64,000 bases of DNA, from contig NZ_SHMP01000003.1 in assembly GCF_004217335.1 (NCBI RefSeq), positions 186,001 through 250,000 on the forward strand, given 5' to 3'. Below the pieces are notes generated by a model. The model did no database searches. It was not told the origin of the DNA and saw nothing but the letters and a program-made list of their open reading frames with translations. Below, piece by piece: positions 1-64,000 of this stretch. Numbering within the stretch: position 1 is the first letter of the stretch; the number at the start of each line of letters is the position of its first letter. The position numbers were made by a program, and so were the translations under genes. This DNA is from Natrinema hispanicum (GTDB taxonomy: Archaea > Halobacteriota > Halobacteria > Halobacteriales > Natrialbaceae).

Positions 1-183
1 CCAGCCGTCAAGGGCGTCCTGAATGGCCTCCCAGAGGGCGTAGCCGCGAGGTTTCGTAACGATAAATCCGCCCATCGGCGCGTAGTCCGCGAGGCCTGCC
101 TTCTGGACGACCTCGGCGTACCACTCGCCGGGCTTGTGCGATTTCGACTCGGTGATCCCGAGTTCCTGGCTCTCGTCGCTCAT
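1..183 (-). CDS. proS: Prolyl-tRNA synthetase, N-terminal fragment (cut by window edge)
   Basis: Charges tRNA-Pro with proline in the cytoplasm. Only the first 61 codons are visible; the gene continues beyond position 1. The peptide begins MSDESQELGITESKSHKPGE and continues with a segment ending PRGYALWEAIQDALDG, which matches the start of archaeal/eukaryal-type ProRS (class II) as I know it. The ATG at 183 is the natural start because the family begins just before the E-S-K-S stretch. The catalytic motifs lie outside the window. Confidence 0.85.
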   Translation of the reverse strand, partial: MSDESQELGITESKSHKPGEWYAEVVQKAGLADYAPMGGFIVTKPRGYALWEAIQDALDGW

Positions 184-240
184 TGTGTCGACATGCAGGC
201 AGCGCAGGCTTAAACCATGCGAAGGCCACCTGCGCTACGA

Positions 241-681
241 TTAATCGCGACTGGCGTCCGCGGCGCGCTCGCGCAGCCGGCGTTTCTGCCGGCGCTCGGT
301 GACGTGATCGACGCCATCGGCCAGTTCGTCTCTGACCTCGCGTTCGAAGGCGTCGACGTCCTCGAGAAACTCTCCAGAGAACTCCTCGACGAGTTCGAAC
401 GTCCACTGGTCGCTGATCGCGCCCGCCGGGAGATGGTCGTCCCGAAGGTCGTTCGCCCACGCTTCGTAGCCGGCTTCACGGAGGGAATCCTCGGCGTCGC
501 CTAACCGGTCCATCGCATGGCCGAGCTGGTGGTGGAACTCGAGCAGCGTCCCGTAGGCCCGGTGGACGTGCTCGAGACTCAACTGGAGGTCATGCAGCGC
601 CGCCTGTTCGGCGTCGCTCAGCTCGAGGTCGTCGAGATCTGTGGCCGTCTCGGGGTCGACGTTCGAATCGGGGTCAGTCAC
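241..681 (-). CDS. Conserved haloarchaeal hypothetical protein
   Basis: About 146 residues, very acidic and predicted mostly helical, with no membrane segment. The N-terminus is Asp-rich, followed by long amphipathic helices (residues ~25-120) and a basic tail with Arg-rich turns. I chose the GTG at 681, which gives an MTDPDS start, over the GTG at 696; a T-rich stretch near 706 could be the TATA element of a leaderless transcript. It lies between proS and a beta-CASP nuclease on the same strand. I do not recognise a named family and assign no function. Confidence 0.6.
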   Translation of the reverse strand: MTDPDSNVDPETATDLDDLELSDAEQAALHDLQLSLEHVHRAYGTLLEFHHQLGHAMDRLGDAEDSLREAGYEAWANDLRDDHLPAGAISDQWTFELVEEFSGEFLEDVDAFEREVRDELADGVDHVTERRQKRRLRERAADASRD

Positions 682-760
682 GGAGACGAGGACCACGACT
701 CGACGGAAAACCCTGGTCGTTGAACGTGCCGGATCGGCGACTGGACTACAAGCCGGCCGC

Positions 761-1999
761 TTAGACCGCGATTCGCTCGCCCAGTTCGGGCGCTGTCGCG
801 TCGTAGCCGTCCGCGCGCAGTTCCTCGGCGAACGCCTCGCAGCGGTCTCCGTGGTTGACCAGAATCGGTGTGTCAGTGTAGGACTCGAGGAACGACCGAA
901 CCCCGTCCCGGTCGGCGTGCGCGGAGAAGTCGTACTGTTCGACCTGTGCGCTGACCCGCATCACGCGACCGTCGAGCTCGGCGCTGCCGGTCTCGAGCAG
1001 GTCACGACCGGGTGTCCCCTCGACCTGATAGCCGGTCATGGCGATCTTGTTCGTCGGATGAGAGCGGATCGCGGGGACATAGGTCATCGCGGGCCCGCCG
1101 TGGAGCATCCCGCTGGTGGTGACGATCACGGTGTTCTGTTCTGCGATCCGCCGGCGCTGGCCGTCGCGACCGTTGACGAACCGGGCGTTGCCTTTCGCCC
1201 GCCGCAGGAGGTCGGGATCGCGCAGGAAGTCGCGATTCTCGTCTCGAAGGAAGAGTTCCGTGACGCGTTTGCCCATGCCGTCGACGTAACACTCGAGGTC
1301 GTATTCCTCGCAGAGACAGAGCACCTCCTGGGTGCGGCCGATGCCGAAGGCGGGGACGACGACAGTGCCACCCTCCCAGACAGTGGTCCGGAGGCTCTCG
1401 GCGAACTCGCGTTCGATCTGTTCGCGCGGCGGTCGCGTCACGTCCGAGTAGGTGCTCTCACAGAGGACGGCGTCGGCCTCGGGCCGGGCGGTGGTTCCGG
1501 CGAGCAATCGCTGTTCGTCGGTGTGAAAGTCGCCAGTATAGAGCAGGCGAGTGTCGCCATCGTCGACGAGGACGTGTGCGCTGCCAGGCACGTGGCCAGC
1601 GTCGAAAAAGGTTATCTCGTAGCCTGCGGCCTCGAAGGGCTCGCGGTAGCCGTGGGTCTCCGAGACTTCTGCGACGCGTGCGAGTTCCGCCTCGGTAAAC
1701 GGACAGTCGTAGCTTCCGCCGTGGAGTTTCAGCGTGTCGCGGGCCAGCACCATCGTGAGGTCGTACGTCGGCGGCGTCCAGTGGATCGACGGCCGCGAGT
1801 CACCCGATAGGAGCGTCGGGATGGAGCCGACGTGATCGAGGTGGCCGTGACTGACGGCGACGGCTTCTGGATTGACATCACCGACCGGAAACGCCGGCGG
1901 GTTCCCCGAATCCATCCCGAAATCGAGCACGAGCGTGTCGTCGATACAGATCGCGCTCCGACCGATCTCTCGTGCGCCACCCAGCAACTGGACGTCCAT
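761..1999 (-). CDS. Beta-CASP metallo-beta-lactamase-fold ribonuclease
   Basis: About 412 residues. Starting at the ATG at 1999 (MDVQLLGGAREIGRS), the zinc-binding HGHLDH motif is at residues 51-56, an HVPGSAH motif follows near 145 and YTGDFH near 165. The second half has the beta-CASP pattern, including VVVPAFGIGRTQE, TTSGMLHGGP and a C-terminal YDFSAHAD and NHGD. This is the archaeal CPSF73/RNase J-like group, which cuts or trims RNA with two zinc ions. It lacks the N-terminal KH domains of archaeal CPSF1, so it is a short single-module member. The frame is open to 2035, but the preceding codons do not look conserved. The exact substrate cannot be read from sequence. Confidence 0.85.
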   Translation of the reverse strand: MDVQLLGGAREIGRSAICIDDTLVLDFGMDSGNPPAFPVGDVNPEAVAVSHGHLDHVGSIPTLLSGDSRPSIHWTPPTYDLTMVLARDTLKLHGGSYDCPFTEAELARVAEVSETHGYREPFEAAGYEITFFDAGHVPGSAHVLVDDGDTRLLYTGDFHTDEQRLLAGTTARPEADAVLCESTYSDVTRPPREQIEREFAESLRTTVWEGGTVVVPAFGIGRTQEVLCLCEEYDLECYVDGMGKRVTELFLRDENRDFLRDPDLLRRAKGNARFVNGRDGQRRRIAEQNTVIVTTSGMLHGGPAMTYVPAIRSHPTNKIAMTGYQVEGTPGRDLLETGSAELDGRVMRVSAQVEQYDFSAHADRDGVRSFLESYTDTPILVNHGDRCEAFAEELRADGYDATAPELGERIAV

Positions 2000-2058
2000 G
2001 ACGACCGAGTTGGGTCTCGATCGGTTTGCCTTCACTGGTTTCGGACGCGGAGACGCTG

Positions 2059-2403
2059 TCAGGAACTGTTCGAGCGCCGGTCGTCTGTGCCAGCCATCTG
2101 GGCGGCAGTTCGCTCGGTCAACCCGATGAGATAGACATCAAGCAGACAAACGAGGAGGATCGCAAGCGGCACGGCCACGTCGGCGTAGCTCACTGCGTCG
2201 AACTGCAGTGCCGTCACGACGAACGGTTCGCCCGGCGCAAGCGCCCCCGACAGCGACCGGGCGCTCAGAAACGCGAGTGCGAGTGCATACAGGACGAACC
2301 AGATCGCGCCACGTTTCCACCGTCCGAGATAACAGTGGCCGAGGCCGGCGACGAGCGCCGAGAGCGGATACGCCGGCCAGACCGGTCGCGACAGCTCACT
2401 CAT
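2059..2403 (-). CDS. Small integral membrane protein
   Basis: 114 residues with about three hydrophobic segments: residues ~12-27, ~33-50 and ~75-95. A GLGHCYLGRWKRG motif near residue 20 is typical of short haloarchaeal membrane proteins related to the TM2 / 'YLGRWxRG' type. It sits 38 nt downstream of the hypothetical gene ending at 2442 on the same strand, so the two may be co-transcribed. Function is unknown. Confidence 0.65.
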   Translation of the reverse strand: MSELSRPVWPAYPLSALVAGLGHCYLGRWKRGAIWFVLYALALAFLSARSLSGALAPGEPFVVTALQFDAVSYADVAVPLAILLVCLLDVYLIGLTERTAAQMAGTDDRRSNSS

Positions 2404-2441
2404 TGTACAGCCCTATGTCGTGGAAGACAATCGGTGTTGCC

Positions 2442-2741
2442 CTATTTCCGATACTTCCGAACGCCGAACCGCTCGTAGTCGCCATATGCGAGCTCGAGCG
2501 AGCCAAGCCACCAGTTCCATCGCTCTGCCGGCGTGCCCTCGGGGGCGTCCGATAGCTCGTCGATGACGAACTCGGTCGTCAGCGTCGTGCCCATGTCGGC
2601 CTCGTACTGGCTTGAATCCGCGAGATCGACGGCCTGCCGAACGACGACCCGTGACTGGCTGGCCGTGCCGCCGAACTCCTCGCGGAGTCGCTCCTCGAGC
2701 CGCTCGGGATCGATGAACACACGTCGACGTAGGGAGTCCAC
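2442..2741 (-). CDS. Hypothetical protein with uncertain start
   Basis: The supported reading frame encodes a soluble acidic protein ending ERFGVRKYRK, with an Arg-rich first helix and an ERWNWWLGSLELAYG segment near the C-terminus. The GTG at 2741 is the only plausible standard start close by. However, the frame looks coding further upstream to about 2787 (FHIDSDSARTVKY), where no ATG, GTG or TTG exists. The true N-terminus may therefore be longer, with a rare start or a one-base frameshift near 2785-2823. I do not recognise the family. Confidence 0.5.
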   Translation of the reverse strand: MDSLRRRVFIDPERLEERLREEFGGTASQSRVVVRQAVDLADSSQYEADMGTTLTTEFVIDELSDAPEGTPAERWNWWLGSLELAYGDYERFGVRKYRK

Positions 2742-2878
2742 GTACTTGACTGTTCGAGCGGAGTCGCTGTCGATATGAAACAGCGTGACTCTGTGTTCCT
2801 GGCCGGGAAGACGGCTCGAGCACCGCGAGAGTCGTCCGACTCGGGGAAGGGCAGGCCGTTTACCGATATTCACCGCGA

Positions 2879-3072
2879 GCGAGGCCGCAGGCCGAGCGAG
2901 CGGGCCGACGACCGACCCGGAAAGCGCGGCGCTTCGCGCCGCGTTGAGACGAGCGGCAAAGCCGCGAGTTAGGGGAGGGAGGAGTGCTTTTGATCGACCT
3001 TTTACCGAGCGACGCGACGGCGTGTGGCAGCGAAGCTGCCGTCGCCGTCGCTGAGCGCAGCGCAAAAGGTCG
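2879..3072. repeat. Hairpin-rich intergenic element upstream of S6e
   Basis: This stretch holds a series of perfect inverted repeats. An 8-bp stem with a 3-nt loop is at 2925-2943, a 5-bp stem with loop AAA at 2953-2965, and a composite stem-loop spans 2995-3072. The composite pairs CGACCTTTT (2995-3003) with AAAAGGTCG (3064-3072), then a GCGACGGCG block, then GGCAGC/GCTGCC around a GAA loop at 3032-3034. It fills most of the ~375-nt gap between the hypothetical gene and S6e, and no gene is supported here. It could be a mobile REP-like element, a terminator for convergent transcripts, or a structured RNA. Confidence 0.6.
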
Positions 3073-3085
3073 GTTCCGATCGATG

Positions 3086-3092
3086 ATCTTTT
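3086..3092 (+). promoter_or_regulatory. Putative TATA box of the S6e gene
   Basis: ATCTTTT lies about 29 nt before the ATG at 3118. This is the spacing expected for an archaeal TATA element driving a leaderless or nearly leaderless mRNA. It comes just after the large hairpin element. Confidence 0.35.
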
Positions 3093-3117
3093 GAGCGACG
3101 GCCGTCTTCCGTCGTGC

Positions 3118-3519
3118 ATGGCAAGTTTCACTGTCGTTGTCGGCGATCCCGACTCGGGGATGGCCTATCAGCTCGAGGCAGAGGACCAGGACGCAAACCG
3201 GTTTATCAGCAAGTCGATCGGCGACGAAGTCGACGGCGGTTCGGTCGGTCTCGACGGCTACACGCTCGAGATCACCGGCGGCTCCGACGAGGCGGGTCGC
3301 CCGCTCAACGGCGAGGTTGCCGGCCCGAACCTGCAGGAAGTGCTGATGGAAGACCGACAGACCGGCTATCACCCCGAGCGTGACGGCGAGCGACGCCGCA
3401 TCACGGTTCGCGGCCGCGAAGTCTCCGATGCTGTCGCCCAGATCAACGCCTCGATCACCGAGCGCGGCAGCGCCGACGTCGACGACCTCCTCGGCGAGGG
3501 CGAAGACGACGACGAGTAA
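3118..3519 (+). CDS. rps6e: 30S ribosomal protein S6e
   Basis: 133 residues, beginning [20 protein letters not shown] at the ATG at 3118; the in-frame upstream codons are not conserved. Archaeal S6e is a small-subunit protein. The characteristic G-D-P-x-x-G, a K-S-I-G-D-E-V-D-G segment, an I-T-G-G-S-D segment and R-R-I-T-V-R-G are all present. The tail is very acidic (GEGEDDDE), as usual in haloarchaea. The gene is monocistronic by spacing (29 nt to the next ATG, same strand, so read-through is possible). Confidence 0.95.
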
Positions 3520-3548
3520 CTCGCGTCGACTCACTCGATTCATTTTCA

Positions 3549-3986
3549 ATGGCTGACCGAATTGCGAGCGATCATCCATCGGTAGAGACTATCCGGTCGA
3601 CGTGTACGGAGACGGCAACCGGCGTCAAACTCGCGGTGCCGGCCGACGACCGCGATGCGTTTCCGGCAGACGAGGTCGTCCGGATCGTCCTCGATGGCGA
3701 GGAACTGTTTGCACACGTCCAGCGAGCGCTGACTGGCGACGAGCTATCGATCCCGGGCGTCTACGAGACACCGGCTAGCGCTCGCGATCCAAGCGGTGCG
3801 AGCGATCAGCTCACCGCGTGGACCGACGACCACAACGTCTCCGCGGGCGGGTCGGTGCTGGTCGATGTCGTCGAGCCCGACTTTCTCTACGGGCTTCGCG
3901 CACCCGGCGAGACGGCCTATTACGACGCTCGAGAGCCACCACGCGATAGTTTGAGTGAAATCGCGAAGGACCTCGAGGACCAGTAG
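3549..3986 (+). CDS. Haloarchaeal conserved protein, probably DUF7112 family
   Basis: 145 residues, soluble and acidic. The sequence has SDHPSVETIRSTCTETATG at the N-terminus, a GEELFAHVQRALTGDELSIPG core and a VDVVEPDFLYGLRAPGETA segment near the C-terminus. I recall this pattern from haloarchaeal proteins labelled DUF7112, but could not check it. It follows S6e by 29 nt on the same strand. No catalytic motif is evident. Confidence 0.75.
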   Translation: MADRIASDHPSVETIRSTCTETATGVKLAVPADDRDAFPADEVVRIVLDGEELFAHVQRALTGDELSIPGVYETPASARDPSGASDQLTAWTDDHNVSAGGSVLVDVVEPDFLYGLRAPGETAYYDAREPPRDSLSEIAKDLEDQ

Positions 3987-4082
3987 CGACGAGCGGCCCT
4001 GTCTTCGCGTGGCGCTTGCGTCGCGAGAGACGAGAGGAGACGAATACCGCCCTTTTTCCACCTCGAGTGCCAACCGACGGCC

Positions 4083-4523
4083 ATGAGTACCCAACGCGAG
4101 GAGTTTCTGGCCGGCAAGCGGCCTGATGACGTCGCGCTCTTTCTGGCAGCATCGTACGTGTCCGACGACCGACTCGAGCAGTTCGGCGAGCGCGTCGACG
4201 ACGGGACGCTGATCGTCGTCGATGGCGAACGCGGTCGCAACGCCTTCAAAGCGGCGACCGGCACCGGTGCGATGGAGTTCGCCAAGTCCGCAATGAGTAC
4301 CGAAGGCGAGATCGACGACGATCTCGCAGGCGGGCAGTGTCCGGACGCCGATGCCGACGCCGACGGCGAGCACGCAATCCAGTACGTCTTCGCGTTCGCC
4401 GAGGAACAAAACGAGTCGGTCGGCGGCATCTACGCCGACGGCGACGTGGTCCACGCCTACGCACAGTGTACGTGTGGGACGGCGTTTTCCGATCGGTGGA
4501 ACGCGACCGACGCTGAAGCGTAA
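4083..4523 (+). CDS. DUF5807-like haloarchaeal protein
   Basis: 146 residues. It starts MSTQREEFLAGKRPDDVALF and ends with a CTCGTAFSDRWNATDAEA segment. An Asp-rich linker (GQCPDADADADGEHA, residues ~82-96) divides the protein. Cysteines at the linker and in C-T-C-G could bind metal, but there are too few for a classic zinc finger. The pattern recalls the haloarchaeal DUF5807 family. Function is unknown. Confidence 0.75.
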   Translation: MSTQREEFLAGKRPDDVALFLAASYVSDDRLEQFGERVDDGTLIVVDGERGRNAFKAATGTGAMEFAKSAMSTEGEIDDDLAGGQCPDADADADGEHAIQYVFAFAEEQNESVGGIYADGDVVHAYAQCTCGTAFSDRWNATDAEA

Positions 4524-4628
4524 GCAATCGATTGCCATCGTCGATCGCTTCGCGATCGACACGCCGGGGGTGAGACCGGCAGCCGTCGGGCAACAGCTTT
4601 TGTCACACGATCGCATAGGAAACGAACG

Positions 4629-5324
4629 ATGAGTTCGACCGAAACCCCGTACGAGACCGGCCGCGGGTTCGGTCTCTCGAGCCGCGAGGCGCGTGTAATC
4701 GGCGGCGCGAGCGCCCTCATGGCACTCAACGTGGTGTTGATGTATGTCCTCGTGACGACCCCGCTCGCAGCGGTCAACGACGTTTTGTTTTCGATTCCGA
4801 TCGTCGGCGCGCTCGTCTACGGTGTGGCCATCGTAGCCGGCCAATGGATCGCTGAACGGGGTGTCGAAGGCGGTGAGACGGGACTCGCAGTCGTCGGAAC
4901 GGGAGTGTTACAACTGGCCTTCGGGATCTTCGGAGCCGGCGTGCTTCGCTTTGCGCCTCGAGAATCTCAGTTGACGATTCTCGTCGTAACGGCGGGTATC
5001 GTCGCTGTGATCACTGCCGTCATCGCGGCCTACGTCTACGCCCGGTCGAAGACGTTCGAGCGTTGGGGGTCGTACGCCAACTACGCGTTTATCGGCGGAC
5101 TCGTCGCGATTCTGATCGGGACGTTCATCGCGCCGGTGTTGCTCGTCGGCTTCGTCCTCATCTTTCTCGGGTTCTTCCTTCGACTGGGATGGGAAATCTG
5201 GAAGGTTCGGGATCGACGGGACGCGTCGGTGACGCTGCAGACGATCGGCGTCTACATCGCCGTCGCTGGCGTCTTCGTCCACGTCCTGCAGTTGGTGATG
5301 CGGTATCTCGCGTCGCGACAGTAA
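4629..5324 (+). CDS. Multi-pass membrane protein
   Basis: 231 residues with about seven hydrophobic segments: residues ~22-45, 53-70, 84-103, 113-135, 147-163, 165-182 and 203-222. The overall arrangement of seven helices with few polar loops recalls Bax inhibitor-1-like and other small haloarchaeal permease-like proteins, but I see no family-defining motif. An ATG at 4629 follows an A-rich leader. It is convergent with the DHH phosphoesterase gene. Confidence 0.7.
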   Translation: MSSTETPYETGRGFGLSSREARVIGGASALMALNVVLMYVLVTTPLAAVNDVLFSIPIVGALVYGVAIVAGQWIAERGVEGGETGLAVVGTGVLQLAFGIFGAGVLRFAPRESQLTILVVTAGIVAVITAVIAAYVYARSKTFERWGSYANYAFIGGLVAILIGTFIAPVLLVGFVLIFLGFFLRLGWEIWKVRDRRDASVTLQTIGVYIAVAGVFVHVLQLVMRYLASRQ

Positions 5325-5337
5325 CAGAGAGAGACGA

Positions 5338-6528
5338 TTACGCGTCGGCGTCCGTGTCTTCGGCTGCGTCCGCTTCTGTGACGACCTGCCGGAACGCATC
5401 GAGGATGACCTGTTTCGTCACGGCCCCGCGGGTCGTCCAGTGGTTCGCGTAGTCGAGCATGTCGTCGTAGATGTCGGGCTTACAGCCCGCAGCCTTGGGG
5501 TGGCCGCCACCGTTTACTTTCCCCGCGACCTCGTGGCACCGATCGAACTCGTCGGTGCCCCGGATCGAGGCCGAGCCGGCAGGTTTGACGATCACGGAGG
5601 CGTCGGCACCCTGCTCGCGCATCGCTTCGGCGACTTCGTTCTGTGAACAGCGGCCGTAGGTGATCCCGACCGTGTAGCCGCCGATCTCGCGAAGCTCCGC
5701 TCGACCGACTGCCTGTTCGATCAGCGCCTCCTTCTCGACGCGGCGCTCTGCGATGTACTCTTGGACCCACTCGGGCAGGTCGACGCCGTACTCGCGGACG
5801 ACCTCAACGTACTCGGCGGGACCGGTCCAGTAGGCGTAGTCCGCCAGATCGTCGCTGCGCGGGTCCTCGCGCAGCCAGAGGTCGTGATCCCGAGTGACTG
5901 CCGCCAGTTCCTCGTACATCGGCCCGAAGTCGTACTCGAGCGAGCGATAGACCACGTCAGCGCTACACTCCTCGTCGGAGTCACCGACGACGAGATCGAC
6001 ACCGGCGTCTCGAACTGCCTGTGCGACATCGTCGCCCCACTGGTGGTGGTCGTACCACGCGACGCTGTCGGCGGTCTCGAGAGCTGCCGCGAGTTCGTCT
6101 TCGACGTACTCGTAGCGATCCGGTGCGAGGTCACAGACGAAGAGATCGATCCCGTCGTCGCCGTACTCGGCGACGCGAGCCAGCGCGTCCTCGACGTCGT
6201 GGGGGCTCGCGGGGATGAGCGCGACGGAGTGAGGTGTCGGCTCGGGCTCCTCGAGGGGCTCGTCGGCCTCGTTATCGTCACCCTCGTCATCATCCGGTTC
6301 CGGGACGTTCTGGATGTCGTCATAGGCTTCGCGAAGCAGGGCGACACAGGCCAGTCCGTCGGCGTCCGGGTCCGCGATGACCGCGACCTCGGCCCCTTCG
6401 AGGGCGGCTTCGGTCTGTTGTGCTTCGAGGTCCTCCTCGAGCGTGTCGGGCAGGAAGAAGCCAGTTCCCGGCAGCACGGATTTGCGCGCGAGCGGCAGAT
6501 CGCCGCTCTCGATGAGTTCGTCGTACAT
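5338..6528 (-). CDS. DHH/DHHA1 family phosphoesterase (RecJ-like)
   Basis: 396 residues. The DHH domain has an ADPDADG motif (residues 52-58, metal-binding aspartates) and the name-giving DHH at residues 160-162 (WYDHHQWGDD). The C-terminal DHHA1 domain has GGGHPKAAG at residues 340-348. Between them is an acidic insert (residues ~77-98) rich in D/E/P. Archaeal members of this group act as Mn-dependent single-strand nucleases or nanoRNases. Whether this one cuts DNA, RNA or cyclic dinucleotides is not visible. Start ATG at 6528. Confidence 0.88.
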   Translation of the reverse strand: MYDELIESGDLPLARKSVLPGTGFFLPDTLEEDLEAQQTEAALEGAEVAVIADPDADGLACVALLREAYDDIQNVPEPDDDEGDDNEADEPLEEPEPTPHSVALIPASPHDVEDALARVAEYGDDGIDLFVCDLAPDRYEYVEDELAAALETADSVAWYDHHQWGDDVAQAVRDAGVDLVVGDSDEECSADVVYRSLEYDFGPMYEELAAVTRDHDLWLREDPRSDDLADYAYWTGPAEYVEVVREYGVDLPEWVQEYIAERRVEKEALIEQAVGRAELREIGGYTVGITYGRCSQNEVAEAMREQGADASVIVKPAGSASIRGTDEFDRCHEVAGKVNGGGHPKAAGCKPDIYDDMLDYANHWTTRGAVTKQVILDAFRQVVTEADAAEDTDADA

Positions 6529-6621
6529 GGTACGTGCTGGGTGTCCTGCCGGGAAGTAACCGCCGGTCTCGGGTGCCGGAGGCGAGTATCGGAGCGTCGA
6601 CCTGCCGCTTGCCGATGCCGA

Positions 6622-7080
6622 TCAGGAGTCGGCGACCGTCTCGTCACCGTCGGTCGCAGAATCGAGTTGCCGGACGGTCAACACGGGGACGGGTGACGTC
6701 CGGACGATGCGCTCGGCGACGCTGCCCAGCAGCAGGCGGTTCTCGCCGTGGCGGCCGCGGGTGCCAGTCGCGATCACGTCGGCGTCGACCTCGCGGGCGT
6801 ACGCACAGATCTCGGCGGCGGGTCGTCCCTCGCGGATCTCGGTAGTAACCTCCTGATCGGCGCGCTCCTCGACGGTCCCGAGAGCGGCGTCAGCAGTCGT
6901 CTCGAGAGCGGTGCGGAACTCGTCTTGGAGTTGCTCCGGCGAGGCGTCGACCTCGCTGGCGTCGATGACCGACAGGGCGTGGATGTCGGCCTCAAAGCGG
7001 TCTGCAAGATCGAGTGCGACGTCGACGGCCCGTTTGACGCTGTCGGAGCCGTCAGTAGCGACCACGACCGTATCGAACAT
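6622..7080 (-). CDS. Universal stress protein, UspA family
   Basis: 152 residues with one Usp domain. The first strand carries VVVATDGSDS, and the C-terminal G-x2-G-x9-G-S nucleotide-binding pattern is present in GTRGRHGENRLLLGSVAER. This indicates an ATP-binding type member. The tail (QLDSATDGDETVADS) is acidic. It is divergent from a second Usp gene starting at 7214, so both may share control from the 133-nt gap. Confidence 0.9.
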   Translation of the reverse strand: MFDTVVVATDGSDSVKRAVDVALDLADRFEADIHALSVIDASEVDASPEQLQDEFRTALETTADAALGTVEERADQEVTTEIREGRPAAEICAYAREVDADVIATGTRGRHGENRLLLGSVAERIVRTSPVPVLTVRQLDSATDGDETVADS

Positions 7081-7213
7081 ACCGACGACTTACGCTCGCG
7101 GTCGCTTAAACGTCCCCGTTCGGACAGGCGAAACAGGCGACAACCGTGTGAACGTACAGCGAGCGGGCACAGCGTGGGGTGGGTTTTTTGCCACGGAACA
7201 CTCACTGCCGTGT

Positions 7214-7672
7214 ATGGATGCCAGCGAGCCGTTTACCGTCGACACCGTTCTCGCGCCGGTCGACGGCAGCGACGAATCAGCCACCGCCGTCGAGTACGCT
7301 ATCGCCGTCGCCGACCGCTACGATGCGGCCGTCCACGCGCTTTTCGTCCTCGGACGTGGCGTCGTCTACGGTCTCGATAACGGCACTGTCGACGAGGCCG
7401 ATATCGTCGAGACGACACAGGAGTTTTTCGACGATGCCCGTACGCTCGCCGCCGAGGCTGACGTCTCGCTGTCGACCTCCGTCGACGACGGCTTCTCGAA
7501 AATGCGGAAAATGCGCCACCCTGGCAACGTCGTCCTCGACACCGCCGATTCGATCGACGCCGACTTCATCGTCCTCCCTCGAGAGCCCGTGACCGGTGCT
7601 GAGGTGGAGGTCCTCGAGGATGCCGCAGAATACGTCCTCTCGTACGCGAGCCAGCCAGTCCTCTCGGTGTAG
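7214..7672 (+). CDS. Universal stress protein, UspA family (divergent)
   Basis: 152 residues from the ATG at 7214 (MDASEPFTVDTVLAPVDGSD). The Usp fold is recognisable from VLAPVDGSDES, the DARTLAAEADV helix, DSIDADFIVLPRE and the closing YASQPVLSV. The G-x2-G-x9-G-S ATP-binding loop is not conserved here (REPVTGAEVEVLEDAAEY), so it may not bind ATP. It is divergent from the UspA at 7080. Confidence 0.85.
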   Translation: MDASEPFTVDTVLAPVDGSDESATAVEYAIAVADRYDAAVHALFVLGRGVVYGLDNGTVDEADIVETTQEFFDDARTLAAEADVSLSTSVDDGFSKMRKMRHPGNVVLDTADSIDADFIVLPREPVTGAEVEVLEDAAEYVLSYASQPVLSV

Positions 7673-7681
7673 CCGCCGTCG

Positions 7682-8251
7682 TTAGTTGTCGAGCAGGATC
7701 GCCATCTCCTGTTCGAAGCTCTCGGTCCCGGTCGACTCGAAGCCGACCCGTTCGTAGAGGGCGATCGCCGGGTTGTTCCAGCGTTCGACGGTCAACCACA
7801 CGCGTCTGATACCGAGATCGGTGGCGTGGCCCAGCAGGTTCTCGAGCAGGACTGTCCCGATACCGGCCTGCTGGTAGGCCTGCAGGACGAAAATCGCCAG
7901 TTCCCACTCGATGCCGCTTTTCGCTTCGATCGCGTCCGGATCGTCGCTATCGGGGACGAGCATCGCGTGGCCGATGGCGTCGCCGTCGTGGAAGGCGACG
8001 ACGGTGACGCTGTCCTCGGCGATCGTCTCGAGCCAGTTGCGGATGCGGTCCGCACCGGTCGGCGGAATCCCCTGTGCCCGATCGGTGGGATCGAACTCGA
8101 CGTACATCTCGACGACATCGTCGAGTGCGTCGTCGGCGAACGCCGCCGGTGCGCGGATCTCGATCGACCGTCCCTCCCGGTCTTCGAACGTCGTCGGCGG
8201 CGAGGGGAACGGACCGGACGGCTCGTCCGGATACTGACGCGATCCGACCAT
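7682..8251 (-). CDS. GNAT family N-acetyltransferase
   Basis: 189 residues. The acetyl-CoA binding motif A is seen as ELAIFVLQAYQQAGIGTVLL (residues ~115-135), followed by LTVERWNNPAIALYERVGF, the GNAT motif B region. The substrate is unknown. The gene starts 2 nt after the stop of the UspA-like gene at 8254-8625 on the same strand, so the two form an operon, which suggests a stress-linked modification role (inference). Confidence 0.85.
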   Translation of the reverse strand: MVGSRQYPDEPSGPFPSPPTTFEDREGRSIEIRAPAAFADDALDDVVEMYVEFDPTDRAQGIPPTGADRIRNWLETIAEDSVTVVAFHDGDAIGHAMLVPDSDDPDAIEAKSGIEWELAIFVLQAYQQAGIGTVLLENLLGHATDLGIRRVWLTVERWNNPAIALYERVGFESTGTESFEQEMAILLDN

Positions 8252-8253
8252 CG

Positions 8254-8625
8254 TTATCGCACCAGTTTGACCGTTGTCGGGGCGTTCAACAGGACGAACT
8301 CCGTGATCGGCCCGAGCTGGATTTTCCCCATCGGGCTCAGGGTGCCACCGCCGATGACCAACTCGTCGAACTCTCCTTGCTCGGCATAATCGACGAGCGC
8401 ACTTCCGGGGTCACCCTCGAGCGTCTCGACGGTGGCGTCGTCGAGGCCCGCTTCCTCGAGGTGCTCGACCGCCAGATCGTGCGTTTCGTCCTGTGAGCGT
8501 TTCGACTCGGGTTTGTCGACGATAACGACTGTCAGGTCGTCGCCGACCTCTTTCGTGCGGTCGATGGTCCGTCGAAGCGTCTTCACCGACTCATCGCTTC
8601 CGCCGAGACCCAGCAACACATTCAT
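8254..8625 (-). CDS. Universal stress protein-like protein
   Basis: 123 residues from the ATG at 8625 (MNVLLGLGGSDESVKTLRRT). The upstream in-frame extension to 8691 looks non-coding. The Usp fold is supported by LGLGGSDES at the N-terminus and VIGGGTLSPMGKIQLGPITEFVL near the C-terminus, the position of the nucleotide-binding loop. It is the first gene of a two-gene operon with the GNAT acetyltransferase. Confidence 0.8.
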   Translation of the reverse strand: MNVLLGLGGSDESVKTLRRTIDRTKEVGDDLTVVIVDKPESKRSQDETHDLAVEHLEEAGLDDATVETLEGDPGSALVDYAEQGEFDELVIGGGTLSPMGKIQLGPITEFVLLNAPTTVKLVR

Positions 8626-8747
8626 ACAGGGCACTGTGAGCCCATGGACGAAAACGGTTATGCCGCTTGTCCGCTCGATGCAGCAGCACAACCGGGGCTG
8701 TGAGTGAAACGCCGTCGCAGACGCGACGCATGACGACGCTGTTAAGA

Positions 8748-10193
8748 ATGAGTAGTGAGTACGATGACCGAATGAGTAATGCGGCGCTCGACGTCGTGGA
8801 GTTCCTGCTCACGACGAGCGTGTATTCGGACGACCGGACGCTAGACGAGAACGATCTCCCGCCGTCGTTCCGCCGCGTATACTGGACCGGCGGCGTCGAC
8901 GACGACAGCGGAGACGGGGAGAACAGCGGTACCAACCGCAAACCCGCTGGAATCAGTCGTCCGCTCTCAGTAACGACCACCACAGCGCGCGAAGCGACCG
9001 ATATCGACCGCCCGTGGGAGGCCATCGCCGAGCTGATGTTTACCGAGCGCGACGAGTTCTCCGGCACGATCACCCTCGCCCAACAGGAGATGGCCGAAGA
9101 GTGGTTCGCCGAGCGCGTCGACGAAGACCGGTTGCTCGAGAACCCAACGCTCGCGAAATACTTCGAACGCCACGACGACTACGACTTCGATGTCACGCAC
9201 GAGGAGGCCCGCGAGTGCAACCGGCCGATTCAGGCCGACCGCGTCTGGATCGACGGGTTGCTCAACCAGTACTTCGACGAGGACGACGACGAGGAGATGC
9301 TCGATCTCGTCGAAGTGCGCGCCCCAGAGGAGGTCGAGACCTCGCTCGACGACCTCGTGCTCACCGACGACCAAGAGAACGAACTCGATAAGATCTCGAA
9401 GGCGATCGAACACCGCGAGTACCTCTCGAACATCGGCCTGCGCGAGATCGGGAAGCTGCTGTTCGTCGGGCCGCCGGGCACGGGCAAGACCTCGACCGCA
9501 CAGGCGCTGGCTCAGGACATGGACCTCCCGTTCGTCGAGGTCAAACTCTCGATGATCACCTCGCAGTACCTGGGGGAGACGGCGAAAAACGTCGACAAGA
9601 CCTTCGAGGTCGCCAAGCGGCTCTCGCCGTGTATCCTCTTTATCGACGAGTTCGACTTCGTCGCCAAGACCCGGCGCAGCGACGAACACGCCGCACTCAA
9701 ACGTGCGGTCAACACCCTGCTCAAAAGCATCGACAACATCTCGCTGATCGAGGACGACGTCCTGCTCATCGGCGCGACGAACCATCCGGACCAACTCGAC
9801 GACGCCGCCTGGCGGCGCTTCGACGAGATCATCAACTTCCCAAAGCCCGACCGCGGCATGCGGGCGGACATCCTCGACGTTATCACCCGCACGATGGATA
9901 TCGAGGAGTTCGATCCGCAGCTTATCGCTGAAGTCACGCAGGGCCTGACCGGCAGTGACCTCCGGATGGTCCTTCGGGAAGCCGTCCTCGAGGCACTGAC
10001 CGAAGACCGGACGACGCTGACCCAGGAAGATCTCCTCGACGCCGTCGAGGAGTTCGAGGAGCGCGACACCTTAAAGAACATGGACATGATGGGCGGCGAT
10101 CACGACGCGCTCGTCGCCGGTGGCGGCGATCTCGGCGATGCGGCCAGCGACGGTGGCCACTCACACGACCACGACCACAGTCACGATCACTGA
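8748..10193 (+). CDS. AAA+ family ATPase with His-rich C-terminus
   Basis: 481 residues from the ATG at 8748; an in-frame ATG at 8772 is an alternative. The N-terminal half (residues ~1-200) is a haloarchaeal-specific acidic region. A single AAA+ module follows: Walker A GPPGTGKTS near residue 241, Walker B ILFIDEFDF near 297, a GATNHPDQLDDAAWRRF sensor and arginine-finger region, and a lid helix. The C-terminus ends GGHSHDHDHSHDH, a likely metal-binding tail. It resembles ATPases of the FtsH/CDC48/proteasomal branch, but no protease domain is attached. Partner proteins are not evident nearby. Confidence 0.85.
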   Translation: MSSEYDDRMSNAALDVVEFLLTTSVYSDDRTLDENDLPPSFRRVYWTGGVDDDSGDGENSGTNRKPAGISRPLSVTTTTAREATDIDRPWEAIAELMFTERDEFSGTITLAQQEMAEEWFAERVDEDRLLENPTLAKYFERHDDYDFDVTHEEARECNRPIQADRVWIDGLLNQYFDEDDDEEMLDLVEVRAPEEVETSLDDLVLTDDQENELDKISKAIEHREYLSNIGLREIGKLLFVGPPGTGKTSTAQALAQDMDLPFVEVKLSMITSQYLGETAKNVDKTFEVAKRLSPCILFIDEFDFVAKTRRSDEHAALKRAVNTLLKSIDNISLIEDDVLLIGATNHPDQLDDAAWRRFDEIINFPKPDRGMRADILDVITRTMDIEEFDPQLIAEVTQGLTGSDLRMVLREAVLEALTEDRTTLTQEDLLDAVEEFEERDTLKNMDMMGGDHDALVAGGGDLGDAASDGGHSHDHDHSHDH

Positions 10194-10301
10194 CGGACGG
10201 TCGGCTCAGACGTCGCTTGCGGTCTGTCTTTTCCGACGCGGATTAACTGCACTGACCGACCCAATCGATAGAAGATCCGCTGTCCGACAGCAGCCGCCGT
10301 C

Positions 10302-10889
10302 TTACTCGCCGTTTAGCTCCGCGTCCTCGAGCAACGCCCAGAACCGCTCGGTATCGCCCTCGAAGCGCTCGAGCAGGTCGCGCATCTCGTCTCGGAGGTC
10401 AGCGGTCACAGTGACGTGGACCATGCCCTCGTCGGGCTGGCCGTAGACGACGCTCGCGCCTTCGGGCGCGGCGACGATGGCGGGCAGCGCAACCAGATCC
10501 TCCTCGCCGTCGACCAAGATCGTCGTCGGGTCGTCCGCCGCGAGCGCACGCCGAAGCGCCCGCACGACCGGCGCGGCGAGTTCGGCCGGTGGATTGGTTA
10601 CCTCAAGGCTCGCGCCGGCCGTGACCGCCTCGCGGATCTCTGCGTCGACGGCCTCGCGTTTCGTCCGCCCGTCGACGAGCGCCACGTCAGGCTGGCGGCC
10701 CGCTTCCAGGAGGTGATAGGTGACGACGTCGCCGACGGCGATGATGGGACCGTCGACGGCCTCGAGCAGTCGCTCGGCGTCGGTCTCGATCGGGCCGAGC
10801 GGCTCTTTGAGCTCGTGGCGGAGGTCGTCAGGCAGGACAAGCAGCTGTTCGTCGGCGGGCATCTCGTCGGCTGGCTCGTCGCGAGTCAC
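10302..10889 (-). CDS. GTP-dependent dephospho-CoA kinase (DUF359 family)
   Basis: 195 residues. This is the archaeal enzyme that uses GTP to phosphorylate dephospho-CoA in the last step of CoA synthesis; it is unrelated to bacterial CoaE. Family marks are GPIIAVGDVVTYHLLEAG (residues ~48-65), ALVDGRTKRE, a TNPPAELAAPVVRALRRAL segment and VYGQPDEGMVHV. It is the last gene of the eif2g - PIN - rpo7 - spt4 operon, 5 nt after spt4, an arrangement I recall as common in archaea. Start ATG at 10889. Confidence 0.88.
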   Translation of the reverse strand: MTRDEPADEMPADEQLLVLPDDLRHELKEPLGPIETDAERLLEAVDGPIIAVGDVVTYHLLEAGRQPDVALVDGRTKREAVDAEIREAVTAGASLEVTNPPAELAAPVVRALRRALAADDPTTILVDGEEDLVALPAIVAAPEGASVVYGQPDEGMVHVTVTADLRDEMRDLLERFEGDTERFWALLEDAELNGE

Positions 10890-10894
10890 GGCTG

Positions 10895-11092
10895 TCAGCG
10901 GACTTTCAGCGCGTACGCACCCGGTTCGGTGATCTGCATCTCCGACGCGATTTCGCTTTCCTCGGGGTGGGCGATGATGACATAGCCCGCCCAGTCTTCG
11001 GTCAGCGACGAGGAGTTGCAGGCCTCACAGGTCTCGTTGTCCGGTTCGTTGACCCGGTGGCACTCGCGACAGACGAGGCGGTTCGATGCCAT
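10895..11092 (-). CDS. spt4: Transcription elongation factor Spt4 (RpoE'')
   Basis: 65 residues. A zinc ribbon is formed by cysteines at 8, 11, 22 and 25 (CREC...CEAC). A DWAGYVIIAHPEESEIASEM segment follows, as in archaeal Spt4. It pairs with Spt5 to make RNA polymerase more processive; Spt5 is not in this window. It begins 2 nt after the stop of rpo7, so it is translated from the same mRNA. Confidence 0.93.
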   Translation of the reverse strand: MASNRLVCRECHRVNEPDNETCEACNSSSLTEDWAGYVIIAHPEESEIASEMQITEPGAYALKVR

Positions 11093-11094
11093 GG

Positions 11095-11664
11095 TTATTC
11101 ACCTGCGGTCGCTTCGCGTTTCTCGCGTTCCTCTTCGAGCCACTGGTGTTTGCCAAGGCCGGGCTGTTTCGCGGTGAGACCGATCTTCGAGTCACGCGGG
11201 TTGCGCTCGTCGATGCTCTTGGTGACGATGCGGGTCCGGACGGCGTCGTCGACGCCGAGGGTCCGGTCGGACTCGTTCGAGGAGAGCTGCTGGTTTTCGC
11301 CGTCGAAGGCCAGATACTCGTCGCTGATCTGGGAGACGTGGAGCAGCCCGTCGACGGGACCGATGCCGACGAAGGCACCGAACTCGACGACCTCGACGAC
11401 GGTGCCGTCGACGACTTCCTGCATCTGTGGATCGAACGTCACCGCATCGAACTCGGCCTCGTAGTAGACGCCCGGCCGGTTCGGGAGCACTGCTCCCTCG
11501 CCGATGTCGTGGACCTCGGTGACGGAGACGATGCTCCCGACTTCTTCGTCCATCCGTCCCTCGAGTTTGTCCTGGAGCAGTCGCTTGACCAACCCCGGCG
11601 ACACGTCGCCGAGCTCTTCCGGCGGTACTTCTACCGTATCCTTCAATCTAACCCGTTTGTACAT
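11095..11664 (-). CDS. rpo7: DNA-directed RNA polymerase subunit Rpo7 (RpoE')
   Basis: 189 residues. The N-terminal tip domain (residues 1-~80) starts MYKRVRLKDTVEVPPEELGD. An S1/OB domain (residues ~82-165) carries GTVVEVVEFGAFVGIGPVDG and LLHVSQI. With Rpo4 it forms the polymerase stalk that binds emerging RNA. Rpo4 is not in this window. It starts directly next to the stop of the PIN gene (11665). Confidence 0.95.
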   Translation of the reverse strand: MYKRVRLKDTVEVPPEELGDVSPGLVKRLLQDKLEGRMDEEVGSIVSVTEVHDIGEGAVLPNRPGVYYEAEFDAVTFDPQMQEVVDGTVVEVVEFGAFVGIGPVDGLLHVSQISDEYLAFDGENQQLSSNESDRTLGVDDAVRTRIVTKSIDERNPRDSKIGLTAKQPGLGKHQWLEEEREKREATAGE

Positions 11665-12054
11665 CTATGGTTGAGTGATCGCTAACTTGTTTCTCCCGCG
11701 TAATGCAATTACCGGTCTGCTCGCTTCGAGCACCCGATCGCGCAGCGGGCGGTCGTTCGTGACGACGTAGTCGACGCCGCCCTCGCGGGCGAGTTCGACC
11801 AAGGCGTCGTCTGCGTACGATGCTTCCGTGTCGACGACGAGACAGCGTTCGGTCGCCAGATCGTGGCCCACGGTTGCGGCCGTTCCCTCCTGGCCGCCCT
11901 TCTCGGAGAGCCGACGGAGTTCCTCGAGGACGGCCTGTGGGAGTATCGGCTCGTAGGCATCAAGCAGTCGCTCGAGTTCGTCGAACAGCCGGACGTCGAG
12001 TTCGACCGGCATCATGAGCGCGCTCGTATCGAGGGCGACCCGCGGCGTCTGCAT
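11665..12054 (-). CDS. PIN domain ribonuclease-like protein
   Basis: 129 residues forming a single PIN domain. Acidic residues expected at the metal site are D9 (VALDTSA), E44/E45 (VLEELRR), D82/D83 (YADDALVE) and D101 (VTNDRPLRDR). It belongs to the archaeal PIN group resembling Fcf1/Utp24, not to a toxin-antitoxin pair, since no antitoxin gene is next to it. Its place between eif2g and rpo7 suggests a role in rRNA processing (inference). Confidence 0.85.
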   Translation of the reverse strand: MQTPRVALDTSALMMPVELDVRLFDELERLLDAYEPILPQAVLEELRRLSEKGGQEGTAATVGHDLATERCLVVDTEASYADDALVELAREGGVDYVVTNDRPLRDRVLEASRPVIALRGRNKLAITQP

Positions 12055-12059
12055 CGATT

Positions 12060-13292
12060 TCAGTCCGTCAGTGTTCCCAGTCCGATCAGCCGCCAGCGGG
12101 CACCGATGCGGCGGTTGATCGCGATCTTCGTTCCCGGTTCGGCGGCGACGGGCCGTTTGAGATTGACCTCACACTCGCCTTCGCGGGCGCTGGTGACGGC
12201 ACCGACGGTCGTCGCCGTGCCGACGGTCATCATCAGCGGTTCGCCGGTACTGATCTCGTCGACGGTTTCGCCGTGTTCGGCCCCGACAACCCGCTCGAGC
12301 AGGTCGACGTCCATGGTGAACTGCTCCCACGTCGGCGGGAGCGAGCCTGGCGGCCCGGCTATGCGGCCCGCCAGCGCGTCACCTTTGGTGAGCGAGGGGT
12401 CGAGCCCAGTGCCGACGCCCAGCAGGCCACCCGGCGTGACCGTGTCGACCGTCTCGCCGCCGGCCTGCAGCGAGCGGATCGTCGTCTCGATCGGGACGTA
12501 CTCGGTCTGACCGCCCTCCTCGACCTCGCGGCCGGGGCGGATCTCGATCTCGTCGCCAACCTCGAGTTCACCCTGCACTAAGCTGCCGCCGAGGACGCCG
12601 CCGGAAAGATCCGCCGCGGTCGTACCGGGCTTGTTGATGTCGAAACTGCGGGCGACGTGCATCCGTGGGTCGGCGTCAGGATCCCGGTCGGGGGTGGGAA
12701 TCTCCTCTTCAATCGCCTGAATGAGGAGATCGAGGTTGACCTCCTGACCCGCGGAGACGGGGACAATCGGAGCGTCTTCGGCGACCGTGCCGGCGACGAA
12801 CTCCTTGATCTGTTCGTAGTTGTCCCGGGCCGTGTCGGTGTCGACGAGGTCGACCTTGTTCTGAGCGATGACGATGTTGTCGATGCCGATTATATCGAGC
12901 GCCATCAGGTGCTCTTCAGTCTGGGGCTGTGGGACAGGCTCGTTGGCGCTGACGACCAGCACCGCGCCGTCCATCAGCGAGGCACCCGAGAGCATCGTCG
13001 CCATCAGGGTCTCGTGACCCGGGGCGTCGACGAACGAAACGGTCCGCAACGGCTCGCTTTCGGAGCCATCCGGACACTCCTCCGTGACGGTGTAACATTC
13101 GGGTTCCTCGAGCCCCTCACAGTGACGGAACGTCGCGTCGGCGTAGCCGAGTCGAATGGAGATGCCGCGTTTCATCTCCTCTGAGTGCTGGTCCGTCCAC
13201 GAGCCGCTGAGGGCTTGCACCAGCGTCGTCTTGCCGTGGTCGACGTGGCCGACGAGCCCGATGTTCACCTCCGGTTGTCGATTTCCTACCAT
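12060..13292 (-). CDS. eif2g: Translation initiation factor aIF2 subunit gamma
   Basis: 410 residues. The GTPase core carries the G1 loop [10 protein letters not shown] (residues 14-23), DAPGHE and NKVD, plus a cysteine-containing zinc knuckle ([10 protein letters not shown]...EECPDG, residues ~57-74). C-terminal beta-barrel domains II and III follow. The aIF2 heterotrimer delivers Met-tRNAi to the small ribosomal subunit. It is the first gene of a five-gene minus-strand operon. The alpha and beta subunits are not in the window. Confidence 0.96.
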
Positions 13293-13443
13293 AAGACGAT
13301 GAGTAATCTTAGGTAGTGATTCCGCTGTGCGCTTGATAAAGGTTGCGAGCTATGCTTTCGTCGCTGCCGACCGATGTCGAACGAATTCCGCCTCGAGTCG
13401 CCGAACCCGACGACTTTTCTCGCAGCCGCCCCTCCTCGATACC

Positions 13444-14437
13444 GTGTCCGAGTTCGCGTTCGAACTCGAGTTGTGTGCCCACCTCGAGTCACGCCGGGAG
13501 GGGATCGTCGCCCGCCAGCTCGGCGCGGGCGTTGCCGCCCCCGGTGGCCGCATCCTCGATGTCGTCTGCGTCGCGCCCGGCCCTGCGTTCGACGAACGCG
13601 TCGCGATCACGAGCGAGTCGATCCCCGACGCTGCCATCGAATCCGCCGTCGGCACCGGCCGGGCGCGCTACTGGAAAGACGCCTTCGACTGCCATCCCGA
13701 CCGGGCACGACGTGCCGTCGACCGCGCGCTCGAGGTCGGCTTTTTCGAACGCGATCACACCGCCAGCGCAGCGGCCAATCGCGAGTACGTCCGCCAAACC
13801 GCCCGGTATCCCGACTGGTACGGTCGGCTCGTCGGTATCGAGAACAAACCCGATCTGGGCCGGCCTGGCGACCTTGAGGCCCAACTGCGAACGGACGTCA
13901 GCCTCGCCGTGGTCGACGCGGTCGTGCTCGCGACCGAGAGCTACGTGACTCGCGCTCACTTGAACCGGCTCCCCGAGGAAGTCGGCGTCTGGCGCGTTCA
14001 TCGCGACGATACGGATCGCTCGCTCGAGATCGAGGAGATCCGCGAGCCGGCATCGCTGCCGGTCGACCAGCCGGGGATCGAGCCCCTCGCGTTCCGGCCG
14101 GGTCGCACCGACATCGAGATCGTCTCTCCGCAGGCGAAACAACGAGCACGCCGGCGGCTCGTCGAGCGCGCCTACGGCAAGGGCTGGCGAACGTACGAAT
14201 TCCCTGCAGTGTGGGGCCTGCCAACCAGCCGATCAAAACGGTGCGACGCTCCCCTACTGTGCGTGGGCAGACAGGGTCGTCGACGCCGCGGCGGAGTGTG
14301 GCCCATCGTGTCCGGGCTACGAGCCGGCGACGGCTCATGGGGTCTATCTCGAGGCCGAACGCGACCGACAGACGGCATGGGAGGCAGACCCCGACGGCAC
14401 CCGTCGTCGACAGGCCGGCCTCGATCAGTTCGGGTAA
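13444..14437 (+). pseudogene. DUF5787 family protein, frameshifted
   Basis: The frame opens at the GTG at 13444 (VSEFAFELELCAHLES), which fits the expected start of this haloarchaeal family. It continues through RYPDWYGRLVGIENKPDLG to AYGKGWRTYEFPA at 14208. The conserved Cys-rich end (CGACQPADQNG...LPYCAWADRVV...CGPSCPGYE) then continues in the next frame from 14210 to the TAA at 14435-14437. One extra G at or near 14209 would account for the break. The intact protein would be about 330 residues. Function is unknown. This could be a real inactivation or a sequencing error. Confidence 0.8.
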
Positions 14438-14477
14438 CGGACCCGCCCGTCGACTCGAGGATCTGTTCCGACTGTTC

Positions 14478-15302
14478 TCATAGCACGTACTCCTCGCCGT
14501 CGACCGCGAGCGGTTCATCGAACGCCTCCTCGGCAGGATAGTAGTGTGCGAGGTGGACAAGTCGCGTTCGGTCAGCGTTCAGCTCCTCGGCCATCGCGAG
14601 GGCACCCTCTCGCGTCATGTGTTTGGTCCCGAACGTCCGGGGAATCCCCTCGGCATCCTCGTGGCGACCGCCGATCGGATGATACTCACAGAGGTCGGCA
14701 GGAACGATGCCATCGGCAAGCAACAGGTCAGGGTCAGCCAGCACCTCGAGAGACGCCTCGGGGATGTCGTAGCTCGTATCGCCCGTGATCGACAGCGCCG
14801 CTCCGGTCACGGGGTCCTCGACGCGAAGGCCATAACAGACCAGCGGCGGGTGATCGACCGGCACCAGCGTCACCTCGAGCCCACAGATCGAGACTGGCTC
14901 GAGCGGCGTCGTCGGAACCACAGTCAGCGGATCGAGGTAGTGGTAGTCGTCGTCGACGGTCTCGGCGACGCTCTTGCCGGTCTTGGGATCGGTCTCGTCG
15001 GCTGCATAGACCTCGAGCGAGTCGAGGACGCGAAAGACGTTGCCGAGCCCGTCGAGGTGGTCGAAGTGGACGTGCGTGATCACGGCAGCGTCGGGCAACG
15101 ACACGTCGTCGCGGAGGAACTGATAGCGAAAGTCGGGACTGAAATCGATCAGCAGCGACTCGTCGACGCGCTCGTTTTCGACGTGGACCGAGAACCGCGT
15201 TCGCTCGAGGCCGCGTTCTCGTGCCGCCGTGCAGGTATCACAGTCACAGCCGACGGTCGGCGTGCCGGTCGTATCACCGGTTCCCAACAGCGTCACTCGC
15301 AT
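14478..15302 (-). CDS. PhnP-like metallo-beta-lactamase-fold hydrolase
   Basis: 274 residues. The zinc-binding THVHFDHLDG motif is at residues 76-85 (H77, H79, D81, H82). An N-terminal GCDCDTC cluster (residues 18-24) is typical of PhnP/cyclic-phosphodiesterase relatives. Further metal ligands are likely in VPVDHPP, ITGDTSYD and LVHLAHYY. The probable activity is hydrolysis of a phosphodiester. The natural substrate cannot be read from sequence. No other C-P lyase gene is nearby. Start ATG at 15302. Confidence 0.82.
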   Translation of the reverse strand: MRVTLLGTGDTTGTPTVGCDCDTCTAARERGLERTRFSVHVENERVDESLLIDFSPDFRYQFLRDDVSLPDAAVITHVHFDHLDGLGNVFRVLDSLEVYAADETDPKTGKSVAETVDDDYHYLDPLTVVPTTPLEPVSICGLEVTLVPVDHPPLVCYGLRVEDPVTGAALSITGDTSYDIPEASLEVLADPDLLLADGIVPADLCEYHPIGGRHEDAEGIPRTFGTKHMTREGALAMAEELNADRTRLVHLAHYYPAEEAFDEPLAVDGEEYVL

Positions 15303-15365
15303 CGGTCGCTCGTCCCTCCACGACTCGTTCGAGATCGATGCGGTGCCGGACTGCTGGCTCGGGCC

Positions 15366-15695
15366 CTACACATACGCTCGCCCTTCCTCGAGCGCCGTCC
15401 GGACGAACGGGTGGTCTGCGTTTGCGTCGACTCGCTCGGCGGGCAACACGTACACCGAGATGACGACGCCGTGCTCTCTCCCGACGGCCTCGGCTTCGGC
15501 CTCGAGGGCGCGTTCGGTTTCCGGATCGTCGTCTGCGAGGACCACCAGTATCTCGACCTCGGTGTGGACGCCGCGGTCGTCGCCGCGGACGGCGTCCCCA
15601 AACGCGACGAGTTGCCGAATCGACTCGCCGTGAGCAGCCTCGGCCCGACTGGCGAACGCCGTCGCAGCGTCATCCTGTGGCGCTCTCTCACTCAT
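15366..15695 (-). CDS. Small nucleotidyltransferase-domain protein
   Basis: 109 residues from the ATG at 15695 (MSERAPQDDAATAFASRAEA). The central segment QLVAFGDAVRGDDR...VEILVVLADDD resembles the minimal nucleotidyltransferase (MNT) fold, where a G-S/D turn precedes the paired acidic metal ligands. The second acid is in VEILVV, so catalytic competence is uncertain. No HEPN partner gene is adjacent, unlike typical MNT/HEPN toxin systems. Confidence 0.65.
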   Translation of the reverse strand: MSERAPQDDAATAFASRAEAAHGESIRQLVAFGDAVRGDDRGVHTEVEILVVLADDDPETERALEAEAEAVGREHGVVISVYVLPAERVDANADHPFVRTALEEGRAYV

Positions 15696-15829
15696 ACGTC
15701 CTGATAGACACCCGTCGCATAAAGGGTATACTGTTACCGGACATCGCACGAGCTCCGCGTGTGGCGAGACACACGACGAGCCGTGCCATCTCGAGAAGCT
15801 ATTTAGGCTGCGCCGGAAACGTGGCGGAC

Positions 15830-16915
15830 ATGTACGATTTCGTCGTCGTTGGCGTCGGGCCACCGGGTGCGCGCTTTGCCCGCCGGGCTGCCGAGGACGG
15901 CTACGACGTGCTCGCCCTCGAGAAGGGCCGTATCGGCGAGCCCCTTGCCTGTTCCGGCCACGTGAGCACCGACATCTGGCAGTTCACGGGGCCAGGTGCT
16001 CGCGAGAAGCTGTTTCAAAACGAGATCTACGGCGCACGATTTCACGTCGGTGGGCCCCGAAGCGACGCCTACCCGTTTTACAAACAGGAGGTCGCCTCGA
16101 ACGTCATCGACCGCGTCGGACTGGATCGCCACCTCGCCGAACTGGCCCGGGAGGCAGGCGCGGACGTCCGTGAGGACCACACTGTTACCGAGGTCACCGA
16201 ACACCACGATCGCGTCGCAGTCGTCGCGAACGGGCCCGATGGCGTCGTCGAGTTCGAGGCGAAGCTGGTCGCCGGCTGTGATGGACCACGCTCGAGGGTT
16301 CGGGCCGAACTCGGCCTCCCCCAGCCCGACGAGTTCCTCCACGGTGTGCTCGCCTTTTCGGAGGAGGACGATCATCAGGATTTCGTCGATGTGCATCTGA
16401 CCCCGCCGACGTTTTTCGCCTGGCGCATTCCACGCGGCGAGGCCGGCGTCGAGTACGGCCTCGCGGCCCCGCCGGGCGTCCACGTGACCAAACACTTCGA
16501 GGACCTGATCGACGGCTACGAGGTCGACGTCTCACATCGGTGCTCGGGTGCGATCCCGATCGGTCCACCGGATCGGGTGACGACCCAGCGGGCGTTTCTC
16601 ATCGGCGACGCGGCCGCCCAGACCAAGCCCTTCACCGGCGGTGGCATTCTCTACGGCATGACCAGCGCCGACCACGCCGCCCGCGAGATCGACCCCGATC
16701 GGCCGACCACGCTCGCGGCCTACGAACGCGTCTGGCGCGACGACTTGGCACGCGAACAGCAACTCGGCCACTGGATTCGGCGTGCCTACTCGCTGCCCGA
16801 GCCGATCCAGCGGCTCGGCCTCGGCGCACTGTCGGGCGAGATCGGCGTCCACATGGATCGCCCGACATCGCTGCTCTCGCTCGACCATCTCAAGACGGTG
16901 CTGCCCGGGCGGTGA
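15830..16915 (+). CDS. Geranylgeranyl reductase family flavoprotein
   Basis: 361 residues from the ATG at 15830 (MYDFVVVGVGPPGARFARRA). An N-terminal FAD-binding Rossmann motif G-x-G-x-x-G is slightly altered (GVGPPGARFA). A second FAD-contacting segment, FLIGDAAAQTKPFTGGGILYG, occurs near residue 255, as in geranylgeranyl reductases that saturate archaeal lipid chains. The family also includes other halogenase-like flavoproteins, so the lipid substrate is an inference. It is convergent with the DUF389 gene. Confidence 0.85.
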   Translation: MYDFVVVGVGPPGARFARRAAEDGYDVLALEKGRIGEPLACSGHVSTDIWQFTGPGAREKLFQNEIYGARFHVGGPRSDAYPFYKQEVASNVIDRVGLDRHLAELAREAGADVREDHTVTEVTEHHDRVAVVANGPDGVVEFEAKLVAGCDGPRSRVRAELGLPQPDEFLHGVLAFSEEDDHQDFVDVHLTPPTFFAWRIPRGEAGVEYGLAAPPGVHVTKHFEDLIDGYEVDVSHRCSGAIPIGPPDRVTTQRAFLIGDAAAQTKPFTGGGILYGMTSADHAAREIDPDRPTTLAAYERVWRDDLAREQQLGHWIRRAYSLPEPIQRLGLGALSGEIGVHMDRPTSLLSLDHLKTVLPGR

Positions 16916-16930
16916 GCGGGCGGCCCGCTG

Positions 16931-18307
16931 TCAGGCACGGGCCTTCGAGACCCGAAGCGGACCGTCCTGAACGTCGGTTTCTTGCCCGTTGGCAGTATCG
17001 CCCTGCTCGGGACGCCCGCGCTCTTCGGCGACGATGTACTGGACCTCGACGACGATCGGATCGTCGGTATGTGGGCTGATCTCCCTGTAGAGGTGGTCGG
17101 CGAGTCCCGGTTCCGTCCCGGCATTCTGACTCGAGACCGTGACGATGACTCTATCGACCGACTGCACCGGATAGTTGCCGTCGAGTTCGATCACGATGTC
17201 TTCGATCTCGAACTCCTCGTACCGGGGGTCAGTCAGGACGTCCTCGACCTCCGCTTCGGTGGCCGACTCGAGTTCGGTCGTATGAAAGTCGAGCAGAGTA
17301 ACGCTTGCAAGCGGGACGGCAAGCACCAGCAAGCCGATCCCGAAGATCGCCGCGTAGGTGTAGGTCGGTGTTCGCGTCGGCGACACCTCGAACAGCCCCT
17401 GGGGCCGATAGCCGGCGACCCACAGCGTCGCCAGCGCAGCCAGATTGACCGACAGGAGGTTAACGACCACGAGGACCGCAGCGCCGGTCGCCGCACCAGA
17501 CATCCCCCAGGCGACCGTGATCCCGACCGCAGCGGAGGGCGGAATGAGTGCTGCGGCGATCATGACGCCGACGATGGCTTCCGAAAAGCCCCGCGTGAGA
17601 CTCAGGATGCCGGCGATCCCGGCACCCAGCGCGACCGCCAGCGAAAACAGGTTCGGCGAGACCCGCTCCTCGAGTTCCGTAGCGACGACGATGTCGACCC
17701 CCGCGGGCTCGAGGCCGGCCAGCCGAGCGAGCACCGCGAGCCCGATCGAAGCGGCGACCACCAGCCCGACGCCGACGAGCTGATAGCGAAACCCCGTGGA
17801 TTTGAGCCGGGCGTCGCCGGTGACGATGCCGATGTTGGCCGCAAGCGCAGGACCGAGCAGCGGCGCGATGACCATCGCACCGATCACGACCGCCGGCGAG
17901 TCGGCCAGCAGGCCGGCGGTCGCGACGACGGCACTGATCAACAGCATCGCGGCGTAGATCGGAAACGGGGGCGTAAGTTCGTCGGCCTTCGTGCGTAACA
18001 CCTGTCTCGAGGTGCGCGCGCCGGTCTGCCCGCCGTAACTGTACTGTTCCTGTAGCGTCGCAAACCCCTCCGAGATGACCGTCTCGGCGTCGATCACGAC
18101 GACACGAGCCTCGTCGCCGACGCCGGTTCGCTTGAGCCGGTCGAGAAGTGGCTCGACGGCCTGAGTCGGGATTGGAAACCGAACGACAGCGGTGTATTCC
18201 CGGCCACTGGTTTCGTCACTGATGACGTAGTCGATCCCTTCGTCCTCGAGGATATTGAGGACGGCCCGTCGTTTCCCCTCTGGAACCGTGATCTCCAGAT
18301 ACCGCAT
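16931..18307 (-). CDS. DUF389 / TIGR00341 family membrane protein
   Basis: 458 residues. The N-terminal ~115 residues form a soluble domain (ITVPEGKRRAVLNILEDEGI). About six membrane segments follow from residue ~120 to 340, with the family motifs SPAVVIGAMVIAPLLGP and a second related motif ALIPPSAAVGI. The C-terminal ~90 residues are soluble and acidic. The family is widespread and of unknown function; transport is a guess. Start ATG at 18307. It is divergent from the HTH regulator at 18507. Confidence 0.88.
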   Translation of the reverse strand: MRYLEITVPEGKRRAVLNILEDEGIDYVISDETSGREYTAVVRFPIPTQAVEPLLDRLKRTGVGDEARVVVIDAETVISEGFATLQEQYSYGGQTGARTSRQVLRTKADELTPPFPIYAAMLLISAVVATAGLLADSPAVVIGAMVIAPLLGPALAANIGIVTGDARLKSTGFRYQLVGVGLVVAASIGLAVLARLAGLEPAGVDIVVATELEERVSPNLFSLAVALGAGIAGILSLTRGFSEAIVGVMIAAALIPPSAAVGITVAWGMSGAATGAAVLVVVNLLSVNLAALATLWVAGYRPQGLFEVSPTRTPTYTYAAIFGIGLLVLAVPLASVTLLDFHTTELESATEAEVEDVLTDPRYEEFEIEDIVIELDGNYPVQSVDRVIVTVSSQNAGTEPGLADHLYREISPHTDDPIVVEVQYIVAEERGRPEQGDTANGQETDVQDGPLRVSKARA

Positions 18308-18506
18308 ACGGGGGCCACGCTCGACCAGCCGATAGTACCCCGGGCAGCAGTGGACGGGTGTCGCTCGAGCGTCGGTGTGGCCGTCTCCGCTGGCTGTGGT
18401 CGCGCGGCCGACTGTTCGTCGACGCGGCCGGGCAGTGGATTATCACCGATCCCGACAGTCAGACTCACCGCAACAGCGGTTTTTACGCGATGGTGGTGTA
18501 CGATGT

Positions 18507-19169
18507 ATGATGTCGACGATAGCTGACCTCCGGCTTCCGGCGACGGAGACAGCGCTTGCGACCACGTTCGAGCGCGCACCGGAGGCGACGTTCGAACTCG
18601 AATCCTCGGTGTCGAAGACGCGGCCATCGCTGTGGGTGATCGGCGTCGATCGCGAGACGGTCGAATCCGCGCTTGCGGCCGATCCGTCGGTCGAGATCGC
18701 CGAACTGGTGGTCGAAACTGACTCGCGGCTACTGTACGACGTGGCCTTTGCTGAGGAGACGGGAACGGATCGCCTCTGGAACGAGGTGCTGGCCGACGGG
18801 GGCTCCCTCCTCGAGGCACGCGCAAGCGACGGCTGGTGGCAGGTGACGGTTCGCTACCGCACCCGCGACCAGCTCTGTAACACCTACGACCGGCTGGTCG
18901 AGCGCGGGATCAACGCCGACCTCCGACGGATTACCGACATAACCGACACCGGTGGCCACGAGACGCGACTGACGCCCGAACAGCAAGAGGCTCTCGAGGC
19001 TGCCCTCGAGCACGGCTACTTCGAGATCCCACGCGGCGTCTCGATGGAGGAGTTGGCCGACAAATTAGACATCTCACATCAGGCGCTCTCCGAGCGGTTC
19101 CGCCGCGCCTACGAGACGCTGGTCGATGCCGAACTCCAGCCTGCGGGCGAAGAATCACGACCCAACTGA
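18507..19169 (+). CDS. Helix-turn-helix regulator, bacterio-opsin activator type
   Basis: 220 residues. Two adjacent ATG codons (18507 and 18510) are possible starts. The N-terminal region (residues ~1-150) resembles the haloarchaeal sensor-like domain of Bat-family proteins, with LYDVAFAEETGTDRLWNEVL and WWQVTVRYRTRDQL. The C-terminal HTH_10 domain is clear: LTPEQQEALEAALEHGYFEI then GVSMEELADKLDISHQALSE and RFRRAYETLV. Target genes are unknown. The upstream gap is shared with the DUF389 gene. Confidence 0.88.
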   Translation: MMSTIADLRLPATETALATTFERAPEATFELESSVSKTRPSLWVIGVDRETVESALAADPSVEIAELVVETDSRLLYDVAFAEETGTDRLWNEVLADGGSLLEARASDGWWQVTVRYRTRDQLCNTYDRLVERGINADLRRITDITDTGGHETRLTPEQQEALEAALEHGYFEIPRGVSMEELADKLDISHQALSERFRRAYETLVDAELQPAGEESRPN

Positions 19170-19274
19170 TGGTCGGTCGGCTGCCGATCGACCATAATGG
19201 ACACGAATCGGGAGACGACGGCCGAATGGGAACGCGGGACAATCATTATTTGGATGGCTTGCGTTCGACCTCAT

Positions 19275-19554
19275 ATGGATGATCTACTTTCCGACGAGGA
19301 AATCGACGACCAACTCCCCGACGCGTGGGAGCGCGAGGACGACGAGATCGTCCAGGGTCTACGAGTTCGACGACTATCTTCGCGGCGTCAACTTCGCCCA
19401 GATGGTCGGCGAGATCGCCGAAGCGCAGTTTCACCACCCGGAGATCATCATCCGCTACTCCGGCGTCGAGATCCGGTTGACCTCCCACGAGGCAGGCGGC
19501 ATTACCGACGACGACATCGAAATGGCAGAACTGATCGAGTCCGAACACAACTGA
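19275..19554 (+). pseudogene. Pterin-4a-carbinolamine dehydratase, frameshifted
   Basis: The ATG at 19275 gives MDDLLSDEEIDDQLPDAWER, the expected N-terminus. The frame then breaks at about 19355-19357 and the rest (VYEFDDYLRGVNFAQMVGEI, then HHPEIIIRYSGVEIRLTSHE) is in the next frame up to the stop at 19552-19554. The HHPE motif is the active-site signature of the dehydratase, which recycles the oxidised pterin cofactor. One extra G in CAGGGT would restore the frame if removed. The intact protein would be about 92 residues. Likely real decay or a sequencing error. Confidence 0.82.
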
Positions 19555-19569
19555 CAACGTTCACCCCCG

Positions 19570-19965
19570 ATGGACGCCCGCTACGCCTTCCGTGTCCGGA
19601 TTCGTATCGAGCCGGCCCACGACGACGTCTCCATCGCGCCGAGCAGCGCCGAGACGACGGTCACGCTCTTTCTCGAGGCACCGGAGCCGGGCACCGAGGG
19701 GTGGCTCTTCTTCCGGGACACGCTGTGGCGCGGCGAGCTCGGCGACGAGGACTACGGCCGCCGCCTCGCCGCGGAGTGGCTTGGCGTTCCCGAACGAACC
19801 GTCCACGCGGTCGAGTTCCGAGAACTACAGACCGACCAGGCGTATTTCGACGCCCTGAAAGCCGAAATCGCGGCCGACCTCGAGCCGTTCAAGGCCGATA
19901 CCGTCTCGGAAGTCATCTCGAAGTATCTGGGCTCGAGCGTTCGAGTGACCAAGACGGACGACTAG
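19570..19965 (+). CDS. LWR-salt domain protein
   Basis: 131 residues. A RDTLWRGELGDEDYGRRLAA segment near residues 51-70 contains the L-W-R motif that names this haloarchaeal family. The rest is an acidic alpha/beta protein, with RVRIRIEPAHDDVSIAPS at the N-terminus. Function is unknown; the name refers to occurrence in salt-loving archaea. It begins 15 nt after the dehydratase gene stop. Confidence 0.85.
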   Translation: MDARYAFRVRIRIEPAHDDVSIAPSSAETTVTLFLEAPEPGTEGWLFFRDTLWRGELGDEDYGRRLAAEWLGVPERTVHAVEFRELQTDQAYFDALKAEIAADLEPFKADTVSEVISKYLGSSVRVTKTDD

Positions 19966-20004
19966 TCCTGCGGTTGTCTCGGGTGTTCAGTTTACCCGAC
20001 TGGC

Positions 20005-20244
20005 TCAGCCCACATCGTCTGGATCGAGCTCTTCGAGCCGGCTCGCCGTCACCATCGGCTCGTCAGACGGGTCGAGGTGATACGCCCCCGAACACAGTTT
20101 GCAGAGCGTAAACTCCTCGGGCAGGCTCGAGCGCGGTCGCTCATAGATCTCCCGCGCATGAGAGAGTCCCTGACACTCGTGATATTCGTGATAACGGGTG
20201 GTACCGGCAGCGACGTAGACCGTCTCGTCGTCGCTCACGACCAC
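20005..20244 (-). CDS. Small Cys/His-rich protein
   Basis: 79 residues. A likely metal site is formed by YHEYHECQGL (His, Cys) and TLCKLCSGAYH (C-x2-C plus His). The spacing resembles small haloarchaeal zinc-binding proteins. The start ATG at 20244 gives MVVSDDETVYVAAGTTRYHE. It is convergent with the LWR-salt gene. Function is unknown. Confidence 0.7.
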   Translation of the reverse strand: MVVSDDETVYVAAGTTRYHEYHECQGLSHAREIYERPRSSLPEEFTLCKLCSGAYHLDPSDEPMVTASRLEELDPDDVG

Positions 20245-20686
20245 TCACCTCCGTTTCCGCTCGTGTCTGGTCGGTTTGGATGGCGTGCCCTCCGGCGGTC
20301 CGTATCGCAGTGTGGTTCGGCAGCGTCGGCTGCTCGAGATGCGGAACTCGACTGTGGTGATCGAATCATCGTGATAGAACTGTTGACTTCCCACTAGTCC
20401 ACGCGCCAGTATCACGATCTGGTATATGAAAGTATTGGCTACAATGACACTACTGAACGACGATCAGTTCGGGCCTGAGTACCGCCGTCGATCAGTGGTC
20501 CGTCGTAACCGCCCGTGAAACGACTTCTGTCGTGCGTTATGTGACGATTGAGTTCGTGCGTCGAGAGCCCACGGTATTGATTCGCATCGAATATTAGGGG
20601 GTGGTAATATATACTAAGAATAATATTGGTCATCGGTACCACACCTCTCTCCATCTTTATATAATTGCTTGTGGGCGTCTTCGGTG
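20245..20686. other. Gene-free region with AT-rich promoter zone
   Basis: No coding frame in these 442 bases looks real. The second half (about 20590-20665) is much more AT-rich than the surroundings, with GGTAATATATACTAAG and AATAATATTGG stretches. It is the likely control region of the HTH/reductase operon beginning at 20687. Confidence 0.6.
20656..20664 (+). promoter_or_regulatory. TATA box of the HTH/reductase operon
   Basis: TTTATATAA is centred 27 nt before the ATG at 20687, exactly the spacing for a leaderless haloarchaeal transcript. AT-rich palindrome-like segments just upstream (about 20590-20635) could be operators. Confidence 0.55.
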
Positions 20687-20920
20687 ATGTCTACGAGCGA
20701 ACACCAGTTGGCAACAGCAGGGGAACTCGCGGTTCCAGACGAAATCACATCACCACAGGCGAAACTCGTTTATCTCTCGGTTCTTGTCACTGAGGAGGCG
20801 AAAGCGGCCGATCTCCAGCAGATGCTCGGAGTGCCGAAACTCACCCTCTTTGCCGTCCTCGAGTCGCTCGCCGCGCAAGATCTCATCCAGCGCACTGGAG
20901 ATTGCTATGTCTGCCGATAA
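20687..20920 (+). CDS. Small winged-helix DNA-binding protein
   Basis: 77 residues from the ATG at 20687. The whole length fits a single winged helix: SPQAKLVYLSVLVTEEAKAA, then DLQQMLGVPKLTLFAVLESL and AAQDLIQRTGDCYVCR, as in TrmB/MarR-type N-terminal domains. It overlaps the next gene by 14 nt (start 20907), so the two are translationally linked. It is a probable local regulator, perhaps of its own AT-rich promoter. Confidence 0.75.
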   Translation: MSTSEHQLATAGELAVPDEITSPQAKLVYLSVLVTEEAKAADLQQMLGVPKLTLFAVLESLAAQDLIQRTGDCYVCR

Positions 20921-21464
20921 CGCTGCTGCTATTCCGGCTCTCGAGACCGACCTGATGGGAGCCGTTCGGGTCGACTGTTACGTGCGCTCGAACGTGCCGA
21001 CTGCCGTTTCCGAGCAGCTCACCGAACTGCTCGAGCGGTTGCGGACGCTCGAAGAAACCGGCACCCTCGCCGACGTGCAGGTCTCCCAGTGGCCGGCCGA
21101 ACGCGCGATCGGAGACACGGACCAGCCGACCCGGGAGGAACTCGTCGCCGAGTTCGACGAGTGGGCGACCGAGCACGGCTACTCGCTCGAGCCGGGGTTC
21201 TGTCGACAGCAGATCGACCTCTCACCGCTCGGGATCGATACCCCGAGTGAGACGATTCGGGTCCCGCTGGTGGCGCTTGCGTTCTACGACGACACAGACG
21301 AGAGCATGCAGGGCATCGTTCCATGCACGAACTCCGATCACGCCGACGGCAAGCGGACCTATACCGTCCACGAGTGGCTCACGGCCGTGGAACGGCATGC
21401 ATCGGAGGCATCCCCGCACGGTACCCAAACGGAACAGCGTGCCCTCCTGGAGGGATCACAATGA
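20907..21464 (+). CDS. Haloarchaeal HTH-associated regulatory protein
   Basis: 185 residues. It starts at the ATG at 20907 inside the end of the preceding gene. The pattern RVDCYVRSNVPTAVSEQLTE, LLERLRTLEETGTL and VQVSQWP resembles a family of haloarchaeal proteins usually annotated as HTH-domain. The C-terminus (GIVPCTNSDHADGKRTYTVH) also fits. It overlaps the reductase start by ATGA (21461-21464). I do not know a function; co-translation with a winged-helix protein and a reductase suggests regulation. Confidence 0.7.
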   Translation: MSADNAAAIPALETDLMGAVRVDCYVRSNVPTAVSEQLTELLERLRTLEETGTLADVQVSQWPAERAIGDTDQPTREELVAEFDEWATEHGYSLEPGFCRQQIDLSPLGIDTPSETIRVPLVALAFYDDTDESMQGIVPCTNSDHADGKRTYTVHEWLTAVERHASEASPHGTQTEQRALLEGSQ

Positions 21465-22261
21465 CGGCACAACTGCTCGAGGAGACGAGCGACTTGGAAC
21501 TGCCGTCCCGGCAGCCACTTGCAGACCGGACGTGTCTGGTGACTGGATCATCACGAGGGATCGGACGCAGTATCGCGTGTGAACTCGGACGCTACGGTGC
21601 GACCGTCGTCGTCAACTATCGCTCGTCGGAAGCGGCCGCCCACGAGGTCGCCGAGACGATCAGCGATACCGACGGCGACGGAGAGGGGTATCCGGTTCAA
21701 GCCGACGTCACCGACCGTGACGAGGTCGACGCCATGCGTGAGGGTGTCCACGACGAACTCGGCGAGATCGACGTCCTCGTCAACAACGCCGGGATCACGC
21801 AGGATCGGCTCTTTGCCGACATGAGCCCCGAGGAGTGGCACCGCGCGATCGACGTCTCGCTCAACGGGGCGTTCAACTGCACGCACGCGTTCTACGACGA
21901 CATCAAAGCTGCCGACGACGGCCGTCTCATCGCCATCTCGAGTGTGGTCGGGAAACAAGGCAACGTCGGCCAAGCGAACTACGCGGCGGCCAAAAGCGGC
22001 CTCTTCGGCTTTATTCGCTCGCTTGCCCTCGAGTTGGCACCGTCGGGTTCGACCGCCAACTGTGTCGCACCCGGCTTCACCCGGACCGAGATGGTCGAGG
22101 CCATCCCGGACGACGTGCAAGCAGAGATTCGCGACGAAATTCCGCTCGACCGATTCGCCAGCACGAGCGACATCGCCGGACTCGTCCGGTATCTCGCAAG
22201 CGAAGAGGCGGGATACATTACCGGCGAAGTCATCGACGTTAACGGCGGTATCGACCTCTAA
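21461..22261 (+). CDS. 3-oxoacyl/acetoacetyl-CoA reductase (FabG/PhaB-like SDR)
   Basis: 266 residues. A classical short-chain dehydrogenase: TGSSRGIG cofactor motif (residues 28-35), NNAG at 108-111, N135, catalytic S161, Y174 and K178 (YAAAK), and a closing GEVIDVNGGIDL. The sequence type is that of FabG and PhaB, which reduce beta-ketoacyl thioesters with NADPH. In haloarchaea these can serve polyhydroxyalkanoate synthesis, but no phaC/phaE gene is in the window, so that role is open. Third gene of a compact operon. Confidence 0.9.
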   Translation: MTAQLLEETSDLELPSRQPLADRTCLVTGSSRGIGRSIACELGRYGATVVVNYRSSEAAAHEVAETISDTDGDGEGYPVQADVTDRDEVDAMREGVHDELGEIDVLVNNAGITQDRLFADMSPEEWHRAIDVSLNGAFNCTHAFYDDIKAADDGRLIAISSVVGKQGNVGQANYAAAKSGLFGFIRSLALELAPSGSTANCVAPGFTRTEMVEAIPDDVQAEIRDEIPLDRFASTSDIAGLVRYLASEEAGYITGEVIDVNGGIDL

Positions 22262-22489
22262 CGTCACTCGATCAGACGAACGAGAGACAGGCCGTGCGTC
22301 ACGGTGTCTGAGAGATAGTATCTGCCATAGGACGTGAACGACTGGCGACGAGCGACTCGGTAGCGAGTACGCCACCCTTGTCGAGTCGGTGGTCGAGTAC
22401 GCCGCCAGTTCGCTGTCGGTACGACCGTCGTCATCCGCGCCGGGCTGCCGACAGGCATTTAATCGAGAATCCCGTACATCTGTGTCCGA

Positions 22490-23125
22490 ATGGCCGCTGA
22501 ACCGGACTATGACTTCTGGCTGCTCGACCTCGATGGCACTCTCGTCGACGTCGAGTGGTCGTACACGCGGGAGGTGTTCGACCGGGTCGGCGACCGGCTT
22601 GGCCGTGAGTTCACCGATCGGGAAGCCGACATCCTCTGGAACGGGCTAACCGGCTCCCGGGACCGCCAGCTCGAGGAGTGGGGCGTCGACTCTCGTGAGT
22701 TCTGGACCGCCTTTCACGAAGAGGAAGACCCACTCGTGCGGGCCGAACAGACCTACCTCCACGACGACGCCGCGTTCGTCGCCGACCTCGATGCGCCGGT
22801 GGGGCTGGTCACCCACTGTCAGGAGTTCCTTTGTGAGCCCGTGTTAGATCACGTCGGGATCCGCGATTGGTTCGACGCACAACTGTGCTGTACCGAGGAG
22901 ACAGGCTGGAAACCGGACCCCAATCCCGTCGAGCGCGTCATGGTCGACCTCGGCGTCGCGCACAACGGCCACCAGGGCGTGCTCGCGGGCGACGGTGCAA
23001 ACGACGTCGGTGCAGCCTGGAACGCCGGGCTCGACGCGATCCATGTCGAGCGGGTCGGCCACGAGCGCCGTGGCCGGTGTGTCCTCGGCGACTATCGCGT
23101 CCAGTCGTTCAACGAACTTTACTAA
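22490..23125 (+). CDS. HAD-superfamily hydrolase
   Basis: 211 residues. Motif I is LLDLDGTLVD (nucleophile D13, acid D15), motif II VTHCQ, motif III the lysine in TGWKPDPNP and motif IV AGDGANDVGAAWNAG. An alpha-helical cap lies between motifs I and II, as in subfamily IA phosphatases such as phosphoglycolate phosphatase. The substrate is not identifiable. Start ATG at 22490. The 228-nt gap before it holds no gene. Confidence 0.88.
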   Translation: MAAEPDYDFWLLDLDGTLVDVEWSYTREVFDRVGDRLGREFTDREADILWNGLTGSRDRQLEEWGVDSREFWTAFHEEEDPLVRAEQTYLHDDAAFVADLDAPVGLVTHCQEFLCEPVLDHVGIRDWFDAQLCCTEETGWKPDPNPVERVMVDLGVAHNGHQGVLAGDGANDVGAAWNAGLDAIHVERVGHERRGRCVLGDYRVQSFNELY

Positions 23126-23294
23126 AGACGGGCAGCAGTAACTGCGTCCAGAGACACCCGCGGCCGTCTTGCGATTGTGCCAGAACCGCCGTTCACCAAC
23201 CCGTGACACGTCATATAACGCGTGTTCGTATTCACGGATTGTTACCATTTTCTCGACAGGAAAGCTTATGATGAGATACCCGGGTTATCGGAGC

Positions 23295-23627
23295 ATGGCA
23301 CGCGATACGCCGGTACAAAACCGAACTGACTCGGAACCAACAGACACACAGCTGCCGAATCTCGTGACGATCGTCGGCCGTGGCGTCCCCTCGAACTACG
23401 AAGTCGCCGTCGACGGCGACCTCGAGATGTTGGCGGCCGACCCGGTGGCCGAAGGAACCGTCGTTTCGGGCGGCGTCGCCGAGGGATCGATCGACGTCGG
23501 CGTCCAGCGCTTTCGCTTCTCCGGTGAGATGGCAAACGTCCGACTCGTCGACTGGAACGGCGACCAAGCGCCCGATTCTGCGAGCGTCCCGACGGTTCAC
23601 GTCGAGTACGGCGCACCGCAACGATAA
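23295..23627 (+). CDS. Haloarchaeal hypothetical protein
   Basis: 110 residues, predicted beta-rich. Distinct segments are LVTIVGRGVPSNYEVAVDGD, EGTVVSGGVAEGSIDVGVQR and FRFSGEMANVRLVDWNGD, which I recall from many haloarchaeal genomes as an unnamed family. The ATG at 23295 (MARDTPVQ) is chosen; an in-frame ATG at 23269 is an alternative. No signal peptide or catalytic motif is seen. Confidence 0.65.
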   Translation: MARDTPVQNRTDSEPTDTQLPNLVTIVGRGVPSNYEVAVDGDLEMLAADPVAEGTVVSGGVAEGSIDVGVQRFRFSGEMANVRLVDWNGDQAPDSASVPTVHVEYGAPQR

Positions 23628-23779
23628 CGCGCCAACCGCCTGGAGCTTGGAATCAGTACTGTAACAGTCTCCGCTCGGCTGTCGAGTGACGCCGCGCGCT
23701 TGTATGACCGTTCGAGAATAGTCTCAGCACGTCTCGAGTGCCACGAATCGAGTGCGAGCGGCGCGGCCACCGCGTCGAA

Positions 23780-25111
23780 TCAGTCGTCGTCGGTCGCGCC
23801 GATGCCCGCGTCGCCGTTTACGGTGGTTGTCATCGAAGGTGGCGCGATCGGGCCATCGTTCCCGCCGAACTCCGGGTTAAACAGCTGGAGGGCAGTATGG
23901 ATAGTGCTCCAGTCGTCCTCTGCGGCTGCCTCGCGAAGACTCTTGGTCGGCGGGGCGAGCAACTGGTTGACCAGCGAGTCGGCCATCGCCTCGACGACCT
24001 CGCGTTGCTCGGCAGACACCTCGTCGCCGCCCAGCCGCGAGAGCGCCGTCTCGACCTCTCGCTCTTTGATCCGTTCGGCGGACTCGTACATGGCCGCGAT
24101 GGCCTCGTCGGCGCGGGCGCGTTTGTACTGTTCGATGAGCAACTCGAACTCGTGGTTGATCATCGCCTCGACCTCGTCGGCGGCGTCGGCTCGCTGCTCG
24201 TGTGTCTCAGCGGTGATCGTCTCGAGGTCATCCAGATCGAACACCTGCACTGCGGGCAACGAATCGGTCTCCGGCGCAACGTCGCGGGGCTGGCCGAGAT
24301 CGACGATCACCTGTGGCTCCTCCTGTCCCTCGAGATGGCGGGGTTCGAGCACCGGCTCGTCGCTCCCAGTCGCCGCGACGACAACGTCGGCGTGGGTTGC
24401 GACCCGCTCGAGATCCGCGAGCGAGACAACGGTCATGTCAGTCTCGTCGTCAACGTCGCTGATGAGCTGTGTTGCACGCGAGACGGTGCGGTTGGCGACG
24501 ACGAGTTCGTCGACGCCGGCGGCCGAGAGACTCCGAGCGGCGAGCTGTCCCATCTCGCCGGCTCCGACGACCAGCGCGGTCGCCCCCTCGAGATCGATCT
24601 CTTGGGCGGCCCGGCGCGTTGCGGCCGAGCCAAGCGAGACGACACCCTCGTTGATCGCGGTCTCGGTCCGGGCGCGTTCGCCGACGTGGATCGCCTTCGT
24701 GACGGCGGCCTCGAGCATCGAGCCGATTCCGCCGGCATCACGGGCGTCCTCGTAGGCGGCCCGTACCTGGCCGATAATCTGATCTTCACCGATAATGACC
24801 GAGTCGAGGCCGGCGGCCACACGCAGGAGATGGCGCAAGCTCTCGTCGTGGTCGGTCATTACGATCGCGTCGTCGTCGACGCCGGCAAAAAACTCCGAGA
24901 GCGCGGCGCGGCCGACGACGTGGTCTGGCCCGACGACGTATGCCTCGACGCGGTTACACGTCGATAGGACGTACGCTTCTTCGATATCGGACACGGTCAA
25001 CAACTCCGTCACAGCGGTCGTCTGACTCTCGGGGCTGGCAGCGGCGAGCTGGTCGACGGTCCCACACCGGTGTGTAACCCGCGCTGCGGTGACAACCCCG
25101 GTCGAAATCAC
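23780..25111 (-). CDS. hemA: Glutamyl-tRNA reductase
   Basis: 443 residues. It reduces Glu-tRNA to glutamate-1-semialdehyde, the first step of C5 tetrapyrrole synthesis. The catalytic cysteine is C52 in LSTCNRVEAY. The NADPH-binding domain has ALVVGAGEMGQLAARSL, and a long C-terminal dimerisation helix follows. The start overlaps the stop of the precorrin-2 dehydrogenase gene by ATGA (25108-25111). hemL is not in the window. Confidence 0.96.
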   Translation of the reverse strand: MISTGVVTAARVTHRCGTVDQLAAASPESQTTAVTELLTVSDIEEAYVLSTCNRVEAYVVGPDHVVGRAALSEFFAGVDDDAIVMTDHDESLRHLLRVAAGLDSVIIGEDQIIGQVRAAYEDARDAGGIGSMLEAAVTKAIHVGERARTETAINEGVVSLGSAATRRAAQEIDLEGATALVVGAGEMGQLAARSLSAAGVDELVVANRTVSRATQLISDVDDETDMTVVSLADLERVATHADVVVAATGSDEPVLEPRHLEGQEEPQVIVDLGQPRDVAPETDSLPAVQVFDLDDLETITAETHEQRADAADEVEAMINHEFELLIEQYKRARADEAIAAMYESAERIKEREVETALSRLGGDEVSAEQREVVEAMADSLVNQLLAPPTKSLREAAAEDDWSTIHTALQLFNPEFGGNDGPIAPPSMTTTVNGDAGIGATDDD

Positions 25112-25764
25112 GACCGATCACCCCCAGTAGACAGATCCTCGGCGAGCACGTCCTCGATCACTTGGGAACTGTTAGAAGTACCGGTACGTAAAGCTGTCCA
25201 AACATCTGTAGAATTAACGACGTCAGTGACGATCTGTCGCCGCCGATCGGTCGCCACGTCCCGTGATTTGAGTTCCTCGCGTACCGCTGCACAGACCCGT
25301 GCCATCTCGCCGGCTCCCAAAAGCGTTTCCTCGAGTTGCTGGCGCAGATACTTGCTCAGCGCGGGTGCCTGCCCGCCGGTCGCGACCGACACCACGACGG
25401 GATCGTTGCGGACGGTCGCGGGGACGACGACGCTGCCGGGGTCGCGCTCCCCGGATCGATCCGCGCGATTGATAAGTGTGCCCCGTTCGCGGGCCGCGTC
25501 GGCGATGGCATCGTTGATCACATCGTCGTCGGTTGCGGCGACGACCAGCGCGGGGCTCGTCCGCTCGAGCCAGCCCGTGATCTCGTCGGCATCGGGCGCT
25601 GCTCGCACCAGTTCGGCCTCGCCGAAGTCACGATCGGCGAAGGCGGGGCTGACGACGATGACCCGCGCTTCGCGGGCGAACCGACGGGCCTTGCGAGCAC
25701 CGACGGGGCCGCCGCCGAAGACGAGCACCGTCGCGTCCGTGAAATCGTGGAGTAGTGGAATCAT
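25108..25764 (-). CDS. Precorrin-2 dehydrogenase / sirohydrochlorin ferrochelatase-like
   Basis: 218 residues from the ATG at 25764 (MIPLLHDFTDATVLVFGGGP). The NAD-binding motif is VFGGGPVGARKARRF. A CysG N-terminal domain-like core includes VVAATDDDVINDAIA and TGGQAPALSKYLRQQLEETL. It oxidises precorrin-2 to sirohydrochlorin and in some relatives also inserts iron. It lies between the AhbA/B fusion and hemA in one operon, fitting a siroheme route to haem. Confidence 0.9.
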   Translation of the reverse strand: MIPLLHDFTDATVLVFGGGPVGARKARRFAREARVIVVSPAFADRDFGEAELVRAAPDADEITGWLERTSPALVVAATDDDVINDAIADAARERGTLINRADRSGERDPGSVVVPATVRNDPVVVSVATGGQAPALSKYLRQQLEETLLGAGEMARVCAAVREELKSRDVATDRRRQIVTDVVNSTDVWTALRTGTSNSSQVIEDVLAEDLSTGGDRS

Positions 25765-25790
25765 TGTCACAGAGAGCCGTCCGATCGCTG

Positions 25791-26873
25791 CTATCGCGCT
25801 CTGGTGTTCGCGTCAGCACGTTCGTCCAGTCGAATCCCTGTCTTCTTCAAGATTTGTGTCGAAAACAGGGAGTCCCAGTCGTCCTCGGAGACGTCCCAGT
25901 ACTCGGCCATCGTCTCGCGGACCTGCTCGATGCGGCGCTGACTTTCTGCCTCGCTGCGGCCGTGGGTCATCGCAAAGAAGTTGTACGGCCAGACGCCCTC
26001 GTGGCGCGGCCGCCGGTAACAGTGCGTGACGAAGGGCAGTGCAGCGACTTCGGGGCCGACCTCGGGGACGACTTCGTCGGGGACGTTCCAGACCGTCATC
26101 CCGTTTTCCGTGTATCCCAGCGCGTAGTGATTCGGCACGACGCCGATCCGGCGGATCTTGCCCTCGCGCTCGAAGCGTGTGACCGTCTCGAGGACCCAGT
26201 CGGTCTCCTGTCCGATCGCGTCAGCCACGTCCGCATACGGTGTCTCGGTCAGCGGGACGCCGCCTTGGATCTCGAGGACGAGGTCGCGTTCGGCCGGCGA
26301 CAGCGTCGATTCGCCGGTCGGCGTCACGTCGGGACCGAGGTCCGAGCGGTCGATCCCGGCCGCCTCGATGTCCCCGTCGCCGTCGAGCGGGCCGTCGACG
26401 TAGAACTTGGCCTCGACGCGGAACTCGCGTTGTTTCGGCAAGTTGTACGTCTCTTGGCCCGTCTTGGCTTCAATCTCGGCGAGTACCTCCTCGACGCGGT
26501 CCTCATCTGCGACACTGACGACGAACCAGACGTTCAGGTGGGGGTGCTCGCGCTCGTAGTTGTGGGCTACCTCGCGGTGGTCGTTGACCTGTTCGACGAT
26601 CTCGTCGAATCGGTCTTCCGGGGCGTGCATGGCGACCAACGTCGCCGCGCCGCCGATCTCCTGGGCGTTGACGAGCGGGCCGAACCGCGAGAGGACGCCG
26701 CGGTCGTCTAAGTCACGAATCGTCTCGAGCAACCCCGTCGCGTCGATGTCGACCCCGGTATCGCGTATGGCAGCCGCAGCAGGCTCGAACGGTCGTTCGA
26801 CGACGGGAAACCCGCCCTGAAAAGCGTTGACGACCGCCCGTTCGCGCGCCGTGAGGTCGACGTCCGTATTCAT
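25791..26873 (-). CDS. Siroheme decarboxylase, AhbA/AhbB-like fusion
   Basis: 360 residues made of two AsnC/Lrp-type halves. The first (residues ~5-160) has RGVLSRFGPLVNAQEIGGAA; the second (residues ~190-350) has EGKIRRIGVVPNHYALGYT and CYRRPRHEGVWPYNFFAMTH. Archaeal AhbA and AhbB together decarboxylate siroheme to didecarboxysiroheme on the alternative haem pathway; here both are one chain. It is first in an operon with precorrin-2 dehydrogenase (26 nt gap) and hemA. Confidence 0.88.
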   Translation of the reverse strand: MNTDVDLTARERAVVNAFQGGFPVVERPFEPAAAAIRDTGVDIDATGLLETIRDLDDRGVLSRFGPLVNAQEIGGAATLVAMHAPEDRFDEIVEQVNDHREVAHNYEREHPHLNVWFVVSVADEDRVEEVLAEIEAKTGQETYNLPKQREFRVEAKFYVDGPLDGDGDIEAAGIDRSDLGPDVTPTGESTLSPAERDLVLEIQGGVPLTETPYADVADAIGQETDWVLETVTRFEREGKIRRIGVVPNHYALGYTENGMTVWNVPDEVVPEVGPEVAALPFVTHCYRRPRHEGVWPYNFFAMTHGRSEAESQRRIEQVRETMAEYWDVSEDDWDSLFSTQILKKTGIRLDERADANTRAR

Positions 26874-26989
26874 ACGTCATACTCGGAACTACCGAAGTAT
26901 AAGCAACTCGGAGCCGGCTCTCCGAAACAACTCGTGATCGCTCGGCGGGCCGCTCGCGAGCGTGCTCTCGTCGCTCCGTTCGAGTGCGA

Positions 26990-27394
26990 CTACTCGCCTT
27001 CGACGCCAGTCACGTCAAAGCCCAGCTCACGGATGTCCTCGAGAATCGCCTCGTGGTCGGCGCTGGCTTCGTAGTAGATGACGATGTCGAAGCTGCCCTC
27101 GCGCAGCAGTTGCTGGCACTCCCAGACGAACTCCTCGTCTTCGAGGGTCAGTCCTTGATGCTGGTTCGAAGAGAAATCGGTGTCGTCGTTGCCCGAGTAG
27201 ACGTAGCAGTCTTTCGGGTCGTGACCCGCGTGTTCGGCGATGATGTCGCCGACGTCGATCGTCGCCTGCATCATCTGGACGTCTGCCTGTCCATCGTAGT
27301 CGGTATGGACGATCGCGCCGTTGAGTTCGATCTCGCCGGGCTCGAGCAAGGCCTTGGTTCGCTGGTAGAGGTCGTCGTCGATTGCGTCTGCCAT
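26990..27394 (-). CDS. DUF5778 family protein
   Basis: 134 residues, soluble and very acidic. It starts MADAIDDDLYQRTKALLEPG and has a SNQHQGLTLEDEEFVWECQQ core, then DIVIYYEASADHEAILEDIR. I recognise the pattern as a haloarchaeal family labelled DUF5778. No known role. It is upstream of the haem operon on the same strand, separated by 116 nt that include a CGCTCGCGAGCG palindrome at 26951-26962. Confidence 0.8.
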   Translation of the reverse strand: MADAIDDDLYQRTKALLEPGEIELNGAIVHTDYDGQADVQMMQATIDVGDIIAEHAGHDPKDCYVYSGNDDTDFSSNQHQGLTLEDEEFVWECQQLLREGSFDIVIYYEASADHEAILEDIRELGFDVTGVEGE

Positions 27395-27539
27395 TGAGCA
27401 GCCGTACTCAGGCTGGACGGATAGCCGTCACGATTCCCGCGTTTCGAGTTGCGACGGTGAGCCGACAGCCTACGTGTCCCGTCTATTGTCGACCAGTACC
27501 ACACAAGACACATAGTCGCCGGTGACCTTCAACCGGGTA

Positions 27540-28472
27540 ATGAAGCGGTGGCTCCGTCAGCGCGTCGACGCGGCCTACGAACGGCTGCTCTCACGTGAAA
27601 TCTCCGGCGCGCCGACCCACGTTGCGGTGATCCAAGACGGCAACCGACGATACGCTCGAAAACAGGGCGGCGACGCCCACGAGGGGCACCGTGCCGGTGC
27701 GAAGACGACCGAACGCGTCCTCGAGTGGTGTCAGGACATCGGCGTCGAGGAGTTGACGCTGTATGCGTTCTCGACGGAGAACTTCGAGCGCCCGCCCGAC
27801 GAGCGGGAAGCGCTGTTCGACCTCCTCGAGGAGAAGCTTCGCGAGTTCGCAGACGCAGACCGCGTCCACGACAACGAAGTCCACATTCGAGCGCTCGGCG
27901 ACGTCGACCGGCTCCCCGAGCGGGTCCGCGAAGCCGTCGCCTACGCCGAGGACCGAACCAGCGACTACGACGAGTTCGTTCTCAACATCGCGCTGGCCTA
28001 CGGCGGTCGCGCACAGCTGCTCGAGGCCGTCCGCGGCGTCGCCGACGCCGTCGACGCGGGCGAGTTAGCGCCCGACGAGATCGACGTCGAGGACATCGAG
28101 CAACGGCTCTACGACCAGCCGGTGCGTGACGTCGACCTAATCATCCGGACCGGCGGCGACGAGCGAACGTCGAATTTCCTCCCGTGGCACGCCAACGGCA
28201 ACGAGGCCGCCGTCTTCTTCTGTACGCCATACTGGCCGGAGTTCTCCAAGGCTGACTTCCTGCGTGGAATCCGGACCTACGAACACCGCCAGGAGTCCTG
28301 GCGGCGCACTCGCGCCCGGCGCGCGCTGGCCCTGCTGGGCGCGGTCAGCGAACCGGAACTCGCCGACGCCCGCGCGATCGTCGACCGGTTCCGTGACTCG
28401 CTCCCCTCGAGCGAACGACCCGATGCCGGCGAGTTCGAGAGCGGCGACTCGAGCAGCCAGATCGCAGACTAA
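27540..28472 (+). CDS. uppS: Polyprenyl diphosphate synthase (cis-prenyltransferase)
   Basis: 310 residues from the ATG at 27540; a GTG at 27522 is an alternative. It condenses isopentenyl diphosphate units to make the long-chain lipid carrier for glycosylation. The catalytic DGNRR motif is at residues 33-37, with AYGGRAQLLEAV and LIIRTGGDERTSNFLPW conserved further on. The C-terminal extension (~60 residues) is not part of the core. It is convergent with a second, degenerate paralogue ending 2 nt away. Confidence 0.93.
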   Translation: MKRWLRQRVDAAYERLLSREISGAPTHVAVIQDGNRRYARKQGGDAHEGHRAGAKTTERVLEWCQDIGVEELTLYAFSTENFERPPDEREALFDLLEEKLREFADADRVHDNEVHIRALGDVDRLPERVREAVAYAEDRTSDYDEFVLNIALAYGGRAQLLEAVRGVADAVDAGELAPDEIDVEDIEQRLYDQPVRDVDLIIRTGGDERTSNFLPWHANGNEAAVFFCTPYWPEFSKADFLRGIRTYEHRQESWRRTRARRALALLGAVSEPELADARAIVDRFRDSLPSSERPDAGEFESGDSSSQIAD

Positions 28473-28473
28473 A

Positions 28474-29079
28474 TCACCGGCCGAACCGCCGTGACCGGTT
28501 GCAGTATTCGCGAACCGCCCGCAGGAAATCCCGTTTGCGGAAGTCCCGCCAGTTGACGTCGGTAAAGTACAGCTCCGAGTAGACCGACTGCCAGATCATA
28601 AAATCAGAGAGCCGCTCCGCGCCGGTCTTGATCACTAAGTCCGGCTCGGAGGGAAAGACGAGGTGAGCTTCGACATCCTCGTCGTCGATCTCGTCGGGCG
28701 CTAACTCGCCCGCATCGACGCTCTCGGCGAGGGTCTGGACGGCGCTGGTGAACTCGTGTTTTCCGCCGAGGCCGATCCCGATCCGAATCGGCGCGTCCGC
28801 GCGTGCCTTGTCTTCCGGCCCGCGAACGGCGACTGGCCGGGGTGCATCGATTCGCTCGAGTTCGCGTTGCAGGGCTGGCACCGCCGCCGCGTCGAGGACG
28901 CTGACGTAGACGGTTACCTGCGAGGCGTATTCGACGGCCCACTCGAAGAAGTCCGTCAGCGTCTCGTAGGCACCCCGCTCTAACAGGTCGCGCTCGGTAA
29001 TCACGAGCGCGATATGATCGGGCGGATCGCCGTCGTGGCGGCGGATCCGGAAGGCCAGATACCGTTCGTACAGTCCCAC
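28474..29079 (-). CDS. Degenerate cis-prenyltransferase paralogue
   Basis: 201 residues. The fold of polyprenyl diphosphate synthase is clear from LVIKTGAERLSDFMIWQSVY and LYFTDVNWRDFRKRDFLRAV near the C-terminus. The catalytic D-G-N-R-R motif is replaced by VITERDLLERG (residues 26-36), so it probably lacks normal activity. It ends 2 nt from the catalytic uppS gene, facing it. In other domains such a non-catalytic subunit pairs with an active one; here that is an inference. Confidence 0.85.
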   Translation of the reverse strand: MGLYERYLAFRIRRHDGDPPDHIALVITERDLLERGAYETLTDFFEWAVEYASQVTVYVSVLDAAAVPALQRELERIDAPRPVAVRGPEDKARADAPIRIGIGLGGKHEFTSAVQTLAESVDAGELAPDEIDDEDVEAHLVFPSEPDLVIKTGAERLSDFMIWQSVYSELYFTDVNWRDFRKRDFLRAVREYCNRSRRFGR

Positions 29080-29237
29080 ACCCGTGCTTTCGGGGCGGGT
29101 ATGATACGGGTTACGGGTTCCGTTGGATAGCTGAGCGATAGCTCTGATCGGGCGAGTGAAACGCTAAGGGTAGCAAAAACCGACTCGAGGCGGGTTCACG
29201 AACCTTGAAGTAATCGCCACAGAAAGGGACCGATATC

Positions 29238-30560
29238 GTGACGGCACCCGTTCGGCAAGCTGGCGTGTTTGCAGCCCTCTGTACGCTGTCGCTTGCGGTT
29301 CCGCTTGCCGGTCCGCGCGTCGGAGCCGCCGTCGCCGGCATCGTCCTGTTGGGTGCCTACGTCATCACCGACGGCCCGCTGTTCGACCTGCTCGCGTATC
29401 CGGGCGACTACGAGGATTCACGGCTCTATGGCCTCATCACGTTCGTCCTCGCGGCGGTCGCACTCGGGCTGATGGCGACCGCGGCGTCGATGCCGGTCGC
29501 CGTCTTCGTCGGAACGATCCTGCTCGTCGGCTACGGCAACCTCGGCGAGCAACTCGTCAGGCTGCGAACCGACGGGCCCGTCGTTCGTGTCGTCGGTTTC
29601 TGTCTAACGGCAGCCGTGGCGGCCGTCGCCGGACAGGCCATCACCCGCTCGCTCGCCGGAGATACCGTCGTCTCGGCACTTCCCATCATGGTCTTTCTGG
29701 CGGCCAGCGGTGCATTTCTCGCCGCGCTGTTGCGTGACATGCTGTTGCGATCCGACGACCCCATCGTCGTCCTCTCGGTTGGGCTCTTGTTGTGGCTGCT
29801 CGCGGAACTCCAGCCGACCATCGGCCCAACGGAACTGCTCATCGCGCTCGCGGTCACCGTCGCGCTCGGCTATACGTCATACGCGCTCGAGACGGCCTCG
29901 ATCGCCGGGATGCTCACCGGCGTGTTGCTGGTGTTGCTGACGACCGTCCTCGGCGGCTACGGCTGGTTTGCCGTCCTCGTTTCCTTTTTCGCCATCGGCG
30001 GCCTCTCGACGAAGTTCCGCTACGAGGAAAAGACGGAACTCGGCGTCGCCGAGGACAACAACGGCGCACGTGGAAGCGGCAACGTGCTCGGCAACGCCGC
30101 GGTCGCGCTCGTCGCCGTCCTCGGCTATGCGGCCAGCGACGCCGGCTTGCTCCCCCACGAACCCGAACTCTTCTTATTCGCCTTTACCGGCTCGATCGCC
30201 ACCGCAATGAGTGATACCCTCTCGAGCGAAATCGGGAGCGTCTTCGACCGGCCGCGACTGATTACGACCCTCAAGCCAGTCGAGCCCGGCACCGATGGCG
30301 GTGTCACCTGGCAGGGAGAACTCGCCGGCATCGTCGGTGCAGCCATCGTCGCCATCATCGCCACCGGGCTCTTTCCCGAAATGAGTGGCGGCGGTGCGAC
30401 GATCATCGTCGCCGCCGGGATCGCCGGGATGACCGTCGATAGCCTGCTCGGCGCAACGCTCGAGGGGTCGATACTTGGCAATCAGGGTGTGAACTTCCTT
30501 GCGACGCTGTCCGGTGCGCTCGTCAGTGTCCTGCTAGTGGTTACGTTTGTCCTCGGCTGA
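29238..30560 (+). CDS. DUF92 family membrane protein
   Basis: 440 residues with about 11-12 hydrophobic segments. The DUF92 signature is in the second half: GGLSTKFRYEEKTELG, GARGSGNVLGNAAVA, ATAMSDTLSSEIGSV and GVTWQGELAGIVGA. In plants and bacteria some relatives are phytol or farnesol kinase-linked enzymes, but archaeal members are unassigned. The N-terminal ~200 residues are an extra membrane region. GTG start at 29238. Confidence 0.85.
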   Translation: MTAPVRQAGVFAALCTLSLAVPLAGPRVGAAVAGIVLLGAYVITDGPLFDLLAYPGDYEDSRLYGLITFVLAAVALGLMATAASMPVAVFVGTILLVGYGNLGEQLVRLRTDGPVVRVVGFCLTAAVAAVAGQAITRSLAGDTVVSALPIMVFLAASGAFLAALLRDMLLRSDDPIVVLSVGLLLWLLAELQPTIGPTELLIALAVTVALGYTSYALETASIAGMLTGVLLVLLTTVLGGYGWFAVLVSFFAIGGLSTKFRYEEKTELGVAEDNNGARGSGNVLGNAAVALVAVLGYAASDAGLLPHEPELFLFAFTGSIATAMSDTLSSEIGSVFDRPRLITTLKPVEPGTDGGVTWQGELAGIVGAAIVAIIATGLFPEMSGGGATIIVAAGIAGMTVDSLLGATLEGSILGNQGVNFLATLSGALVSVLLVVTFVLG

Positions 30561-30910
30561 CGGGAGGACCGATCGACCGGCGACGGGCGACGGGAGAGAG
30601 TGGTCAGAGACGAACCGCTGCGGATGAGACGAGAGCCAGCGTCATCGGCGGTGGCACTTCCAGCCGGCGAAATACGTGGCTATGAGAAGTGGTGTGACTG
30701 ATACTACCGGACAAAAGTCAGTGAATACTCGATCGCGTCTCGAGTGCGATCGATGTCTGAACCGTTGTGCCCGGCAGTATGAGACGACCGTCGTTTGGGG
30801 ACGGCAAGACGCAGCGCCGACCGACCGTCGCAGCCGAACTCCTGTCACTGGATCGCGCCACACCCGGATAACGGGGTCGTGGGGACCGGCACTAACTGAC
30901 GATCGGTCGT
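30561..30910. other. Gene-free region
   Basis: No convincing gene. A short frame with a CDRC cluster runs here on the plus strand, but its composition and continuation into the next gene's antisense argue against it. Confidence 0.5.
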
Positions 30911-31099
30911 TCAGTCGTCAGCAGTGTGGAACGCGCCGTCCGAGGCCGTCGATTCGGACGAGCGCTCGGATCGATCGTCAACTCGATCGACCCACTCGGC
31001 GGGATCCGCGTCGGTCGTATTATCGGTCGTCGTCGCCCAGAACATCATCCAGACCCATGCGCCGAGGAGTGCGACTGCGACAGATACTGGGGGCGTCAT
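30911..31099 (-). CDS. Small single-pass membrane protein
   Basis: 62 residues: an N-terminal membrane helix (VSVAVALLGAWVWMMFWATT, residues ~5-24) and an acidic, Ser-rich tail. It is downstream of dnaG on the same strand, 64 nt away. Real gene status rests on the clean hydrophobic-acidic layout. Confidence 0.55.
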   Translation of the reverse strand: MTPPVSVAVALLGAWVWMMFWATTTDNTTDADPAEWVDRVDDRSERSSESTASDGAFHTADD

Positions 31100-31163
31100 A
31101 GTCGTCGCTCAGGACCGATAGCATATGAACGGCTCGGACCCGGACAGCCGGTGAACCCTGCTG

Positions 31164-32546
31164 TCATTCCCCGTCCGGGCGCTGCTCGGCGACGTCGTCG
31201 ATCGCATGGATCCGCACGTCGGTCGGCCGTTTGGTGAACTGCCCGAGCGAGCGTGCGATGATCCGGTCGACACCGCGGTCGGCCGCCAGATCGAGCAGAC
31301 GCTGATCGAGGATTTCGTCGAGGACGACCGTCGTCGGCACCGGCTCGAGCTCCTCGAGTGCGTTGTAGGCGTCGCTCGCGTCGGCGTCGTCGATCCGCTC
31401 GGCGTCGGCGTCGAGAAACCGGACGCGATCGGTGTTGGCCCGAACGACCGCGGCCGCGTGCCCGTAGATCGTCTCAGGGCCGCGGTCAGCATCGGATTCG
31501 GCAGCGGTCGCGTCGGAGTGTGTCGGTTCCGAGTCGGCCGCGTCCGGCTGTGGCTGACTCGTCGTTGTCGCCTCGACATCGTCGGTTGCGTCGATCGTTG
31601 TATCCGGCTGTGCAGTCGATTCACAGGTCGCTGTGCGGTCGGATTCTGTGGTGGTTGGTGTCCCGGCCGTGTCGTCGGTCGGCAGCGGTGCCGGCGTCGT
31701 ACTGCCGTCGGTAGCGGCGACGGCTTCTCGAGGCTCGTTGAGCTCCGAGACGGTCTCGTAGGGAACCTTGTTCCGGAGGGCAGCGAACACTTCGTGGTGA
31801 TCGAGCTCCTCGACGGAGCTATCCGCGGGGGCAAACGCGACGTAATCGATGTCGCCGACCTGCGCGAGTTCCTCGAGAATGAGATCGCCACCGCGGTCAC
31901 CGTCGAGGAAGGCCGTAACTGTGCGATGGCGGGTGAGTTCGGCCACGGCATCGGGGACGCTCGTCCCTTCGACCGCGATCGCGTTTTTGATGCCGTACTT
32001 GAGCAGGGTGAGGACGTCGGCTCGACCCTCGACGACGATAATGGCGTCGCTGTCGGTGACCCGTGGGCCGGCGGGCAGGCCCTCGTACTCGGTGATGTCC
32101 TCGACGCGGACGTGCTGGCGAACTTCTGCCAAGATCTCGTCGGAGGACATAATCGAGTCGTCGAAGCCCGTTCGGAGGAGTTCCTTCGCGCGGTCGACGA
32201 CTTCCTTTCGCTTTGCCGCGCGTACGTCCTCGATCTCGCGGACTTCGAGGTCGGCCCGGCAGGGACCGACGCGCGTGATCGTCTCGAGCGAAGCCGCGAG
32301 CGTTGCAGTTTCGACCTTATCGAGACTCGTCGCGATGGTGACCTGTCCGTGAGACTGACCGCTAGTGCTCGAGATTTCGACATCGATGCGACCGACTTTG
32401 CCAGACTGCCGGAGATCGCGGAGGTCGAGTTCGTCGCCGAGCAGCCCTTCGGTCTGCCCGAAGATCGCGCCGACGACGTCGCTGCGCTCGACGACCCCGT
32501 CAGCCGTGACGTCCGCGTGGATGAGATATTTTGATGTGTCTTCCAT
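31164..32546 (-). CDS. dnaG: Archaeal DnaG primase-like protein
   Basis: 460 residues. It starts MEDTSKYLIHADVTADGVVE. The central Toprim domain (residues ~165-260) has IIVVEGRADVLTLLKYGIKN and FLDGDRGGDLILEELAQ. An N-terminal helical region and a C-terminal domain flank it; a low-complexity T/P/D-rich linker (~275-355) is a haloarchaeal feature. Archaeal DnaG is tied to the RNA exosome and may act in RNA degradation as well as priming. It is followed by a small membrane protein. Confidence 0.93.
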   Translation of the reverse strand: MEDTSKYLIHADVTADGVVERSDVVGAIFGQTEGLLGDELDLRDLRQSGKVGRIDVEISSTSGQSHGQVTIATSLDKVETATLAASLETITRVGPCRADLEVREIEDVRAAKRKEVVDRAKELLRTGFDDSIMSSDEILAEVRQHVRVEDITEYEGLPAGPRVTDSDAIIVVEGRADVLTLLKYGIKNAIAVEGTSVPDAVAELTRHRTVTAFLDGDRGGDLILEELAQVGDIDYVAFAPADSSVEELDHHEVFAALRNKVPYETVSELNEPREAVAATDGSTTPAPLPTDDTAGTPTTTESDRTATCESTAQPDTTIDATDDVEATTTSQPQPDAADSEPTHSDATAAESDADRGPETIYGHAAAVVRANTDRVRFLDADAERIDDADASDAYNALEELEPVPTTVVLDEILDQRLLDLAADRGVDRIIARSLGQFTKRPTDVRIHAIDDVAEQRPDGE

Positions 32547-32723
32547 TGGGAATCTGTCCCCGCGAGGGGCGCGGTGACGCGGGAGTCGCGTACAGAGACC
32601 GGTTTATATATGATTTCGTTCGTGGGGGAGAAATAGCTGTTGACCTCTGGAGGCACCGATCGGGTGTGTGCAGTCGGACTGTGACGGCCTCTCCGACAGC
32701 AGTGTGTCGATGGCAACACGCGA

Positions 32724-33617
32724 TCAGTACGTCGGCCGATACCAGTACCAGTAGAGCACCACTGCAAGCAAGACGACGAGGCCGCCGAGGAAGAAGAGCA
32801 CTCCTGGTGGCACCGTCTCGACCATCGCCTCCGCTGCATCCACACTGCTGTCACTCGCGTTCTGTACTGCCTCGTTGCCGGTATCAAGCGCCGAATCGGA
32901 GGCTTCGCTGCTGGCATCGAGCGACGAATCGGGAGCGTCCGCGCTCTCGGCAGCCGCACTCTCAGCGTCCGCACTCTCGGCGTCCGCACTCTCAGCGTCC
33001 GCGCTGGTAGTCTCGGTTTCGTTCACGGTGGCGATTCCGATATCACCGCCGTCGCTCGAGCCGTTCCCCGTCCCGCTGGTTGCCCCGCCGTCCCCCGTCG
33101 TGGTTGTATCACGGCTGTCGCTCCCGGCCGCGCCTGCGGGCTTCGATTCGTCAGCGACCGGTTCAGTCCCAGTCGGCACGAGCCAGCGCGTCAGTGTGTA
33201 CTGCACCAGCAAACTCCCGCCTGCGAGTGCGCCGATCCCGCCGAGAAGCCGCGAGAGCGCCGCCTTGAGTTTCGCCGCCCGCGACTCGTCGCTGGTGACG
33301 ATCAGCGGCCCGTCGGTCGTCGCGTAGACGCTCATCTCGTTGCCCCGCGAGGAGTACCACGTGTCGACGACCGTGACGAGCCCGGCCTCCTCGAGGTTTC
33401 CTAAGTGATAGCGGACGTTCTGGATCGAGGAATCGATCGCGTCCGCGATGTCGCTTGGTGTCCCGGGTTCCTCGTCGAGCCGTGCATAGATTTGCCGCGC
33501 CGTCGTCGAGGAGAGGGCGCTGAAGACGGCGTCAGCGTCCTCGCCCTCGAGCTCGACGACGCGGGGCTGGCCCTCCTCGGTCGTCGTCTCGGAGCGGAAG
33601 GGGAACAGCCGGGCCAT
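32724..33617 (-). CDS. Membrane-anchored winged-helix regulator with ADAES repeats
   Basis: 297 residues. Residues ~25-100 form an ArsR-type winged helix (VFSALSSTTARQIYARLDEE, DAIDSSIQNVRYHLGNLEEA). A short hydrophobic segment is at ~120-140, then a long S/T/D/A-rich spacer with tandem ADAES units (DNA 32940-33000, 15-bp period), then a C-terminal membrane helix (GVLFFLGGLVVLLAVVLYWY). This resembles haloarchaeal membrane-tethered regulators. Start ATG at 33617. Confidence 0.82.
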   Translation of the reverse strand: MARLFPFRSETTTEEGQPRVVELEGEDADAVFSALSSTTARQIYARLDEEPGTPSDIADAIDSSIQNVRYHLGNLEEAGLVTVVDTWYSSRGNEMSVYATTDGPLIVTSDESRAAKLKAALSRLLGGIGALAGGSLLVQYTLTRWLVPTGTEPVADESKPAGAAGSDSRDTTTTGDGGATSGTGNGSSDGGDIGIATVNETETTSADAESADAESADAESAAAESADAPDSSLDASSEASDSALDTGNEAVQNASDSSVDAAEAMVETVPPGVLFFLGGLVVLLAVVLYWYWYRPTY

Positions 33618-33902
33618 ATAGTCGATTCGTACTCGCTGGCAGATTCATATATGTTTTTCCTCGATGAAATACCGATTGTAGCTATCGGTGCCACTGACCA
33701 TCACGGCCCCTGGTCGCACGACAGGAGCGCGGGTCGGGGCGAGCACCGTGAGCGAGAACCGCAGACTGTGCGATCAGTGTGACTCGGTTCGATCACTGGC
33801 TTCTCGAACCGGCGAGCCGACGAGCCCATATCGATGAACAAATCTCTTCGATAGCAGGAATCGAACAGAAAGAACTACCCATATCGAGGGAAACAGTCAC
33901 AT

Positions 33903-34187
33903 ATGAACCGGAACGAGTTGGGGATCTGGATCGTGGTCGCGGTCGTCCTCGCCGGACTGACGGTCCCGTGGTTCCTGTGGGGATCGGCGACCGTCGTCGC
34001 TGGGCTGCCAGTATGGCTCTGGTGGCACATCGGCTGGATGGGGCTTGCGTCGGTCGTCTTCTGGATTTTCGCCCAGCGTGCCTGGGGAATCGGCATCGAG
34101 TCAACGGACGACGACGGCTCGAGTGAGAGGCGAGTGGGGGGTCCCGGCCGGACTCGAGAGCCGCGAACCGGCGGTGATTCGCCGTGA
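33903..34187 (+). CDS. DUF3311 family small membrane protein
   Basis: 94 residues with two membrane helices (residues ~8-27 and ~33-58), including VPWFLWGSATVVAGLPVWLW, the DUF3311 hallmark. The tail is polar. The TGA stop overlaps the GTG start of the sodium symporter (34184). DUF3311/YhdT-type proteins are commonly paired with SSS transporters and may be accessory subunits. Confidence 0.85.
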   Translation: MNRNELGIWIVVAVVLAGLTVPWFLWGSATVVAGLPVWLWWHIGWMGLASVVFWIFAQRAWGIGIESTDDDGSSERRVGGPGRTREPRTGGDSP

Positions 34188-35662
34188 GAGCGGTCACGCT
34201 ACAGCTGACGATCATCGTCGGCTATCTCCTGATCGCACTCGCAATCGGGCTCGTTGCCTACCGCCTGACCGAGCGGACCGCAGAGGACTTCTATCTCGCA
34301 AGTCGCACGCTGGGGACGGTCGTGTTGCTGTTTACGACGTTCGCGACGCTGTTATCGGCGTTTACCTTCTTCGCCGGCCCGAACATCGCCTACGCACAGG
34401 GGCCCGAGTGGATCCTCGTTATGGGGCTGATGGACGGCATCATCTTCGCCATCCTCTGGTATGTCATCGGCTACAAACAGTGGTTGCTCGGCCAGCAGTA
34501 TGGCTACGTCACCCTCGGTGAGATGCTCGGCGACCGCTTCGGGTCGCGGTGGCTTCGTGGGCTCGTCGCCGCCATCAGCCTGCTCTGGCTGTTCCCCTAC
34601 GTCATGCTCCAGCAGGTCGGCGCTGGCACGGCACTCGAGGCCCTGACCGACGGCGCAGTGTCCTACGAACTGGGGGCGGGCCTGATCACGGTATTCATGA
34701 TCCTCTATGTCGTCGCCGCCGGGATGCGCGGGGTCGCCTGGACCGACACGCTCCAGGGCGCGTTCATGCTCGTGACGACCTGGGTCGCGCTGCTGTGGGT
34801 GCTCGCGACCGTCGGCGGCCCGAGCGCGGCGACCGCTGCGCTCGCATCGAGTCCGGACACAGCCGGGTTCCTCTCGCTCGGTAGCAGCTACTACACGCCC
34901 CAGTGGATGCTTTCGACGGCGATCACGATCGGGTTCGGCGTCGCGATGTTCCCGCAGGTCAACCAGCGCTTCTTCGCCGCCGGCTCGAAGGCCGTGCTCA
35001 AGCGGTCCCTTGCCCTCTGGCCGATCCTCTGTGTGTTGCTCTTCGTCCCCTCGTTCATGCTCGGGGCGTGGGCCGCCGGCCTCGAGGTCGCGATTCCCGA
35101 GGGAGCGAACGTCCTGCCGTTGATCCTCGATGCGTACACCCCAACCTGGTTCGCTGCACTGATCATCGCCGGCGCGATGGCCGCGATGATGTCGTCCTCG
35201 GACTCGATGTTGCTGTCTGGGTCGTCGTATTTCACGCGGGATCTCTACCGGCCGTTCGTCGATCGAGGCCTCTCCGACAGCCGAGAAGGGCTGCTAGCCC
35301 GCGGCGGCGTCGTGATCTTTGCCACTGCGGCCTTCGTCGCCAGCCTGTTTCAGCCGGCAACGCTGTTCGACCTCGGGAACGCCGCCTTCAGCGGCTTCGC
35401 CCAGCTCGCACTGCCGGTCCTCCTTGCCCTCTACTGGCGCAAGATTACGCGCGCCGGGATCACCACTGGCATCCTCGCGAGCCAGGGGTTTTACATGGCG
35501 AGCCTCTTCGTCGCCGCTGTCCCGGGGTCCTACGCAGGCTGGTCGGCTGGCCTCGTCGGGATGGGACTTGGCCTCCTCGTCACCGTCGTTGTCTCGCTGG
35601 TCACCTCGCCGGCGGCCGACGAGCAGCGCGCGATCTACTTCGACGGCCTCGGTGCCGACTGA
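34184..35662 (+). CDS. Sodium:solute symporter (SSS family)
   Basis: 492 residues, GTG start at 34184. About 13 membrane helices in the SSS arrangement. Characteristic stretches are AEDFYLASRTLGTVVLLFTT near residue 35, SAFTFFAGPNIAYAQGP and the MAAMMSSSDSMLLSGSSYFT segment near 335, which in this family helps bind sodium. The substrate is unknown; similarity in layout to pantothenate or proline carriers is not decisive. Its TGA stop at 35660-35662 is the first triplet of an intergenic repeat element. Confidence 0.9.
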   Translation: MRAVTLQLTIIVGYLLIALAIGLVAYRLTERTAEDFYLASRTLGTVVLLFTTFATLLSAFTFFAGPNIAYAQGPEWILVMGLMDGIIFAILWYVIGYKQWLLGQQYGYVTLGEMLGDRFGSRWLRGLVAAISLLWLFPYVMLQQVGAGTALEALTDGAVSYELGAGLITVFMILYVVAAGMRGVAWTDTLQGAFMLVTTWVALLWVLATVGGPSAATAALASSPDTAGFLSLGSSYYTPQWMLSTAITIGFGVAMFPQVNQRFFAAGSKAVLKRSLALWPILCVLLFVPSFMLGAWAAGLEVAIPEGANVLPLILDAYTPTWFAALIIAGAMAAMMSSSDSMLLSGSSYFTRDLYRPFVDRGLSDSREGLLARGGVVIFATAAFVASLFQPATLFDLGNAAFSGFAQLALPVLLALYWRKITRAGITTGILASQGFYMASLFVAAVPGSYAGWSAGLVGMGLGLLVTVVVSLVTSPAADEQRAIYFDGLGAD

Positions 35663-35739
35663 TACGGTCTGCGATCACTGTTTCCCGGCGCACAGGGGGT
35701 CGCGGGTGCGCCGGCGCTGACCGAGAGGCGTCCGTCTGA
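35660..35739 (+). repeat. Intergenic inverted-repeat element, copy 1
   Basis: Begins TGATACGGTCTGCGATC on the stop codon of the symporter gene and ends near CGTCCGTCTGA. The internal 9-bp stem CCGGCGCAC (35685-35693) pairs with GTGCGCCGG (35706-35714). It is a member of the family also found at 37652, 44379, 46191, 53397 and 54333. Confidence 0.7.
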
Positions 35740-35788
35740 CCGAGTCGAATCGCCACCCTGAACGGTCCCGATTGCATAGCCGGCGACC

Positions 35789-36427
35789 ATGACGATCGAT
35801 CTCCCGGCCGCGGTCGCCGACGACTGGCGGCGGCTCGGCACGCAGACCGAGAAACGACGACTCTCGCTGATGACGATCACCGCCGAGACGACCGTCTTCG
35901 AACACCGGCCGACAGCTGACGCACTCGAGCGGCTCCGCGCCAGCGGCTCGATCCCAGCCCGATCGCTGTTTCTCATCGAACTGCAGCTCAACCCGTCGCT
36001 GTCGACAATGGGGCTGTCACCGAGCGATGCCCTCGGGATGGCTGCCCCGAAAGCCCGCACGGGATTCGTCGAGACGATCGAAGACGACGGTATTATCGTC
36101 GGCGACGAACGCACGAGCGAGCATATCGACCGCCCGGACGGCACCGTCGGCCATCTCACCGTCTTCGAGGCTGACTATCCAGTCGACACCGACTCGGCGG
36201 CTGACGACGATGGTGACGCTGACGCCGCGACGATCGACGCCGAAGCCCACATCGCCATCTGGCCCGCAACGGATACGTACGTGATGGCTGGCGGGCTGGT
36301 GCCGCTCGAGGCCCCCGACGAGCCGGCCACCCTCGAGGCCGCCCTCGACGTCGATCCGGCCCGCGACCGGGAGGCGATCGTGGATCTGTTCAGAGGGCTC
36401 GACCTCGAGGCGACAGACGAGGACTGA
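35789..36427 (+). CDS. Conserved haloarchaeal hypothetical protein
   Basis: 212 residues, soluble. The middle has SLFLIELQLNPSLSTMGLSP and KARTGFVETIEDDGIIVGDE, and an acidic linker (DTDSAADDDGDADAATIDAE, residues ~131-150) precedes a C-terminal domain with IWPATDTYVMAGGLVPLEAP. No known motif. Start ATG at 35789, 50 nt after repeat copy 1. Confidence 0.65.
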   Translation: MTIDLPAAVADDWRRLGTQTEKRRLSLMTITAETTVFEHRPTADALERLRASGSIPARSLFLIELQLNPSLSTMGLSPSDALGMAAPKARTGFVETIEDDGIIVGDERTSEHIDRPDGTVGHLTVFEADYPVDTDSAADDDGDADAATIDAEAHIAIWPATDTYVMAGGLVPLEAPDEPATLEAALDVDPARDREAIVDLFRGLDLEATDED

Positions 36428-36475
36428 CCGCGCTGCTGTCGAAACGATTACGTAGCCGACCGTCGATGCGTCGCT

Positions 36476-36703
36476 ATGGCACACTATAGCGGCCGCGATC
36501 ACTCGGAGCTGGCAAAGACCGGCTTCTTCCTCGGGCTCGCCCTGTTCGTCGTCGGGACGGGCAGCGAGCTCGTCGGCCACGCGATGTTCGGATCGCTTCC
36601 TCAGTGGGAGAACACGCTGTTTTTCGCCCTGACGATGATCGGCTTCGCGATCGGCTTTGCCTCGCCGTTCGTGTTCGGTATCGTCATGCCGCTTGTCGAG
36701 TAA
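36476..36703 (+). CDS. Small membrane protein
   Basis: 75 residues with two membrane helices: residues ~16-36 and ~46-70. It begins MAHYSGRDHSELAKTGFFLG. Similar short proteins are common in haloarchaea, and I recall a DUF7860-type label without certainty. It lies between a hypothetical gene and the CARF-like regulator, on the same strand. Confidence 0.65.
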   Translation: MAHYSGRDHSELAKTGFFLGLALFVVGTGSELVGHAMFGSLPQWENTLFFALTMIGFAIGFASPFVFGIVMPLVE

Positions 36704-36754
36704 CGCGGATACCGACTCGGTGGTTTTGTAACGGCTCCTGCCTCAGTGTCGACC

Positions 36755-37654
36755 ATGCAAACACACATCGTCCCGGTCGGCTTCGATTACGACCGGCTGA
36801 TCGCGCCGCTCGTGCGCGACCAGATCGACGTCGACAGCGTCATTTTGCTCGAGGGAGCCGTCGGCAGCGAGGCCAACGTCGAGTACTCCCGGCACCTCTC
36901 GAAGAAACTCGAGACGGACTTCCGGAACCTGCTGGGAGCCGAAACCGAGCGGTTCGTCTTAGAGGACGTCTACGACTACGACGAGGCGTTCGAGCAGGCC
37001 TACGAGCTTATCACCGCTGAACTCGACGCCGGCAACGAGGTCTGGGTCAACGTCGCCGCGATGCCCCGGACTGTCAGCTTCGCCTTCGCCAACGCCGCCC
37101 ACTCGCTGATGGTCGAACGCGAGGAAGACCGCGAGGGCATCCACACCTATTACACTGCCCCGGAGAAGTACTTAGAGACCGAACTCGCCGAGGAACTGCG
37201 CGAACAGATCGCCTTGCTCGAGGACCTTCGAGAAGACAACGACGGGATCGAAGACGATCGGATCGGGAGCCGCCTCGAGAGCGCCCGCGATCTGCTCGCC
37301 GAGTTCGACGAACGCGGGACGACCATTGGTGCAAAGGAAATCGACGGCAAACACATCGTCGAGTTGCCGGTTGCATCCTTCTCTAACGTCAAGCCGTTCG
37401 AGGAACTGATCCTGTACAAACTCGGCGAGGGCGGCGAGTTCGACTCCGTCTCGGAACTCGCCGAATCGCTGGCGCGTGAACTCAACGAGGAGTATACCGA
37501 CAGTTTCCGGTCGAAGGTCATCTACAACGTCGACCGGCTGGGCCCCGGCGGCAAAGGGTACATCGAGCGCGAGGAACACGGCAAGTCCTACCGGACCAGA
37601 CTGTCCCGGATCGGCGAATTGTGGGTGCGGGCTCACTCCGACGGCGACGCCTGA
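36755..37654 (+). CDS. HFX_2341-family (DUF6293) CARF-like/wHTH regulator
   Basis: 299 residues from the ATG at 36755 (a GTG at 36746 is an alternative). The N-terminal ~130 residues look like a CARF-type Rossmann fold: MQTHIVPVGFDYDRLIAPLV, then a loop motif VWVNVAAMPRTVSFAFANAA (residues 97-115) where CARF proteins have their ligand-binding N-x-T-G-G-T. A coiled linker (residues ~135-185) leads to a C-terminal winged helix with ELILYKLGEGGEFDSVSELA and YTDSFRSKVIYNVDRLGPGG. No CRISPR or cas gene is near. The stop codon TGA begins a repeat element. Confidence 0.82.
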   Translation: MQTHIVPVGFDYDRLIAPLVRDQIDVDSVILLEGAVGSEANVEYSRHLSKKLETDFRNLLGAETERFVLEDVYDYDEAFEQAYELITAELDAGNEVWVNVAAMPRTVSFAFANAAHSLMVEREEDREGIHTYYTAPEKYLETELAEELREQIALLEDLREDNDGIEDDRIGSRLESARDLLAEFDERGTTIGAKEIDGKHIVELPVASFSNVKPFEELILYKLGEGGEFDSVSELAESLARELNEEYTDSFRSKVIYNVDRLGPGGKGYIEREEHGKSYRTRLSRIGELWVRAHSDGDA

Positions 37655-37743
37655 GACGGTTTCCTGTCGCTGGGTACCGGTGGGACCGTAGAATGGTCGC
37701 GGGTCGCAAGTGCACCGGCGCTGACTGACAGTAGACCGTATGA
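37652..37743 (+). repeat. Intergenic inverted-repeat element, copy 2
   Basis: Begins TGAGACGGTTTCCTGTCG on the stop codon of the CARF-like gene and ends CTGACAGTAGACCGTATGA. Same family as 35660; the flanks are conserved and the middle is diverged. Confidence 0.65.
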
Positions 37744-37788
37744 CGGTCAAACGGACCGACACCGGCGTCGTGGTGTGAGGCGACCGCC

Positions 37789-38034
37789 CTACTCGCTGGT
37801 GTGGTCGTCCCAGTCTGTAAAGCAATCCTCCGGCTGCACGTCGCGGATCGCCTCCTCTCCTTCGGCGGGAATATGCTGGAAACAGCGCGGTTCGTTCTCC
37901 GACGTGGCGATCCACGCCGCCTCGTTCCCACAGACGGCACATTTTGGAGCGCCGCCGACACGGAGTGCGTACCACCAGCGCCATTTATCGAACCGGTCGC
38001 GGAGACGCGCCCGCAGCCGTGCGAGGGCGCTCAC
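37789..38034 (-). CDS. Small Cys-containing haloarchaeal protein
   Basis: 81 residues from the GTG at 38034 (VSALARLRARLRDRFDKWRW). A short Arg-rich helix is followed by a CAVCGNEAAWIATSENEPRC segment and FQHIP, a likely one-zinc site (C-x2-C ... C-x2-H). A mini-frame MSTDGDRLEGG opens at 38074 and stops just at this GTG; a one-base deletion in the G-run could mean that it is the real N-terminus. Confidence 0.6.
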   Translation of the reverse strand: MSALARLRARLRDRFDKWRWWYALRVGGAPKCAVCGNEAAWIATSENEPRCFQHIPAEGEEAIRDVQPEDCFTDWDDHTSE

Positions 38035-38293
38035 GGTCGATCGCCCCCCTCGAGGCGGTCGCCATCGGTACTCATACGCGTTCCTAGAATCTAACGGTAC
38101 TTTTGCGCTCTGCTCTCGAGGCCGGTGTCTCGCCACTCCGCGGACTGGAGGCAGTCAGCACGGACGAATCTAGACACGCTCGAGCACTGGCCGACGAAAC
38201 ACCTAACACCGTTCCCGGGGCAAGAGACACGTATGATGCAGTGCGTCGCGGCGACCGTTTGCCCGTTTGACGGCCCGCGTGGCACCGTTTTTG

Positions 38294-38391
38294 TATCAGG
38301 GCGGACGTAACGATTTACAGGAGTTCGACCGAACGCGTGGTCGAACTCTTTTAATGACTTACGTCCGCCCTGATAGGGGCTCTATAGCCCC
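38294..38391. repeat. Large perfect dyad element upstream of valS
   Basis: TATCAGGGCGGACGTAA (38294-38310) is an exact 17-bp inverted match to 38359-38375. Inside it GAGTTCGACC (38321-38330) pairs exactly with GGTCGAACTC (38339-38348) around an 8-nt loop. Directly after is a 6-bp hairpin GGGGCT/AGCCCC (38376-38391). The two unpaired arms between the stems are both 10 nt, so the structure is symmetrical. It is 131-228 nt before the valS ATG. It could be a structured leader RNA, an operator or a short mobile element. No gene is supported in 38035-38521. Confidence 0.75.
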
Positions 38392-38521
38392 GCATTCCTT
38401 ACCCCGTTTCGACGGATGTATTGTCGCCGACCAGCATTCACCGAGCAACGACTCATATGGACGAGCGCCAACCACAGTTTCCGACGACGCACCGACGACG
38501 CCCACGGCGGGCGGTGAGAGC

Positions 38522-41182
38522 ATGAGCATGGACACGGCCGCACAGGACGAGCCGAGCCTCGAGGGGGGCTACGACCCCGAAACCGTCGAATCGCGCTGGC
38601 AACAGCGCTGGATCGACGCGGACGTCTACGCCTACGACGGCGACGAAAAGCAGGACCCGAACACGGTGTACGCGATCGATACGCCGCCGCCGACGGTCTC
38701 GGGCAGCCTGCACATGGGCCACCTCTATGGTTCGACGCTGCAGGACTTCGCCGCCCGGTTCCAGCGGATGGCAGACGGCGACGTGCTCTTTCCCTTTGGC
38801 TACGACGACAACGGGATCGCAAGCGAGCGGCTGACTGAGAAGGAACTGGACATTCGCCACCAGGACTACGAGCGCCGAGAGTTCCAGAACCTCTGTCGGG
38901 AGGTCTGTCAGGACTACGAGGCCGAATTCACCGAGAAGATGCAGGCGCTCGGGACCTCGATCGACTGGAACAACACCTACAAGACGATCGAACCGCGCGT
39001 CCAGCGCATCTCCCAGCTTTCCTTCCTCGACCTCTACGAGAAGGGCCGTGAGTACCGCAAGAAAGCGCCCGCGATCTGGTGTCCAGAGTGTGAAACCGCC
39101 ATCTCGCAAGTCGAGATGGAAGACGACGAGCGCGGCTCGCACTTCAACGACATCGCGTTCGAACTCGTCGGCGACGACGCGCCACGCGAGGAGTTCGTCA
39201 TCTCGACGACGCGCCCGGAGCTCATCCCGGCCTGTGTCTCCGTATTCGTCCACCCCGACGACGAGGACAACCAGGACCTCGTCGGCGAGACCGCTCGGAT
39301 TCCGATCTTCGGTCACGAAGTGCCGATCATCGAAGACGAGCGCGTCGACATGGAGAAAGGCAGCGGCGTCGTGATGTGCTGTACCTTCGGTGACCAGAAC
39401 GACATCGAGTGGTACCAGGCCCACGACCTGCCGCTGCGCGTGGCGATCGACGAGTCCGCGACGATGACCGAACTCGCCGGCGACTACGAAGGCATGTCCA
39501 CCGAGGAGGCCCGCGAGGCCATCGTCGAGGACTTAGACGACGAGGGCTACCTGCGTGACCGCTGGGCGATCACCCACGCCGTGCAGGTCCACGAACGCTG
39601 TGACACGCCCGTCGAGTTCCGCGTCTCCAAGCAGTGGTACGTCGAAATCTTGGATCACAAAGACGAGTATCTCGAGGCCGGCCAGGAGATGGACTGGTAC
39701 CCCGAGAAGATGTTCACCCGCTACCAGCACTGGATCGAGGGCCTCGAGTGGGACTGGCTGATCTCCCGCCAGCGCGACTCGGGCATTCCGTTCCCGGTCT
39801 GGTACTGTGAAGACTGCGACCATCCGATCATGGCCGAGCGCGAAGAGCTGCCGGTCGACCCGCTCTCGGACGACCCGCCCGTCGATGCGTGTCCGGAGTG
39901 TGGCCACGACGAGTTCGACCCCGAGGAGGACGTCTTCGACACGTGGGCCACCTCGTCACTCACCCCACTCATCAACGCCGGCTGGGACTGGGACGCGGAG
40001 AGCGAAGAGTTCACGATGGACAATCCCGAGCTCTACCCGTTCGATCTGCGTCCGCAGGGCCACGACATCATCTCGTTCTGGCTGTTCCACACCATCGTCA
40101 AGTGCTACGAGCACACCGGCGAGGTGCCCTTCGACGCGACGATGATCAACGGCCACGTTCTGGACGAAAACCGCGAGAAGATGTCCAAGTCGCGGGGCAA
40201 CGTCGTCGAACCCGACGCAGTACTCGCGGAGTACCCCGTCGACGCCGTCCGGTTCTGGGCCGCAAGCGCCGCCGTCGGCGACGACTTCCCGTATCAGGAG
40301 AAAGACCTCACTGCCGGCGAAAAACTCCTGCGCAAGCTCTGGAACGCCTCGAAGCTCGTCGACACGCTCGCGCCCGCCGATCCCGACGAGCCCGCCGAGC
40401 TCGAGGCGATCGACCGCTGGCTGCTCGCGGAACTCGACGACGCCATCGAGGATCTGACGGCCCATCTCGAGGCCTACGAGTTCGCGAAGGCCCGCGACCG
40501 CCTGCGGACGTTCTTCTGGAACACCTTCTGTGACGACTACTTAGAGATCGCCAAGACCCGCGAGGATAACCCCTCGACGCAGTACGCGTTGCGGACCGCC
40601 CACCGAACCTTCCTCGAGCTGTGGGCTCCGTTCCTGCCCCACGTGACCGAGGAAATCTGGCAGGCGATCTACGTGGCCGACGACGCGGCCCTCGAGACGA
40701 GCAGCATCCACGTCCGCGACTGGCCTACCCCGCAGGGCCACGAGGCCGACTTAGCGGCCGGCGAAACCGCCATGGAGGTCATCTCGGCGCTGCGACGCTA
40801 CAAGAGCGAGAACCAGTTGCCGTTAAACGCCGACCTCGAGTCGGTGTCGGTCTACGGCCCCGTCGACGGCTTCGAGGACGCGATCCAGAACGTGATGCAC
40901 GTCCAGGACCTCACCGTGCTCGAAGAGCAACCGGAGATCACGACCGAGGTCGCCGAAATCGACCTCGATTACTCGACGCTCGGGCCGAAGTTCGGCTCGA
41001 AAGTCGGCGAGATCGACGCCGGCATCGAAAGCGGCGACTACGAGATCGACGATGACGAAGGCGTCCTGCGCGTCGCCGGCGAAGAACTCGAAGACGAGCT
41101 CTTCGAGGTCGAACTCGAGCGCACCTACTCCGGCGAGGGCGAGATGATCGAGACCGAGTCGGCGGTCGTCATCCTCGCGTAA
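38522..41182 (+). CDS. valS: Valyl-tRNA synthetase
   Basis: 886 residues from the ATG at 38522 (MSMDTAAQDEPSLEGGYDPE); the upstream open frame is not conserved. Class I signatures are HMGH near residue 64 (SGSLHMGHLYG) and KMSKS at 553-557. The editing domain sits between them and the anticodon-binding domain follows the KMSKS, with a short C-terminal tail. It charges tRNA-Val and proofreads threonine. The upstream dyad element at 38294-38391 may control it. Confidence 0.96.
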   Translation: MSMDTAAQDEPSLEGGYDPETVESRWQQRWIDADVYAYDGDEKQDPNTVYAIDTPPPTVSGSLHMGHLYGSTLQDFAARFQRMADGDVLFPFGYDDNGIASERLTEKELDIRHQDYERREFQNLCREVCQDYEAEFTEKMQALGTSIDWNNTYKTIEPRVQRISQLSFLDLYEKGREYRKKAPAIWCPECETAISQVEMEDDERGSHFNDIAFELVGDDAPREEFVISTTRPELIPACVSVFVHPDDEDNQDLVGETARIPIFGHEVPIIEDERVDMEKGSGVVMCCTFGDQNDIEWYQAHDLPLRVAIDESATMTELAGDYEGMSTEEAREAIVEDLDDEGYLRDRWAITHAVQVHERCDTPVEFRVSKQWYVEILDHKDEYLEAGQEMDWYPEKMFTRYQHWIEGLEWDWLISRQRDSGIPFPVWYCEDCDHPIMAEREELPVDPLSDDPPVDACPECGHDEFDPEEDVFDTWATSSLTPLINAGWDWDAESEEFTMDNPELYPFDLRPQGHDIISFWLFHTIVKCYEHTGEVPFDATMINGHVLDENREKMSKSRGNVVEPDAVLAEYPVDAVRFWAASAAVGDDFPYQEKDLTAGEKLLRKLWNASKLVDTLAPADPDEPAELEAIDRWLLAELDDAIEDLTAHLEAYEFAKARDRLRTFFWNTFCDDYLEIAKTREDNPSTQYALRTAHRTFLELWAPFLPHVTEEIWQAIYVADDAALETSSIHVRDWPTPQGHEADLAAGETAMEVISALRRYKSENQLPLNADLESVSVYGPVDGFEDAIQNVMHVQDLTVLEEQPEITTEVAEIDLDYSTLGPKFGSKVGEIDAGIESGDYEIDDDEGVLRVAGEELEDELFEVELERTYSGEGEMIETESAVVILA

Positions 41183-41388
41183 GCAGTCGATCGCCGTCGC
41201 TAGGAGACGGGTCCGGATTCACGCAGGGCTCGTTTTTGAACGTTCGTTTCCTGTCTCCTGATGCGCTGTGGACACTGTGTCATCAGCAGAAAGGCTATAA
41301 TGACATCGGGCAATCTCGAGGTGTGCTCTGCTGAAGTCGCTGAGCGCCGATCGGTCGGCCGCGCCGCGTAAGCCGAGTACAGAGCACC

Positions 41389-41754
41389 ATGAAGACAGAT
41401 ACCTCGAATGCGAAACGTACGGCTGCCGACGACCGTCTCACTTCGAATACCATCTTCGAGCTGTTGTGCGAGGACCACCGCCGGTATGCGTTGTCCTACC
41501 TCACCCAGAGGGTGGGAGCGGTCCGTCTCGAGGAACTCATCGACCGGCTTGCCCACCGTGACGGCGAGCCGACGCCCGAACGGATCGAGCAGCTCACAGT
41601 CGAGTTCCACCACAACCACCTCCAGAAATTCCTCGATGCGGAGGTACTGCAGTACGATACCGAAGCCGGGACGGTCGAGCGGCGGGCCGCGGCCAGTTCG
41701 CTGGATCCGTACCTCGAGCTTGCGTCCGTCAACGACCTGTCGCTGGCAGAGTGA
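41389..41754 (+). CDS. DUF7344 winged-helix-like protein
   Basis: 121 residues. LTSNTIFELLCEDHRRYALS then YLTQRVGAVRLEELIDRLAH and VEFHHNHLQKFLDAEVLQYD fit the haloarchaeal ArsR-like domain named DUF7344. Such proteins probably bind DNA. The 206 nt before it, back to valS, contain no gene. It is convergent with the DUF1405 gene. Confidence 0.82.
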   Translation: MKTDTSNAKRTAADDRLTSNTIFELLCEDHRRYALSYLTQRVGAVRLEELIDRLAHRDGEPTPERIEQLTVEFHHNHLQKFLDAEVLQYDTEAGTVERRAAASSLDPYLELASVNDLSLAE

Positions 41755-41774
41755 CTACAGTTCGGAGCCAGCGG

Positions 41775-42488
41775 CTACGATCGGCCTCGGGCCGCCTCAC
41801 ACTTTTTCACGCGGATCGTGAGCGCGAGAAACAGCGCCAGCAGGACGAACGTCACTTCGCCCGCGGCGACGACGCCCAGCGCGTCGGCCTCGAGAAACAT
41901 GGGTGCGTCCCGCGCGACCGGGATGATCGTGTGGTGGGGCTCGCCGACGACAGGGACGAAATAGTCGACGAGCAGGTTGCTCCAGTACCAGACGGTGGCG
42001 ACCGCGACGGCCCACACCGGGAAGTCACTGATTCGGTAGAGCACCAGTGCCTGCACGACCATCGCGAGGTGGCTCCAGAAGAGGAAGTTGTACATCGCCG
42101 GGGAGAGATACGTGTAGGAATCGGCGAACGCGAGCAATGTATAGGGTGTCCACAGGCCCAGCACGATGTTGCCGAAAAACGCCAGTGCAGTGAGCCACGG
42201 CTGCTCGCGGCCTAGCTTCCAGCAGGCGAGCGCCAGCGCCACGAACAACGTTGCGAGCGGGCTGTCCGGCACCCAGGGCCACAGCACTGCCGTCGTCTCG
42301 GCGAACTGTCCCGAGTAGTACCAGAACCCAAACGCCGTCCCCACGAGGTTGATCGCCACGACGAGCCACGCAAATCGCAGCCCCAGGTCCTCGACCGTCG
42401 TTGGCAGTGGTGCGAGATACGACGGGAGCGACTCGCCGTCGGTGCGGTCGCGGTCGGAGAGCTGGCCACTCGAGGTCGAGGCAGTCAT
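41775..42488 (-). CDS. DUF1405 family membrane protein
   Basis: 237 residues with about six to seven membrane helices. The family pattern is GTAFGFWYYSGQFAETTAVL near residue 50, PDSPLATLFVALALACWKLG, and then WTPYTLLAFADSYTYLSPAM. Function is unknown. It is divergent from the acetoacetate decarboxylase-like gene at 42586. Confidence 0.85.
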   Translation of the reverse strand: MTASTSSGQLSDRDRTDGESLPSYLAPLPTTVEDLGLRFAWLVVAINLVGTAFGFWYYSGQFAETTAVLWPWVPDSPLATLFVALALACWKLGREQPWLTALAFFGNIVLGLWTPYTLLAFADSYTYLSPAMYNFLFWSHLAMVVQALVLYRISDFPVWAVAVATVWYWSNLLVDYFVPVVGEPHHTIIPVARDAPMFLEADALGVVAAGEVTFVLLALFLALTIRVKKCEAARGRS

Positions 42489-42585
42489 TGTCCGGCGCGA
42501 CGGCCGGAACCTGCAAAACAGTAGCGGTTATCGCTGCCGGCGGCCGACCCCTATCACTACGATCGATCCCTGCGTACCGCCAGCT

Positions 42586-43347
42586 ATGACCACGGCCGAC
42601 CACCGGTCTCGAACACGGCTGTCGACTGGCCACGAGATATCGCTCCCACTCGCGTTATCGCTCGCGATGGGTGGCGTCGTCGTTCCTGCCCGCCGGAGTC
42701 GACTCGAGGCGATCCTACCGGACGCCCTCTCGTCGCTGGCGATCGCACCCGGCGTGGGCTGTGTCGCACTCGTCGCGATTCAGTACCACCGCGTCGGCGG
42801 CGACGATCGGGACACAACGGGACTCGAGCCCTACGACGAGTTCGCAGTCATCATCCCGGCAGTGCATGAGAGTCGAACGAACACCCCCATCGCACAGCTC
42901 GCAGGCGGCGAGATCGGTGGCTACGTCCACTGGCTCCCGGTAACGACCGAACCTGCGGTCGCGCTCGGGCGCGAGCTCTGGGGGTACCCCAAGGAACGCA
43001 CCGACGTGACGGTGACTGACGGGCCGAACGGGGTCCGTGCGGTCGTCTCCGGTGGGCGGTACGGTGACCGCGAGACCGTCCGGCTCGAGGTCGCCCGCCC
43101 GCGAATCAGCGCTCGAGCCCGCGACTGGACGCTGGCGAGTTACACGACGAAAGAGGGGACACTCGTGTGGACACCGGTCCAGATTCAGGGGGAGGTGGCG
43201 ATCGGGATCGGCCCGTCCGTCGGCACGCGACTCGAGGTTGCGCCGGCGCTGGCACGGGAACTGGGACTGTGGCAACGGCCGGTCGGTCGACTCTATGGGT
43301 CCCGCGTTCGGGCACGCCTGCTCGAAGGCGAGTGGATAACCGAGTGA
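42586..43347 (+). CDS. Acetoacetate decarboxylase-like protein
   Basis: 253 residues from the ATG at 42586 (MTTADHRSRTRLSTGHEISL). The acetoacetate decarboxylase fold is suggested by GRELWGYPKERTDVTVT (residues 128-144), with K136 in the G-Y-P-K motif, where the family places its Schiff-base lysine. The typical second lysine is replaced by E137, so the reaction may differ. Relatives include beta-diketone-type enzymes. Role unknown. Confidence 0.72.
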   Translation: MTTADHRSRTRLSTGHEISLPLALSLAMGGVVVPARRSRLEAILPDALSSLAIAPGVGCVALVAIQYHRVGGDDRDTTGLEPYDEFAVIIPAVHESRTNTPIAQLAGGEIGGYVHWLPVTTEPAVALGRELWGYPKERTDVTVTDGPNGVRAVVSGGRYGDRETVRLEVARPRISARARDWTLASYTTKEGTLVWTPVQIQGEVAIGIGPSVGTRLEVAPALARELGLWQRPVGRLYGSRVRARLLEGEWITE

Positions 43348-43349
43348 TA

Positions 43350-43371
43350 TGACTCGGGCATATATGAGTCA
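43350..43371 (+). promoter_or_regulatory. Dyad over a TATA-like box before pdxS
   Basis: TGACTC (43350-43355) and GAGTCA (43366-43371) form a perfect inverted repeat with a 10-nt spacer containing CATATAT, a TATA-like core. A regulator binding here would block or aid TBP. It is about 100 nt before the pdxS ATG, so a leader would be ~80 nt. Confidence 0.4.
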
Positions 43372-43472
43372 CGATACCGGTGTTTTCGTCCGTTATGCAG
43401 CTGATTTCGGACACTGCGGACAAGCCGTCCCCAAAGAACACGCGTAAGTGCGGTGGCTCCTAACCGCGCAGT

Positions 43473-44381
43473 ATGGCCGAGAACACCGATCTCGAGGAAC
43501 TGCGACGCGGGACCGATCTCGTCAAGCGCGGGTTCGCCCGGATGCAGAAAGGCGGCGTCATCATGGACGTCGTCGACCCCGAACAGGCACGCATCGCCGA
43601 AGAGGCCGGCGCAGTCGCTGTCATGGCGCTGGAAGCCGTCCCCGCTGACATCCGCAAGCGCGGCGGCGTCGCCCGGATGGCAGACCCGGCAGACGTCGAA
43701 GAAATCGTCGAGTCCGTCTCGATTCCCGTCATGGGCAAATCCCGGATCGGCCACACGAAGGAGGCCCAGGTCCTGGAAGCCGTCGGCGTGGACATGATCG
43801 ACGAGAGTGAGGTTCTCACGCCCGCTGACAATGCCTATCATATCGACAAGCGCGACTTCACCGCGCCGTTCGTCTGTGGCGCGCGTAACCTCGGCGAAGC
43901 CCTGCGCCGGATCGACGAGGGTGCAGCGATGATCCGCACCAAAGGCGAGGCCGGCACCGGTGACGTCAACCAGGCTGTCCACCACCAGCGCACGATCAAG
44001 GGTGCGATCCGAAAGCTCGAGGGGATGAGCCACGAGGAACGCGAGGCCTACGCCCGCGAGATCGAAGCGCCCGCGGACTTGGTCCACGAGACCGCCGAGA
44101 TGGGCCGACTCCCAGTCGTCAACTTCGCAGCGGGCGGCATCGCGACGCCGGCCGACGCCGCGCTCATGATGCACCACGAGTGCGACGGCATCTTCGTGGG
44201 CAGCGGCATCTTCGGCGCAGAGAACCCACCGGAAATGGCCGAAGCGATCGTCGAAGCGACGAACAACTGGGACGACCCCGAGACGCTCGCAGAAATCTCG
44301 AAGAACCTCGGCAAGAGCATGAAAGGCGACGCGAACGTCGACCTCCCCGAAGAAGAGAAGCTGCAGGGACGGGGCGTCTGA
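43473..44381 (+). CDS. pdxS: Pyridoxal 5'-phosphate synthase subunit PdxS
   Basis: 302 residues. Builds PLP from ribose 5-phosphate, glyceraldehyde 3-phosphate and ammonia from the PdxT glutaminase. Conserved parts are [20 protein letters not shown], the lysine in [23 protein letters not shown] and a (beta/alpha)8-barrel end with [12 protein letters not shown]. PdxT is not in the window. The stop codon is inside a repeat element (44379). Confidence 0.97.
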
Positions 44382-44463
44382 GACGGACTACTGTCAGTCA
44401 GTTCCGGCGTCTCCGCGACCCGTCCTGCGGAGACGCCGGTAAATCGGTACAGCAGACCGTCTG
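44379..44463 (-). repeat. Intergenic inverted-repeat element, copy 3
   Basis: Begins TGAGACGGACTACTGTCAG on the pdxS stop codon and ends CAGCAGACCGTCTGA. A perfect 13-bp stem CCGGCGTCTCCGC (44404-44416) pairs with 44427-44439 around loop GACCCGTCCT. Relative to copy 5 (53397) the flanks are reversed, but the loop is in the same orientation, so the loop is inverted between copies. Confidence 0.75.
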
Positions 44464-44671
44464 AAGACGGCGGCTCGTTCGAACGCGGTCACCGTTGTTT
44501 TTGCTCGAGTAGTGTGAGACTTAGTCATCGAGTTCGGCTTCGTAGGCTGTCAGCGTGGCGTACGGAACGCGTGGCCCGGCTCCCGAGTCTGACTTCGTCG
44601 CCAACGACGGTCCCAACGACCGTCTCCTAACGGGCAGTCGGCGGCTGTTATCGCCGGTCCTCCATCGTCGG

Positions 44672-45007
44672 TTAGGACCGAGCAACTGTCACGAGAACAA
44701 CTGAGAGAACCAGTAGGTACGTCACCAGCGCACCGATCCCGGCCGAGAGCAGCCGCGACGGTGCGACGGCGATGCCGATGCCAACGATCACGAACGCGCC
44801 TGCAAGCGTTCCGAGTTGGACGGTCGGTCGCTCCCAGTACTGGCGGACGAGGTCGCTATGACTGAACGCGATCGCCTCGAAGACGAGTGTTCCAAGGACA
44901 CCGACTGCCACGAACGGAAGCAAAAGCGGGGCGCTCGCGACGGCGAGGCCGCCGACGAACGCCGCCAGTGCGATTACGGCGAGGACGCCATCAGTTACTA
45001 GACTCAT
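44672..45007 (-). CDS. Membrane protein, hypothetical
   Basis: 111 residues, ATG at 45007 (a GTG at 45010 is also in frame). Four membrane helices: ~8-24, 27-45, 68-83 and 88-108. No family motif recognised. It is in the same orientation as thrB, which ends downstream. Confidence 0.6.
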   Translation of the reverse strand: MSLVTDGVLAVIALAAFVGGLAVASAPLLLPFVAVGVLGTLVFEAIAFSHSDLVRQYWERPTVQLGTLAGAFVIVGIGIAVAPSRLLSAGIGALVTYLLVLSVVLVTVARS

Positions 45008-45095
45008 CACCGCAACTCCTCTGTCGGTCAGTTACGGCGCACTCACGAACGTGTTGTGGTTGCAATGAAACCCAATCCCGGTGCCAACTAACGGC

Positions 45096-45974
45096 TCAGC
45101 GATACAGTCTCGCGCCCTCGCCGACGACGGTCTGGTAGGCACGGCTTTCGACACCAACCGCGTCGAAAGCGTCGACCATCGCTGCAGCGATCGCCCGCTG
45201 GTTCTGGCGGTGACAGACCGCCAGTACGCCTGGCCCGGCACCGCTGACGGTTACACCGGTCGCGCCCGCCTCGAGGGCGGCCTCACGAACCCGGTCGTAG
45301 CCGCTGATGAGTTTGGTACGTTCAGGTGTGACGATGGCGTCGGACATTCCACGACCGACGAGGTCGGGATCGTCTTGTGTCATTCCAACGGTGAGCGTGG
45401 CGGCGTTGCCGACGGTGTCGACGACGTCCGCAAGCGAGGCCGAGTCGGGGACGACGCCGCGCGCGTCGCGCGTCGACACGGAGATATCGGGAAGACAGGC
45501 GACGACGGGGACGGACGCGTCGACCTGCGTGACGCCGTCGTCGGTGACGACGGTGAAGCCGCCGAGCAGTGCCGGTGCGACGTTGTCCGCGTGTGCCTCG
45601 CCGGAGACGAGCGCTTCGCCTTCGGCGGCGATGGGAACGAGTTCCTCCCGCGAGCAGCCGCGGTCGTAGAGGGCATTGAGCGCGACAGCGGCGGCAGCCG
45701 CGCTCGCGGCTGACGAGCCAAGCCCCGAGGAGGGTCGGACGCCTTTGTCGATTCGGATGCGCGCCGGGGCATCGAGGGCCTCGGCGACCGCACCGACGGT
45801 GTTCTTGGCAGGGTCTTCCGGGATGTACTCGCTGCCGGCTCCCGTAACCGTAATCGTCGTTTCCGGGGCGCGCTCGACCCGAATCACGTCGGCGGGCGTC
45901 CCGAGAGCGATGCCGAAGACGTCGAAGCCACTCCCGAGGTTCGCACTCGTCGCCGGTGCCCGCACGGTGAGCAT
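45096..45974 (-). CDS. thrB: Homoserine kinase
   Basis: 292 residues from the ATG at 45974 (MLTVRAPATSANLGSGFDVF); the upstream codons to 46001 are not conserved. GHMP kinase: N-terminal ATSANLGSGFD, the ATP loop PSSGLGSSAASAAAAAVALN near residue 80, and GVTVSGAGPGVLAVC near the end. Phosphorylates homoserine before threonine synthase. Stop is TGA at 45096. No other thr gene is adjacent. Confidence 0.92.
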   Translation of the reverse strand: MLTVRAPATSANLGSGFDVFGIALGTPADVIRVERAPETTITVTGAGSEYIPEDPAKNTVGAVAEALDAPARIRIDKGVRPSSGLGSSAASAAAAAVALNALYDRGCSREELVPIAAEGEALVSGEAHADNVAPALLGGFTVVTDDGVTQVDASVPVVACLPDISVSTRDARGVVPDSASLADVVDTVGNAATLTVGMTQDDPDLVGRGMSDAIVTPERTKLISGYDRVREAALEAGATGVTVSGAGPGVLAVCHRQNQRAIAAAMVDAFDAVGVESRAYQTVVGEGARLYR

Positions 45975-46190
45975 GCCGATTCCTTTCAAGACGGCAGTCA
46001 AAAAGGTAGCGAACGAAGACGACGCACAGTGTCAACTCGCCAGCACCGCGAGACCGTATCGGCCACCGATAGCGATCTCCTGTCTGTCTGTCTGATCACG
46101 ATCAATACCGCCTCGAGCCCGGTATTCGATTCGGTTCCAGTGATCGGGGCTCGCGTGGAAGCAGTGAGAAAACAGCAATGTGGCGTCGTG

Positions 46191-46276
46191 GACGGCGGAG
46201 TGCTGTCAGTCAGTGCCGCTATGGCCGCCGGACGGCTTGCCGTCGCGCCGGCAACCCGCGACAGCAAGGCGTCTCA
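46191..46276 (-). repeat. Intergenic inverted-repeat element, copy 4 (diverged)
   Basis: A divergent copy: GACGGCGGAGTGCTGTCAG at one edge and GACAGCAAGGCGTCTCA at the other keep the family flanks, but the middle is rearranged with G/C-rich hairpins. It is just downstream of the chemotaxis transducer gene. Confidence 0.5.
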
Positions 46277-46296
46277 GCGACCGGCGATCGACTCGA

Positions 46297-49200
46297 TTAC
46301 TCGTCGTCGGTCGTCCCGAACGTGAACACGTCGTCGCTTTCTGTCGTGTCGTCCGCGTCGTCATCCGACGCGTCGTCGTTGTCGAGGACATCGTCATCGG
46401 CGTCCTCGCCGTTTTCGTCGTCTGTCTCCTCATCGACTGGTTCAAGCGGTTGTGCGGTTCCATCGTCGCCACCAGCCGACTCGCCGTCGACTGGTCCGAG
46501 CGGTTGTGCAGTTGCGTCGTCGGCATCTGACTCGTCGAAATCGTCGTCGACTGGTCCGAGCGGCTGCGCAATTGCGTCGTCGGTATCTGACTCGTCGAGA
46601 TCGTCATCGACTGGCCCGAGCGGCTGCGCAGTTGCGTCGTCGGTATCATCCTCAGCCGTCGATTCGAACGCGTCGTCCGTGTCGTCGCTGTCGGCGTCGA
46701 GTTCAGCCAGCGGGTCAGCGTCGTCCGCAAGTGAGTCTGCCGCGTCGTCACCAGCGGTGTCGGCATCACCAGCCGACTCGAGGGAATTATCGTCAGTATC
46801 GGGGCTCTCGTCCGATTCGATGCCGAGGATCTCGTCGGCATCCAGCTCGTCGGCGTCGTCTGCGGGCCCCATCTCGAGTGCGTCCTCGGGGCTAGCTTCG
46901 TCTGTGGTATCAGCAGCTGGCATGTTCTCGAGCGCGTCCGTCGCCGACGCGCCGGTATCGGTTGTGTCGCCGTCCGACTCGCGGTCGGTGGCTTCGAGGG
47001 TGAGACCGCCAGTCTGGTCGCCGAGCCCAGTCTCGTCAGCGCCGAACGACGCGTCGGACACTGACAGCTCCGCGTCGACGTCGAACGTCGACTCGAAGTC
47101 GACCTCGTCGGTGTCGATGTCGGTGTCGAACTTATCGAGTGCCTCGGAGAGCTGTGCGGCCTGCTCGGAGAGCGTCGAGGCGGATTCCGTGACCTCAGTG
47201 AGTGCGGTGGTCTGCTGTTCGGCCGCGGCAGCGACGTTCTCGGCTTCCGCGGTAGTCTCCTCGGAGATCGTCGCCGCGTTATCGACCATCGCGACGACCT
47301 CCTGGGTCGAGGCTGCCTGCTCTTCGGTGGCTGCGGAGATTTCCTGGACGCCGATGTTGGTCTCCTGGGCGAGGTCAGCGATCTCCTCGAGTGCTTCGAC
47401 GGCTTCCTGAACCTGTTCGGTTGCGTCTTCGATGTCCGCGCTCGTGCCCTCGACTTCGGCGGCGGACTGTTCGGTGCGTTCGCGGATCGCCTCGAGGCGG
47501 TCCTCGGCCTCGTCGGCCGCCTGTGCGACGTCCTCGGAGAGGGCCTTGACTTCCTTTGCGACGACGGAGAACCCTTCGTCGTCGCTGCCGCTTGCGGATC
47601 GGGAGGCCTCGATGTTGGCGTTCAGCGCCAGCATGTTCGTCTGGCGAGCGATCTCAGAAATCGTGTTGATCAGCTCGTCGATCTGCTGGACCTCTTCTTC
47701 GAGGCGGCGCATCTCGGCAACGGCGTCGCCGGCCTCGGATTCGATCTCGTCCATGGCGGTGATCGCCGTCTGAGCGGCTTCCTTCCCTTCCTGTCCGGTG
47801 TTGACGGTCCGTTCGGCGATGTCGGCCACCTCGTTCGAGGAGGCGGCGATCTCCTCGGTCGTCGTCGAGAGACCGCTCATCTCCTGATTGACCGACTGCA
47901 GCGACTCGTTCTGGCGATCCGCGCCGTCGGAAATCTCCTGGACCGAGCCGGTAACCTGCTCGGATGCAGAGCGGACTTCCTCGCTCGAGGCGGTCACCTG
48001 CTCGGAGGCGGTCGCGACATCGGTCGCGAACCGGCTGAGCTCGGCGATGGTCAGCTCGATCTCGTCGAGCATCTCGTTGATGTCCTCGCCGATCTGTTGC
48101 ATCTGCTCGTTGTCGCTGTCGACCGTCGCGCGGGCGGTGAGATCACCGTCGGCAGCCTTGCCCATGACCGTCGAGTACTCGGTGACCTTGTCCTCGAGGT
48201 GGCTGTTGATCTCCGCGGCACGTTTGCGCTCGCGTTCCGCCTCCTCGCGTGCGGTTTCGGTTTCGCTGATCTGCTCGCGTAGTTCGTCACGCATCGAATC
48301 GAAGCCATCGTAGAGGCGGCCGACGTTGTCGATCCGGTTGGTCTCGAGGTCGACGTCGAGGTTGCCTTCTTCCATCTGGCTGGCCTTGTCGGCGAGTCGG
48401 CCGATCGAGACGGCCGTGTTCCGGCCGAGGACGGCACCGACCATGCCGATCAGGAGGACGGCGAAGAGCGTCGCGTAGATCCCGTATTCGTTGATCGTGG
48501 TGACGAACCCGAACGCCTGGCTGGCGGGTTCGTGGGTCACGACGACCCAGTCGGTCCCGACGACACGGGCCGAACTGGTGACGTACTCGTCGTCCGTGAA
48601 GTCGTAGGCGTCGGTCTCGAAGGTCAGCGACGAACTATCGATCCGCCGTGTCGTCGCACCCTCGGTCCGTGCAGCGGTCAGCAGGCTGGTGTCGCCACCG
48701 TATGCCTGTCCGAGCGTTTCGTGGTTCTCACCGTAGCCCACGTCGTCGAGCATCACCTCGTTGTCGCCGTTGAGGACCATCGTCGTGGTTCCGTTGTCGC
48801 TCTCGAGGTCGTTCGCGTACGCCTCGAGGTCAGCGGTGTAGATGATCGCCCGGTCTTCGTTTGCAGCCGAGCGCTGGACGTAGGAGATGACGGTGCGGTT
48901 CTGGCCGGCCTCGCTCTCGGCGAGGGAGGTATCCGACACCCACGGAGCGGTCTGGGTCGCGTTTGTGTACGCGCTTTCGGGGATGTTCTCGAGGTCGGCC
49001 GTCGACGCACCGCGGAACGCGTCGGTGGTGCTTGCGGTGACCGTCCCGGCGTTTAGATCGACGTACGAGATGTCGAACGTGTCGTTGTCGAGATGTTCCT
49101 CCCAGTCAAGGAACTGCTGTTCGATCGCCGCGGGATCGTCACTGGCAACGACGTTCGATCTGGCGATCATCTCGACCGTGTGTTCGTTCTGCGAGTTCCA

Positions 49201-49401
49201 CATCTGCAGGCTCTGGGCTTCCTGCTCGGTAGCGGACTCGTGGTCGGTCTCGACCTGATCTTCCATCTGGTTCGTGATCTCTGCGGTGGCGGCGTACCCG
49301 ACCAATCCGACGGACAATATGAGTATCAGTAACGCGACCGCGAACTTGATCGCGTACCTGCGTCGGATGGCCGCTGGCACCAGCCGTCGAGCGAAATCCA
49401 T
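46297..49401 (-). CDS. Methyl-accepting chemotaxis transducer with acidic repeat tail
   Basis: 1034 residues. TM1 is at ~18-38, an extracellular sensor (dCache-like) region at ~40-300, TM2 at ~306-325, a HAMP domain at ~326-380, then a signalling domain with the conserved hairpin tip ARQTNMLALNANIEASR near 585. The last ~250 residues are extremely acidic low-complexity sequence, ending in 20-residue units with TAQPLGPVD; the DNA there (46491-46650) repeats every 60 bp. It senses an unknown ligand and signals to CheA, which is not in the window. Confidence 0.9.
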   Translation of the reverse strand: MDFARRLVPAAIRRRYAIKFAVALLILILSVGLVGYAATAEITNQMEDQVETDHESATEQEAQSLQMWNSQNEHTVEMIARSNVVASDDPAAIEQQFLDWEEHLDNDTFDISYVDLNAGTVTASTTDAFRGASTADLENIPESAYTNATQTAPWVSDTSLAESEAGQNRTVISYVQRSAANEDRAIIYTADLEAYANDLESDNGTTTMVLNGDNEVMLDDVGYGENHETLGQAYGGDTSLLTAARTEGATTRRIDSSSLTFETDAYDFTDDEYVTSSARVVGTDWVVVTHEPASQAFGFVTTINEYGIYATLFAVLLIGMVGAVLGRNTAVSIGRLADKASQMEEGNLDVDLETNRIDNVGRLYDGFDSMRDELREQISETETAREEAERERKRAAEINSHLEDKVTEYSTVMGKAADGDLTARATVDSDNEQMQQIGEDINEMLDEIELTIAELSRFATDVATASEQVTASSEEVRSASEQVTGSVQEISDGADRQNESLQSVNQEMSGLSTTTEEIAASSNEVADIAERTVNTGQEGKEAAQTAITAMDEIESEAGDAVAEMRRLEEEVQQIDELINTISEIARQTNMLALNANIEASRSASGSDDEGFSVVAKEVKALSEDVAQAADEAEDRLEAIRERTEQSAAEVEGTSADIEDATEQVQEAVEALEEIADLAQETNIGVQEISAATEEQAASTQEVVAMVDNAATISEETTAEAENVAAAAEQQTTALTEVTESASTLSEQAAQLSEALDKFDTDIDTDEVDFESTFDVDAELSVSDASFGADETGLGDQTGGLTLEATDRESDGDTTDTGASATDALENMPAADTTDEASPEDALEMGPADDADELDADEILGIESDESPDTDDNSLESAGDADTAGDDAADSLADDADPLAELDADSDDTDDAFESTAEDDTDDATAQPLGPVDDDLDESDTDDAIAQPLGPVDDDFDESDADDATAQPLGPVDGESAGGDDGTAQPLEPVDEETDDENGEDADDDVLDNDDASDDDADDTTESDDVFTFGTTDDE
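46491..46650 (-). repeat. 60-bp tandem repeat inside the transducer gene
   Basis: Units at 46491-46550, 46551-46610 and 46611-46650 (partial) begin CTGGTCCGAGCGG or CTGGCCCGAGCGG at exact 60-bp steps. The first two differ at 6 of 60 positions. A fourth diverged unit starts near 46434. The period is a multiple of three, so copy changes keep the frame. Confidence 0.75.
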
Positions 49402-49546
49402 AGATAAGAGATGCGTTCTTTCGTCGGTACATAAATTATAATCCGCTGTTATCGGAGGTGATAATCGGCCGCAAGAGACGAACGACGGTACGTAACGCAG
49501 TTTAGTGTGTTAATTTCCAGAAAACTATGCTGTAGCAACGTATCTG

Positions 49547-49788
49547 GTGCTATCGGACGCCGTTCTCGGCCAAACGTTCAAAATAGCTGGCGTTTACGGG
49601 TCGTCTCGTCTTCAGATTGCCGTCGACGAACGCACCGACGGCGGCGGGATCCGCGGCCGTGCGGTCGAACTGGCTGTCGGCGACTCGAACGCGAGGGCAT
49701 CCAGACCGTCATCTGACCCGACGAGCAGGCGGAAGGCGACTACGTCGAGCCGAACTGGTTCTGAGCGCCTGCTGCGGACCGTTTTCTC
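49547..49788 (+). pseudogene. Possible gene remnant between transducer and MFS genes
   Basis: Within the 423-nt gap, a frame reads GVYGSSRLQIAVDERTDGGG then IRGRAVELAVGD, after which coding-like sequence continues in another frame: RLEREGIQTVI, a stop at 49714-49716, then PDEQAEGDYVEPNWF ending at 49763. The pieces would join as one polypeptide with one frameshift and one stop. I do not recognise the family. Rest of 49402-49824 holds nothing clear. Confidence 0.35.
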
Positions 49789-49824
49789 AAATATTGGAGT
49801 CCGTCGCCGGTGAAACCGGCAGGA

Positions 49825-51102
49825 TCAGTCGTCCGCGTTCGCCTCGAGCGTTCCATCCCCAGTCACGAACCGATCGCCACTGACCAGCAACGCGCCGGCG
49901 AGCAGACCGCCGATCCCCGCGAACGCGGCGATCATTGCGAAAAACGCCGTCTGCGAGAGTTGGCCGAGGACGACGCCGCCGAATGCGATGCTCACCGAGC
50001 CGACGCCGAACTCGGCGAGGTAGGTGTAGCCATAGGAGAGCCCGCGGGCGTCCGGCGGCGTATAGAGCGCGACCGCGTTCTGGTAGAACGGCTGAATTGC
50101 AAACAGGAAAAAACCCAGCACGCCACAGAGGATGACGATCGGGACGAGCCCGACACCCGTCGCCGTCACCGGAACGAACGCGAGCCCGAGCGCTGCGAGG
50201 ACGACGAAGATACCCGTGAGTCCGCGCGCCGGCGTCACGCGGCTGGTCAACTTTCCGCCGGCGTACTGGCCCGCCATGCCGACGACCAGCAGGCCGACGT
50301 AGATGTAGTCGGCTGGTTCGATCCCCTCGAGACCAGCCGGCAGCGCGAGCCCGTCCATCGCCGACAGACCGTGGAGGATTTCGGGCAGGTAGGTCAGCGT
50401 CCCACGGTAGTACAGTCCCTCGAACGTGACGAGGACGAAGACCACGGCGAAGGCGCTTGCAAACAGCGTGCGCGTATTCCCGACGATCTCCGACAACGAG
50501 AGTGCCTCGTCGGGCCCTGCGTCGGCATCGTCTGCGACCGCCGCGGTCGGATCGAACTCCGCGCGCAGGCCGTAGCCGATCGCGAGCAGGCCAGGCACGG
50601 TGAGGACTGCGGCGACGACGGACCACTCGAGGAAGATCAACAGGGTGGCGGCAACGAAGGGACCGAGCGCGATGCCGGCGTTGCCGGCGATCCCGTGCCA
50701 GGCAAAGACGGTGCCTCGATCCTCGACGCCGGTGCTGATGAGCGCAAGGCCGGCAGGGTGGTAGACGCTTGCGGCGATCCCCCACAAGATCAGTCCGGCC
50801 GCGATGGCATAGATCGAATTCGCGGCGGCGAGGACGAGAAAGGACAGGCTCATGCCGGCGAGACAGACCAAGACGAGTCGTTTGGTGCCATACCGGTCGG
50901 CGAGGATCCCGCCGGGCAGCGCACCGAGGCCGAACGGCGCGTAGCCAAGCGCGACGACGATCCCGAACAACGCGACGCCGACGTCGAACTCGGCCAGCCA
51001 GACGACCAAAAAGATCGGGATCGAGGTCTCGAACCAGTGGACCAGCGCATGGCCCGCCATGGTAAAGCCCGCGATCGCCCGATCGTTCGCGTTCAGGGCC
51101 AT
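49825..51102 (-). CDS. Major facilitator superfamily transporter
   Basis: 425 residues with 12 predicted membrane helices and a longer acidic loop (residues ~190-205) between the halves. The first half has GILADRYGTKRLVLVCLAGM, the MFS motif A between helices 2 and 3. Substrate is unknown; drug or sugar export is possible. Start ATG at 51102. Confidence 0.85.
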   Translation of the reverse strand: MALNANDRAIAGFTMAGHALVHWFETSIPIFLVVWLAEFDVGVALFGIVVALGYAPFGLGALPGGILADRYGTKRLVLVCLAGMSLSFLVLAAANSIYAIAAGLILWGIAASVYHPAGLALISTGVEDRGTVFAWHGIAGNAGIALGPFVAATLLIFLEWSVVAAVLTVPGLLAIGYGLRAEFDPTAAVADDADAGPDEALSLSEIVGNTRTLFASAFAVVFVLVTFEGLYYRGTLTYLPEILHGLSAMDGLALPAGLEGIEPADYIYVGLLVVGMAGQYAGGKLTSRVTPARGLTGIFVVLAALGLAFVPVTATGVGLVPIVILCGVLGFFLFAIQPFYQNAVALYTPPDARGLSYGYTYLAEFGVGSVSIAFGGVVLGQLSQTAFFAMIAAFAGIGGLLAGALLVSGDRFVTGDGTLEANADD

Positions 51103-51194
51103 GAATCGTTGCTCGACATCGAGTCTCTGCGCACTTAGCGGCTTGGAAACCGGCGGGGCCCGGACGGACGGGCGACAGAAATATCCGACTGGGT

Positions 51195-51779
51195 TCAGCT
51201 GTCTTCGTGCTTCTTGACGACCTCCGAAACATCGACGTCTTCGGGTTCGTCCTGTCCGCCGACGACGAGGTCGCCGTCGGCAGTTTTGACGTACACGTCG
51301 TCAGCGAAGCCACCTTCGGCGTGGGGATGCTCGGGATCCTCGAGTCGCTCCGGCGTCGAGGGAGCCTCGGGGACGCCTTCGGGCGGGGCGAACTGACCGA
51401 GGGGCTCGTCGATCGTGATGTCCCATCGCTCGAAGAACTCGCGGTAGCGGTCGTAGTGGGCCTCGAGTTCGTCGGCAGGGAACTCCATCATCTCGGTCCA
51501 GCCGTGGTTGTAGAAGTCGAAGTTGGCCTGAATGTGGGTGATCTCGCGGGCTTCGGCTTCGGAGTAGCCGTCCTGTAGCGCGCGCAGGTAGGTATCCATC
51601 GTCGCGTCGAAGAACCCATCGAGGTGCTCACGGCGGTCCTCGGCGTGGGCGGGATCGGCCTTCCCGGTAAAGATTCTGGTGTGGAGTTTGACCAGCCCCG
51701 CGTTGGCGACCGAGCGGACGCCCGGCGTCTCGAGGGCCTTCTGGTAGGCGAAGTGTTTCGCGTTCTGGCGGAGCTTCAT
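51195..51779 (-). CDS. DUF6149 family protein
   Basis: 194 residues, soluble. It begins MKLRQNAKHFAYQKALETPG, has FTGKADPAHAEDRREHLDGF and IQANFDFYNHGWTEMMEFPA, and ends in a Pro/Glu-rich tail. The pattern matches haloarchaeal DUF6149 as I recall. Function is unknown. Upstream of it 287 nt are gene-free and AT-rich, leading to the FAD oxidoreductase in the other direction. Confidence 0.82.
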   Translation of the reverse strand: MKLRQNAKHFAYQKALETPGVRSVANAGLVKLHTRIFTGKADPAHAEDRREHLDGFFDATMDTYLRALQDGYSEAEAREITHIQANFDFYNHGWTEMMEFPADELEAHYDRYREFFERWDITIDEPLGQFAPPEGVPEAPSTPERLEDPEHPHAEGGFADDVYVKTADGDLVVGGQDEPEDVDVSEVVKKHEDS

Positions 51780-51952
51780 GTCCGGGGTTTATGCACACCT
51801 CCTAAAGAACAGTTCGGACAACATTGTTAGGGTGTGAGTGTCCACGCGGCGCGTCACGATCACGTGCTTGTCGCTGACGGGACGTCCGGAGACCAAAGCG
51901 GCAGTAATCTGTCTTCTCTCGAGAGATGATGCCTGATTATTGATGAAAGAAC

Positions 51953-52052
51953 CATACTGTCAAGAATTACAGGCAGTATGTTTACTATTGTTGTGTCTCT
52001 CATGCCAGTCCGGAAAAATAGACGAGATAGCAATCCACTTTAACCCGGGTTA
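51953..52052 (+). promoter_or_regulatory. AT-rich control region of the FAD oxidoreductase
   Basis: CATACTG (51953-51959) and CAGTATG (51974-51980) form an inverted repeat. Further on, TAACCCGGGTTA (52041-52052) is a 12-bp perfect palindrome 15 nt before the ATG at 52067. Either could be a regulator site. Confidence 0.35.
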
Positions 52053-52066
52053 CGAACGGTCTGGAT

Positions 52067-53305
52067 ATGACTCAGTACGTCATCATCGGTGACGGGATCT
52101 CGGGTAGTTCGGCTGCCGAGACCCTCCGGGAGGAAGACCCGGAGTCGGAGATTACCGTCATTACCGATGAGGGGGAGCCACTGTATAACCGGATTCTCAT
52201 CAAGGAACACGCGAAAGGCAAGCTCCCTGAAGCGCCCATCTCGATCCACGACGAGGAGTGGTACGACGAACGCGATATCGACCTCTCGCTGAACACCTTC
52301 GTAACGAGCGTCGACACCGACGCGAAGGTCGTCAACACCCACGAGGGCAAGGAGATCCCCTACGACAAGTTGCTCGTCGCGACCGGCGGGACGCCGACAC
52401 AGCTCCCCGTCGATAACAGCGACGCTGATGGGATCCACCACTTCTGGACGTTCCAGGACGCGCGAGCGATCCGCGAGCACGCCGAACAAGCCAACAAGGG
52501 CGTCATCGTCGGTGCCGGCCTGCTGGGCATCGACTTCGCAGCCGTCTGTGGCGCACAGGGGATCGACGCCGACTACCTGATGCGTGGCGACCGCTGGTGG
52601 CGCTACGCGCTCTCGGGAGCGGGTGCCGAGATCATGCACGAGGGCATGCGCGAGGTCGGCGTCGAACCCGTCTTCGACAGCGGCGTCGATCACTTCGAGA
52701 CCGACGATGACGGGCGTGTCACCGCCGCCGTCGACCCCAACGGCGACCGCTACGAGTGTGACTTCGTCGGCGCTGCGATCGGGCTGGACTTCAACACCGA
52801 ATACCTCGATGGAGTCGGGCTCGAGCAGGACAACGGCATTATCGTCGACGAGTACATGCAGACGAACGTCGACGATATCTACGCGGCCGGTGACATCACC
52901 CGCTTCTACGATGTCCTGCTGGGCGAGCAAGCCCAGAACGGCTCGTGGGGGTCGGCCAAAGAGCAGGGCCGAGTCGCTGCGGTCAACATGGCCGCCGACG
53001 AGGAAGCCGAGGAGTTCGAATGGGTGTCCTCCTACTCCATTACGCACTTCGACTTCCCGTTCCTCTCCTTTGGCCACCCGACGATTGGCGACGAACACGC
53101 CGAACGCAAGTACTCAGACACCGAGTGGCGACGCATCGCCTTCAAGGACGGCAAGGTCGTCGGCGGCGTCCTCATCGGCGATCTCTCGCCCCAGAGTCAG
53201 CTCAAACAGCTGATGCGCGAACAGCGCAAGGTCGCTGACCAGGCCGAGGTCCTCCTCGAGAAATCCGTCGATCTGGACGAACTCGCACCGCCACAGGAAC
53301 AGTAA
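52067..53305 (+). CDS. FAD-dependent pyridine nucleotide oxidoreductase
   Basis: 412 residues. The FAD site is IIGDGISGSSAAETL (residues 6-20), the second nucleotide site GVIVGAGLLGIDFAA near 145-159, and the second FAD contact DDIYAAGDITRF near 266-277. The layout matches the nitrite reductase NirB-like / rubredoxin reductase group, which transfers electrons from NAD(P)H. No redox-active CxxC is visible in the expected place. Partner unknown. Confidence 0.87.
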   Translation: MTQYVIIGDGISGSSAAETLREEDPESEITVITDEGEPLYNRILIKEHAKGKLPEAPISIHDEEWYDERDIDLSLNTFVTSVDTDAKVVNTHEGKEIPYDKLLVATGGTPTQLPVDNSDADGIHHFWTFQDARAIREHAEQANKGVIVGAGLLGIDFAAVCGAQGIDADYLMRGDRWWRYALSGAGAEIMHEGMREVGVEPVFDSGVDHFETDDDGRVTAAVDPNGDRYECDFVGAAIGLDFNTEYLDGVGLEQDNGIIVDEYMQTNVDDIYAAGDITRFYDVLLGEQAQNGSWGSAKEQGRVAAVNMAADEEAEEFEWVSSYSITHFDFPFLSFGHPTIGDEHAERKYSDTEWRRIAFKDGKVVGGVLIGDLSPQSQLKQLMREQRKVADQAEVLLEKSVDLDELAPPQEQ

Positions 53306-53396
53306 TCCGACACGTACCGTTCGTTCCGCGCGATTCGTTTTCGACTCCCGACGTTATTGTGCGCTGTTGCAGCTGGCGCTGACCACGTGCCTGTGA

Positions 53397-53484
53397 CTGA
53401 TACGGTCTGCTGTACCGATGTCCCGGCGTCTCCGCGACCCGTCCTGCGGATACGCCGGAACTGACTGACAGTAGCCCGTATGAG
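53397..53484 (+). repeat. Intergenic inverted-repeat element, copy 5
   Basis: Begins CTGATACGGTCTGCTGTACC and ends GACAGTAGCCCGTATGAGG. Stem CCGGCGTCTCCGC (53423-53435) pairs with 53446-53458 (one mismatch) around GACCCGTCCT. It sits 90 nt after the oxidoreductase stop and does not touch a stop codon. Confidence 0.75.
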
Positions 53485-53580
53485 GAGCCTCGCTGCCAGT
53501 CGGCCGACACGCCCACCAGCGACGCCGCTCATCGGTCCTCCAGCCGGAACTATTAAGTTGAAGTAATACATTTGGTAACA

Positions 53581-53829
53581 ATGAACATGGCAGCCAGTAA
53601 ACCCCGCCGCCGATCAGTACAACTCGAACGTGTCGACATCCGACTCGAGCGTGTCGAATCGGTCGCGCCGGATGCAACCGTTCGCCACGTCGACCAGCTC
53701 GATTCGGAGACGCTGGAGGCCGTGTACGCGGCTCTGTCGGCGGATCGATCCGTTCCGGCTGCGGGGACTGGACTCGAGCCCGGTGAGGTGATCGTTTTCA
53801 CGGACTACTTCCGCGTCGAGCGCGCCTGA
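53581..53829 (+). CDS. Small hypothetical protein
   Basis: 82 residues from the ATG at 53581 (MNMAASKPRRRSVQLERVDI). An Arg/Val-rich strand pattern (VDIRLERVESVAPDATVRHV) leads to a helix and a VIFTDYFRVERA end. A TATTAA-like box lies ~28 nt upstream, so it may be leaderless. Family unknown. Confidence 0.6.
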   Translation: MNMAASKPRRRSVQLERVDIRLERVESVAPDATVRHVDQLDSETLEAVYAALSADRSVPAAGTGLEPGEVIVFTDYFRVERA

Positions 53830-53924
53830 ACGGCGCTTATAGACTGTGCGATGAGAGCGCCAACGTGTCGGAGTGAGTGTGCGGTATCGAAGTCGTTTTC
53901 CCACGTGCGCGCGTTCGGTGGCAC

Positions 53925-54335
53925 ATGAACGGCGATAGCGACATGACGCTGGCGTTCGAACTCGAGGCGCTGAAGGCACTCGCCTCGCCCGAGCGCGTAT
54001 TCGAAGACGCCAGAGGCTGGACCGAGTACATCGGCGTCGTCTCGGAGAAGCCGACCTACGTCGTGACGAACTTCACGCGGAAGAACCGCGTCCGACAGGA
54101 CTTCTTCTCCGGGCCCCGCGGGAAAGAAGAGAGCCTCGAGGGTGTCAAAGACCAGTTCGACACCGACCGGTACGTCTACATCGGTGCCAGTGAGGAAGAC
54201 GAGGCACTCGCCGATGCAGTCGACTGGGAGTATCTCGCCGTCGAGGACGCCGCCGAAGCAGCCGACTGGATCCTGGCGACCCACGCCGACGAGGAGGGCG
54301 ACGAGGACGACCAGGTTCGCGACGACTGGCCCTGA
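53925..54335 (+). CDS. DUF7124-like haloarchaeal protein
   Basis: 136 residues from the ATG at 53925 (MNGDSDMTLAFELEALKALA). The core is RGWTEYIGVVSEKPTYVVTN, then FTRKNRVRQDFFSGPRGKEE and FDTDRYVYIGASEEDEALAD. I recall this from haloarchaeal proteins named DUF7124. Function is unknown. Its TGA stop at 54333-54335 overlaps a shortened repeat element. Confidence 0.78.
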   Translation: MNGDSDMTLAFELEALKALASPERVFEDARGWTEYIGVVSEKPTYVVTNFTRKNRVRQDFFSGPRGKEESLEGVKDQFDTDRYVYIGASEEDEALADAVDWEYLAVEDAAEAADWILATHADEEGDEDDQVRDDWP

Positions 54336-54373
54336 GACGGACTAGGTACCCCTGACTGCGATCGGAGTCCGTC
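54333..54373 (+). repeat. Shortened copy of the intergenic repeat
   Basis: TGAGACGGACTAGGTACCCC starts on the stop codon of the DUF7124-like gene and a GTCCGTC edge follows at 54367-54373, but the central stem is missing. A truncated relative of the 35660 family. Confidence 0.45.
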
Positions 54374-54427
54374 AACCGATCTGCCGATGTCGTCGCCCTT
54401 ATCCCCTGTCCTCCCGAAAAACGGGCA

Positions 54428-54964
54428 ATGACACCACCCCGCGATCCAGGTTCCGACGGTAGCGACGACCTCGAGCTTCCCTGCGGGGAGACCGTCGACC
54501 CTCACGCGATCGATCTGGGCATGCGCGAGTATCGTTGTCCCTGCGGTGACGTCCACGCCGTCGTGACCGACGTGCATCCGCCCTCGCGCTTTTTCCCGGA
54601 GTCGCTCGTGGCCATCCTTCAGGAGACGATCGACACCGACGACGAGTTCGAGGAGTTCGGCACGCCACACCTCATGGGCGTCGTTTTAGAGGAGTTCCCC
54701 GAAGAGGTCGTCGTCCACGACGCGGCCGACGACGGGGCCGTCGGCTACACCCTGTTGTGGATCGCCGACTTCGATGCGCGGCGACTCCACGAGATCATCG
54801 TCGAACTCGTCGTCGAACTCATGGAACACGCGATCAGCCACGCCGACGACGACGCCGCGATCACCGAGTTCGAGTCCCAGATGCTCGAGTTCGATGTCTC
54901 GACGTTCGTCGAGCAGTACCGGCGAGAGCGCGAGTTCGAAAGCGAGTACGACCAGCCGATCTAA
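54428..54964 (+). CDS. DUF5815 family protein
   Basis: 178 residues. An N-terminal zinc-like segment, LELPCGETVDPHAIDLGMRE then YRCPCGDVHAVVTDVHPPSR, precedes an acidic helical part ending EREFESEYDQPI. Cysteines in PCG and CPC may bind a metal. The pattern fits haloarchaeal DUF5815. Function is unknown. Confidence 0.82.
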   Translation: MTPPRDPGSDGSDDLELPCGETVDPHAIDLGMREYRCPCGDVHAVVTDVHPPSRFFPESLVAILQETIDTDDEFEEFGTPHLMGVVLEEFPEEVVVHDAADDGAVGYTLLWIADFDARRLHEIIVELVVELMEHAISHADDDAAITEFESQMLEFDVSTFVEQYRREREFESEYDQPI

Positions 54965-55216
54965 TCAGCTCCGAGCCACGACGCGACGAGCGAGATCGGA
55001 TTGTATGTCGCCGATGGTCCGTCACGACGACCCTCGAGTAGCGCTCACTAGTATGCCTGTGGATTACACCCGATCGACAGAACCGGCCGCTGGTTGGACA
55101 CTCGGTGCGTTTCGGGACTTGCGTTCCCTCGAGTTCGAATTTCGAAAAGCCATTTCGAGATTCGTACTGTATCGTGGGGCTTATTACGATGTACGAACTT
55201 CGATTCGACAAGACAA

Positions 55217-58200
55217 ATGAGTACGGACACCGCCGTAGACGGCGAGACGGGGGACGGACGCACGATCCTGTTGATCGGAAGTGGCCCGATCCAGATCGGG
55301 CAGGCAGCCGAGTTCGACTACTCCGGCGCACAGGCCTGCCGGGCGCTTCAGGAGGAGGGTGCCCGCGTCGTCCTCGTCAACTCGAACCCTGCGACGATCA
55401 TGACCGATCCGGAGATGGCCGACCGGGTCTACATCGAGCCGATCACGACCGACGCCATCGCGGAGATCATCCGCAAGGAAAACCCCGACGGCGTCATCGC
55501 CGGGCTCGGCGGCCAGACCGGGCTGAACGTCACCGCCGAACTCGCCGAAGAAGGCGTCTTAGAGGAGTACGACGTCGATATCATGGGGACGCCGCTTGAC
55601 ACGATCTACGCGACGGAAGACCGCGACCTCTTCCGCCAGCGCATGGAGAAGATCGGCCAGCCGGTTCCCGCCTCGACCACCATATCGCTCGACGAGGGCG
55701 AAGAGGTCTCGGAACTGACCGAAGCCGACCTCGAGGAGCGCGTCCAGGACGCGGTCGACGAAGTTGGTGGCCTGCCGGTCATCGCCCGCACCACGTACAC
55801 GCTGGGTGGTTCCGGCTCGGGGGTCGTCCACGAGATGGACGAACTCCTTCGTCGCGTCCGCAAGGGGCTGCGCCTCTCGCGCAACAGCGAGGTCCTCATT
55901 ACGGAATCGATCGCCGGCTGGGTCGAGTACGAGTACGAGGTCATGCGCGACGCCGACGACTCGTGTATTATCATCTGTAACATGGAGAACATCGACCCGA
56001 TGGGCATCCACACGGGCGAGTCGACGGTCGTCACGCCCTCACAGCTCGTCCCCGACGAGGGTCACCAGGAGATGCGCACCGCCGCACTCGATGTCATCCG
56101 CGAACTCGGCATTCAGGGCGGCTGTAACATCCAGTTCGCCTGGCACGACGACGGCACGCCTGGCGGCGAATATCGCGTCGTCGAGGTCAACCCGCGCGTC
56201 TCGCGTTCCTCCGCGCTGGCCTCGAAGGCGACCGGCTACCCGATCGCCCGCGTGACCGCGAAGGTCGCACTCGGCAAGCGCCTCCACGAGATCGACAACG
56301 AAATCACGGGCGAGACGACTGCGGCGTTCGAGCCCGCGATCGACTACGTCGTCACCAAGGTGCCACGCTGGCCCAAAGACAAGTTCGACGACGTCGACTT
56401 CGAGCTGACGACGGCGATGAAGTCGACCGGCGAGGCGATGGCCATCGGCCGCACCTTCGAGGAGAGCCTCCTCAAGGCGCTTCGCTCGAGCGAGTACGAA
56501 CCAGATGTCGACTGGGACGAGGTAAGCGACGAGGAACTCGAGGAACGCTACCTCGAGCGCCCATCGCCGGATCGCCCGTACGCGATGTTCGAGGCCTTCG
56601 ACCGCGGCTACACGGTCGATGAGGTCGTCGACCTGACCGGGATCTTCGAGTGGTACACGGAGCGCTACGCGAATATCGCCGACTCGACGGTCGCTGCCCA
56701 GGAGGGCGATTTCACCGAAGCCGCGATCACCGGCCACACCAACGCCAGCATCGCTGCGGCTGCCGGCTCGGACGTCGAAACCGTCGAGACGGAAGTCCCC
56801 GGCCGCACCTACAAACAGGTCGACACCTGTGCAGGTGAGTTCAAAGCAGAGACGCCGTACTACTACTCCTCGCGCAAAAACGAGTTCGAGAAGGGCCCGC
56901 TCGTCGGAGAGGCGGCCTCGGGCGAACTCGAGGTCGACCGCGACATCGAGAGCGTGATCGTCGTCGGCGGTGGCCCGATCCGCATCGGACAGGGTGTCGA
57001 GTTCGACTACTGTTCGGTCCACGCGGTTCGTGCGCTGCGCGAGCTTGGCATCGACGCCTACGTCGTCAACAACAACCCAGAGACCGTCTCGACGGACTAC
57101 GACACCTCCGACGGGCTGTTCTTCGAGCCCATTACCGCAGAGGAGGTCGCCGACGTGGCCGAAGCCACGGGCGCTGACGGCGTGATGGTCCAGTTTGGCG
57201 GCCAGACGTCGGTCAACATCGGCGAACCGCTCGAGGACGAACTCGAGCGCCGTGACCTCGACTGTGAGGTTATGGGGACCTCGGTCGAAGCGATGGACTT
57301 AGCCGAGGACCGCGACCGCTTTAACCTCCTGATGGAGGAGATGGGGATCGCCCAGCCAGACGGCGGCACCGCCTTCTCGAAGGAAGAGGCCCTCGAGCTA
57401 GCCCACGACATCGGCTATCCCGTCCTCGTCCGTCCGTCCTACGTGCTTGGCGGCCGCGCGATGGACGTCGTCTACAACGACGCGGAACTCGAGACCTACA
57501 TCGAAGAAGCCGTTCGCGTCAGCCCCGAGAAACCGATCCTCGTCGACGACTTCCTCGAGAACGCGGTCGAACTCGACGTCGACGCGGTCTCGGACGGCCG
57601 CAACGTCATCATCGGCGGCATCATGGAACACGTCGAGACCGCCGGTGTCCACTCCGGCGACTCCGCGTGTATGATCCCGCCGCGCTCGCTCGACGAGGAC
57701 ACCTTAGAGCGCGTCCGCGAGGTCACTGAAGACATCGCCGAGGCGCTCAAAACGAAGGGCCTGCTGAACGTCCAGTTGGCCGTCCGCGATGGCGAGGTCT
57801 ACGTCTTAGAGGCCAACCCGCGTTCCTCGCGTACCGTCCCGTTCGTCTCGAAGGCGACCGGCGTCCCGATCGCCAAACTCGCCGCGAAGGTCATGGCTGG
57901 CGAGACGCTCGAGAGCCTCGAGGTCGACGAGCAGATCCCCGAGCACACCTCGATCAAGGAGGTCGTTCTGCCGTTCGACCGCCTGCCAGGTTCGGACCCG
58001 CGTCTCGGCCCGGAGATGAAATCCACTGGCGAGGTCATGGGTACGGCGAGCGACTTCGGCACGGCCTACTGGAAGTCCCAGCAGGCGGCCGACAACGCCG
58101 TCAGCGAGGGGACTGCCGTGGTCGATCTCGACGTCGACGGCTTCGAGCAGTTCTTCGACGTCGCGGAGTTCGACGACGTGCCACAGGCGATCCGCGAAAA

Positions 58201-58393
58201 CGAGGTCGACTTCATCGTCAGCCGCGACCGCGACAGCCTCGAGATGGCCGTCGAGGAGGAAATCCCCTACCTGTCGACGGTGGCCAGCGCTGAGGCCTAC
58301 GTCGAAGCCCTCGAGAGCTTCGATGGTGACCTCGAGGTCGCTGCCGTGACCGACCGTCCGAAGAACGTCGCCGAGTGGGGCAGTTCGGAGTAA
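55217..58393 (+). CDS. carB: Carbamoyl-phosphate synthase large subunit
   Basis: 1058 residues from the ATG at 55217. Two homologous halves each carry a nucleotide-binding start: ILLIGSGPIQIGQAAEFDYS near residue 17 and VIVVGGGPIRIGQGVEFDYC near residue 581. Both ATP-grasp cores are present (GGSGSGVVHEM; PSYVLGGRAMDVVYND), and a C-terminal allosteric-type domain follows. It makes carbamoyl phosphate for pyrimidine and arginine synthesis, with the small subunit CarA, which is not in the window. Confidence 0.97.
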   Translation: MSTDTAVDGETGDGRTILLIGSGPIQIGQAAEFDYSGAQACRALQEEGARVVLVNSNPATIMTDPEMADRVYIEPITTDAIAEIIRKENPDGVIAGLGGQTGLNVTAELAEEGVLEEYDVDIMGTPLDTIYATEDRDLFRQRMEKIGQPVPASTTISLDEGEEVSELTEADLEERVQDAVDEVGGLPVIARTTYTLGGSGSGVVHEMDELLRRVRKGLRLSRNSEVLITESIAGWVEYEYEVMRDADDSCIIICNMENIDPMGIHTGESTVVTPSQLVPDEGHQEMRTAALDVIRELGIQGGCNIQFAWHDDGTPGGEYRVVEVNPRVSRSSALASKATGYPIARVTAKVALGKRLHEIDNEITGETTAAFEPAIDYVVTKVPRWPKDKFDDVDFELTTAMKSTGEAMAIGRTFEESLLKALRSSEYEPDVDWDEVSDEELEERYLERPSPDRPYAMFEAFDRGYTVDEVVDLTGIFEWYTERYANIADSTVAAQEGDFTEAAITGHTNASIAAAAGSDVETVETEVPGRTYKQVDTCAGEFKAETPYYYSSRKNEFEKGPLVGEAASGELEVDRDIESVIVVGGGPIRIGQGVEFDYCSVHAVRALRELGIDAYVVNNNPETVSTDYDTSDGLFFEPITAEEVADVAEATGADGVMVQFGGQTSVNIGEPLEDELERRDLDCEVMGTSVEAMDLAEDRDRFNLLMEEMGIAQPDGGTAFSKEEALELAHDIGYPVLVRPSYVLGGRAMDVVYNDAELETYIEEAVRVSPEKPILVDDFLENAVELDVDAVSDGRNVIIGGIMEHVETAGVHSGDSACMIPPRSLDEDTLERVREVTEDIAEALKTKGLLNVQLAVRDGEVYVLEANPRSSRTVPFVSKATGVPIAKLAAKVMAGETLESLEVDEQIPEHTSIKEVVLPFDRLPGSDPRLGPEMKSTGEVMGTASDFGTAYWKSQQAADNAVSEGTAVVDLDVDGFEQFFDVAEFDDVPQAIRENEVDFIVSRDRDSLEMAVEEEIPYLSTVASAEAYVEALESFDGDLEVAAVTDRPKNVAEWGSSE

Positions 58394-58474
58394 GCACATC
58401 GAGCCGGCCGTTCGCCCGCTCGAGCCCCAGCGATTCGTTCTTACCCGCCAAAGAACCAGGCTGTTATCAGCGTC

Positions 58475-59131
58475 TTAGCGACCAAACCGAATATCGACGG
58501 TCGTTCCGTCGGTTTCCGTTTCTTCGATCCGTACCGTCGGGAGGAGTGTGCGTACCCGCGTCGGTACGAGATTGCTGAGTCCCGTACTGATCGCCGCGAG
58601 CCGTTTTCGACACAGCGTGTAGAGCCCTGCGAGCGCGACCAGCCAGAACAGGGTGATATCGGCGGCTGTCGGTGTCACGGCTGACGAGACCGCGACGGTC
58701 GCAAACGCCAGACAGACGAAAAAATCCTCCGGCGCGCCCGAGTAGCGGACGTATCGGCGCGGTCGATGCCAGCGGCCGAGAACGTGGTTGTAGACGCCGG
58801 TGTCCATCGTGGGGTTCCAGGGTTCGCGCTCGGCACTGCCCCCGAGCACGTCGGAGACGGCGTGCAGTGCTGCGGCCCCTACGGCGACCGTCGGGAGCAA
58901 GAGCGCCGACCACCCGGTGAGGAGAACCGCGCCGAACAGCAGGAGCGTCACGGCCGAAAAGCCGACCGGATAGTGAAGCGTCTTCCGATGGCTCGCAAGC
59001 AGGTCTGCGTCCGGTGCGAGCCCGCCGAGAAACGCCGCGAGCAAAAGCGGGCCACCGACGTGGTCACCGACGACCGGAAAGACGACGACAGCCACCGCGA
59101 GACTCGCGAAGCCGTGCGTAAGCGCCATCAT
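58475..59131 (-). CDS. Metal-dependent hydrolase-like membrane protein (YdjM/DUF457 type)
   Basis: 218 residues from the ATG at 59131 (MMALTHGFASLAVAVVVFPV); 59128 is an alternative. About four membrane helices. The sequence MALTHG near the N-terminus, a GGLAPDADLLASHRKTLHYP segment near residue 35 and AALHAVSDVLGGSAEREPWN near 90 contain the conserved His and Asp residues of the family, thought to bind metal. Substrate unknown. Start region is AT-rich. Confidence 0.8.
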   Translation of the reverse strand: MMALTHGFASLAVAVVVFPVVGDHVGGPLLLAAFLGGLAPDADLLASHRKTLHYPVGFSAVTLLLFGAVLLTGWSALLLPTVAVGAAALHAVSDVLGGSAEREPWNPTMDTGVYNHVLGRWHRPRRYVRYSGAPEDFFVCLAFATVAVSSAVTPTAADITLFWLVALAGLYTLCRKRLAAISTGLSNLVPTRVRTLLPTVRIEETETDGTTVDIRFGR

Positions 59132-59319
59132 AGCGATACTGATCAGTATGTAGCTCTCAGTACTGATAAACTGACGGGCTGTCACACGGATTCGCTCCGG
59201 AACTCACACCGGGTCGTCGAGCAAGAGCGGATTGTGATTCGGTTCGGGCACACCAGCCACGAATGCGGCCGGACACAAGCCAGCCGGTGCTGCCACGCAG
59301 GTCCCTTCGACGGCGGCTT

Positions 59320-60024
59320 TCAGAGCAACGAGGGCGTCTTTCGCTTCGCGTTTCCGAGGATTTTGGTCAGGTACTGCCAGGTCGTCGTGCGCCGTCCGAC
59401 GGCTGCAGTTCGACCTGCACGCATTGACTCGAGGATCGCGTCGGTCGTCGGGGTGGCGGTTGCGGGAAGCCGGACTTCAGTGACGGCACGACCGACGTTT
59501 CCCGGTCGATGGGCGTCGCTGCCACCAAACTGTGGATAGTCATGGCCCATCGCGAATCGCTCAGCCTGTCGGTTGCGGACGTTCGTAACAGCATGGGCGT
59601 TGTAGACTTCGACGCCGTCGACGTCGTCGATCGCTGCCCCGCGGGCCCCATGTCGAGACCGCTGGAATGGGTGAGGGACAACCGCGACGCCGCCCATCGA
59701 CTGGACAGTTCGTGCCGTTTCGACGAGGGGGCGACCGGGTGCTGGAGCGGAGTCGACACCCATCGCGAGCAGGTGACCGTCGGCAGTCGAGACTTCACAC
59801 CCAACGATGACGGTGAGGTCACGATCGACTGCGAGTTCCGCGACGCGGACGGCTCCCTCGACCGTATCGTGATCCGTGACGACGACGCCGTCGAGTCCGA
59901 CGGCCTGTGCCTGCTCGAGCAGGTCTTCGGGGGCCGTCACTCCGTCGTAGGACGCCGACGTATGAACGTGTGGATCGATGCGGAGTGTCAGCGGTTGTCG
60001 GTCGCCGACTGTATGGCCCGTCAT
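59320..60024 (-). CDS. PHP domain metal-dependent phosphoesterase
   Basis: 234 residues from the ATG at 60024 (MTGHTVGDRQPLTLRIDPHV). Metal-binding motifs are HVHTSASYDG (H19, H21), VVTDHDT near 50, a VVPHPFQRSRHG segment and GSDAHRPGNVG near 180. The type is that of PolX/histidinol phosphatase-like PHP proteins. Its start overlaps the stop of the CDP-alcohol transferase gene, so both are in one operon (60021-60024). Substrate is unknown. Confidence 0.88.
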   Translation of the reverse strand: MTGHTVGDRQPLTLRIDPHVHTSASYDGVTAPEDLLEQAQAVGLDGVVVTDHDTVEGAVRVAELAVDRDLTVIVGCEVSTADGHLLAMGVDSAPAPGRPLVETARTVQSMGGVAVVPHPFQRSRHGARGAAIDDVDGVEVYNAHAVTNVRNRQAERFAMGHDYPQFGGSDAHRPGNVGRAVTEVRLPATATPTTDAILESMRAGRTAAVGRRTTTWQYLTKILGNAKRKTPSLL

Positions 60025-60719
60025 AGGTAGCCGAACTCGAGGGCAAGCGCGAGTCCGGCAGCGACGACCGCGGCGAGGCCGGCCAGTGCGTGGCTGACAT
60101 CGGTCTTGTAGGCCTTGTAGTCGGAGACCATCAGCGGGCAAGCGGCACAGATCAGCAGACCTGCCAGCCAGCCGTTCCAGACGCTGACGAAGGTCGCGAC
60201 GAAGTAGTTCGCGACGACGACGAGGTTCGTGTGGACGACGGTCGTTCCGTGGTAGTAGCTGGCACCGTCGTCGTCGCCGAACCCGTCGCTGTTGTGTCGA
60301 ACCAGCCGAAGACCCCCAAAGGCGAGGACGAGAAAGCCGACGATGAGGCTGGCGAACACGCTAGGGGCGAGCACGAAGTGATACAGCAGTATCGCTGGGA
60401 CCAGATACGCGAAGATGTCGATGAACGAATCCACCTGTCGACCGAACGGCGACGACGTTCCGGTCCGACGGGCATACCAGCCATCGGCCTTGTCGAGACA
60501 GAACGCGCCGAACATGGCCAGCAACGCCCAGTTTGGCTCCCCGCGAACGAACAACAGCGCGCTCGCCCACCCGACGAACAGCGCGCCGAGACTGATGTAG
60601 TCCGCACCCGTGAGCTGTCTGAATACGTTCGTTCTGTCGGTCGTGTTGACGACCCGTCGATCGGCGAACTCGAATCGGTCCCGAACCCCTCGTATCGCCT
60701 CGCGAAGTTCACTCGTCAT
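60021..60719 (-). CDS. CDP-alcohol phosphatidyltransferase
   Basis: 232 residues with about six membrane helices. The catalytic signature D-x2-D-G-x2-A-R-x8-G-x3-D-x3-D is met by FCLDKADGWYARRTGTSSPF then GRQVDSFID (residues ~73-102). It transfers a phospho group from a CDP-lipid to an alcohol in polar-lipid synthesis. Which headgroup (serine, glycerol, inositol) is not readable. First of a two-gene operon with the PHP protein. Confidence 0.88.
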   Translation of the reverse strand: MTSELREAIRGVRDRFEFADRRVVNTTDRTNVFRQLTGADYISLGALFVGWASALLFVRGEPNWALLAMFGAFCLDKADGWYARRTGTSSPFGRQVDSFIDIFAYLVPAILLYHFVLAPSVFASLIVGFLVLAFGGLRLVRHNSDGFGDDDGASYYHGTTVVHTNLVVVANYFVATFVSVWNGWLAGLLICAACPLMVSDYKAYKTDVSHALAGLAAVVAAGLALALEFGYL

Positions 60720-60877
60720 CCGTTCGGCTGGAGACAGTACAGCAATTAGTATAAATCTGCTCCGAGAACTATTTACTTAGTAGTATTCTATATAGGTATT
60801 GTCGGATACGGTCTTCTCGGTAGCGGTTGACAGTCAGACGGCAGACGGAGTCCCCAGCGCACTCGAGCGGTCGAAAA

Positions 60878-61525
60878 CTACACCGCTCGAGTCGCCCGGT
60901 GAGCAAACGGGCCGACCCTGACGTAGCGCCGACGCCGCCGGGATTCGAAGCCATGGCGTTCGAACAGCGCACGTGAGGGGCTGTTATCGAGGGCGACGAG
61001 TGCGGTGGCACGGCTGGCACCCTCTGTCCGTGCGTGTCGGCAGGCCTCGGCGACGATCGCCGTCGCGATGCCGCGATTTCGGTGGTTGGGATCGACGAAG
61101 ACGCGTCTGATGTAAGCTCCCTCAAACGCCAGCGTCCGCTCTAGCGGTTCGATCTCGTGTGTGGCATCGAGCGATACAAAACAGTACCCGCGAGGCTGGC
61201 CCTCCTCGAGCGCCGCGACGATCCGTTCGTCGGGACCCAGTTCGCCGACGGGTGCGTCGAGCGGCGCTACCTGCGCCGGCAGACAGGTCTCGACCGTATA
61301 CGAGCCGTCGCTGGCCGCGTCGAACGCGGTTTCTCCCTCGAGCATCGTGACGTATTCGTCCATCACTGTCGCCGTGATCCCGACCCGTGCAAGCGCATCG
61401 TAGGCGGCGCGGCCGTATCGATTACGAGTCAGCCGCCACAGTTGTGGCATCGGTCGGCGGGTTTCGACGCTGACAAAATAAAGGATCGGGTCGGTGGAGT
61501 CACGCGACTCGAGCGGGCCGGACAT
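60878..61525 (-). CDS. GNAT family N-acetyltransferase
   Basis: 215 residues from the ATG at 61525 (MSGPLESRDSTDPILYFVSV). The C-terminal GNAT domain has the acetyl-CoA loop RVFVDPNHRNRGIATAIVAE near residue 140, then ATALVALDNSPSRALFERHG and a C-terminal F-E-S-R-R-R. The N-terminal ~75 residues are of another kind. Substrate unknown. Confidence 0.82.
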   Translation of the reverse strand: MSGPLESRDSTDPILYFVSVETRRPMPQLWRLTRNRYGRAAYDALARVGITATVMDEYVTMLEGETAFDAASDGSYTVETCLPAQVAPLDAPVGELGPDERIVAALEEGQPRGYCFVSLDATHEIEPLERTLAFEGAYIRRVFVDPNHRNRGIATAIVAEACRHARTEGASRATALVALDNSPSRALFERHGFESRRRRRYVRVGPFAHRATRAV

Positions 61526-61619
61526 CACTGTGTCGATAGAGACGATCCCAACTCTTCGTCGGCCGAGCACCCGACGGTGCGTAGTCACGCTGTCAAATAC
61601 GCCCACCCTTGCTCCTCGT

Positions 61620-63281
61620 TCACTCGAAATCGTACCAGTCGAACCGTTCGACTGCGTACAGATAAGAGACGACTGGCGCGAGCAGGCCACCGAGCAGGAC
61701 GGCCCAGGCCATGACAGTAATTGTCCGAGCGGCGATCGTCACCGACGGCAGCGGCGTCCACGCCGACATCGACGCGATCAGCCCGGCGATCAACTCGGGA
61801 GCCTCGAGATACAACACGGCGGCGGCGACCGACGGCAGCGCGATCGCGAGCGTGTAGACGGCAAACGCCGTCTTGCTCGGCATCACCGCCTCGCGGTTGT
61901 TGGTGACGTTGACGCTGCCAAAACGGGGAAACGCCGAGCCGATCCCGGTCGCGAGCGCCGGCGTCGCAATTGCCCCGGTGACGGTCGTGACGGTCAGAGC
62001 GGCGGTCTGCTCGAGCTCAAGCGGGCTCGCGATCCCAAAGCCAAGCGAGACGACGAACGCGAGCGGGACGCCGACGAGCGCGCCGGCAAGCATCCGGCCG
62101 CGAATCGCCTGCCTGCCGGTCAGCGTCGACGTGACGACGGCAGGCAGGGCCGGCCCGAGGTCGCCCAGCGGATTGAGCGTAAAGAGGACGCCGGCGGCCC
62201 AGACGGCGTACAGACAGAAGAGGACGGCCAGAAACGCCGGTACCGTCCCGAGTTCGACGATCTGCTGGATGAACCCGAGCGCGCCCAACAGCGGGTAGCC
62301 GGCGTAGGCCAACCGGATCGGGGCGCGTTTCGTCCGGCAGATCGCCGTCACCGTCACGGTTCGAACCGGCCGCGAGACGCGCCCTGCGAGGAGCGCGGTG
62401 AGCCGATCGGACGACGATTCCTCGTCGATCGGGTCGTCGTCGGTGCGAGCCGGATCCGCGAACCAGTGGCGGTCTGCGGCGGGGACGGCGGCCGCAAGGG
62501 CGACGCTTGCGAGACAGACAGTGCCGGCGATGGCCCCGGCGATCGCGGATAGTGAGGGCTCGAGGCCGGGGATTCCGATCACCAGCAGGTGACCGGGCCA
62601 GCCCAGCGGGCTCGCCTGTAACGCGGTAAACAGTGTCCCCATGACCGCGTTGAGGCCGCCGGTCGCGATCGCGCCGAAGTAGGCGAGCCAGAACGCAGCG
62701 AACAGCAGCGTTCGATAGCGGGCGATCGGCTCGTAGACGGTGATCAGATGTCGCACCCAGATGCCAACGAGGAAGCCGACCGGAACGGCGGTAACGACGA
62801 CGAGCGCAACCGAAAGCGTCGCGGTGACGACGGGAATCGGCGTTCCCGCACCGGCTGCGAACGCGCCAGCGAAGAGTGCAGTGAGCGGGAGCATGACGAC
62901 AGCGTAGCGCGCGACTTCGGCGGCGACGATGCCGACGACGGCGTTGCGAACTGCCGTCGACAACAGGAGGAACGCGGGCTCGTCGACGGCGGCGACTGCC
63001 GTGACGGTTCGCATGACCGTCATCACGGCCAGGAGCACCCACAGCACCGCGATCCCGCCGGTCACGTACTCGAGGACCGTCGTGGCGGTGTCAGTCGTGA
63101 GCGAGGCGGTGACGGCCTGCTCGCCCAGCGTCGGCAAGAGGGACACACCGAGGACCGTGATCGGGCCGAGCGCGACCACTGCGATCACGGCCATCAGGAG
63201 CAACTTCGTCCGATTGCCGACGATCGAGCGAACGGTCCGGCGGAAATCGAGATCCGCGACAGTCAGCGCAGCGTGTGTCAT
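61620..63281 (-). CDS. ABC transporter permease-like membrane protein
   Basis: 553 residues from the ATG at 63281 (MTHAALTVADLDFRRTVRSI). About 14 hydrophobic segments, with an acidic loop near 285 (DPARTDDDPIDEESSSDRLT). Divergent from an ABC ATPase starting at 63442 (160 nt apart), so the two probably form one exporter. No permease family motif beyond that layout is certain. Confidence 0.75.
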   Translation of the reverse strand: MTHAALTVADLDFRRTVRSIVGNRTKLLLMAVIAVVALGPITVLGVSLLPTLGEQAVTASLTTDTATTVLEYVTGGIAVLWVLLAVMTVMRTVTAVAAVDEPAFLLLSTAVRNAVVGIVAAEVARYAVVMLPLTALFAGAFAAGAGTPIPVVTATLSVALVVVTAVPVGFLVGIWVRHLITVYEPIARYRTLLFAAFWLAYFGAIATGGLNAVMGTLFTALQASPLGWPGHLLVIGIPGLEPSLSAIAGAIAGTVCLASVALAAAVPAADRHWFADPARTDDDPIDEESSSDRLTALLAGRVSRPVRTVTVTAICRTKRAPIRLAYAGYPLLGALGFIQQIVELGTVPAFLAVLFCLYAVWAAGVLFTLNPLGDLGPALPAVVTSTLTGRQAIRGRMLAGALVGVPLAFVVSLGFGIASPLELEQTAALTVTTVTGAIATPALATGIGSAFPRFGSVNVTNNREAVMPSKTAFAVYTLAIALPSVAAAVLYLEAPELIAGLIASMSAWTPLPSVTIAARTITVMAWAVLLGGLLAPVVSYLYAVERFDWYDFE

Positions 63282-63411
63282 CACGAAACACCTCGCGTCG
63301 GTCGGCAGGAGGGGAGCAATTCCGGGCTCATAGTCGTGTTCGAGGTGTGCTGGCAGTAAACCCTTTGGATATCTGTCATTCGGTCGTGGCGACCGCTCAA
63401 ACATGACACAC

Positions 63412-63418
63412 TTTTAAT
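63412..63418 (+). promoter_or_regulatory. TATA box of the ABC ATPase gene
   Basis: TTTTAAT lies ~27 nt before the ATG at 63442, a typical leaderless promoter spacing. Confidence 0.5.
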
Positions 63419-63441
63419 TAGACACCGCCAAACGAACGCGT

Positions 63442-64000
63442 ATGCGCCCTGCCGATGCCCCCGCCATCGAAACCGACGGACTGACGAAGCGGTACGGCGA
63501 GACGACCGCCGTCTCGGAGCTGACGATGACCGTCGAACGCGGTACCGTCTATGGATTTCTTGGACCCAACGGGGCGGGGAAGACGACCACGATGCGGATA
63601 CTGACGACGCTGACGAGACCGACCGCAGGGACGGCTCGCGTCGCCGGCCATTCGATCACGGATCGCGAGTCGATTACCCCCCACATCGGTTATCTGCCAG
63701 AAGAGCCGCCAGTCTACGACGAACTCACTGGCCGGGAACAACTCGAGTACGCTGCCGGCCTCCGGGACATCCCCGAGACCGAGGCAAGCGAGCGCATCGA
63801 TGCGTTGCTCGAGCGCTTCGACCTGCTCGAGGACGCCCACAAGCGCATCGAAGATTACTCGAAGGGAATGCGCCAGAAAGTCGGCGTCATCCAGGCAGTC
63901 CTGCACGAACCGGACGTAGCCTTCCTCGACGAACCGACCAGTGGCCTCGATCCCCGCGCGGCCCGAACGATGCGCGAGACCATCGCCGACCTCGCCGACC
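63442..64000 (+). CDS. ABC transporter ATP-binding protein (cut by window end)
   Basis: The first 186 codons are visible from the ATG at 63442 (MRPADAPAIETDGLTKRYGE). Walker A is GPNGAGKTT near residue 44, the signature region is YSKGMRQKVG near 140 (S-K-G-M-R-Q) and Walker B VAFLDEPTSGLD near 160. This is the CcmA/ABC-2 exporter type. It runs past position 64000. Its permease is probably the divergent gene at 61620-63281. Confidence 0.9.
   Translation, partial: MRPADAPAIETDGLTKRYGETTAVSELTMTVERGTVYGFLGPNGAGKTTTMRILTTLTRPTAGTARVAGHSITDRESITPHIGYLPEEPPVYDELTGREQLEYAAGLRDIPETEASERIDALLERFDLLEDAHKRIEDYSKGMRQKVGVIQAVLHEPDVAFLDEPTSGLDPRAARTMRETIADLAD

Follow-up and report, generated by a model that had tools for sequence, protein, structure and literature searches.

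The window, i.e. the whole 64 kb stretch of DNA analysed here, contains in its middle part an open reading frame of 299 amino acids, which begins with ATG at position 36755 of the forward strand and whose stop codon ends at 37654. Because orthologues at 79-100% identity use the same ATG, we regard this frame as a genuine gene, and in the nearest named relatives, Natrinema hispanicum and N. limicola, the protein is 100% identical. The gene is set among housekeeping genes. Upstream are an SSF symporter and the DUF3311 protein that accompanies it, with a small DUF7860 protein directly before the gene; downstream follow a gene of the valyl-tRNA-synthetase type (class I I/L/M/V synthetase family) and one of the PdxS type (SOR/SNZ). 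Among 80 related loci, dnaG, valS, pdxS and the symporter-DUF3311 pair are found repeatedly in the neighbourhood, at varying distances. No neighbour is constant across these 80 loci, and we propose neither a conserved operon partner nor a functional one. The spacing between the ATG and a TATA-like element upstream of it (Table 1) fits the leaderless type of transcript known from haloarchaea. Inverted repeats around this element, considered as a possible autoregulatory operator, occur in 13 of 65 distinct upstream regions compared with a mean of 13.6 in shuffled controls; palindromes are thus no commoner than in the controls, and no operator is claimed.

Table 1. Features of the regulator gene and its promoter region, with window positions and the evidence for each
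Feature	Position	Strand	Evidence
TATA-like element TTTTGTAA, 31-24 nt upstream of the start codon (putative function)	36724..36731	+	columns -29/-28 conserved in 80 loci
HFX_2341-family (Crr) CARF-wHTH regulator, 299 aa	36755..37654	+	NF051475, Pfam, PADLOC CARF3
CARF-like N-terminal domain, residues 1-140, β1-α1-β2-α2-β3-α3-β4-α4-β5	36755..37174	+	PF19810, AlphaFold2, Foldseek
β1-α1 pocket loop, residues 4-18, including V8-G9-F10-D11	36764..36808	+	conservation; Csa3 motif from PMC8844856
β4-α4 pocket loop N99-V-A-A-M103-P104-R105	37049..37069	+	hhalign; invariant N, M, P, R
Strand β5 with the loop after it, residues 129-147 (IHTYYTAPEKYLETELAEE region), third element of the pocket with high conservation	37139..37195	+	conservation
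DUF7776, residues 140-210, two long helices joining the sensor to the DNA-binding domain	37172..37384	+	PF24989; AlphaFold2
Winged helix-turn-helix, residues 206-295	37370..37639	+	AlphaFold2; weak profile matches to PDB winged-helix proteins
Putative recognition helix, residues 249-262 (DSFRSKVIYNVDRL), almost unchanged throughout Halobacteria	37499..37540	+	AlphaFold2 and conservation

The identity of the protein is established by several family models. NCBIfam NF051475, the 'HFX_2341 family transcriptional regulator', gives a full-length equivalog match (578.2 bits over residues 1-296; curated cut-off 500 bits), and the Pfam families HFX_2341_N (PF19810) and DUF7776 (PF24989, E 2.3e-34) cover residues 3-139 and 140-210, respectively. 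Likewise, the PADLOC model PDLC01846 (CARF3--CARF), which represents a catalogued CARF clade, matches over the full length (E 8.6e-161). The Csa3 model TIGR01884 reaches 15.1 bits (E 0.011, residues 5-100 only) and remains below its curated cut-off of 60.2 bits. The window gene is therefore an orthologue of HFX_2341/Crr, which regulates transcription globally, mainly by repression, and is conserved across Halobacteria. The orthologue of Haloferax mediterranei was studied in 2024 by Turgeman-Grott et al. as the global repressor 'crr': its deletion shifts the expression of many genes, including transport and metabolic genes, and its over-expression lowers cas transcripts, with strong repression of the cas genes, although the expression changes may be indirect according to the authors (PMC11434293). 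Compared with this protein the window protein shows the same architecture and no difference of substance, being likewise a class-wide, vertically inherited gene away from CRISPR. The family is named and catalogued, and the same authors had already noted its HHpred similarity to Csa3a and its occurrence in species devoid of CRISPR, and had proposed cyclic oligoadenylate or c-di-AMP as a possible signal (PMC11434293); the finding made from the window is therefore mainly a correct rediscovery.

The initial annotation had described a solitary protein with a CARF-like domain followed by a winged helix, and the predicted structure agrees with it in both parts. An AlphaFold2 model built from 59 sequences of the window and the related loci (mean pLDDT 84, pTM 0.63) displays strands and helices alternating through residue 134 in a Rossmann/CARF arrangement, then the two long helices of DUF7776 (residues 141-161 and 167-186) and finally winged-helix strands and helices at residues 214-295. 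When the model is compared with the whole PDB by Foldseek, the best matches are CARF proteins, namely Csa3 with bound cA4 (6wxq) in first place, apo Csa3 (2wte), Csm6, ring nucleases and Cam1. Over the whole chain, TM-scores to Csa3 reach only 0.36-0.54, since at this pTM the placement of the domains relative to each other is uncertain, whereas the CARF part alone aligns to Cam1 with TM 0.53-0.65 over about 140 columns. A single-sequence search of the PDB found no match, and profile searches of the PDB yielded only winged-helix and weak CARF matches. The modelled chain thus combines a CARF-type Rossmann fold with a winged helix. CARF folds are common to the window protein and to Cam1, Csm6 and Crn1-type ring nucleases, which differ from it by other output domains and all act within type III CRISPR signalling.

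Csa3a of Saccharolobus solfataricus (PDB 2WTE, 6W11, 6WXQ) likewise combines CARF and winged helix, and its pocket has been studied by mutagenesis. In Csa3, cA4 is bound by motif 1, Phi8-G9-F10-(N/D)11-X-zeta13-F14, and motif 2, pi94-(pi/Phi)95-G96-Phi97-R98, and binding is abolished by G96A or R98A (PMC8844856). The motif VPVGFDYDRLIAPLV at residues 6-20 of the window protein contains V8-G9-F10-D11-Y12-D13-R14, which matches motif 1 except for F14, replaced by arginine. The motif VNVAAMPRTVSFAFANAA at residues 98-115 contains A101-A102-M103-P104-R105, in which the arginine of motif 2 is kept and the glycine is replaced by Met103. The assignment of Met103 to the position of Gly96 follows from an hhalign comparison with a Csa3-like protein, in which NVAAMPRTVS is paired with NVTGGTKVQS, and from the spacing between the asparagine and the basic residue, which equals that of the general CARF β4-α4 motif (D/N)-X-(S/T)-X3-(R/K) (PMC8844856). 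N99 and R105 fit this general motif, while its third position, residue 101, is alanine in the window protein and serine in about half of the orthologues (38 of 81). The initial annotation had considered the chemistry of this loop to be different. This is true of the glycine, on which the change centres, but the loop is less foreign than suggested, since Asn, Arg and the G-F-(N/D) of Csa3 are kept. Further differences from Csa3a are the additional DUF7776 helices, the location outside any cas locus and the score below the Csa3 family cut-off.

The altered loop is itself strongly conserved. All 81 close orthologues share N99, A102, M103, P104 and R105. The first set of 80 orthologues comprised the best-scoring ones and thus under-represents divergent members, and deeper members were therefore added from nine further genomes. 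Even copies that have diverged to 41-63% identity retain N, M, P and R; the loop of the family reads N-x-[SA]-A-M-P-R. Conservation peaks in the three pocket loops (mean majority 0.95 versus 0.82 for the whole protein), a value reached by no circular shift, and Phe10, Asp11, Arg14, Asn99 and Arg105 are among the conserved pocket residues; the putative recognition helix attains 0.94. The new detail added here concerns this pocket: conservation is highest in its loops, yet the glycine that Csa3 requires for cA4 appears in them as an invariant methionine. Given the mutant data for Csa3, we infer from the conserved loops and the loss of the glycine that the pocket is under strong constraint and yet not built to hold cA4 in the manner of Csa3. 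The comparison argues against cA4 as the ligand and singles out F10, R14, N99, M103 and R105. A strongly diverged copy (41% identity; G336, L177:1489-2394, plus strand) was also noted, which keeps the M-P-R-T loop (NISSMPRTVAF) and is the sole NF051475 match of its genome, below the cut-off.

The position of the gene outside CRISPR, as described in the initial annotation, is borne out on a larger scale. The 64 kb window showed no CRISPR-like array, and searches for Cas1 and the Cas10 palm domain in the whole genome to which it belongs gave no match. Of 341 Halobacteria genomes, 330 contain a match to NF051475 (326 over the cut-off), 115 contain Cas1, and a single one contains the Cas10 palm domain; as the Cas10 model is not strict and also matched in a control genome (E. 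coli), the near absence of Cas10 from Halobacteria is the more convincing. Genomes without Cas1 do keep the gene: they make up 216 of the 330 that carry the regulator. The regulator is thus independent of CRISPR. The family is missing from 11 genomes, eight of them in one genus; Cas1 occurs in one of these 11 and in 114 of the 330 others (Fisher p 0.11, a value that ignores relatedness), from which we conclude nothing. Since nearly all Halobacteria genomes carry the regulator and almost none the cOA synthase Cas10, a product of Cas10 is unlikely to be its ligand. These numbers also bear on the idea that the protein is a Csa3-like CRISPR regulator still responding to cyclic tetra-adenylate. Its domain order and fold are as in Csa3, motif 1 (G-F-D) and the arginine of motif 2 are kept, and cas genes are repressed upon over-expression in H. 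mediterranei (PMC11434293); nevertheless, with methionine at the Gly96 position, a Csa3 score of 15 versus 60.2 bits, Cas10 restricted to one genome other than that of the window, and the gene kept in so many genomes devoid of Cas1, we consider this idea extremely improbable.

The sole Cas10-bearing genome (G338; L193, G338:C15:19000-38900) possesses a CRISPR array, csm/RAMP genes, a Csx1-CARF-like gene and cas6. Past the cas6 end of this csm locus, at a distance of about 6 kb, lies a DUF6293 paralogue of the regulator, which is not counted as a member of the locus because Cdc48, LarC-type and RadA-like genes intervene. DUF6293 proteins (PF19810 and PF22665) share the N-terminal CARF-like family with the window protein (profile-profile probability 98.9%), but are only about 22% identical to it, lack DUF7776 and have a winged helix of a different family. 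Unlike the window protein they mostly keep the loop glycine (NVSSGSK, NVSGAGT), and methanogen-type members have the loop NMSAxGR. The window's own genome also encodes such a paralogue (L001:1075-1941, minus strand; G000:C1:1086027-1086452), composed of HFX_2341_N and a DUF6293_C winged helix, with the loop NVSGAGT; its structure model, run for comparison, gave the same class of PDB matches as the window protein. Hence two CARF-type regulators whose pockets differ coexist in this genome.

The analysis thus shows the family identity, the CARF fold, the conservation of pocket and recognition helix, the independence of CRISPR and the loss of the glycine. On this basis we think it probable that the protein is a dimeric, ligand-gated CARF-wHTH global regulator whose signal is endogenous and nucleotide-like, and is not cA4 bound in the Csa3 way. 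The two CARF-like domains of a presumed dimer would enclose a twofold pocket, a conformational change would be passed on through the two helices of DUF7776, and the winged helix would bind promoters with an affinity that depends on a small molecule made by the cell, most likely a metabolite of the adenine-nucleotide type. Alternatively, the frozen pocket could reflect dimerisation instead of ligand binding: the CARF-like domain would then be a dimerisation or protein-binding platform, no longer sensing anything, of a global regulator that acts constitutively and is controlled through its amount. This would be in keeping with the replacement by Met-Pro of the glycine needed for binding cOA phosphates, and with the importance of protein amount in H. 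mediterranei, where over-expression strongly represses cas genes (PMC11434293). On the other hand, the three pocket loops outdo the rest of the protein in conservation, probably more than a plain dimer interface needs, and we hold a sensor-free regulator to be unlikely, though not negligible.

If the regulator is ligand-gated, as we favour, c-di-AMP is one candidate. Made by DacZ, it would fill the twofold CARF pocket and thereby alter the repression of transport and osmotic genes. H. volcanii makes c-di-AMP and cannot do without it (PMC6741144), it has been suggested as a signal (PMC11434293), and its synthase, the diadenylate cyclase domain, is as universal as the regulator, being present in 340 of the 341 Halobacteria genomes. 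A twofold-symmetric dinucleotide would also suit a twofold-symmetric pocket. Since both genes are near-universal, however, their co-occurrence is nearly uninformative, and all 11 genomes without the regulator keep the cyclase. Moreover, no CARF domain is known to bind c-di-AMP, and a c-di-AMP receptor seems a slim prospect to us. The wider proposal that a whole archaeal class uses a CARF domain, a module otherwise familiar from CRISPR signalling, to sense a housekeeping nucleotide signal such as c-di-AMP, in a pocket rebuilt by a fixed change of Gly to Met-Pro, is put forward as quite unlikely; if true, it would represent an archaeal second-messenger transcription factor and CARF sensing outside of defence. 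Identification of the ligand would show what a CARF domain senses without type III CRISPR, and would provide a defined link from signal to transcription for haloarchaea.

The intergenic space beside the gene turns over quickly. A Natrinema hispanicum locus (L033, 5135-6000), which encodes the identical protein, carries directly upstream an unrelated sequence of about 870 bp that includes an extra gene; its match to the window (36704-36754) breaks at the ATG. A putative transposable element has been described at the H. mediterranei locus (PMC11434293). A promoter block of the ACTTGAGGGGATTAATAAACGTCCCCACGGAGTATAGCGT type, about 50-65 nt upstream of the start, is common to orthologues from Natrinema, Halostella, Halorussus and Haloferax (L052, L071, L088 and L109; 81-91% identical), close relatives of which carry other sequences at this place; nine exact matches to the block of these four genera were found in viral contigs. 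Elsewhere in the window, four tandem copies of a 60-nt unit at 46427-46660 overlap open reading frames of both strands, 46178-47410 (plus) and 46297-49401 (minus).
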